A DNA stretch of 33,613 nt from Lujinxingiaceae bacterium (GTDB lineage: Bacteria > Myxococcota_A > Bradymonadia > Bradymonadales > Bradymonadaceae): positions 1-33,613 of the forward strand of contig JACCWM010000060.1 of the NCBI GenBank assembly GCA_013697635.1, written 5' to 3'. The translations under genes were made by a program, and so were the position numbers. This document shows positions 1 to 33,613 of this stretch, piece after piece; the first letter of the stretch is position 1, and each line of letters begins with the position of its first letter. The notes beneath the pieces were generated by a model. It was not told the origin of the DNA. It was given only the letters and a program-made list of their open reading frames with translations, and searched no databases.

Positions 1-464
1 TTGGCGAGCGGCTGAGCGTTTGCTCACTGAGCCTGCCCAGCGAGCTGGTCCAGGCTCTGGTGGCCGCCTCGCCGCTTCACTCGCGCTTTGAGCTTGCCAC
101 GGTATCGTCGCGCCTGAGCGCCAAGCACGCGATCGCCTCGGGCATCGTCGATGCCTGCTCCTCGCTCACCGGCACGATCGCCGCGCTGCCCATTCCACTG
201 GCGGACATCGTTCCGATAACCGGCATCCAACTGCTCATGATCGGCAGCATCGCCTACTTGAGCGGGCGCGAGATGACCTTCAAGAGCGCCGGCGAGTTCG
301 CCGTTGCGGCCAGCCTCAACCTGGGTGCAGGGTTCGCCGTACGCCAGGTGGTGCGAAGCACCGTGCGCCTGGTTCCGGTGGCCGGACCGCTGGCCTCGGT
401 GAGCCTGACCACGGCCGGCACCTATGCGCTTGGCCGTGCGGCGATGGCCTACTTTCTGGATTGA
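1..464 (+). CDS. C-terminal part of a DUF697-type membrane/GTPase-associated protein (5' truncated)
   Basis: The frame is open from the left edge of the window (first full codon at base 3) to a TGA at 462-464, so about 153 residues are visible and the gene begins outside. The visible part holds alternating hydrophobic segments and the signature LPIPLADIVPITGIQLLMIG, which resembles the DUF697 / YcjF-like domain. That domain usually follows a small Era/HSR1-type GTPase domain and inserts in or associates with the inner membrane. A GTG at 60 is only an internal candidate start, because the same frame upstream is also coding-like. The gene ends 10 bases before the 3' end of a convergent gene. 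No G-motifs are visible because the N-terminal half is missing, so the GTPase part is inferred from the family. The exact cellular role is unknown. Confidence 0.6.
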   Translation, partial: GERLSVCSLSLPSELVQALVAASPLHSRFELATVSSRLSAKHAIASGIVDACSSLTGTIAALPIPLADIVPITGIQLLMIGSIAYLSGREMTFKSAGEFAVAASLNLGAGFAVRQVVRSTVRLVPVAGPLASVSLTTAGTYALGRAAMAYFLD

Positions 465-474
465 TTCGAGGCGA

Positions 475-1839
475 TCACAGCGAGATGCCCGGCGGTACCA
501 GGATGATGAAGTAGGCCAGACACATCTCGTCGAAGGTGCCATCGCCCCAGCGCAAGTCATGGGGCTCGCGGCCGGGTGACTGGTTTTGCGGTGAGTTGTC
601 GTAGTGGCAGTTGAGCGTGGTGATCCAGTTGCGCGGCACGGTGATCGGCTCCTTGTAGAGGTAGAATCCCTGCCAGTTGAAGTCCCAGCGCGGGATGTCG
701 AGCAGGCACATCTCGCGATCGTTGGCGCTGGCCTTGATGTCGATGCTGCTGCCGAGCATGTGCATGTGCGCCGAGATGCCATAGAGCGAGACGTTGAGCG
801 GCAGCGCCGGGCCGTTGACGGTGGCAAATCCCTCCTTGTCGCCGGCGGCGACGAAGAGGTTGCCCTGGGCCAGTGGAATGATCGCAAGCTCCGAGGGGCT
901 GGCAGCCTTGGTGTAATGCAGGTTGATCTTGGTGCGGTCGGTGCCTTGCTTGTCGTTGAGCGTGTTGTAGTGGACCTGCAAGACGAGCTTTGAGCCCTTG
1001 CGAAGGCGGATACCGTGGTTTGCGGGGAACTTGAGCGGCGCGCTGCCCGGTGCCCAGCCGCTGAGCATACGCACGTCGCTGACGCGCGGGCCGCCAAAGC
1101 AGGTGTAGCCAGGGCGATCGTCGAGCGCCTCGAGATCAGCAAGCTTGGCCGCTTGGCTCTGCGGAGCCTCGTAGATTATCGCATGATGCACGAGCGCGGG
1201 GTTGCCGGGCAGGGTCTCGTAGCCGTTGACGAAGACGTCGGCCTCGAGGCCTGGATCGACGACGAAGCAGCGGTAGTCGTCGATGCTGTTGGCCTCGGGC
1301 GGCTGCGGCTTGTATTCGACGCCGGTGTCGAAGACGTAGTCCGGTTGCCCCAGATCAATGCGCTCGGGCAGTACCACGACAACGGCATCGGCTGGATCAC
1401 CCTCGGGTGCGCCGTCGTCGGCCCAGGCGCGCATCAAGGCGATCTCCTCGCTGCTCAGGCGTCGCTCGTGCTTGAACTCCTGACAACCCTCCAGCGGCGG
1501 CCAGGGCGGCATCGTGCCGGCCTCAACCGCGGCCGCGATGAAGAGCGCGAGCGGTTGGACCTCGGCGAAGCTGCCAAAGGCAAAGGGCGCGGTGGAGTTG
1601 GGCACGTGGCACTCGTTGCAGTGCATGGCCAAAAGCGGCGCGATGTCGCGGTGGTAGGTGACCGCAGCGCCCGGGTTCGTGGTCGTATCGGACGGGTGCG
1701 TGTCGGAGCTCGTGTCCGGCGCGCGGGTGTCTGGGATTGTGTGTGGCGAGTTGTTGTAGGATTGAGAGTCGTCGCAGGCAACGCCCAGCGTGAGCGTCAA
1801 CGCGCCAATGCAAATCAAGAGAGTATTCGAGGGTTTCAT
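475..1839 (-). CDS. Lipoprotein: c-type heme domain fused to type-2 copper, PHM-like monooxygenase
   Basis: A 454-residue predicted lipoprotein with a signal peptide and the lipidated Cys at residue 22 (LGVAC). An Asp/Thr-rich linker follows, then a small cytochrome-c-like domain with the heme motif CNECH at 74-78. The C-terminal two thirds resemble copper type II ascorbate-dependent monooxygenases, the fold of peptidylglycine alpha-hydroxylating monooxygenase. All the expected copper ligands are visible: His218-His219 and His290 for one copper, and His358-x-His360 plus Met439 for the other. Family knowledge suggests O2-dependent hydroxylation at a copper centre, with the heme as a plausible electron entry; the substrate is unknown. 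ATG at 1839 is chosen because the lipoprotein signal starts there and a GGAT-type ribosome site lies about 8 bases upstream. It lies downstream of and on the same strand as the Ig/PPC lipoprotein gene. Confidence 0.85.
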   Translation of the reverse strand: MKPSNTLLICIGALTLTLGVACDDSQSYNNSPHTIPDTRAPDTSSDTHPSDTTTNPGAAVTYHRDIAPLLAMHCNECHVPNSTAPFAFGSFAEVQPLALFIAAAVEAGTMPPWPPLEGCQEFKHERRLSSEEIALMRAWADDGAPEGDPADAVVVVLPERIDLGQPDYVFDTGVEYKPQPPEANSIDDYRCFVVDPGLEADVFVNGYETLPGNPALVHHAIIYEAPQSQAAKLADLEALDDRPGYTCFGGPRVSDVRMLSGWAPGSAPLKFPANHGIRLRKGSKLVLQVHYNTLNDKQGTDRTKINLHYTKAASPSELAIIPLAQGNLFVAAGDKEGFATVNGPALPLNVSLYGISAHMHMLGSSIDIKASANDREMCLLDIPRWDFNWQGFYLYKEPITVPRNWITTLNCHYDNSPQNQSPGREPHDLRWGDGTFDEMCLAYFIILVPPGISL

Positions 1840-1948
1840 CGTTTCAATCCATCCATCAAAGTGTCAGGTGCCAGGCAGCGCGCAGGCGTCCAAATTAGCA
1901 GAAATCTCGGAGCAATTACCAATCATTTTGGGCGAGCGGTCTTTATGC

Positions 1949-4123
1949 TCAAAACTGATAGAGCGTCAGCGAGTAGATCGAGCTGCGCGTCGACTCGACC
2001 TTGTAAAAATACGAGGCGTTTGCCGCCGGCTCGAACTCGAGTTCCAGTCGCCCGTTTCGCTCGCTGGCCTGGGCGACGCGTACATTAGCATCGTTGTAGA
2101 CCTCGAGTTTGACGTCCGAGGCGCGCCCGTGCTGCACGGTAAGCTCGCCCAAAATGGTCGTGCCCGTGAAGCCCTGGCGCAAGAACCAGTCGGGCTGGCC
2201 AGGACAAAGCTTGAGGTCTCTGTGCTCGTCGAGTCCAATGGGCGAGGCCAGCGCGCGCGTGTGGTTGCCCGCATAGCGGTCTCGGTCACCACAGGCGGTC
2301 TCAATGTCGAGTTCGTAGCCGTTGGCTGTGTCAGCGGTCTCGATCATCAGATAATGAAATCCCGATTCGGTAGCCGAGTACAACAACTCCTCGTTGTCAT
2401 CGTTCGACCAGCCCTGCGCAACGCCGCTGCCCTCGCCGAGCACCTGGGCTAGCTGAGAAGGCCCATACAAGGTCATGTCGAGATCGCCCTTGGCGTGGCT
2501 GAACCACAACTCGGCCCAGACCGAGTCGCCTTTGACCAGCTCAAAAGTGAAGATGTCCTTGTCCAGCGGCTCACAGATGGCCATGTCATCAAAAGCCGTG
2601 TAACCGGGCGAGACCAGGGTGGCCTGTGCGGGCGTGTTGTTGGGCTCGTACTGCTGACCGGCGCAGCCCTGTACACCTTCGGCAAAGGCCGTGACCTGGT
2701 AGGCCTGATCATTGCCGCCCACACGCAAAACATAGCTCTGGGCGGGCTGACCTTCGGCGATCTCGATGCGCGCCCAGGCGTAGCCGGTACAAGCCGAGCG
2801 TTTCATCGCGACATCTTGCTGCTGGGCGTTTTTGAGGCTCGGGGTGAGCTCGCTTCCCTTGGAGAAGAGCACGTAGACGTCGACCTTTTCGCCGCCCTGG
2901 ACCTCGATTTTGTGGTAATCATCGCGCGCCGAGCAGGCCCTAAAATGATTCCAGCGCTCGCGGCTGATCGCGGCCGCGTTGGCCGGCGAATCATTGCGCG
3001 TGACGTCGTCGATGCAGTCATTCTCATCGGGCGAGTAGGCGATGAAGCTGTAGGAGACGCTTGTCGGGGCGCAGATCACCGCGAGTTCGTCGTCGTCATC
3101 GGCGTCGTCGTCATAGGCGCAGATGCTGTAGAAGATGGTCTTGGCGGTGCCCGGCTCGAGCAACTGGTTGGGTATGACTGCACGGTAGAGCGCGCCGTCT
3201 TTTGCCATCTCCTCGGCATGGTAGCGCGCGTCGCCGCCGTTGAGCGCGTCGTCGAGGGTCCAGTACATATAGACGCTCGTATATCTGGCCGCGCCCGCTG
3301 CGCTCAGCGTGGCGTCGACGGCATAGCCCTTGTGGGTGCGCTGGGCTTTGAGCGCGCTGTGGGTGATCGTGTCCTCGGCCAGGCACGTGTCCGAAGTGGG
3401 GTCAACGTCGACCGTACCGGAATCCTTTTGCTTGATGATGATCGTGACCTTGTGCTCGACGGGGGTATTGTCCTCGTCGTCACCGATGAAGACCACCGAG
3501 TGCACACGCTTTGAGGCCTGCAGAGGCGTTGGCATCCAGCTGAAACGCGCTTCCAGGTCGCTGATTTGTTCGAATTCGGCGCCCTCGGGAGCGAGGTGGG
3601 CGGGCATCTCCATGAGCACGCGGCGCGAGTCGTCGTCGCGAACGCGCACCTCGATGACCAACGGTTGACCGCTTGCCGGATCGTAAAGCTCGCTGGCCGA
3701 GTTCAAGAATCGCGGCAAGCCGTTGCCGGCTCGGATGCGCACATTGACCACCCGCTCGGTGGTCTGACCCGTGTTGCTCGTCGCCGCGAAGATCAACCGT
3801 CGCGGCGTATCGCCGGTCACGTCGCTTGCGATCGGGTCCCAGGTAAACGTTGCTGAGTTTTGGTAGCTCTGAAACTGTGCGCGCTCGGGCTTGTCGGCGA
3901 TCTTCAACTGCACCGGGCCGCCTTGCGGATCCGTGGCGGTGATGTGGATCTGGATGATGTCCTGGCCGACGATGTAACTCTCCTCGGAGCGCACGTCGAC
4001 GGTGATCAGCGGGGGTTGCATCAGCGGATCGTCGGCCGAGCAGCCGGCCAAGCCCACGATCAGGGCGAGCAGTGCGAGCAGCAGGCGTGGGGCTGGAATC
4101 AATTTCAAGGTTCGGGCGCTCAT
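1949..4123 (-). CDS. Large lipoprotein with Ig/cadherin-like and pre-peptidase (PPC-like) domains
   Basis: A 724-residue predicted lipoprotein (Cys28 in GLAGC). After the anchor, two beta-sandwich domains of cadherin/Ig type are suggested by DPQGGPVQLKI and by similar strands ending in VRIRAG and VTIIIKQ. A central segment with several Cys and an acidic DDDADDDDE stretch follows. The C-terminal half shows at least three repeats like bacterial pre-peptidase C-terminal domains, including the typical YEPNNTPAQAT and DKDIFTFELVKGD. Such domains are non-catalytic beta-sandwiches found on secreted or surface proteins. No protease or other catalytic domain is visible, so a surface binding or structural role is inferred. 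The ATG at 4123 gives a full signal peptide, and an AGG lies about 9 bases upstream. It is followed 109 bases later by the copper-monooxygenase lipoprotein on the same strand. Confidence 0.8.
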   Translation of the reverse strand: MSARTLKLIPAPRLLLALLALIVGLAGCSADDPLMQPPLITVDVRSEESYIVGQDIIQIHITATDPQGGPVQLKIADKPERAQFQSYQNSATFTWDPIASDVTGDTPRRLIFAATSNTGQTTERVVNVRIRAGNGLPRFLNSASELYDPASGQPLVIEVRVRDDDSRRVLMEMPAHLAPEGAEFEQISDLEARFSWMPTPLQASKRVHSVVFIGDDEDNTPVEHKVTIIIKQKDSGTVDVDPTSDTCLAEDTITHSALKAQRTHKGYAVDATLSAAGAARYTSVYMYWTLDDALNGGDARYHAEEMAKDGALYRAVIPNQLLEPGTAKTIFYSICAYDDDADDDDELAVICAPTSVSYSFIAYSPDENDCIDDVTRNDSPANAAAISRERWNHFRACSARDDYHKIEVQGGEKVDVYVLFSKGSELTPSLKNAQQQDVAMKRSACTGYAWARIEIAEGQPAQSYVLRVGGNDQAYQVTAFAEGVQGCAGQQYEPNNTPAQATLVSPGYTAFDDMAICEPLDKDIFTFELVKGDSVWAELWFSHAKGDLDMTLYGPSQLAQVLGEGSGVAQGWSNDDNEELLYSATESGFHYLMIETADTANGYELDIETACGDRDRYAGNHTRALASPIGLDEHRDLKLCPGQPDWFLRQGFTGTTILGELTVQHGRASDVKLEVYNDANVRVAQASERNGRLELEFEPAANASYFYKVESTRSSIYSLTLYQF

Positions 4124-4227
4124 GGTGAAAAACCTGGCGGTTCAAGGCCTCTGCTGTAACCGATGCGAAGAAAGCCTGCTGAGGCTAGCAAAGTTCCCGG
4201 CGAAAAGGAACAACTTGCGCCCGCGCC

Positions 4228-4674
4228 TCAGTCGTCGTCGCTGACAAGCTCGATGCCTTCGACGATCACCTCGTCTTCCTCGACTTCGCCGGCGAGCTTG
4301 ATGCCGGGTCCGAGGCTCTTGTCGTCTTCGACGTCTTTACCCAGCTTGATGCCCGCGCCGGGCTGTTTGTCATCGATCTCGGGCTTGGGCGCAAGCGAGA
4401 TGCCCGCGCCCAGGGGTTCCTCGTCGGCCTGCTCGCCGACGACAATTCCTGGCAAGGACTCGCTGTCGTCATCCTTGACCTGATCGGCCAGGCGAATGCT
4501 CGCATCGAGCTTGACCTCGCCAGGCGCCGGGTCGGGCTCGATGATCACGATGCTTGCCACGGGCTCGGAGTCGGCCTTTTTGCCGCGCTCTTGTGCTGTG
4601 ACGAGTCCGCTGGCCGCCACCAGGGCAGCGAGGGCAATCAGAGCGACCAAAGACTTGCCAGAATTGTTTTTCAT
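4228..4674 (-). CDS. Small secreted acidic protein with GxGIxL repeats
   Basis: A 148-residue protein with a Sec signal peptide of about 27 residues (cleavage near VTAQ). The rest is strongly acidic and built of degenerate 13-17-residue units, each with a P/L-G-x-G-I-x-L strand and then a D/E-rich turn. The clearest units are at 87-103, 104-119, 120-135 and 136-148, with two worn ones before them. I do not recognise the family. The pattern would suit a short beta-solenoid or a cation-binding extracellular repeat, but that is inference. The start at 4674 is chosen over longer upstream versions because GGAGG lies 6 bases upstream (4681-4685) and the signal peptide begins there; the upstream in-frame extension looks non-coding. 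The gene has its own candidate promoter in the 88-base gap after the HD gene. Confidence 0.75.
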   Translation of the reverse strand: MKNNSGKSLVALIALAALVAASGLVTAQERGKKADSEPVASIVIIEPDPAPGEVKLDASIRLADQVKDDDSESLPGIVVGEQADEEPLGAGISLAPKPEIDDKQPGAGIKLGKDVEDDKSLGPGIKLAGEVEEDEVIVEGIELVSDDD

Positions 4675-4723
4675 CACGCACCTCCGCAGGAGCGCGCCCA
4701 AAGCTTGCGGCGCACTGCCCATG

Positions 4724-4752
4724 ATTCTAGCGAGCATGCGCGACAAAAGAAA
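4724..4752 (-). promoter_or_regulatory. Candidate sigma70 promoter for the acidic repeat protein
   Basis: On the minus strand, a strong -10 element TAGAAT (4724-4729, 5 of 6 consensus bases) lies 17 bases from a weak -35 TTTCTT (4747-4752). Transcription would begin about 40 bases before the ATG at 4674. The call is by eye and the -35 is poor. Confidence 0.35.
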
Positions 4753-4762
4753 CAGAGCGCCT

Positions 4763-5395
4763 TTAGAGCTCGCTTGCCAACGTGTCCAGATACAGACGCA
4801 TGAAGGCCAATCGGCGCTCGGCCTGGCGGCGCCCGCTCTCGGTGTGAAAGAGCGTGAGCAGGCCCAAGAGCTTGGTATAGAAGTGATCGACGGTGTAGAC
4901 GCCGTCATCGGGGCTGCGCTCGGCGCAAAACGGATCGTCGGCCGACAAGGTCAGCCGGCCCATCTGGCCGCCGCACTCGAAGGTGCGCGCGATGCCGATC
5001 GCGCCCAGCGAGTCGAGCTTGTCGGCGTCGCTGACGATGCGCGCCTCGAGGCTCTGGGGTAGAAATCCTGCCGAAAAGGAGTGGCAGCGTATCGCCTCGC
5101 AAACGAGCGCTACGCGCTCGGGCGCAAGCTTGTCGGCCAGCCAGTCGGCGGCGCGCTCGGCGCTCATGGTCGAGGCCATTCGGCGCTTAGGGTGGTCCTT
5201 GGGCAGGTTGACCAGATCGTGCATTACTGCGGCCAGCCTGACGACGAGCAGGTCTGCGCCGGGCTCCTCGGCGGCCAATGCGCTGGCATTTTTGAGCACG
5301 CGCTCGATGTGGTTCCAGTCATGTCCGGCGCCCGAGGGCATCTCAGCTTGCGTCCAGGCGATCGCTTGTTCGAGCAGTTCGGGGGCGTCTGTCAT
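4763..5395 (-). CDS. HD-domain metal-dependent phosphohydrolase
   Basis: A 210-residue cytoplasmic protein of the small YedJ-like HD family. The metal-binding pattern is visible: HDWNH at 25-29, the HD pair at 59-60 (VMHDL), further His at 105 (RCHSF) and Asp residues in VSDADKLD at 121-128. HD proteins of this size hydrolyse phosphate esters, often of nucleotides, but the substrate cannot be read from the sequence. The start at 5395 has an AGGAG about 7 bases upstream; a longer reading runs backward through the promoter of the divergent PfpI gene and is rejected. It is divergent from the DJ-1/PfpI gene across a 139-base gap and ends 88 bases before the acidic repeat protein on the same strand. 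Confidence 0.88.
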   Translation of the reverse strand: MTDAPELLEQAIAWTQAEMPSGAGHDWNHIERVLKNASALAAEEPGADLLVVRLAAVMHDLVNLPKDHPKRRMASTMSAERAADWLADKLAPERVALVCEAIRCHSFSAGFLPQSLEARIVSDADKLDSLGAIGIARTFECGGQMGRLTLSADDPFCAERSPDDGVYTVDHFYTKLLGLLTLFHTESGRRQAERRLAFMRLYLDTLASEL

Positions 5396-5463
5396 CGCTT
5401 GCTCCTTTTGCAAAGCCTTGAAATGCGTTGGCCAAGATGCCACTCGTTGGAGCCGTTGTCGCG

Positions 5464-5492
5464 TTGATTCGAGACGGCTAAGGCCGTATTCT
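5464..5492 (+). promoter_or_regulatory. Candidate sigma70 promoter of the DJ-1/PfpI gene with palindromic spacer
   Basis: TTGATT (5464-5469) and TATTCT (5487-5492) are separated by exactly 17 bases, each matching four of six consensus positions. The spacer contains the inverted repeat ACGGC-taag-GCCGT. The predicted start of transcription near 5500 leaves a leader of about 35 bases before the ATG at 5535. A repressor or activator site inside the spacer is inference. Confidence 0.45.
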
Positions 5493-5534
5493 GAGCCATC
5501 GGAGAGTGGTTGGTGTGCCCCAAAGTGAGGATGT

Positions 5535-6296
5535 ATGAAGATCTTGATGGCCCTGGCAGCGAGCGATTTCGACCCCACCGAGAGCGCCATCCCGTGGAAG
5601 GTGTTGACCGAGGCTGGCCATGAGGTGGTCTTCGCCACGCCGGATGGACAGCCAGCCCGGGCCGACGAGCGCATGGTGAGCGGGCGCGGATTGTCGATCT
5701 TCAAGGCCATGCTCAAGGCTCGTGTCGACGCGGTCGAGGCCTACGCCTTGATGTGCGAGGATGCCCATTTTCAGTCGCCGTGCTGCGCCTATGCTCAACT
5801 TGGCGAGCAGAGCTTTGACGGCCTGCTCTTGCCCGGCGGCCATGCGCCCGGCATGAAGACCTACCTCGAGTCGGGCAGCTTGCAGCAGGCCGTGGCATTG
5901 GCATTTGTTGCCAACAAGCCCGTGGGCGCGATCTGTCACGGCGTGATCGTCGCGGCCAGAAGCCAGGATCCATCGACCGGTCTCTCGTCACTTCATGGGC
6001 GAAAGAGCACCGCTTTGCCGCGCGCGATGGAGCTTAGCGCCTGGGCGCTGACGTGTCTGTGGCTGGGCAACTACTATCGCACCTATCCCGAGACGGTCGA
6101 AGCCGAGGTGCGCCGGCGGCTGGCCGATCCGCGCGACTTTGACGCGGGCCCCTCCTCGCTGCTTCGTGACAGCCCGCAGCACCTCAAGCGCGGCTTCGTG
6201 GTGCGCGATGGCAACTACCTCTCGGCGCGCTGGCCTGGCGACGCCTACCGCTTCGCCCAGCAGTTTTGCGCCATGCTCGACGAGCGCAAACTCTGA
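5535..6296 (+). CDS. DJ-1/PfpI family protein (class I glutamine amidotransferase-like)
   Basis: A 253-residue protein with the flavodoxin-like DJ-1/PfpI fold. Recognisable elements are an early conserved Glu (DPTESAIP, Glu16), the LLLPGGHAPG strand-turn at about 97-106, and the nucleophile elbow AICHG with Cys134-His135. The family includes deglycase/glyoxalase-type (Hsp31), protease-like and stress-protective members. The C-terminal half, with a longer helical stretch and a final YRFAQQF, is larger than in simple PfpI proteins and nearer to the Hsp31-like size. A GTGAGG ribosome site lies just before the ATG at 5535. It is likely a single-gene unit, divergent from the HD hydrolase, and ends before two hairpins shared with the convergent giant lipoprotein gene. 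The substrate is unknown. Confidence 0.85.
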   Translation: MKILMALAASDFDPTESAIPWKVLTEAGHEVVFATPDGQPARADERMVSGRGLSIFKAMLKARVDAVEAYALMCEDAHFQSPCCAYAQLGEQSFDGLLLPGGHAPGMKTYLESGSLQQAVALAFVANKPVGAICHGVIVAARSQDPSTGLSSLHGRKSTALPRAMELSAWALTCLWLGNYYRTYPETVEAEVRRRLADPRDFDAGPSSLLRDSPQHLKRGFVVRDGNYLSARWPGDAYRFAQQFCAMLDERKL

Positions 6297-6320
6297 TCGG
6301 ACTTGCCCCTCAAAAAACAA

Positions 6321-6353
6321 AACCCCTGCCGGGCAAGATGCCCGACAGGGGTT
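6321..6353 (-). terminator. Intrinsic terminator of the fibrinogen-like lipoprotein gene
   Basis: A 14-base-pair stem with one mismatch (6321-6334 with 6340-6353) and a 5-base loop. Read on the minus strand it is followed at once by a T-rich run (TTTTGTTTTTT, the complement of 6312-6322), the classic Rho-independent layout. On the plus strand no T tract follows, so termination of the PfpI transcript here is less certain. Confidence 0.7.
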
Positions 6354-6362
6354 GTAAGGAGT

Positions 6363-6396
6363 TCTCAAAGACGCCGAGCTCCCGGCGTCTTTGAGA
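6363..6396. terminator. Perfect 14-bp hairpin next to the terminator
   Basis: A perfect inverted repeat of 14 bases (6363-6376 and 6383-6396) around a 6-base loop lies between the stop of the giant lipoprotein gene (6409) and the intrinsic terminator. It lacks a T tract on either side. It may protect the 3' end of the mRNA, act as a first weak terminator, or mark the transcript end on both strands. Confidence 0.5.
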
Positions 6397-6408
6397 GGCC
6401 GTCGACGA

Positions 6409-9400
6409 TCAGCGAATGAAGAGATAGCCAGCCTGGTCGGTCGTGCTCGTCGCATTCCAGTGGCTATGCACACCCGTATTCCAGTAATTGCCATTGGAGG
6501 AATTGAAGGTCGAGTAGATGCGGCCAATTTGTTGATGACCGAGCATCGATGCGCTCTGATGACAAATATGAGTTGAGGTATCGGTGCCATCGATGATGTG
6601 CAAGCCGAACTCGTTGAAGGCGTCCGAGGCAGCACTGGTGCAGGCCTGAGCATTTTGGGTGAGTACGGTGCCATCGGCCCGATACACGGTCATGCCCATC
6701 TGGGCGGCGACATTCTCACCACAGCGCGTGGCGCCGTTGAAGTAGTTGCAGCTGCCCTTGAGCGTGCCGGTGATGTAATTCCTGGTCGAGCCACCGACAA
6801 AGGCCAAGAACTCGCGGTTGGTGCCGCTCGTCGCATAGATGTCGCCGGCGTTGATGCTGTACTGGACGACGCCGGCGTTGGTGCCCGCACGCACGAGCGC
6901 GAGCGACTGATCGACGGTGTTGATCGGCCCGTAGTGGCTGGCACCCGGGCGCGGATAGCTGTTGTCCCACAGATCCCAGATGCGGGTTCCCGGGCGGCCG
7001 TTGTTGCCGTGAATTGTCGCGAGCGTCCAGCCGCCGCCAGCGGTCTCCATGTCGCAGTAGGCGTTAAAGGAGGACTTGCCGCCGATCCCGTCGGTGTCGA
7101 GCGGGTAGATGCCGCTGCGCTTGTAGCCGGCAGCCAAAAGCTCCTTGCAGCTCTTGTAGACCGGGATATCGCGCACCCAGACGTAGCCAAAGGCGGCCGT
7201 GTTGCGATCGAGTCCGGCCGCGGTGTTACAACCCGAGTTGTTTCCGACGCTGAAATTGCCAAGACTGCAGGTACTACCGGCGGCGCCGATGCCAATGCGT
7301 GAATCCGGCGAGCTGCAGTTGTCCTCGTTGTTTCCGAGCAAACCGATGCGTACCCGTGAACCATCAGAGGTCGTGCGCACGTTGAATCCCTCGGCGTTGC
7401 AGAAGGACTGGACCTGGCCCGTGGGCATGGTGCGCATCCAGGCCTGCCGGCCGACCTTAAAGGGCGTCTGTGCCGCAGTCAGGAAAGTGGCCTGAAGCGA
7501 GGCGCCTTCGGTGGCGATCGGCAAGTAGGTGGGGCTCGGCACGGCGCTGGTGCCAATGGGCGTCTCCAAACCGACCAAGATCTGGGTATAGGGCAGATCG
7601 AGAAAGCTCTGGAATTTGCCCTGTTCGCGGTCAAAGCCCGGGTTATTGTTGGCCAGAAGCGTGTTGTTGGTCCAGATCCCCTGATCGTAGGCAAAGGTGC
7701 CCAGCGTGCCATTGGCCTTGAGCGCCAGCGTCCAGCCGCCGCCGTGGCGCGTCATGTCGCAGTAGGCGTTGTAGTTGGTGCCGTTTGCCGCGCGCAGCGG
7801 ATAGGGGCCGTTGATGCCCTCGACGCCGGCGTTGAACACCGTGTCCGTTTGGCGGTAGTCCTGGCAGCTTCTGCGCGGCGCAGGCTTGGCGTCGTTGGTC
7901 GAGCAGATCACCCAACCTCGGTAGTCGGCGCCGGCAGGCAAGGCTTGCGTCGCCGGTGCGTCGTTCCAGACGCCGAACTCGCACAACGGCGACGCACTGG
8001 AGCGGTAGAGGAAGGAGGCGGTGGTGTTGTCACCGTTGGGCTCGGCAACCGCCCCGTTGCACATGGTGTTGGCATCGCTCATGTAGAACTCGCATGGGCT
8101 GCCTTTGCAGATGCCCTGCCAGTTGTTCAGCCCCACGGCGCCGTTGGTCTTGGGGTAGATGTTAACCACGTTGGGCGGCAAGTTGTTGTTCCATGCCGTG
8201 ATCGCCTTGAGGTGCGTGTACGTGCGCGGCACGATCATTTCCATGCCGATTGACGTGCAGGACGTCTTGTAGGCCGCCGGATCTGAGCCCAGGGTGTTGC
8301 TGTCACGGCGCACCATGGTGTAGCCGGCGCCGAAGTCGGTGGTCAGATCACAGTAGACCGAGACCGCGCCGTAGGGCTGTGTGGGGCCGTCCGGATCGAT
8401 CACGTAGGTGCCGTTGGCCGTGGCGAGGTTTTTCTGAGCGATGTCCTGGCAGCTCGTCGGCGTGTAGCAGGTGCCCGAAGTGCAAAAACCCGAGACGCAG
8501 TCTGCGCCATCGGTGCAGGCCTGGCCATGTGCACAGCCCGCGCAGCTGCCGCCACAGTCGACATTGACCTCGTTGCCATTCTTGACGCCGTCAGAGCAGG
8601 TCGGAGCTTGGCAGATGTTGCCGGTACAGACGTTGCTCTGGCAGTCATTGGGACCAAGACAGACCTTGGCCGCGGCACACGGAGCGCAGCTGCCGCCGCA
8701 GTCAACGTCGGTCTCGTTGCCGTTTTTGGTGCCGTCGTTGCAAGCGGCGCTGATGCACTGGCCGGTGGTCGAGCACACATTGGTGGTGCAGTCGCTTCCC
8801 TGGCTGCAGCCCTGGTTGGCTGCGCACTTGGTCGCACAGTTGCCGCCGCAGTCGACATCGGTCTCGGTGCCGTTTTTCACGGTGTCATTGCAGGTTGGTG
8901 TCTGGCAGGTGTTGTTGGCGCAGCGGCCGCTGATGCAGTCGCCAGGCAGGATGCAGCCCTGGTTGTCGGCACACGGAGCGCAGTTTCCACCACAGTCGAC
9001 GCCGGTCTCGCTGCCGTTTTGGACGGTGTCGGTGCAGCTTGGCGCCTGGCAGGTGTTGTCCTGGCCACAGATGCCGCTCGTGCAGTCGGGACGGGTGGCG
9101 CAACCGGCACCGTCGGCGCAGGGGCCACAGCTGCCGCCACAGTCGACGCTGGTCTCGCTGCCATTTTGTACGGTGTCGGTGCAGCTTGCAGCCGAGCAGG
9201 TATTATTCGAGCCGCAGACGCCGCTGACGCAGTTCGAGCCGTGGGTGCAGGCCTTGTTTGCAGCACACGGAGCGCAGCTGCCGGCGCAGTCGACGTCGCT
9301 CTCATTGCCGTTCTTGACGGCGTCGTCACAGCTTGCCGGCTCGCACAGGTTGTCCTCGCATACCAGGCTGCGACAGTCGCTCTCGCTCTCACAGCGGCGA

Positions 9401-10134
9401 CCATCATCGCAAGGCAAGCAGCTGCCGCCACAATCGACCGCGGTCTCGCTGCCGTTTTGCACGTCATCATCGCAGCTCGGGGCCTCGCAGGTGTTGTTGT
9501 CGCAGATGCCGCTCTGGCAGTCACCGGCGACCTCACATTGCTTGCCGTCCGCACAGGACGCGCAGTTTCCACCGCAGTCGATGTCGGTCTCGTCGCCGTT
9601 GAGCGCCGAGTCCGTGCAGCTCACCGCGATACAGCGCCCGCTGGTCTGATCGCAGATCGCGCTCTCGCAATCGGCGTGGGCATTACAGTTTTTGGTGTCG
9701 GCGCAGGGCGCGCAATTTCCGCCACAGTCGATGTCGCTCTCCACACCGTTTTGCACGTTGTCGCTGCAACTTGGTGCCTTGCAGGTGTTGTCCGAGCCGC
9801 AGTAGCCGCTCGCGCAGTCACTGGCGTCCGCGCAGCCCTTGGTGTCGGCGCAGGGCGCGCAATTTCCGCCGCAATCGAGGTCGGTCTCGCCGCCGTTTAT
9901 GACCTGATCGTCGCAACTCGCCAGCGCGCACTCACCGGCCGCGTTGCAGACGCCGCTGGCGCACTCGCTGCCGTGGACGCACTCCGGCTCGGCAGCGTCG
10001 GTCTCGACGTCGACGCCGACATCGGTCTTGCCCTTGATCGGATAGACTTTGGTATCACCCAGATTACAAGCGGAGGTAAACAACACCACCCAAAGCAGGA
10101 CCAAACAACATAAACAACGCATAGATCGGTGCAT
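6409..10134 (-). CDS. Giant lipoprotein: ten cysteine-rich repeats plus three fibrinogen-like modules
   Basis: About 1,241 residues. A signal peptide ends in the lipobox TSAC (Cys23), followed by an Asp/Val-rich linker (about 30-50). Residues 51-540 are ten repeats of about 49 residues with the pattern C-x5-C-x4-C, then ASC-x-D-x2-NG-x-E-x-DVDCGG-C-x2-C. Three modules like the N-terminal half of fibrinogen C-terminal domains follow, beginning near 559, 754 and 992 (SCQDI, SCQDY, SCKEL, each followed by a YCD or YCDM strand and mostly a GGGWTL turn). Fibrinogen-like domains bind ligands such as sugars, so a surface adhesin or recognition role is inferred. ATG at 10134 is preferred because AAAGG lies 7 bases upstream; in-frame ATG 10149 and TTG 10155 lack a clear site. 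It is a single gene with its own promoter and terminator. Confidence 0.85.
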   Translation of the reverse strand: MHRSMRCLCCLVLLWVVLFTSACNLGDTKVYPIKGKTDVGVDVETDAAEPECVHGSECASGVCNAAGECALASCDDQVINGGETDLDCGGNCAPCADTKGCADASDCASGYCGSDNTCKAPSCSDNVQNGVESDIDCGGNCAPCADTKNCNAHADCESAICDQTSGRCIAVSCTDSALNGDETDIDCGGNCASCADGKQCEVAGDCQSGICDNNTCEAPSCDDDVQNGSETAVDCGGSCLPCDDGRRCESESDCRSLVCEDNLCEPASCDDAVKNGNESDVDCAGSCAPCAANKACTHGSNCVSGVCGSNNTCSAASCTDTVQNGSETSVDCGGSCGPCADGAGCATRPDCTSGICGQDNTCQAPSCTDTVQNGSETGVDCGGNCAPCADNQGCILPGDCISGRCANNTCQTPTCNDTVKNGTETDVDCGGNCATKCAANQGCSQGSDCTTNVCSTTGQCISAACNDGTKNGNETDVDCGGSCAPCAAAKVCLGPNDCQSNVCTGNICQAPTCSDGVKNGNEVNVDCGGSCAGCAHGQACTDGADCVSGFCTSGTCYTPTSCQDIAQKNLATANGTYVIDPDGPTQPYGAVSVYCDLTTDFGAGYTMVRRDSNTLGSDPAAYKTSCTSIGMEMIVPRTYTHLKAITAWNNNLPPNVVNIYPKTNGAVGLNNWQGICKGSPCEFYMSDANTMCNGAVAEPNGDNTTASFLYRSSASPLCEFGVWNDAPATQALPAGADYRGWVICSTNDAKPAPRRSCQDYRQTDTVFNAGVEGINGPYPLRAANGTNYNAYCDMTRHGGGWTLALKANGTLGTFAYDQGIWTNNTLLANNNPGFDREQGKFQSFLDLPYTQILVGLETPIGTSAVPSPTYLPIATEGASLQATFLTAAQTPFKVGRQAWMRTMPTGQVQSFCNAEGFNVRTTSDGSRVRIGLLGNNEDNCSSPDSRIGIGAAGSTCSLGNFSVGNNSGCNTAAGLDRNTAAFGYVWVRDIPVYKSCKELLAAGYKRSGIYPLDTDGIGGKSSFNAYCDMETAGGGWTLATIHGNNGRPGTRIWDLWDNSYPRPGASHYGPINTVDQSLALVRAGTNAGVVQYSINAGDIYATSGTNREFLAFVGGSTRNYITGTLKGSCNYFNGATRCGENVAAQMGMTVYRADGTVLTQNAQACTSAASDAFNEFGLHIIDGTDTSTHICHQSASMLGHQQIGRIYSTFNSSNGNYWNTGVHSHWNATSTTDQAGYLFIR
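8515..9984 (-). repeat. Ten tandem coding repeats of about 147 bp
   Basis: Ten consecutive units of about 47-50 codons encode the cysteine-rich repeat of the giant lipoprotein. The best conserved part encodes NG-x-E-x-D-V-D-CGG-x-C, and its DNA recurs almost unchanged in most units. An eleventh half unit follows before the first fibrinogen-like module. Near-identical segments in several units could allow recombination that changes repeat number. Confidence 0.85.
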
Positions 10135-10205
10135 CGAATAACCTTTCATTGACAATTAGATGGATGAAAAATGTGGGAAACCCACAGCCAAGAATGGATT
10201 GAGCA

Positions 10206-10234
10206 AGATTAGCTTGGCTCTGGTTTCTAATCAA
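10206..10234 (-). promoter_or_regulatory. Candidate sigma70 promoter of the giant lipoprotein gene
   Basis: On the minus strand, TTGATT (10229-10234) and TAATCT (10206-10211) are 17 bases apart. Downstream in the leader lies the palindrome TGTGGG-aaa-CCCACA (10172-10186), which could be an operator or an mRNA hairpin. The -10 match is only moderate. Confidence 0.35.
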
Positions 10235-10289
10235 GCGCCAAGAAGATGGGAATCCTTGTGTTAAGGCCAATATTTTGCGGCAAGAACAT

Positions 10290-11528
10290 CTAGTCGTTTC
10301 GCACATCAAAGACCATGTTTGCACCGCGCAAACGCTCGACGAGGCGCTGGCCCATGGCCGAGGCCGGCGTGAGCACCCCGGCGGGCAGTCCGATGTCGCC
10401 AACCTCTCGCGCCAGACAGATCGCGGACTCGGCGAGCATGATCGCGGTGGCGCCATAGCCAGGATCGCGGCTGGCGCTGACCTCGCCCATGACCTTGAAG
10501 GGCTTTTGCTCGGCGTCGACGCCGCGGCCAAACAGCCGGATGGTGAAGTGGCCGTTTTCGATCTGATCGCGGCTGGGGCCTTCGCCCGGCGCGGGCAACG
10601 CATAGCGCTCAAGCAACTTGCGCGTCGGGGCGATGGCCATCGCTGCGACAAACGCGCCCACGCCAGCGGTGAAACCAATGGCCTTGAGCGCGCCCATCGG
10701 GCCTCGGCCAAGGCTCATCGACTCACCGTAGCGAAAATCACGGCTGTAGCGATAGTCGAGCAGCGCATTGGAGCGACGCACGACCTTCTCGTTGACTGGA
10801 GCCATCAAAAAGGGCGCCGTCCAGGCATCGAGCTCGGCCTCGTGGCGTACGCCGCGTTGAAAATTGCCGTCGGGACCGCGGCGCTCGGCGGCCGGGTTGA
10901 GCGCGTAGGGATCGGCCATCGCGCGGCGCGCTTCGTGGTTGTGGCCCATCTCCTCGATCGAATTGCTCACGGTGGCCAGCGTGCCGCCCGAGGCCGCGCC
11001 GCTCAGGCGCCAGACGACGAACTTCACCTGCGTGCAAGGCGCGCCCCACTGCTCGAGCGCGAAGTCTTGGATCATCAACGTGCCCAGATCGCTTGGAATC
11101 GAGTCAAAGCCGCAGCAGTGCACGATGCGCGCCCCACGCGCGCGTGCGGCCTCGTGGTGCGTGTCGATCGTGCGCTGCATCCACTGCACCTCGCCGGTCA
11201 GATCACAGTAGTCGGTGCCGCCCGCCACACAGGCCGCGACCAGGGCGTCGCCGTAGCGCGCGTAGGGCCCGACCGTCGTGCAGACCACGCGGGTGCGCGC
11301 GGCGATTGCGTCGAGGCTCGCTCGATCGTGGGAGTCGGCGACGAGCACGGGCAAAGAGGCCAAACCCAGCTCATCGCGAAGCGCTTCGAGCTTGGCAGCG
11401 CTGCGCCCGGCAATGGCCCAGCGCAGACCGGAGTCGCCGTGGTGCTCGGCCAGATACTCGGCGATCAGGCGGCCGGTAAAGCCGGTCGCGCCAAACAAGA
11501 CGATCTCGAACTCGCGTTTCTCGCGCAT
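10290..11528 (-). CDS. Trans-acting enoyl reductase / saccharopine dehydrogenase-like oxidoreductase
   Basis: A 412-residue protein with an N-terminal Rossmann fold (FGATGFTG, glycines at 13-19) followed by TVGPYARYGDALVAAC and YCDLTGE, all typical of the saccharopine-dehydrogenase-like family. The C-terminal part carries PAPGEGPSRDQIENGHF, a segment characteristic of the mycobacterial trans-acting enoyl reductases that work with polyketide synthases. No polyketide synthase lies in the window, so the substrate is open; a lipid or polyketide enoyl intermediate is the family-based guess. Length fits the family. The start at 11528 is chosen because the fold begins directly there; an upstream in-frame extension to 11624 has unusual composition and overlaps the promoter region of the divergent gene. 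No clear ribosome site was seen. Confidence 0.85.
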   Translation of the reverse strand: MREKREFEIVLFGATGFTGRLIAEYLAEHHGDSGLRWAIAGRSAAKLEALRDELGLASLPVLVADSHDRASLDAIAARTRVVCTTVGPYARYGDALVAACVAGGTDYCDLTGEVQWMQRTIDTHHEAARARGARIVHCCGFDSIPSDLGTLMIQDFALEQWGAPCTQVKFVVWRLSGAASGGTLATVSNSIEEMGHNHEARRAMADPYALNPAAERRGPDGNFQRGVRHEAELDAWTAPFLMAPVNEKVVRRSNALLDYRYSRDFRYGESMSLGRGPMGALKAIGFTAGVGAFVAAMAIAPTRKLLERYALPAPGEGPSRDQIENGHFTIRLFGRGVDAEQKPFKVMGEVSASRDPGYGATAIMLAESAICLAREVGDIGLPAGVLTPASAMGQRLVERLRGANMVFDVRND

Positions 11529-11623
11529 GGAGCTGGCCCAAAGTAAAAGGTTGCTATGAACTGCTGGTGTCTGGCGCGGCGAGTCATAGCGCGTCTGAGC
11601 GCGAAGCTCAAGGCCACCCTGCA

Positions 11624-11652
11624 TTGCTTTGCATTGGTGCTCCGCCTATGCT
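11624..11652 (+). promoter_or_regulatory. Candidate sigma70 promoter of the Myxococcus-repeat lipoprotein
   Basis: TTGCTT (11624-11629) and TATGCT (11647-11652) are 17 bases apart in the divergent gap, matching three and four of six consensus positions. The predicted transcript would have a leader of about 45 bases before the ATG at 11704. Confidence 0.4.
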
Positions 11653-11703
11653 AGCGAGGTCGTTTCAGGCAAGGGGTCGAATCCAAATTTATGAGTGTTT
11701 CCA

Positions 11704-13149
11704 ATGCGTACCAAGCACATAGCGTTGATGATTGTGGTGATGGTCTTTATGGCGAGCCTGGTCGCGTGCTCGTCTCCTACGCGCCGTGGCAAGGGTGGTG
11801 GCACGAGCGATGACGTGGTGGACGAGGCGTCATCGGTCGATGACGCCTCGTTTGAAGACATATTTTGGCCCGATCTGGGCGGGGAGCCTGATGCCGACAA
11901 TCCGCTGCCGACGCTCTGCGGCAACGGCGTGCTCGATCCCAACGAGACCTGCGATCCGGCGATCGCTTCCGGGCCGGGCGCCTGCCCGACCGAATGCGCG
12001 ACCGACGATCTGTGCCTGATCGCAAGGCTGGTCGGAGATCCGCTGGCATGCCGGGCCCGCTGCGCGCTCGAGCCTATCACGGAGTGCCGCCACAACGACG
12101 GCTGCTGCGCGGTGGGATGCACAGCCGCCCAGGACAATGACTGCTCGGCGAGCTGTGGCGACGGCATCTTGGACCAAAATGAGAACTGTGATCCGGGCAT
12201 CCCCAGTGGTCCGGGCGCCTGCCCGACGAGCTGTTCCACCTCGGATGCCTGCACCGACGCAAGCCTGGTGGGCAGCGCGCCAAACTGCACGGCGCGTTGT
12301 ACGCTGCAAAGCAAAACGGCCTGCATCGACGGTGACGGCTGCTGCCCCTCGGGCTGTCATAGCGGCAACGACAACGATTGCACCGCCGTGTGCGGCAACG
12401 GAATTGTCGAGCCCGGTGAGAGCTGCGATGGCAATTGTCCGACGAGCTGCACCGGAAATGCCTGCACCAGCTACGCCATGAGCGGCTCGCCAGCCAACTG
12501 CAACGTGGTCTGCACGAGCTCGCCAATCACGCTGTGCCGCGACAACGACGGCTGCTGCCCGAGCGGGTGCACCTCGGCCAATGACAACAACTGCGTGCCC
12601 AACCAGACAGGCAGCGCAACCGGCTCGCCATGCACCAGCGCCGCGACCTGTTCTGGCGGGGCAAGTGCGACCTGCGCCAGCGCCGACTTCAAGGATGGCT
12701 ATTGCACCCGATCGTGCACGGACACTACGAACTGCCCTGGCGGCAGCCACTGCGCCGCGCTCAACACCACCGAGAATATGTGCATCAAATCCTGCACGCT
12801 CGACAGTCATTGCCGCAGCGACGGCTACCGCTGCTACGACCCAAACGGCGGCACTACCCTGGGCTGCTGGCCCTCGGGCTTAGGCAACGGAGCGGTGGGT
12901 GCGGCCTGCGCCGGCGTCTACCAGTGCGCGGGCGGCAATAACGCGGTCTGCATCCACGCCTGGTCGGGAGGCTACTGCTCGCTCAAATGTGTTGCTGGAG
13001 ACGGTACCTGCCCGACGGGCTCGATCTGTGATGGATTCATCTACGCGCCAAACCGGTGCCTCAAGAGCTGCACCTCAGGGCTGAATTGCCGCCCGGGCTA
13101 CAATTGCTCGACCACGTTTTTCTTCGGTGATGTTTGCACGGGCTCTTGA
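11704..13149 (+). CDS. Lipoprotein with Myxococcus-type cysteine-rich repeats
   Basis: A 481-residue lipoprotein (lipidated Cys22, SLVAC) with an acidic linker (about 33-65). Three disulfide-rich units of the Myxococcus cysteine-rich repeat kind follow, each starting CGNG or CGDG, then a variable D/E-P-x-E-x-CD segment and ending with DGCC-x-SGC. The C-terminal half is a different Cys-rich region with repeats such as C-x-SGG, DGYC-x-RSC and C-x-KSC. No catalytic motif was seen. Such proteins are usually exported and anchored on the cell surface; function is unknown. ATG at 11704 directly precedes the signal peptide; a GTG three codons upstream is possible. The ribosome site is weak. The gene is convergent with the N-formylglutamate-amidohydrolase-like gene, with 10 bases between them and a small hairpin over the stop codon (13140-13153). 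Confidence 0.83.
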   Translation: MRTKHIALMIVVMVFMASLVACSSPTRRGKGGGTSDDVVDEASSVDDASFEDIFWPDLGGEPDADNPLPTLCGNGVLDPNETCDPAIASGPGACPTECATDDLCLIARLVGDPLACRARCALEPITECRHNDGCCAVGCTAAQDNDCSASCGDGILDQNENCDPGIPSGPGACPTSCSTSDACTDASLVGSAPNCTARCTLQSKTACIDGDGCCPSGCHSGNDNDCTAVCGNGIVEPGESCDGNCPTSCTGNACTSYAMSGSPANCNVVCTSSPITLCRDNDGCCPSGCTSANDNNCVPNQTGSATGSPCTSAATCSGGASATCASADFKDGYCTRSCTDTTNCPGGSHCAALNTTENMCIKSCTLDSHCRSDGYRCYDPNGGTTLGCWPSGLGNGAVGAACAGVYQCAGGNNAVCIHAWSGGYCSLKCVAGDGTCPTGSICDGFIYAPNRCLKSCTSGLNCRPGYNCSTTFFFGDVCTGS

Positions 13150-13159
13150 GCCCCTGGCC

Positions 13160-14269
13160 TCAATCGACGATCTGAAAGTGCTCGGCCAGATAGGCGGCGC
13201 TGGCCGCGGCCATGGCTTTTGCAAAGGCCAGCAGCGCGCTGTCTGAGAAGCGCACGCTGCGGTTGACCTCGAGCTGCAGGCCGCTGACCAGGCCGCCATC
13301 GCGCGAGCCGTGGCGGCGCGTATTGTCACCACCACTGAAGTAGGCATCGCCTGAGGCCGGGGCGGGCTGAGAGGGGCTGGGCACGCTGGGAAAGTCGCGC
13401 GCCTCGAGGTAGGCGCCAAAGCTCGTCGGCCCACGCACGAGCTGGCTAAAGCTCAACCGCTCAGCGCTGTCCTCAGCCAGCCTTCGCACGCTGCTCGCCT
13501 CGCTATAGCGGGCCTCGTCGAGCACGGCGTCGCTGCGGCGAAGGTCATTGGCGCTCAAAAGGTAGCCGAGCTCGACGCGCTCGATCTCGTGAGAGTGACC
13601 ATGCACGTCGAGATACAGGGCGCGAGAATAGTTTTCGACGGCAAAATCTTTGGCCTCGTCGATGAAGGCGTGAAACTCGTGCCAGGCCGCCTCGGCCACG
13701 GCGTTTCCCTGGGCCGCATCTTCGAGCTCGCGGTTGGCGTCGAGCTTGGAGCGCGCGAGCAGGTTGATGATCACGTGAGGGCGCCGACCGGTGGCCTCGA
13801 AGAGCGCCTCGGCGAACTCGCGGCTGAGCTCCTGGGTGTTGTGATCGCGCAGCACGAGGCCGGTGCGCTCCGGGATGTCGTCGGGTTTCAGATAGCCGCC
13901 GTGTGCCGCCGAGACGATCACGGCGTTGTCACCGGCGATGAACTCGATATAGCCCGTCTCGGAGAAATAGGACTGGCCGGCGACATAGGGCCAGCTCGCC
14001 GCAGCATCGATGAGCGCCGCATCGGCATCGAGCCTTGCGACGTCGAGCCTTGCGATGTCGCCTTCGATCTGGACGTCGCCGTCGCGCCGCTCCATGACAT
14101 CGAATGGGGCCTCGGCATCGGCGTCAAGTGCCGCATCAAGGCCGTAGGCCACGTCCAGAGCGACGTCTTGATACGGGCGCCCAAACTGCGTGGGATCGGA
14201 ATCACACGCCCAAACGCCGGCCGCAAGCGTGAGCAGGGCAGCAAGCGTGACGATTGTTTTATGCATCAT
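13160..14269 (-). CDS. Lipoprotein related to N-formylglutamate amidohydrolase
   Basis: A 369-residue lipoprotein (Cys22, GVWAC) with an Asp/Ala-rich linker to about residue 90, then a domain like N-formylglutamate amidohydrolases. The visible signature residues are SAAHGG (His123), a conserved Arg-rich segment LARSKLDANRE at 171-181, and LDVHGHSHEIERVELGY with His223, His225 and His227, likely zinc and catalytic positions. LQLEVNRSVR near the C-terminus matches the family's final conserved Glu and Arg. The family cleaves N-formyl or similar amide bonds, usually in the cytoplasm; a lipidated exported version is less usual and its substrate is unknown. MM start at 14269 begins the signal peptide. 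It lies 28 bases after the stop of the upstream lipoprotein gene, in the same minus operon, with GAGAGG about 13 bases before the start. Confidence 0.75.
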   Translation of the reverse strand: MMHKTIVTLAALLTLAAGVWACDSDPTQFGRPYQDVALDVAYGLDAALDADAEAPFDVMERRDGDVQIEGDIARLDVARLDADAALIDAAASWPYVAGQSYFSETGYIEFIAGDNAVIVSAAHGGYLKPDDIPERTGLVLRDHNTQELSREFAEALFEATGRRPHVIINLLARSKLDANRELEDAAQGNAVAEAAWHEFHAFIDEAKDFAVENYSRALYLDVHGHSHEIERVELGYLLSANDLRRSDAVLDEARYSEASSVRRLAEDSAERLSFSQLVRGPTSFGAYLEARDFPSVPSPSQPAPASGDAYFSGGDNTRRHGSRDGGLVSGLQLEVNRSVRFSDSALLAFAKAMAAASAAYLAEHFQIVD

Positions 14270-14297
14270 CTGGCGATTCAAACCTCTCTCCAAGTCA

Positions 14298-15104
14298 TCA
14301 TTCAACCCAACGCACCACCGTCTCCATGATCTCGACGCGCCCGTAGTCCGGATCGTCCTCGTAGGTGATCACGTATTTGAGCTCGTCGTCGCTCAGAAAG
14401 ACGACTGGAGCTGGAAAGATCGCCAGGCCGATGCGCAGAAAAACTTTGCGGATCGGCTCGGGGTTGGCCGAGAAGGCCTCGGGCTCGCCGCCGACGATCG
14501 GGACACGCAACACGTTGGCCTCCAGGTCGCGACAAAGCAGCCACTTGCCCGCCGGCGAGATGCGCGGCGAGATGCATCGGGCAAAACTTGTGGACGCGCC
14601 GCTTTGGAGATCGACGCGGTGCACTGTGGGCCTGTTGTTAGCCTGGCCCTCGAAGGAATCCGTGAAATAGGCGTCGAGCGCGGCGCTCACGGTGACCTCG
14701 TGGCCCGCATCGCCAGCCGCCAGGTGCCAGGGACCGCGATCTTCGGTGAACATGAACGACTGGGTCGAGCAGCCATCGCCACAATCGTAGGTGGCCGTGA
14801 CGACGAGCGCCTTTTTGTGAGGCTCGATGCGCGCCGCGCAAGTGCGAATCGGCTTGGCCTCGGCCCAGGCGACGAGCTCGGCGCAGGCAGGCCCCTCGAG
14901 CGTCCACCTGTCCCCCTCGAGCGCTTTGCCGCTTGCCTGCAAGCGGGCGACGGCCTCCTCGATCCCGACGTCTCCAATCGGGCGCGCCGCGCGTTTAACG
15001 CGCTCAACGGAGGCGTCGGCGCTCGCACTCGGCGCGCTCTGACAGCCCGCCATGCTCAAAAGGGAGAGTGTTAACAGGGATGTGAGACGTAATTGGCGAG
15101 TCAT
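14298..15104 (-). CDS. Lipoprotein with TolB/PD40-like C-terminal segment, function unknown
   Basis: A 268-residue lipoprotein (Cys21, LSMAGC). The middle holds several Cys (PIRTCAARIE, YDCGDGCS) and the C-terminal third reads like one or two blades of a PD40/TolB-like beta-propeller: a HRVDLQSG strand, then ISPAGKWLLCRD and VPIVGGEPEAFSANP. Too few blades are present for a full propeller. No catalytic residues were recognised. The start at 15104 is chosen for the signal peptide; an upstream extension to 15146 has no better site and no clear ribosome-binding sequence was found for either. It is the first gene of a two-gene minus operon with the amidohydrolase-like lipoprotein and is divergent from the glutathione-transferase-like gene. 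Confidence 0.72.
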   Translation of the reverse strand: MTRQLRLTSLLTLSLLSMAGCQSAPSASADASVERVKRAARPIGDVGIEEAVARLQASGKALEGDRWTLEGPACAELVAWAEAKPIRTCAARIEPHKKALVVTATYDCGDGCSTQSFMFTEDRGPWHLAAGDAGHEVTVSAALDAYFTDSFEGQANNRPTVHRVDLQSGASTSFARCISPRISPAGKWLLCRDLEANVLRVPIVGGEPEAFSANPEPIRKVFLRIGLAIFPAPVVFLSDDELKYVITYEDDPDYGRVEIMETVVRWVE

Positions 15105-15268
15105 GGCGTTTGCCGGGGCTTGGGAAGATGATGTCGTGGCCGCCATCGTACGCCATGCGAGGTGAGCTGATCAACCTCGTACCACCTGACGTGCATCTGC
15201 CAGGCATAGTGTGTATGGTCGGCGGCGAACTCTCACGGTGTCAGACCTATATTGCCGAGGTACAAAAG

Positions 15269-16042
15269 ATGGCCGAAAACATCCTGGTGACGATCAGCTT
15301 TAGCCACTTTTGCGAGAAAGCACGCTGGGCGCTCGATCACCACGGCGTCGATTACCGCGAGGATGACCACGCCCCGATCTTTCACATGCTGGGCACTTAT
15401 CCGCGCGGCGGCGGCCGCACGGTGCCCGTGCTCGTGACCGCTGCTGGCGTCTTCTCGGATTCGACCGACATCTTGAAGCATCTCGACGCCGTCGCGACCG
15501 ACGCTTCCAAACGCCTGTTTCCGGCCGACGAGTCCCAGCGACTCGAGGTGGAGGAGCTCGAGGAGCTCTTCGACAAGACGCTCGGGCCGGCCACGCGCCG
15601 CCTCTTGTACTCTAGACTCTTGGGTGAGGGCGCCTTCATGAAGCGCATGCTCAAGCTCAACGGGCCGGCCTGGCAGCGCGCGCTGGTCGGGCCGAGCTTC
15701 CCGCTGATCAGAAGCGCCATTCGTCGCGCCTACCGCATCAACGATCAGAGCGCCCAGCGCTCGCGCGAGCGCATCGAGGAGGTCTTCGCCCTGGTCGAGG
15801 AGCGCATCGCCGATGGCCGCCGCTACCTGGTCGGCGACAGCTTGAGCGCGGCCGACATCACCTTCGCCTCGCTGGCAGGCGAGCTGGTCTTTCCGGCGCA
15901 GTTTGGCTTCACTCTGCCGGCCCTCGACGAGGCGCCAGCCGGGGTCGTCGCCCTGGTCGAGGAGATGCGCGCGCGCCCTGCCGGCCGGTTCATCCTCGAT
16001 CTCTACGCCCGCGATCGCGCGCCCTCCACGGCGCGCGCTTAG
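15269..16042 (+). CDS. Glutathione S-transferase family protein
   Basis: A 257-residue protein with an N-terminal thioredoxin-like GST domain (SFSHFCEKARWALDHHG at 10-26, then TVPVL containing the cis-Pro of the glutathione site, then a DSTDILKHLD helix) and an all-helical C-terminal domain ending with the GST N-capping region YLVGDSLSAADITFA. Family knowledge points to glutathione conjugation or a thiol-dependent stress function; the exact substrate is not readable. The active-site position carries Ser/Cys rather than Tyr. ATG at 15269 is chosen because GAGG lies 8 bases upstream and the domain starts there; a long N-terminal extension to 15110 has non-coding character and overlaps the divergent promoter region. 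It is followed by a 164-base gap before the TPR gene. Confidence 0.85.
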   Translation: MAENILVTISFSHFCEKARWALDHHGVDYREDDHAPIFHMLGTYPRGGGRTVPVLVTAAGVFSDSTDILKHLDAVATDASKRLFPADESQRLEVEELEELFDKTLGPATRRLLYSRLLGEGAFMKRMLKLNGPAWQRALVGPSFPLIRSAIRRAYRINDQSAQRSRERIEEVFALVEERIADGRRYLVGDSLSAADITFASLAGELVFPAQFGFTLPALDEAPAGVVALVEEMRARPAGRFILDLYARDRAPSTARA

Positions 16043-16206
16043 GAGCACCTTGGGCACCCGCGCGACAATTCCCCCTTTGATGAAAGGAACCAGCGCTCAA
16101 CGTGGTTCTAACCTTGTGGCGGACTGGGCAGATGTCGACAACTGGACATACGCGCCGATCTGTGGAATGAGCAAAGTGCATAAGGCCTGGTGCCCAAAGA
16201 GCAGCG

Positions 16207-17775
16207 ATGACGTGGACGATGACAGACGATAGAGATGACGCCGTTCAGACGACACCGGCGATCATGACCCTAAAGGCCCTCTTACCGGAGGGCTTGAAGT
16301 CCTTGCCGCAGCCGCTGCGCCGCGCGCTCGAGCGCGACGACTATTCGACGGCGCTCTCGCTGGCGAACAAGGCCTATGCCGAAAAAGGCGCCCAGGACAA
16401 GATCGCGCCTTTGACCTACGCGATCTTGCTGGTGGGCCGCGATCTGGTCGATGAGGCCATGGGCGTGTTGCGCCGCGCGCTGACCTACCATGCCCAAGAC
16501 GTCTCCTTGCAGCTGGCCCAGGTCGAGGCCTTGATGGTCGACACCAATTTCGAGGCGGCGATGGCCTTGATGGAGGGGTTGCGCTCGGTGAGCACGGCCG
16601 AGCCGCGCCACTGGAGTTTCTTGGGCGACATGTACCTTGACCTGGGCCGCGAGGAGGACGCGATCGATTGCTACGAGCGCGCCATCGAGATGGGCAGCCG
16701 CAGCGTCGAGGTGGCCTTTCGCCTTGGCCACCTGCTGCTCGACCGCGACGAGCTGTCCCGGGCCGCGCGCCACTTCGAGTACGCCGCGCGCCTGGCACCG
16801 AACAACGCGCTGGTCTGGGAGACCACGGCCGACGTCTTGTTGCAGCTCGGCGAGATCGAGCAGGCGATCTACGCCTACACGCGTGTACTCAAGTTCGATG
16901 CGCACAACGCGCGCACCTGGATGTATCTGGGTCTGGCCTACCAGGAGGCCGAGACGCTCGATAAGGCCATGGAGGCTTTCGAGCGCGTGGTCGCCCTCGA
17001 GCCGGAAAACGCCTTTGCCTGGATTCAGCTCGGTCACATGCAGATGGGCCTGGGCTATCCCGAGCAGGCCTTGCAAAGCTATCGCAAGGCCGCCGCCTTG
17101 GAGCCCGAGAACATTGACGCGCTCAAAGGCGCGGTGGGCGCGGCCTTCGAGTTGGGCGATATGGCCGAAGCCGAGCAGCTCGCTCACGAGGCCGTGCGAC
17201 GCAAGCCCGACGAGGCCGAGACCCACTACAGTCTGGGCGTCGTGATGCTCGCCCTGCGCCGCCCGGCTGAGGCGCTGCTCGCCTTGACCCGCGCCGTCGA
17301 GGGCGACCCGCACCAGGCGGCGTTTTTGGCCTCGCTGGCGCTGAGCGAGCTGATGCTCGGCGAGTCCGAACCGGCCCATGTCCATATCCACCAGGCCGTA
17401 GCCCTTGGCGTGGAGAGCAACTCGCTGATGGCCTTTACCGAAGAGCTGCTCAAGACCGGCAGCTACGATCAGGCGCTGAGCTTTTTGCGCGACGTCAACA
17501 ACGATGAGCCCACCTGGCGGGTGGTCGTGCCGATGCTGGCGTTTTTGTCGCTCGGGCTCAAGCGCGAGCGCGCCCTTTTGGCCGAGCAGATCGCCGACTT
17601 TATCACCACGTTGCGCGCACAACCCCAGGTCGTGCCCGTGATGTGGGATTTCGAGGAGCTCGACCGCCTGGCGATGCGTCTGGAGGCCGAGCTACGTAAG
17701 ATTTTCGTCCTGATGATAGGCGTCGTGGAAGGACGCAAGGATCTCGAGAACTTCGAATCGAAAAGCAACCTTTGA
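16207..17775 (+). CDS. Tetratricopeptide-repeat (TPR) protein
   Basis: A 522-residue protein without a signal peptide or membrane segment. From about residue 35 to 400 it is a run of 34-residue helical hairpins with the TPR pattern (W/L-x2-L-G/A-x2-Y/F-x3-G/A-x4-A-x3-Y/F-x4-A-x2-L/P). About ten repeats are visible, the clearest being HWSFLGDMYLDLGREEDAID, TWMYLGLAYQEAETLDKAME and AFAWIQLGHMQMGLGYPEQA. The last 120 residues are helical but not clearly TPR. TPR arrays are protein-binding scaffolds; the partner is unknown. ATG at 16207 has a weak AGAG upstream; in-frame ATGs at 16219 and 16264 are alternatives. The stop overlaps the ATG of the VWA-like lipoprotein by one base, which implies translational coupling and a shared job. 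Confidence 0.85.
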   Translation: MTWTMTDDRDDAVQTTPAIMTLKALLPEGLKSLPQPLRRALERDDYSTALSLANKAYAEKGAQDKIAPLTYAILLVGRDLVDEAMGVLRRALTYHAQDVSLQLAQVEALMVDTNFEAAMALMEGLRSVSTAEPRHWSFLGDMYLDLGREEDAIDCYERAIEMGSRSVEVAFRLGHLLLDRDELSRAARHFEYAARLAPNNALVWETTADVLLQLGEIEQAIYAYTRVLKFDAHNARTWMYLGLAYQEAETLDKAMEAFERVVALEPENAFAWIQLGHMQMGLGYPEQALQSYRKAAALEPENIDALKGAVGAAFELGDMAEAEQLAHEAVRRKPDEAETHYSLGVVMLALRRPAEALLALTRAVEGDPHQAAFLASLALSELMLGESEPAHVHIHQAVALGVESNSLMAFTEELLKTGSYDQALSFLRDVNNDEPTWRVVVPMLAFLSLGLKRERALLAEQIADFITTLRAQPQVVPVMWDFEELDRLAMRLEAELRKIFVLMIGVVEGRKDLENFESKSNL

Positions 17776-18923
17776 TGGATCAATTCATGTCTGCTTGCAC
17801 CCGTTATGCGATAACGCTCGCTGTCACTTTGGCCCTGATTGGCTGCACGCGCGAGAATCCCGCCTACAACCCCGACCCGCTGCTGCCCGACCAGTGCCGC
17901 GAGGGCCAGGAGGTCTCCGAGTCTTTCGAGAGCTATGAGCGCCCCGACCTGCTCGACGTGCTGCTCGTGGTCGACAACTCCGGCGATGTCGAGGCCCAGC
18001 AACTCAGCCTGGCGCGCGCGATGCCCCAACTGCTCGAGCCCCTGGCTCAAGAGCAGATCAACGTGCGCGTGGGCGTGATGACCACCGATGCCACCGTAGC
18101 CGCGGGCCTTGCGCCGCCGGGCAAGAGCGCGCCCAACTGCGCGACCAACACCGCCAACGTCGCAGACTCCGAGGCCCAGGAGAACTGGATTCAAGTCGCT
18201 GCCTGCAATATCCAGCAGGGCAAAAACGGCGACAGCTTCCAGCGCGCACTGGAGGTGATCGAGCGCGCCGTAATCAGCGAGCCCAGCTCGCTCAGCACCT
18301 TTCGCCGCCCGCGCGCGCGCCTGCTGATCATCGTGGTCTCCAACGAAGACGATTGCTCACAGCAAGAGCCCCTGGTCGCCAGCGGTGACGTGCTGGTGCG
18401 AAACCTGTGCTCGTGGAACCCCGACAAGCTCATCGATACGCGCGCCTGGGCCGAACGCCTGCGCGCCAAGGCCAAGAGCCCCGAGGGCATCGCGCTGGCC
18501 ACAATCGCCGGGCCGACCTCCTCGGTGCCCATTGAAGATGGACGCGACGTGCGCCCGCTTTGCCAGAGCTCGATGGGCGCCGCCTATCCCAGCAACCGCC
18601 TCTACGAGGTGACCAACTACTTTGGCACCAACGGCCACTATGACAACATCTGCAGCCACGATCTCTCCCAGCAGATGCGCGAGATCGCCCGCCACCTCGC
18701 GCTGGCCAGCACCGTCACGCTGTGCCCCGGCCGCCAGCTCACCCACGAGCCCCTCGCAGTTCAAGCGCGCACCGGCGCCGAGCGCGTCGACATCGGCCTG
18801 GGCGCGCACGGCGTGGTATTCTTGGGACGAAACGAGGCCTGCCCAAACGGAGCCCTCAGCCTCAATGCCCAGGCCCTGCGCGGCGTCAACAGCGTCGAAT
18901 CCCAGTACTGCGTGATCCCCTGA
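17775..18923 (+). CDS. VWA-like lipoprotein with degenerate MIDAS
   Basis: A 382-residue lipoprotein (Cys24 of the longer start, ALIGC). The fold resembles the von Willebrand A-type lipoproteins common in Myxococcota: a DVLLVVDNSGDV strand at 61-72, a long helix, VRVGVMTTD, then LLIIVVSNEDDCS, and a closing set of paired Cys. In ordinary members the metal site reads DxSxS; here Asp67 and Ser69 remain but position 71 is Asp. The ATG at 17775 overlaps the TPR stop (TGATG); ATG 17787 gives a shorter, more typical signal peptide with GGAT 8 bases upstream and is nearly as likely. VWA domains bind protein or matrix ligands. Co-translation with the TPR scaffold suggests the two act in one envelope process. 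Confidence 0.8.
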   Translation: MDQFMSACTRYAITLAVTLALIGCTRENPAYNPDPLLPDQCREGQEVSESFESYERPDLLDVLLVVDNSGDVEAQQLSLARAMPQLLEPLAQEQINVRVGVMTTDATVAAGLAPPGKSAPNCATNTANVADSEAQENWIQVAACNIQQGKNGDSFQRALEVIERAVISEPSSLSTFRRPRARLLIIVVSNEDDCSQQEPLVASGDVLVRNLCSWNPDKLIDTRAWAERLRAKAKSPEGIALATIAGPTSSVPIEDGRDVRPLCQSSMGAAYPSNRLYEVTNYFGTNGHYDNICSHDLSQQMREIARHLALASTVTLCPGRQLTHEPLAVQARTGAERVDIGLGAHGVVFLGRNEACPNGALSLNAQALRGVNSVESQYCVIP

Positions 18924-18993
18924 ACACACACCGGCGCTGATTTTATCTCTGTAGCCTGCGATTCAACGTTATTTTGCGCGAAGGCAAGCCTTT

Positions 18994-20133
18994 ATGGCCG
19001 TCAAGAATTCACCCAAGAAGACCGAGAAGTCGGAAGCTAAAAAGCCTGCAGCCGAGAAGCCAGCGGCCAAAAAACCTGCAGCCGAGAAGCCTGCAGCCAA
19101 AAAGCCTGCAGCCGAGAAGCCTGCAGCCAAAAAGCCTGCAGCCAAAAAGCCAGCGGCCAAGAAACAAACGACAAGCGCAACATCCGGGCCGCTCACCGGG
19201 CCGCTCACCGAGTCCGATATCGAGGCGCTCGATTTCAGCGACCTGGCGCCCTCGCGTGGCCTCGAGGATGCGAGCATCGATCGCGACGAGGGCTTTATGT
19301 CGACGCCCGACGGCCTGCAGATTTTCTGGCAATCCTGGTCGCGCGATCCGAGCCTGCAGCGCGCGTCGGTGGCCTTGATGCACGGCTACGGCGAGCACAG
19401 TTCGCGCTACAACCACATCGCTGCGGCCCTGGTGCGCGCAGGTTACAACGTCATGGCGATCGATGCGCGCGGCCACGGACGAAGCACGGGCGCGCGCGCC
19501 CACGTCACACGCTACCACGACTATGTCAGCGATCTGGCCATGCTCAAGCGCAAGCTCGAGGGCCGCTGGCCCCAGCTTCCGCTCTTTGTGCTCGGCCACT
19601 CCAACGGCGGCCTGATCGCGCTGCGCTATGCGCTCACCCAGCCCACGCGCATTCGCGGCTTCGTCGTCACCAGCCCGCTGGTCGCGATCAAGGCCGAGAT
19701 CCCGGCGGCCAAGGCCTTTGCCGGCACGATCATGAGCAAGCTCTGGCCCTCGTTCTCGATGCCCTCCGGGCTCAACCCCGACCACGTCTGCCAAGACAGC
19801 GACGTCGTCAGCCAATACGCCCTCGATCCGCTCGTGTTGCGCGTGGCCACGGCGCGCTGGTTTACCGAGACCAAGCTCGCTGGCGCCGAGTTGATCGCCA
19901 AAGCCCCGCAAATTGACCAGCCCTTTCTCTTTCTCGTGGCCGGCAATGACGCTATCGTAGATCCGGCCGCCGCCGAGCGTGCTTTCCACCGATTGGGAAG
20001 CCGTGATCGGGAGCTCGAGATCTACCCCGATCTTTTCCACGAGATCCTCAATGAGAAGGTCTGGCCCGATGTTGTGCGCCGGATCATCGGCTGGATGGAG
20101 CGCCACCGCACCGATTCAACCCTGAAGAAGTGA
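18994..20133 (+). CDS. Alpha/beta hydrolase (monoacylglycerol-lipase type) with Lys/Ala/Pro-rich N-terminal tail
   Basis: A 379-residue cytoplasmic protein. Residues 1-60 are a histone-H1-like basic tail made of [10 protein letters not shown] repeats. From about residue 100 it is a serine aminopeptidase S33 / monoacylglycerol lipase-like hydrolase: [10 protein letters not shown] oxyanion region, [10 protein letters not shown], nucleophile elbow GHSNGG, an acid in GNDAIVDP and a catalytic His in DLFHEI. Family members cleave glycerol or other acyl esters. The tail has no role in the catalytic fold and may tether the enzyme to DNA, polyphosphate or acidic lipid. GAAGG lies about 9 bases upstream of ATG 18994. 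It appears to be the first gene of an operon running through 26245; the next gene starts 6 bases after its stop. Confidence 0.88.
19039..19158 (+). repeat. Eight tandem 15-bp units encoding [10 protein letters not shown]
   Basis: Residues 16-55 of the hydrolase are eight 5-residue units, alternating mostly KKPAA and EKPAA. At DNA level the 15-base unit is highly conserved, and many pairs form near-perfect 30-base repeats, so the number of units could vary by slippage. Confidence 0.9.
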
Positions 20134-20139
20134 GCCAAG

Positions 20140-21702
20140 ATGTTGTCGATGATCAAGCCCGCGCGTCAACAAGTCTGGCATGGGCGAGCGCTCTGCCTCG
20201 TGCTCGCGCTGTGCTTTGGCGCCGGCTGCTCCGCACAAAGGCTTGGCGACGAGGAGCGCGAGGAGATCGAGCGCGTGATCCGCACCGGCGTGGAGATGAA
20301 GGACGATCCCTACGTCCGCGTGGAGACCTTGCGCATCCTGGAGTTGGCCGCCGATCCGGCGCTCAACGGCTTTGTCGAGCCGCGCATCAGCGACAGCTCG
20401 CCGGCCGTGCGCGTGGCGGCGCTGCGCGTCTTGCTCAAGACCGACCACCCTCAGGCCCGCCATCATGCCGTCTCGATGTTCAACAATGCCGCCGAGGCCG
20501 AAAAACTCGCGATCGTCACGGCCACCATCGATCACGGTAACGCCGCGCTCGAGCGCATCCTGCTCGACCGCGCCGTTCGCACGAGCGATGCGCGCTTGAG
20601 AAAAGTCGCCTTCGAGAAGGGTCTGCTCGCGCGCGTCGAGCAGGCGCTCGAAGCCAAGGACAACGACGCCCTTCGTCGCGTGCTCATCCCGGAGCTTGGG
20701 GCCTTCGTCGATCACGAAGACGAGCGCATCGCCGCGCTTGCGCTGGCCAAGCTGATCGAAGCCGGCGAAGCCGCGCGCGCTACGCCGCTGGTCGAAAAAC
20801 TCGCCGACGAGCAGGCGCCGCTGGCCGAGCGCTTGCGCGCTGCGCGCGTCTTGACGCGCGCCAAGGCCGCCGAGGCCTTGCCCGTCTTCTTGGCCCTGGT
20901 CGAGACCTTCGACGCACCCTTCGACGAGAAGCGCGGCATTCACCAGCGACGCCTCGACGCAGCGCTGGTGCGTGCGGCGATCTTGGGCACAACCGCGCTC
21001 GACGATCCGATCCACATCAGCCGCGCCCAGAATTATCTCGACGGCGCCGACGTCAACGACACCATTGAAGTCCTCGACGCGCTCGCTGCCAGCACGGCCG
21101 AGGCCGGCGCGGTCAGCCTGCGCGTGGCCATGCGCCATGGCAACGTCGCGGTGCGCCGCCACGCGGTTCGCCGCTATGGCGCGCGCGCCGATGCCCGCGC
21201 CGACGCGCTGATCGGCGCTTTGCGCCACGACGACTTCGAGACCCAGAAGATCCTCGCTGCGCTGCTGACCGGCCCGCGCTTTGCCTCGGAGTGGAGCCAT
21301 CTGATCAACCAGCGCCTCAAAAACGAGGCCCAGATCGACGAGACCCTCGCCTTGCTTCGAAACGTGCTGCGCAGCGAGAAGGAGCTCGCCGTCTTGATCC
21401 CGGTGCGCGAGGTGCTCACAAATCTTGCCACCACGGCCGAGGGCCGCCGCGCCGCGATCGCCGCCTACTTGCTCTTGCAAGTCGCCGACGCTGACAGCTC
21501 CCACCGCATCGCCGACGAGCACCTCGACCACGAAACGCGCTACGCCTATCTGGAGCATTTGATCGAGCGAAATCCCCGCGAGCACGTCGAGATCTTTCGT
21601 CGCCACTTTCGCGACGACCTCTTTGCCCTGCGCCTGGCGAGCTCGGTCGGCTTGTGGATGGCCTTTCAAAAAGAAGCGACGCCAACACAAGCTTCCAACT
21701 AA
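20140..21702 (+). CDS. HEAT-repeat lipoprotein
   Basis: A 520-residue lipoprotein (lipidated Cys30, FGAGC). The mature part is almost wholly helical with repeating pairs such as DPYVRVETLRILELAADPAL, SSPAVRVAALRVLLKTDHPQ and DERIAALALAKLIEAG, the pattern of HEAT / PBS-lyase-like repeats, continuing to about residue 500. Such arrays are curved protein-binding scaffolds. No catalytic motif is visible. It follows the hydrolase by 6 bases and precedes the thioredoxin-like lipoprotein by 24, so it belongs to the same transcript as the ABC exporter. It may be a periplasmic or outer-membrane-anchored partner of that complex. ATG 20140 and ATG 20149 are both possible starts; the ribosome site is weak (GAAG). 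Confidence 0.82.
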   Translation: MLSMIKPARQQVWHGRALCLVLALCFGAGCSAQRLGDEEREEIERVIRTGVEMKDDPYVRVETLRILELAADPALNGFVEPRISDSSPAVRVAALRVLLKTDHPQARHHAVSMFNNAAEAEKLAIVTATIDHGNAALERILLDRAVRTSDARLRKVAFEKGLLARVEQALEAKDNDALRRVLIPELGAFVDHEDERIAALALAKLIEAGEAARATPLVEKLADEQAPLAERLRAARVLTRAKAAEALPVFLALVETFDAPFDEKRGIHQRRLDAALVRAAILGTTALDDPIHISRAQNYLDGADVNDTIEVLDALAASTAEAGAVSLRVAMRHGNVAVRRHAVRRYGARADARADALIGALRHDDFETQKILAALLTGPRFASEWSHLINQRLKNEAQIDETLALLRNVLRSEKELAVLIPVREVLTNLATTAEGRRAAIAAYLLLQVADADSSHRIADEHLDHETRYAYLEHLIERNPREHVEIFRRHFRDDLFALRLASSVGLWMAFQKEATPTQASN

Positions 21703-21726
21703 CATCTTTGTTGTCCGGAGACCTCT

Positions 21727-22152
21727 ATGCAGCCGCTGACCCTGATGATCATTGCCCTTGTCTTTGCAGCTTTGGCCCTTGGGTGCGACAAGGGGGCAAG
21801 CGAGCCTGCCGTCGCCGTTGCGCCGGAGCAGAGCGCACGAACGGGAGCGGCCGTGGCCGACGAATCCAAGACCAGCGTGCTGCTCTTTGCCAACGCCGGT
21901 AAGGGCGAATCGAGCTGCGGCTGCGGCCAGATCATTCGCATGGTGCGCATGGTCGGCGAGCGCGGCGCCACGGTTCAGGAGATCGACCGGGCAAAGAACG
22001 AAGAGCTCGTGGCCAAGCACAACGTCAAAGAGGAGCCCACCGTGATCTTTCTCGACGCCCAGGGCAACGAGCTTCAACGCTTCGAGGGCGAGCAAGACGA
22101 GACGATTGACGGGCTTCGCGACGCACTCAAGGGGCTCGTCGAAAAGACCTGA
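21727..22152 (+). CDS. Thioredoxin-fold lipoprotein with CXC motif
   Basis: A 141-residue lipoprotein (Cys20, ALALGC) with a short Ala-rich linker and a thioredoxin-like domain: strand VLLFANAG (51-58), active-site-like loop ESSCGCGQ with Cys64 and Cys66, helix, strand ATVQEID, then the conserved EEPTVIFLD with the expected cis-Pro104. The usual thioredoxin site is CXXC; here it is CXC, a spacing known in some redox and metal-handling proteins. A periplasmic disulfide or metal-transfer role is inferred. GGAG lies 7-8 bases upstream of the ATG. It sits between the HEAT lipoprotein and the membrane-fusion gene (13-base gap) in the exporter operon. Confidence 0.75.
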   Translation: MQPLTLMIIALVFAALALGCDKGASEPAVAVAPEQSARTGAAVADESKTSVLLFANAGKGESSCGCGQIIRMVRMVGERGATVQEIDRAKNEELVAKHNVKEEPTVIFLDAQGNELQRFEGEQDETIDGLRDALKGLVEKT

Positions 22153-22165
22153 GCAGTCAGCGCAA

Positions 22166-23299
22166 ATGGTAAGCATCCGCGATCTCAAAATAGAAAGTCC
22201 GGCGCCCAAGGAGGCGGCAAGTGGCAACGGGCGCCGCCTGGGCCTCAACTTCGCGCTGGGCGCGGCGTTGGCGATCGCCATCGGTCTGAACTTCGTGGAG
22301 CGCCCTGGCATTGCACCTTTGCTCCAGCCAGACAGCGAATCCAGCGCCGACGGTGCCCACGTGAGCCCGGCCGAGAGCAGATCGGCCGAGAGCAGGCCGG
22401 CGCAGGCACCCGCGGGCGCCTTCTCGGCAGCAGGCTACCTCGAGATCATCCCGCCCGGCCCACAGATCGTCTCGACCATGGTCGAGGCGCGCGTCGATCA
22501 CGTCGGTGTCGTCGAGGGCCAGATCGTCGAGGCCGGCCAGGAGCTCGCGCGCCTCGACGACGCGCTCTTTCGCCGCGACGCCGAGATTCAGCAATCCAAG
22601 GTCGCGCTCGCCCGCGCCCAGCTCGCCAGACTCAAAGCCGGCTTTCGCCCCGAGGAGATCTCCACGGCCAAAGCCGAGCTCGAACAAGCCCAGGCGCGCC
22701 ACCGCGGCACCCAGAAAGAGCACGAGAGAAACCAGCAATTACTCGAGAAAAAGGCCATCGCCCAGGGCACGACCGACGCCTCGTTGGCCGAGATGGAGGG
22801 CGCCGCAGCCCAGGTCGCCGCGCGACAGGCCGAGCTACAGCTGCGACAGCGCGGCGCGCGCCCCGAGGAGATCGCCGCAGCCCAGGCCGAGATCGCCGTC
22901 GCCGAGGCCGAGGCCGAGCGCGCCCTCTGGAAGCAGCAAGCCTGCATCATCACCGCGCCGATTGCCGGCGTCGTGCTCGAGGTCTTTGTCGGCCCCGGCG
23001 ACTGGATCTCGACGAGCGAGCGCGACGCTCGCCCCGGCGCGCTCCTGAGCATCTTTGACCCAAGCCGCATCCAGGCCTGGGTCGACGTCAACCAGCGCGA
23101 CATCGGCCGTGTCACGGTCGGCCAAGAGGTTTTGCTCACCAGCGACGCCGCTCCCGACCAGCCCTTCGAGGGCCGCGTGCAGCGCCTGCTGCCCCGCGCC
23201 AACCTGCAACGCAACACCGTGCAGGTCAAAATCGAGATCCCCAATCCACCGGACAACTTGCGCCCCGAGATGAGCGTCAAAGCGAGCTTTCAACCATGA
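22166..23299 (+). CDS. HlyD/MacA-type membrane-fusion (periplasmic adaptor) protein
   Basis: A 377-residue protein with one N-terminal transmembrane segment (about 26-43), then a split biotinyl-lipoyl-like domain (VEARVDHVGVVEGQIVEAGQ and IITAPIAGVVLEVFVGPGDW) around a long alpha-helical hairpin (about 130-245) rich in Ala/Glu/Gln coiled-coil repeats, one arm carrying RLKAGFRPEEIS and the other RQRGARPEEIAA. A beta-barrel domain follows (IQAWVDVNQRDIGRVTVGQEVLLTS). This is the usual layout of HlyD/DevB/MacA adaptors linking an inner-membrane ABC transporter to the periplasm or an outer-membrane channel. The ATG at 22166 is chosen for the start of the compact N-terminus; an extension to 22106 runs into the previous gene. 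The stop overlaps the ATPase start by four bases. Confidence 0.88.
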   Translation: MVSIRDLKIESPAPKEAASGNGRRLGLNFALGAALAIAIGLNFVERPGIAPLLQPDSESSADGAHVSPAESRSAESRPAQAPAGAFSAAGYLEIIPPGPQIVSTMVEARVDHVGVVEGQIVEAGQELARLDDALFRRDAEIQQSKVALARAQLARLKAGFRPEEISTAKAELEQAQARHRGTQKEHERNQQLLEKKAIAQGTTDASLAEMEGAAAQVAARQAELQLRQRGARPEEIAAAQAEIAVAEAEAERALWKQQACIITAPIAGVVLEVFVGPGDWISTSERDARPGALLSIFDPSRIQAWVDVNQRDIGRVTVGQEVLLTSDAAPDQPFEGRVQRLLPRANLQRNTVQVKIEIPNPPDNLRPEMSVKASFQP

Positions 23300-23976
23300 C
23301 GCTGATCGCGCTCGAGAAAATATCGAAGAGCTACAAAAAGGGCGACACCACGATCACCCCGCTTGACGGCGTCGATCTCGAGGTCGACGAGGGCGCCTTT
23401 TTGGCATTGATGGGCCCCTCGGGCAGCGGCAAGTCGACGCTCTTGAACCTGGTGGCCGGCATCGACCGCCCCAGCGCCGGCAAGGTGATCGTCGCCGGCC
23501 AGGACATCACGCGCTGGAGCGAGGATCGCCTGGCCGACTGGCGCACGCGCGCAGTAGGCTACGTCTTCCAGCAGTTCAACCTGATGCCCGTGCTCACGGC
23601 CTTTGAGAACGTCGAGCTGCCCCTGCTCTTGCTGCCGATGAGCCGCGCCCAGCGCAAAAAGCAGGTGCTCACCGCACTCGAGCTTGTCGGCCTGCTCGAC
23701 CGCGCCGGCCACTATCCGCGCCAGCTCAGCGGCGGCCAGGAGCAGCGCGTGGCGATCGCGCGCGCCGTGGCCACCGACCCCCAGATCATCTTAGCCGACG
23801 AGCCCACCGGAAACCTCGACCGCGAGTCCGCCACCGAGGTGATGAACCTGTTGGTGGGCCTCAACGCCGAGCTCGGCAAGACGATCGTGATCGTCACCCA
23901 CGACGCGCTCGTCTCGGCCTATGCCAGCCGCAAGCTCCACCTCGACAAGGGCGAACTCGTCGAGGCCAGCGCGTGA
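23296..23976 (+). CDS. ABC transporter ATPase, LolD/MacB type
   Basis: A 226-residue nucleotide-binding protein. Walker [10 protein letters not shown] at 40-48, Q-loop FQQFN, signature [14 protein letters not shown], Walker [13 protein letters not shown] and switch His in IVIVTHD are all intact. This sequence is typical of the LolD/MacB/FtsE-like group that powers FtsX-fold permeases by mechanotransmission rather than by moving substrate through a channel. ATGA overlaps couple it to the adaptor gene before it and GTGA overlap couples it to the first permease. No stand-alone use is suggested. Confidence 0.95.
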
Positions 23977-25121
23977 AATTCTGGCCGCTGATAGGGCGCA
24001 ACATCGTGCGTCAGCGCTGGCGCACCAGCCTGACGATGCTCGGCATCGCCGCCTCGGTCTTTATCTTTGCCGCCCTCTTGTCGCTCGATCAAGGCGTCGA
24101 CCGCATGGTCGAGCGCACCGGCAAGGAGAGCGTGATCACCGTCTTCGAGCGCTACAAGGCCTGCCCGCCCTACTCGAGCCTGCCCGTGCACTACGCCGAG
24201 CAGATCTCGAGGGTTGCCCACGTGCGCGAGGTCATGGCCGTTCGCTTCCTGCTCTCCAACTGCCAGACGACCACAGATCTGGTCGCCGTGCACGGCGTCG
24301 ACAAAGATCGCCTGCGCGCCTTCGAGACGATCGATTTGCCCGAGGCCCACTACAAGGCTTTTCAGAGCGAGCGCAGCGCCGCGCTCGTCGGCCAGGCCAT
24401 GGCCACGCGCTACGGATGGAAGATCGGCGAGCAGGTCACGCTCAAGGAGCTGCGCTCGGTGTCGTTTGTGATCCGCGGCATTTTTTCGGCTCCCGGCTCC
24501 AACCTCGAGTCCCTGATCCTCGTCGACCGCGAGTTTCTCGGCTACAGCATCGACCAGGTCGGCGTCGCCACGATGTTTCGCGTGCTCGTCGACGATCCCA
24601 AACACGTCGACACGACCAGCAAAGCGATCGACGCGCTGTTTGCAAACGCCCCCAAACAGACCAGCTCCGGGCCGGAGAAGGCCTTTATCGCGATGATCAT
24701 CGACGACTTCAGCGCGCTGGTGCGCTTTACGCGCCTGGTCGCCTATCTGGCGCTGGTCCTGCTGCTCGCGGCCATGGCCAACAGCGTCTCGATGAGCGTT
24801 CGCGACCGCATGCGCGAGATCGCCGTGCTCAAGACATTGGGCTTTCGCCGCGCCCGCATCGTGCGCCTGCTCGCTGCCGAGGCCGTGCTCGTCGCCACGC
24901 TGGCCGCAGCGATCGGCTGCGCGGCGGCCACGGCCGTGCTCGGCCTGGGCGCGTTTTCGATCAGCATCGAGGGCTACACGATCATCCCCAGCATCACGGC
25001 CGGCATCTGGGCGACCTCGCTCGCTGCCGGCGCCCTGCTCGGCCTGTTCGGCGCGCTGATCCCGGCGATCGGCGCCGCCGGCCACACGATCGTCAGCGGC
25101 ATGCGCAAGGTGGACGCATGA
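23973..25121 (+). CDS. FtsX/MacB-type ABC permease, first subunit
   Basis: A 382-residue permease starting with GTG at 23973, overlapping the ATPase stop. One transmembrane helix lies near the N-terminus (about 17-35), a periplasmic MacB-core-like domain of about 220 residues follows, and three more helices lie in the C-terminal third with the FtsX-type SVRDRMREIAVLKTLGFRRARI loop between them. The periplasmic domain has two Cys (YKACPPY, LSNCQTT). It pairs with the next gene, a related but clearly different permease, so the transporter is likely a heterodimer like LolC/LolE rather than a MacB-like homodimer. Confidence 0.9.
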   Translation: MKFWPLIGRNIVRQRWRTSLTMLGIAASVFIFAALLSLDQGVDRMVERTGKESVITVFERYKACPPYSSLPVHYAEQISRVAHVREVMAVRFLLSNCQTTTDLVAVHGVDKDRLRAFETIDLPEAHYKAFQSERSAALVGQAMATRYGWKIGEQVTLKELRSVSFVIRGIFSAPGSNLESLILVDREFLGYSIDQVGVATMFRVLVDDPKHVDTTSKAIDALFANAPKQTSSGPEKAFIAMIIDDFSALVRFTRLVAYLALVLLLAAMANSVSMSVRDRMREIAVLKTLGFRRARIVRLLAAEAVLVATLAAAIGCAAATAVLGLGAFSISIEGYTIIPSITAGIWATSLAAGALLGLFGALIPAIGAAGHTIVSGMRKVDA

Positions 25122-26245
25122 AGCTGCCGCTTCGCTACAATCTACGCTCGCTCGTCGAGCGCAAGACGCGCACGGCGATGACGATCTTGAGCATCGCGAC
25201 GGCGATCTTCTTGTCGATCATGATGGTCGCCCTCTCGCGCGGCCTGGTCGAGACCACGCGCGCCACCGGCTCGCCACTCAATGTGATCGTCTTGAGCCAG
25301 GGCGCCGAGTCCATGGAGTTCTCCGCGATCGATGCCGAGATCGTCCACCATCTCCAGGCGCTCAGCGGCCAGCCCCTGGTTTCGGCCCAGGCCTACATCA
25401 GCACCTTCGTCGCGATTGGCGGCGTCGAGAAGCGCGGCGTCGTGCGCGGCTTGCACGCGACCACAGCGCTGGGCATTCACGACAACGCGCGCCTGCTCGA
25501 GGGCCGCCTGCCCAACCGCGGCTTTGAGCTCGCTGTGGGAAATCTTGCCGCAACCAAGCTCGGCGTGGCGCCGAGCGCGCTTGCGATCGGCCAGGCCGTC
25601 GACTTTGAGGGCCAAAGCTGGACGATCGTCGGGCGTTTTGAAGCCCCCAACACCATCCTCGACTCCGAGCTCTGGGCCGATGTCGACGACATACTGCTCG
25701 CCACCAAACGCAGCGACTATTCGGCCGTCATGCTGCGCACCAAAGACGCCAAGGCGGCCGGCGACATTCTCTTCGCTCTCGCCCTTCGCACCGACATCCG
25801 CGTCGGCGCGCGCGCCGAACGCGAATACTACGGCGTCAAGGCGCGCGCCATGGAACCGCTTCGCAGCGTCGCCCTGGTCATGACCCTGATGCTCGTCTTG
25901 GGCGGCATCCTGGCCGGCATGAACACCATGTTCACCTCGATCAGCGGTCGCACCCGCGAGATGGGCGTGCTCCTCGTGTTAGGCTACCACCGCCGCGCCG
26001 TGCTGTTCTCTTTCATGCTCGAATCGCTCGCCATGTGCCTGGCCGGCGGCTTGGTCGGCTGTACAGCCGGCCTGTTGCTCAACGGCCTACCCATGAAGAT
26101 CCCCATGGGCGTCTTTCGCTTCGTCGTCGACGCCCAGACCCTGGCCATGGCCATGGCACTGGCGGCCTTCATCGGCATCGTCGGCGCCCTGGTACCCGTG
26201 CTTCGTGTAGCAAGGCTTTCGGTGGTCGCCGCGCTTCGTGATTAG
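25118..26245 (+). CDS. FtsX/MacB-type ABC permease, second subunit
   Basis: A 375-residue permease with the same four-helix layout as its neighbour: N-terminal helix (about 20-38, TILSIATAIFLSIMMVALSR), a periplasmic core domain, and three C-terminal helices around GRTREMGVLLVLGYHRRAVL. The overall sequence differs from the first permease, so they are old paralogues. The ATG at 25118 overlaps the previous stop by four bases (ATGA). A much longer reading in the same frame to 23921 overlaps the first permease and is not coding. This is the last gene of the operon; a short hairpin with a T run follows. Confidence 0.9.
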   Translation: MKLPLRYNLRSLVERKTRTAMTILSIATAIFLSIMMVALSRGLVETTRATGSPLNVIVLSQGAESMEFSAIDAEIVHHLQALSGQPLVSAQAYISTFVAIGGVEKRGVVRGLHATTALGIHDNARLLEGRLPNRGFELAVGNLAATKLGVAPSALAIGQAVDFEGQSWTIVGRFEAPNTILDSELWADVDDILLATKRSDYSAVMLRTKDAKAAGDILFALALRTDIRVGARAEREYYGVKARAMEPLRSVALVMTLMLVLGGILAGMNTMFTSISGRTREMGVLLVLGYHRRAVLFSFMLESLAMCLAGGLVGCTAGLLLNGLPMKIPMGVFRFVVDAQTLAMAMALAAFIGIVGALVPVLRVARLSVVAALRD

Positions 26246-26252
26246 CGTTCGA

Positions 26253-26269
26253 AGGTTAAACCTGTTTTT
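26253..26269 (+). terminator. Weak possible terminator of the exporter operon
   Basis: A 4-base stem (AGGT-taa-ACCT) followed by GTTTTT lies 8 bases after the stop codon of the second permease. The stem is too short for a confident intrinsic terminator. Confidence 0.25.
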
Positions 26270-26759
26270 GCAGCCGACCAGCATGACGCCTGACCGAGCT
26301 CCATCGGGGCAACAGGGGTCGATACGCTAGATTCTGCGAGGATTTCCGGCGATGGCGCACGTCGCCACCTCATGGCACCCGACCTCGCCGCCACCAACAG
26401 TCGGCACCAATTGTGCCGGGGCACCACGTGCGAGGGGCAGGCAGCGTTGTTCAAACGCAACACGACGACGAGCAAGGGGCGCACGACGTTTTGCGGGCGC
26501 AACACCTCGACACGCGGTGCGAAGGCCAAAAGCGATCGATTTTGATCAAGCCGGGTCGGTTTAGGCTTGGGGCTCGGTGCTTGGGGTCTCGTCGGTGGCG
26601 AGCTCTTCCTCGGCGTGGATGCGGCCCGGGCGGCAAGAGTCGGGTCCCTTGGCACCCCGACTCTTGGCGTCGTTGCTTGACGATCCGCACGACTAAGGCC
26701 CCCACCGGCTCTTCGAGCCACCTCCCCTTCGCCTATGGCCGCCTACGGCGTGGGGGGGG

Positions 26760-26788
26760 TTGTTCGGGCCTTCGGCCCACGGTATACA
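26760..26788 (+). promoter_or_regulatory. Candidate promoter of the dehydrogenase/glycosyltransferase operon with hairpin spacer
   Basis: TTGTTC (26760-26765) and TATACA (26783-26788) are exactly 17 bases apart, and the spacer is the perfect inverted repeat GGGCC-ttc-GGCCC plus ACGG. The predicted start lies about 33 bases before ATG 26829. The -35 match is modest (three of six). Confidence 0.4.
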
Positions 26789-26828
26789 GGTGCGCGATGC
26801 AAACCACCCTCACCGTCGAGCAGAGTCC

Positions 26829-27776
26829 ATGACCACAATGAAAGCGTTGCTCAAAGAGCGTGGCCAACTGCGTTGGACCGAGGTCGCTCGCCCGGGCGCG
26901 ACCGGCGCGGGCGATGTCGAGGTCCGCGTCGAGCGCGCGGGCATCTGTCGCACGGACCTCTTTGTGGCGCGTGGCCTGCTCGCCAGCGCAGATCCGGTCG
27001 TGCTCGGCCACGAGTTTGCTGGCGTGGTGACGGCCGTGGGTGATGGCGTCGAAAATGTCGCGATGGGAGACCGGGTCACGGCGGCGCCGCTGTTGGGATG
27101 TGGGAGGTGCAGCCCGTGCGCGGTTGGCCAGCCCGGCTATCGCTGCCTGCAGCCCAAGATGCTCGGCGTCGACGTGCACGGCGCCTTTGCCCAGTACATC
27201 ACGCTGCCCGCCGCGCTCGTCTACCGCTTGCCCGACACGCTGGGCTTCGACAAGGGCGCCTACGTCGAGCCGGTTGCCGCCTCGTTGGCCGTAGTCGAGG
27301 CCAACATTCTGCCGAGCCAGCGCGGGGTGATCTTTGGCGGGGGCCGCATCGCCGAGTTGACGCGGCGCATCATGGCCGCCCACGGCTTCGACAGGCTCAG
27401 AGTCTTTGATCCCGAGCGCGACAGCCCGCTGGAGTCCGCAAGCCTGGACTTTATCGTCGAGACGCGCGCCGACGATCAGGCTCTGGCTGCCATGTGCGAC
27501 GCGCTTCGCCCCGGCGCCACGCTCGTGCTCAAGAGTCGGCCCAACAAGGCCGTTGCCCTCGACCTGCTCACCATTGTACGCAAGGAGCTGCGCTTGCAGG
27601 GCGCGCACTACGGCCCCTTTGAGCGCGCGATCGAGCTGCTCGCGGGTGACACGCTCGTCGTTGACGATCTCTTCGGGCCGAGCCATGACATCGCCGACTT
27701 CGAGGCGGTCTTTAAGGCCGCCTGGGCCGATGAATCGCTCAAACACTTCTTCTCTCCCAACGCATCGAGCTTGTAA
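26829..27776 (+). CDS. Zinc-dependent alcohol dehydrogenase (MDR family), short form
   Basis: A 315-residue medium-chain dehydrogenase. Visible are the catalytic zinc ligands Cys40 (GICRTD) and His61-Glu62 (GHEFAG), and the structural zinc set Cys91, Cys94, Cys97 and Cys106. A Rossmann glycine loop FGGGRIA lies at 169-175 and the second strand ends in Asp (RVFDPERD), which suits NAD rather than NADP. The protein is 25-35 residues shorter than most members because the part after the second Rossmann strand is compressed. Substrate unknown; a sugar or polyol is plausible given the glycosyltransferases just downstream. The start at 26829 or the in-frame ATG 26838 are both possible; no strong ribosome site. 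The following gene begins 3 bases after its stop. Confidence 0.85.
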   Translation: MTTMKALLKERGQLRWTEVARPGATGAGDVEVRVERAGICRTDLFVARGLLASADPVVLGHEFAGVVTAVGDGVENVAMGDRVTAAPLLGCGRCSPCAVGQPGYRCLQPKMLGVDVHGAFAQYITLPAALVYRLPDTLGFDKGAYVEPVAASLAVVEANILPSQRGVIFGGGRIAELTRRIMAAHGFDRLRVFDPERDSPLESASLDFIVETRADDQALAAMCDALRPGATLVLKSRPNKAVALDLLTIVRKELRLQGAHYGPFERAIELLAGDTLVVDDLFGPSHDIADFEAVFKAAWADESLKHFFSPNASSL

Positions 27777-27779
27777 GCT

Positions 27780-28934
27780 GTGACTTCTTCGCCATCCAAC
27801 ACGGTCATGATCGACGCGCGCTACCTCGACGCGCACTCGAGCGGCATCGGTCGCTACACGCGCTACCTCGTCGAAGAGCTCTTGAAGCTCGACGAGGATT
27901 TGCGCCTGCGCTTGATCACTGCGGCCGACAATCCGCGCCCTGTTGAGCATGCGCGGGTTGCATGCGAGGTGTTTCGCGCCGAGCCCAACTCGCTTCGCAC
28001 GCGCTTTGCGCTCTCGCGCATGGTCGATTTTAGCGGCGTCGATCTCTTCCACTCGCCGTTCAACATCTTGCCGGCCAACCTGCCGGTTCCGGCCGCATTT
28101 ACCCTGCACGACATCATGTGGCTGCTCGACGCGAACTTTTGCACCGATAGCCGCTGGCGCAAAGTGGTCACGGGCACCTTCTACAAGCAGTTCATCCCGC
28201 GCTCGGTGGCCCAGGCCGAGCGCATCTTCACGGTCTCGGAGCACTCCAAGCAGGCGATCGAGGCGTATTTCCCCGAGACCGAAGGTCGCGTGCACGTCAC
28301 TTACAACGGCCTCGATCCGTTTTTTGCGCCGGTTGCGCAGGCGCAAGGCTGGCCACTCTTGCGCGAGCACCTGCCCGAGGGCAGCCGCTTCGTGCTCGTC
28401 GTTGGCCAGGGCTCGCCGTACAAAAACCACGCCGGGGCGCTGGCGGGCTTTCTCGAGGCGTTTCGCGATCGCAAGGACGTCTACTTCGTGCTGGTGCGCC
28501 GGCTCAGCCGCGGGCCGGCCGAGCGGCTGCACGGTTTGATGGCCGACCCGGCGCTGGCCGGGCGCATCGTGCACCTCGAGCACATCAGCGGTGAAGCGCT
28601 GCGAGCGCTGTACAGCCTGGCGACGGTGTTCTTGTTTCCCTCGCTTTATGAGGGCTTTGGCCTGCCCGCCCTCGAGGCGATGGCCTGCGGAACGCCGGTC
28701 GTCACATCGAACACGGGCGCGCCGGCCGAGGTCGCCGGCCAGGCTGCCGTGCTCGTCGATCCACGAGACGAGCGCGCGATTGGCCGGGCGCTGACAAGGC
28801 TCTTTGACGACCCCGCACACCACGCGCACCACCAGGCGGCAGGGCTTGCGCGCGCCCAGGAGTTCAGCTGGCAGCGCACCGCCCAGGACACCCTGGCCGT
28901 CTACCGCGAGATGCTCGCCAGCAAGGGGCGCTGA
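27780..28934 (+). CDS. Glycosyltransferase family 4 (GT-B), first copy
   Basis: A 384-residue GT-B glycosyltransferase. The N-terminal domain starts with MIDARYLDAHSSGIGRYTRYL, the glycine-rich loop of GT4 acceptors, and includes DLFHSPFNILP and FTLHDIMWL. The C-terminal Rossmann domain has VVGQGSPYKNH and the retaining-enzyme EX7E motif in SLYEGFGLPALEAMACG, which contacts the sugar-nucleotide donor. It probably transfers a hexose from a nucleotide sugar to a growing polysaccharide or lipid-linked sugar at the cytoplasmic face. The GTG at 27780 starts 3 bases after the dehydrogenase stop; ATG 27807 is a possible shorter start. The next GT4 gene begins one base after its stop. Confidence 0.92.
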   Translation: MTSSPSNTVMIDARYLDAHSSGIGRYTRYLVEELLKLDEDLRLRLITAADNPRPVEHARVACEVFRAEPNSLRTRFALSRMVDFSGVDLFHSPFNILPANLPVPAAFTLHDIMWLLDANFCTDSRWRKVVTGTFYKQFIPRSVAQAERIFTVSEHSKQAIEAYFPETEGRVHVTYNGLDPFFAPVAQAQGWPLLREHLPEGSRFVLVVGQGSPYKNHAGALAGFLEAFRDRKDVYFVLVRRLSRGPAERLHGLMADPALAGRIVHLEHISGEALRALYSLATVFLFPSLYEGFGLPALEAMACGTPVVTSNTGAPAEVAGQAAVLVDPRDERAIGRALTRLFDDPAHHAHHQAAGLARAQEFSWQRTAQDTLAVYREMLASKGR

Positions 28935-28935
28935 C

Positions 28936-30087
28936 GTGGCCAGAATCTATCTCGACGCGCGCAATATCACGGCCGAACCGGCCGGCGTCGCGCGCTACGC
29001 GCGCTGCCTGATCCCGGAGCTCGTGGCCCAGGGCAAAGACCACGAGTTCATCGTGATCCGTCACGCCTCCAACCGCACGCCGCTCGAGCTCGACGGCCCC
29101 TTAAAAGAGGTGTTCATCGATCGCCCGATCGACAATCTCTCGAACTTTCTCTTCGGCAGCCGCTCACTTCGCCAGGTGTTCGCCACAAACGGCCCCGCCG
29201 ATCTCTACCACGATCTCTTCCACATCCTGCCGCGAGGCGCAGCACGCGCCAACCCCGGCGCGCCTTGCAAGGTGGTCGTCACGCTGCACGACTTCGTCTG
29301 GATCGATCACGCCCGCGACTCCCAGTCGAGCTGGCTCTCAGCCAAGACGATCGAGATCTTCGCCAGAAGCGCGATCCCTCACGCCCTTCGCGCGGCCGAC
29401 CACGTCATCTCGATCTCCGAGCCCACCACCGCCCGCGCCACCGCCTACATCGACGCTGAGCGCATCACCACGATTCCCCACGGCGTCACGCCCGAGTTCT
29501 TCGCCCACACCGCCTCGACGACCCGCGCGTTCTCCGAGCCCTATGTCGTCGCTGTCGGCAACGACAAGCGCTACAAGAACCTGCACCTGCTCATCGAGGC
29601 TTTTGCCATCGCCCGCAAGAAACTCACCCGCGGCCACCTCGTGCTCATCGGCAATTGCAAAGGTCTCGACGACGCCATCGCCCAAGCCGGCATCAGCGAG
29701 CACGTCACGCGCACGGGCTTTCTGAGTGACGAGGCTCTGCGCGATGCCCTGGCGAGCGCCCAGCTGTTCGTCTTTCCCTCGCTCGTCGAAGGATTTGGCC
29801 TGCCCATTCTCGAGGCCATGGCGATGGGCGTCCCCACCCTGGTCTGCGACCTCGAACCGATGCGCACCATAGGCGCCGACGCCGCGCTGCGCTTTTCCCC
29901 CCACGACGCCACAGCGCTCGCCACCCTGATCGAGCGTGTCTTCGAGGACGAGAGCCTGCACACCCGCCTCGCCAGCGCAGGACGAGCACGCGCGAGCGAG
30001 TTTCGATGGCCGCTGACGGCCGAGAAGACGCTGGCGGTCTACGAGCGCGTCCTGAGCACGCCACAATTTGTTGACACCAGCTCCTGA
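28936..30087 (+). CDS. Glycosyltransferase family 4 (GT-B), second copy
   Basis: A 383-residue GT-B enzyme, similar in plan to the preceding gene and probably its old paralogue: IYLDARNITAEPAGVARYAR at the start, DLYHDLFHILP, VTLHDFVWIDH, then VAVGNDKRYKNLHLLIEAF and the EX7E motif in SLVEGFGLPILEAMAMG. The two likely add successive sugars in the same glycan. A GTG start at 28936 is chosen because AAGGGG lies 8 bases upstream and the protein begins with the correct first strand; the frame also runs upstream but overlaps the first copy. It ends the operon; the region after it turns AT-rich. Confidence 0.92.
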   Translation: MARIYLDARNITAEPAGVARYARCLIPELVAQGKDHEFIVIRHASNRTPLELDGPLKEVFIDRPIDNLSNFLFGSRSLRQVFATNGPADLYHDLFHILPRGAARANPGAPCKVVVTLHDFVWIDHARDSQSSWLSAKTIEIFARSAIPHALRAADHVISISEPTTARATAYIDAERITTIPHGVTPEFFAHTASTTRAFSEPYVVAVGNDKRYKNLHLLIEAFAIARKKLTRGHLVLIGNCKGLDDAIAQAGISEHVTRTGFLSDEALRDALASAQLFVFPSLVEGFGLPILEAMAMGVPTLVCDLEPMRTIGADAALRFSPHDATALATLIERVFEDESLHTRLASAGRARASEFRWPLTAEKTLAVYERVLSTPQFVDTSS

Positions 30088-30172
30088 GCAGTTATCGCTG
30101 AGTTGATAATGATGAAATGGGAATAAAAAGTCTTGAATCCGCGCGTATCCATAAAGTAGGCTCATACGGAAT

Positions 30173-31738
30173 TTGAATTTCCACACTAATGTCGTCGATC
30201 AAGCTGAGGTTCCAACGTGTCTTTGCCATAAAATTTTCTCTTTCCTCATTGCTGCCCTTTTTCTGGCAATCTCCGTGGGCTGTAATCTCAGTGACCAAAC
30301 CGTCGTCCCGGTCAAGCCCAAGGTCGTCGATGACGTAGGCAACGATACGCCCGACGCGCCCAACACGTCCGACGCGTCCGACACGTCTGAGGACGAACAA
30401 GCCCCCGATCTCTGCCTCGACGTCGACTGCTCGAACCACGGCATCTGTAGCGCCGCCAGCGGCTCGGCGATGTGCAACTGCGAGGCTGGCTACGAGGGCG
30501 AGGACTGCTCGACGTGCTCCGATAGCTACCGCGCATCCGGCGACGACTGCGTCGCGATGGTGTTTTGCGACGAGGCCAGCTGCGGTGAAAATGGCAGCTG
30601 TGATGATACCAGCGGCGCAATCGCCTGCACCTGCGAGAGCGAATATGCTGGCGATCGGTGTGAGACCTGCGCCGACGGCCATTTTCTCTCCAATGGGCAG
30701 TGCTACCGCAACATTCCCTGCGACGAGGCCGACCCGTGCGGCGCATACGGTACCTGCGAGGATAGTGACCAGGGCGTGACCTGCGCTTGCGACGAGGGCC
30801 ACGACGGCGCGCGTTGCGACCAGTGTGCAGCGACGCACTATCTGGTGAACGAGAGCAGGTGCGTGTTGCGGGCAAGCTGCGACGCCGATAGCTGCAACAA
30901 CCGGGGCACTTGCAGTGACGCCACCGGGGTCATTGATTGCACGTGCACTGCCACCTATGGCGGGGAGCGCTGCGAAGGTTGCTATCCGGGCTACGTGCTG
31001 ATCGGTAGCACCTGCCAGATCGCCCAAAACTGCCAGCCCGGCTCCTGCTTTGGAAATGGCACTTGCGATGACGACTCCGGCCTTGTCGTCTGTAGCTGCG
31101 AGTTCGGCTACGGCCAGCCCAACTGCCAGGACTGCGCCACGGGCCACACCGGCGCCGGTTGCGCGAGCTGCAAGGCCGGCTACTCGATGAGCTCGACGGG
31201 TTGCACCAACATCTGTGCCGACGGCCTGCTCGTTGCGCCCGAGCTCTGCGATGACGGCAATACCGACCCCTCCAACGGCACCACCGATTTCTGCTCATCG
31301 GGCTGTAATTTCCACAACTGGCCGGACGGCACCTGGCCTGGCTACATGCCGCCTAACGTCCATGGTCGTTGGACGAACATCAGCATCAATAACAACCCTT
31401 CGCGCTACATGCGCGTCGCGGCCGGCAGCTCCCTGAGCCTCAAGGGTCATCTCAACTACGATGCCACCACCTCGGGCTGCAATGGCTGTATTAATCAGTT
31501 CTACTTGGGATTTATCTCCTCCGACCCCGATAACAATACCGACCCGCTGGAGGGAAAACACCAACGCTGTGACAATTTTGTCGGCAGCACTTCACGGGCG
31601 ATAGACTCGACCTTCACCGCACCCACCGAGCCTGGTACCTACTACCTGCGCTACAGGCACGACTGGGATTACGACTGCAATCAGGGCCTGCGCCGCCCGG
31701 GCATCGGCAATAGCCTCTTCGTGATTCACGTCGACTGA
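30173..31738 (+). CDS. EGF-repeat surface lipoprotein with unusual C-terminal domain (start uncertain)
   Basis: About 521 residues if begun at TTG 30173. The hydrophobic signal (IFSFLIAALFLAISVGC) and lipobox are clear, followed by an acidic D/T/S-rich linker (about 45-85). Five EGF-like modules of about 45 residues follow, each with the CNC, CTC or CAC turn and G-Y/H/F-x-G-x-x-C spacing, then one Myxococcus-like unit (CADGLLVAPELCDDGNTD). A C-terminal domain of about 140 residues (from NWPDGTWPGY) has a paired CNGC and ends IGNSLFVIHVD; I do not recognise it. No ATG lies before the signal. A GTG at 30217 with GAGG 7 bases upstream would start a perfect signal peptide if one base were absent near 30229, so a frameshift is suspected. 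The leader resembles that of the giant lipoprotein. Confidence 0.78.
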   Translation: MNFHTNVVDQAEVPTCLCHKIFSFLIAALFLAISVGCNLSDQTVVPVKPKVVDDVGNDTPDAPNTSDASDTSEDEQAPDLCLDVDCSNHGICSAASGSAMCNCEAGYEGEDCSTCSDSYRASGDDCVAMVFCDEASCGENGSCDDTSGAIACTCESEYAGDRCETCADGHFLSNGQCYRNIPCDEADPCGAYGTCEDSDQGVTCACDEGHDGARCDQCAATHYLVNESRCVLRASCDADSCNNRGTCSDATGVIDCTCTATYGGERCEGCYPGYVLIGSTCQIAQNCQPGSCFGNGTCDDDSGLVVCSCEFGYGQPNCQDCATGHTGAGCASCKAGYSMSSTGCTNICADGLLVAPELCDDGNTDPSNGTTDFCSSGCNFHNWPDGTWPGYMPPNVHGRWTNISINNNPSRYMRVAAGSSLSLKGHLNYDATTSGCNGCINQFYLGFISSDPDNNTDPLEGKHQRCDNFVGSTSRAIDSTFTAPTEPGTYYLRYRHDWDYDCNQGLRRPGIGNSLFVIHVD

Positions 31739-31744
31739 ACATGA

Positions 31745-31776
31745 TGAAGCCGGGCTTCCTTGGAAGCCCGGCTTCA
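31745..31776. terminator. Perfect 15-bp hairpin between convergent genes
   Basis: A perfect 15-base inverted repeat (31745-31759 and 31762-31776) lies 7 bases after the EGF lipoprotein stop and 10 bases before the end of the convergent kinase gene. It probably terminates or protects both transcripts. No T tract follows on either strand, so a purely intrinsic mechanism is not certain. Confidence 0.5.
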
Positions 31777-31786
31777 AACATCTTCG

Positions 31787-32446
31787 TCAAAGCGTCGCGA
31801 TGTAGGCAAATATCTGCTCGTGCAACGCCTCGATCGGCGCGCTCGCATCGAGGCGCACGATGCGCTGCCCCTCACTCGCCAGCATGTCCATGACCTCGTC
31901 GTAGCGCCGCTCAAGGCGCGCCATCTTCTCGCGCGTCTCGAAGATGTCGCGGCGCGCGCGCTGGTCCAGGCGCGACAGACAAAGCTCGGTCGACGCTTCC
32001 AGAAAAAACGTCACGTCCGGCACGAGCGCGCGCTCGTTGATCGTCTGCACCCACGAATAATCCATCGCCTCGCTGCCGTCGACGTCGCCCTGGTAGATCA
32101 AGCTCGAGGGCACATAGCGATCGCTTATCACGAGCCGGCCTGCGGCCAGGGCCGGGCGAATCTCGGCGTCGATGTGGTCGAGCCGGTCGGCGGCAAACAT
32201 CAGCGCCAGCGTCTCACGGCCGATGGGACCGACGCCTCCCTCGGCCAGCGGCAAGACGACGCGCATCGAGAGCATCTGGCGGATCAAGACGCCGATCGGG
32301 CCGTCGCTGGGCTCGCGCGTCAAGATCGCCGGCTGGCCTTCGCGCTCGAGGCGGCCAAGCAACAAGCGCGACTGGGTGGTGGTGCCGGCGCCGTCGAGGC
32401 CTTCGACCACGACAAAGGGCGGTCTTGCGAGGGGAAAGCTGTGCAT
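31787..32446 (-). CDS. tmk: Thymidylate kinase-like protein with altered Walker A loop
   Basis: A 219-residue P-loop kinase of the dTMP kinase family. Diagnostic parts are VVEGLDGAG-TTTQ near the N-terminus, the TREPSDGPIG dTMP-binding loop, LALMFAADRLDHI, the DRY motif in ISDRYVPSSLIYQGD, and a LID helix rich in Arg (RLDQRARRDIFETREKMARL). The normal Walker A lysine (GxxGxGKT/S) is replaced by Thr22 (codon ACC, clear in the DNA). Canonical enzymes phosphorylate dTMP to dTDP with ATP. Whether this one is active, or is a repurposed paralogue, is unknown. It begins 11 bases after the crotonase stop in the same minus operon. Confidence 0.85.
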   Translation of the reverse strand: MHSFPLARPPFVVVEGLDGAGTTTQSRLLLGRLEREGQPAILTREPSDGPIGVLIRQMLSMRVVLPLAEGGVGPIGRETLALMFAADRLDHIDAEIRPALAAGRLVISDRYVPSSLIYQGDVDGSEAMDYSWVQTINERALVPDVTFFLEASTELCLSRLDQRARRDIFETREKMARLERRYDEVMDMLASEGQRIVRLDASAPIEALHEQIFAYIATL

Positions 32447-32457
32447 GAGACCTGCTG

Positions 32458-33222
32458 CTAAGAAGTGGGTTTGCGTTTCAGAAACTGCTCTACCCGAGCC
32501 TGGTGTTCATCGCCAGTCCAGAGCGCGCAAAACGGGGCCATTTCGGCGGCGATCGCCTGACTGCGGGGCAACTCGAGTGCGCGAAGCGCGCCTTGTTTGA
32601 GCGCGCCGATCAGCTCACGATCTTGGACGGCCAGCTCTTCGGCCCAGGCGCGCGTGGCCGCCTGAAGCTCTGAGGCCGGCGCGATGCGGTCGATCAGGTT
32701 TGTGGCCAGGGCCTGCTCTGTGTCGAGGACCGCGCATTGGGCAAGCCAGCCCAGCGCGCGGCGCCGGCCCACACATTCGACAAGACGCGTCAGCCCGCCC
32801 CAGCCCGGCGTCAGATGGAAGCGGGCCTGGGTAAACCCAAAGCGCGCATGGTCGCTGGCGATTCGAAAATCAAAGGCCAGCGCCAGCTCGCAGCCGCCGC
32901 CATAGGCGTCGCCGTTGATGCTGGCGATCGTCCAGCAGTCGAGCCGCTCAAAGCCATTCAAGATCGCGTGCATGCGTGCGCCCATGCGCTCGACGTCATC
33001 ATGGGTGGTGAGCGCGTGAAAGGCGCGCAAGTCGCCGCCGGCCACAAAAGCACGCGAGCCTTGGCCACGCAGCACGAAGACACGCAGCCCCGGCGAGCGT
33101 TGCAGCAACTCGAGCGCGTCCTCCAGGCCTTTCATGACCGAGAAGTCGATCGCGTTGAGCGCGTCAGGCCGGTCGATCTCGGCGTAGAGCACCGCGCCTT
33201 CGCTATGGATGGCGAAGCTCAT
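32458..33222 (-). CDS. Enoyl-CoA hydratase/isomerase (crotonase) family protein
   Basis: A 254-residue crotonase-fold protein. The oxyanion-hole segments are seen in FVAGGDLRAF (about 59-68) and in the SINGDAYGGGCELALAFDFRIAS stretch (about 100-122), and the C-terminal core in FGFTQARFHLTPGWGGLTRL. Crotonases hydrate, isomerise or cleave acyl-CoA thioesters. The usual catalytic Glu pair cannot both be assigned from one sequence, so the exact reaction is open (hydratase and isomerase are both possible). ATG at 33222 overlaps the stop of the HEAT protein by four bases. The tmk-like gene follows after 11 bases, so the three are one operon. Confidence 0.9.
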   Translation of the reverse strand: MSFAIHSEGAVLYAEIDRPDALNAIDFSVMKGLEDALELLQRSPGLRVFVLRGQGSRAFVAGGDLRAFHALTTHDDVERMGARMHAILNGFERLDCWTIASINGDAYGGGCELALAFDFRIASDHARFGFTQARFHLTPGWGGLTRLVECVGRRRALGWLAQCAVLDTEQALATNLIDRIAPASELQAATRAWAEELAVQDRELIGALKQGALRALELPRSQAIAAEMAPFCALWTGDEHQARVEQFLKRKPTS

Positions 33223-33613
33223 GGCTGCCTGCCGCTTAGCTTCTTCGCGCGCTCCAGGCTCTCACGCGCCGCATCGCGCACACGCGGCTCGCCGTGGGCC
33301 TGCTCGAGCGTCTCGAGGTAGATGCGCGCGCCGGGATCGTCGAGGCGGCCAAGGGTGTAGATGAGCTGAACCATCTCTTCGTGCTGGCGAGCGCGGCTCA
33401 TGCGCTCGGTGGCTGCGACGAGTTGGGGCGCGGCGTTGTTCGCACCGAGATGGGAGAGCGCGGCCCCGGCGGCGATCACCAGCGCGTCGTTATCATGCTC
33501 GAGCAGCGCGAGCAGCGCCGGCTCGGCCTCACTGATGCCGCGCTCGCGCGCCTCGTGGATGGCGAGCAGGCGCGTGCGATCCGTGAGCTCGGCGTTGGCC
33601 AGCAGTTCTGCGA
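33219..33613 (-). CDS. HEAT-repeat protein, C-terminal part (N-terminus outside window)
   Basis: The frame is open to the right edge of the window and ends in a TGA at 33219-33221, so about 130 residues are seen. They form amphipathic helix pairs of HEAT / PBS-lyase-like repeats: ALLALLEHDNDALVIAAGAA, QLVAATERMSRARQHEEMVQ and LGRLDDPGARIYLETLEQAH. No catalytic motif is visible. Its stop overlaps the crotonase start (ATGA), so these genes are translated together. The role is presumably scaffolding; the N-terminal part may hold another domain. Confidence 0.75.
   Translation of the reverse strand, partial: AELLANAELTDRTRLLAIHEARERGISEAEPALLALLEHDNDALVIAAGAALSHLGANNAAPQLVAATERMSRARQHEEMVQLIYTLGRLDDPGARIYLETLEQAHGEPRVRDAARESLERAKKLSGRQP

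Follow-up and report, generated by a model that had tools for sequence, protein, structure and literature searches.

A lineage of putative dTMP kinases with another residue, mostly threonine, in place of the Walker A lysine

The stretch of DNA analysed here (33,613 nucleotides, in the following called the window) contains a tmk gene for a predicted dTMP kinase or thymidylate kinase (TMPK). The main genes and motifs are compiled in Table 1. Over its whole length the reading frame scores 150.9 bits with the NCBIfam profile TIGR00041 dTMP_kinase (cut-off 83.25) and 141.1 bits with Pfam PF02223 (cut-off 27). Its P-loop, VVEGLDGAGTTTQ, has Thr22 at the position of the Walker A lysine. The crotonase gene located directly upstream is probably co-transcribed with tmk; a gene for a HEAT-repeat protein lies further upstream. 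A HEAT gene is found near tmk in many family members but a crotonase homologue occurs there only in part of them, i.e. in several relatives; therefore these neighbours say nothing specific on the function of tmk, and a functional reading based on the operon was rejected. On the other strand a predicted protein resembling lipoproteins and containing repeats of a Cys-rich EGF-like unit was seen by eye, adjoined by two glycosyltransferase-like genes.

Table 1. Genes and motifs discussed in the text, with their positions in the window
Feature	Position	Strand	Basis
tmk, predicted dTMP kinase (219 aa) with lysine-less Walker A	31787..32446	minus	TIGR00041 and PF02223 scores, AlphaFold2 model, structural matches
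Walker A / P-loop, residues 16-24, GLDGAGTTT	32375..32401	minus	sequence
Codon ACC of Thr22	32381-32383	minus	window sequence
DRY motif, residues 109-111	32114..32122	minus	alignment
LID segment, residues 159-170, RLDQRARRDIFE	31937..31972	minus	alignment
Enoyl-CoA hydratase/isomerase (crotonase)	32458..33222	minus	PF00378, 133.6 bits
HEAT-repeat protein, truncated at the window end	33219..33611	minus	PF13646, 33.9 bits
Lipoprotein-like protein (521 aa), predicted	30173-31738	plus	by eye
Glycosyltransferase-like gene	27780-28934		by eye
Glycosyltransferase-like gene	~28804-30087		by eye

The classical Walker A pattern GxxxxGK[ST] does not match the window protein, which is devoid of the lysine, and throughout its lineage T, S or G are found at this position. 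Since this member scores above the cut-offs, the Walker A lysine is not demanded by the dTMP kinase family profiles. The residues D18, F84, R88, S114, Y118 and Q119 are all present and near-invariant in the alignment; they comprise the dTMP site and the P-loop acid, D18 being the counterpart of the acid specific for TMPKs (PMC3169407). Type II TMPKs are defined by Gly after the P-loop acid and by a catalytic LID arginine (R153 in Escherichia coli, where the roles of LID residues have been described; PMC3169407), and the window protein has Gly19 in this place as well as R163 aligned with R153. With the type II enzyme of E. coli (TIGR00041; 4TMK) it has in common the fold, the P-loop acid followed by Gly, the DR[YH] motif, the dTMP-site residues and the LID arginines at the positions of R149 (here R159) and R153. 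It differs from it in the replacement of Walker A Lys16 by Thr, in Ile168 in place of LID R158 and in an “LLFAADRxDH” helix with a His91 that does not vary within the lysine-less class. The view of the preliminary description that the Arg-rich LID is intact is broadly correct, with R159 and R163 retained and Ile168 as the exception. Arg110 of DRY is present in 124 of 124 compared proteins (77 lysine-less, 47 with lysine). A loss of the R158 arginine specific for the lysine-less class was considered and discarded, as this arginine is rare in both groups (8/77 and 6/47).

An AlphaFold2 model of the window protein based on 24 sequences (pLDDT 91.6, pTM 0.88) confidently shows the TMPK fold. Its best structural matches are thymidylate kinases from human, Aquifex, Thermotoga and Thermus with Z values of 24-25 and rmsd values of 1.5-1.8 Å, and the listed best Foldseek and VIA-align matches comprise thymidylate kinases only. 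The very best one is the human type I enzyme (1E2G/1NN5), with 1e2g reaching Z 25.2 and 1.5 Å over 190 residues. Also the “LLFxAxRxxH” helix and the LID “xYE” are shared with a type I enzyme, namely Plasmodium TMK (2WWF). Unlike type I TMPKs, the window protein has neither the P-loop arginine after the aspartate, with Gly19 in its place, nor the lysine. An engineered loss at the same position is represented by the crystallised K16M variant of Thermus thermophilus TMK (PDB 5x8j, considered here as structure entry alone); there the substitution is Met and was made in the laboratory in a naturally lysine-bearing enzyme, whereas the Thr described here is natural.

The preliminary description had reported the exchange of Lys for Thr in GLDGAG-T-TTQ and had argued from the ACC codon that it is no simple misreading. 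It is correct that two base changes separate AAG or AAA from ACC, but the codon alone proves little because many relatives use ACG, a single step from AAG. That Thr22 is no sequencing error follows from homologues in independent assemblies, which share the residue and use all four Thr codons. The tmk gene is also under constraint, as had been supposed: dN/dS amounts to about 0.08-0.11 for close pairs and to 0.18-0.35 for more distant pairs with defined dS, and the model is of high confidence. The genome assembly is a draft of 213 contigs, which could raise the suspicion of an error, a pseudogene or a contaminating contig. The probability of such a reading is practically negligible, since the same residue occurs with different codons in dozens of independent assemblies, the frame is open with dN/dS well below 1, and the neighbours of tmk are conserved in the family. 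Hence, both sequencing error and decay were ruled out by the homologues and the dN/dS values.

Among the relatives the replacement is widespread. In the family of the window genome the gene was detected in 17 further genomes (16 times complete, once partial), and all of them have T at this position except for one with S. At the level of the phylum, where representatives of the families were read, T, S or G occur in 22 of 38 families and K in 16, including the sister family f2. Family f27 is mixed, as its representative has K and the tmk of genome G170 matches the T pattern, and in families f23 and f26 (L065, L073, L081) the position is taken by glycine (GSGGTTQ), i.e. there is no side chain at all. 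Of the 377 genomes available for the phylum, 171 were hit by a search for the pattern D-G-x-G-T-[ST]-T-Q at the DNA level, compared with about 5 for the reversed control; three odd forward hits that were examined (G109, G051, G044) were chance matches outside tmk, and approximately 165 of the 377 genomes are likely to be true carriers. In Sumerlaeota a minority carries the type (T in L105, L140, L150 and L157; S in L155 and L156). In the phylum of L039 a lysine-less tmk was detected in 1 of 145 genomes and in that of L037 in 0 of 148, the single pattern match being located outside tmk.

The motif is found in viruses, too. Twenty viral contigs of IMG/VR carry it in a tmk-like frame, and these TMPKs (PHROG 761), like that of the cultured halovirus HGTV-1 (L160, AGM11404.1), belong to the same family, with the P-loops GTTTQ, GTSTQ or GTTTV; the viral-contig enzymes share 30-41% identity with the window protein. 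Unlike the latter, the HGTV-1 enzyme has a shortened, arginine-poor LID. Its P-loop reads GAGTTTV compared with GAGKTLV in another archaeal virus, halovirus HCTV-5 (L164); in the cultured HGTV-1 the lysine may have been replaced independently.

The phylogeny of the 124 proteins was reconstructed by a quick search with the lysine column left out. All 77 T, S or G proteins fall on one side of the tree, and three lysine proteins are nested among them (one of family f28 of the same phylum, one Saprospiraceae record and one Staskawiczbacteria record). The branch separating this side obtained 89% SH-aLRT in the quick search and is not starred; from these sequences a single origin of the lysine-less enzymes is likely, albeit not proven. 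The tree requires that lysine was gained or lost at this position at least four times. The best supported of the nested enzymes is that of f28 (97% and 93%), and its position suggests either a reversion or repeated loss. We lean towards the view that one broadly distributed branch of this essential P-loop kinase, present in much of a bacterial phylum, in some other bacteria and in phages, has given up the Walker A lysine, that Thr, Ser, Gly and Lys were interchanged at this position in the course of evolution and that the lysine is optional there for phosphoryl transfer.

The role of the protein in its own cell can be approached from the genome (6.2 Mb, 99.45% complete), in which the PF02223 profile found the window tmk with 140 bits and two weak matches with 30 and 21 bits. 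The latter (L002, L003) have ordinary GKTT and GKST P-loops and, judged by sequence, look like deoxynucleoside kinases; a second tmk, with a normal P-loop or otherwise, was not found by this search. The genome contains ThyA, and a ThyX was not detected in it; the cell thus produces its dTMP de novo and requires a dTMP kinase. As the sole recognisable dTMP kinase is lysine-less, the cell apparently makes its DNA precursors with a lysine-free P-loop. In the preliminary description a second, repurposed kinase had been envisaged. According to such a reading the T-type protein would act on another nucleotide or would be a pseudokinase, with dTDP supplied by another enzyme. It could refer to the loss of a residue thought to be catalytic and to the two deoxynucleoside kinase-like proteins with normal P-loops, but we consider it very unlikely, since ThyA makes dTMP in a genome in which no other tmk was found, the residues of the dTMP site do not vary, the P-loop Asp specific for TMPKs among them, and 22 families of the phylum have the lysine-less type as their main tmk. 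It had also been stated beforehand that a sole tmk in the genome, together with Thr being common in the phylum, would speak for a plain family variant, and both were found. We therefore regard it as highly probable that the window gene encodes the housekeeping dTMP kinase of this genome, belonging to a type II-like TMPK lineage that mostly has Thr, and in some cases Ser or Gly, instead of the Walker A lysine, and that the enzyme is active independently of this lysine, with the charge presumably coming from Mg2+ and the arginines of DRY and LID.

What counts against an active enzyme of this kind is that in NMP kinases the P-loop lysine is generally regarded as essential. Loss of the lysine need not abolish the activity of a P-loop kinase, because in the K14A variant of mycobacterial dephospho-CoA kinase kcat decreased by only 19% (PMC3019153). 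In the putative active window enzyme the ATP phosphates would be held by backbone amides of the P-loop and, via Thr23, by Mg2+, whereas the charge of the β and γ phosphates might be met by Arg110 of DRY together with LID Arg159 and Arg163; the hydroxyl group of Thr22 could serve as hydrogen-bond donor. Arg110 is the counterpart of human Arg97, the DR(Y) arginine that touches the γ phosphate (PMC9599734), and R163 that of E. coli R153. In the alignment D18, F84, R88, R110 and S114 occur in 77 of 77 lysine-less proteins and R159 is invariant within this class; some of the T enzymes have Ala, Ser or Cys instead of R163, which makes the exact charge donor uncertain.

The idea that LID arginines compensate for the lysine was already raised at the outset and is possible, but a feature specific for the clade did not emerge. 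In fixed alignment columns R163 seemed to be such a compensating arginine (88% versus 47%), but when the LID is counted without fixed columns this gap is gone, as nearly all enzymes without and with the lysine (75 of 77 and 46 of 47, respectively) have a basic residue 3-6 positions past R159; the candidate was thus rejected. An invariantly basic position unique to the lysine-less class was not found in the comparison of these 77 and 47 proteins. A relocated charge would mean that one specific basic residue, either His91, a LID arginine or a residue of the dimer partner, stands in for the lysine. This is compatible with the housekeeping kinase outlined above as a sub-hypothesis but appears doubtful. 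His91 is found in 77/77 lysine-less versus 25/47 lysine enzymes, and position 166 is more often basic in the former (52% versus 4%). However, His91 is also carried by the three nested lysine enzymes and, alongside a normal GKS loop, by Plasmodium TMK, so that it marks the lineage; moreover, position 166 is not invariant and lysine enzymes have basic LID residues just as often.

A Walker A lysine is regarded as the hallmark of P-loop NTPases, and mutants of this residue usually serve as “dead” controls. The lysine-less P-loop described here is neither a defect nor a peculiarity of one strain; it represents a variant, shared by a whole lineage, of an ordinary housekeeping enzyme. In the open literature searched neither biochemistry on any lysine-less TMPK nor a description of such an enzyme or its lineage was found. 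The lineage represents a natural test of the indispensability of this lysine: with Lys, Ser and Gly relatives nested among Thr ones in an essential enzyme, its real contribution would become measurable in natural backgrounds. Annotators should be warned not to label lysine-less proteins of this kind as inactive. As a separate observation, tandem tmk-like reading frames occur in some members of the phylum (L082/L083 on G002:C503 and L078/L088 on G168:C291), one having a normal GSGKSTQ loop and its neighbour GSGRSTQ, i.e. the Walker A Lys is replaced by Arg, and several Sumerlaeota genomes have paired PF02223 matches on one contig.
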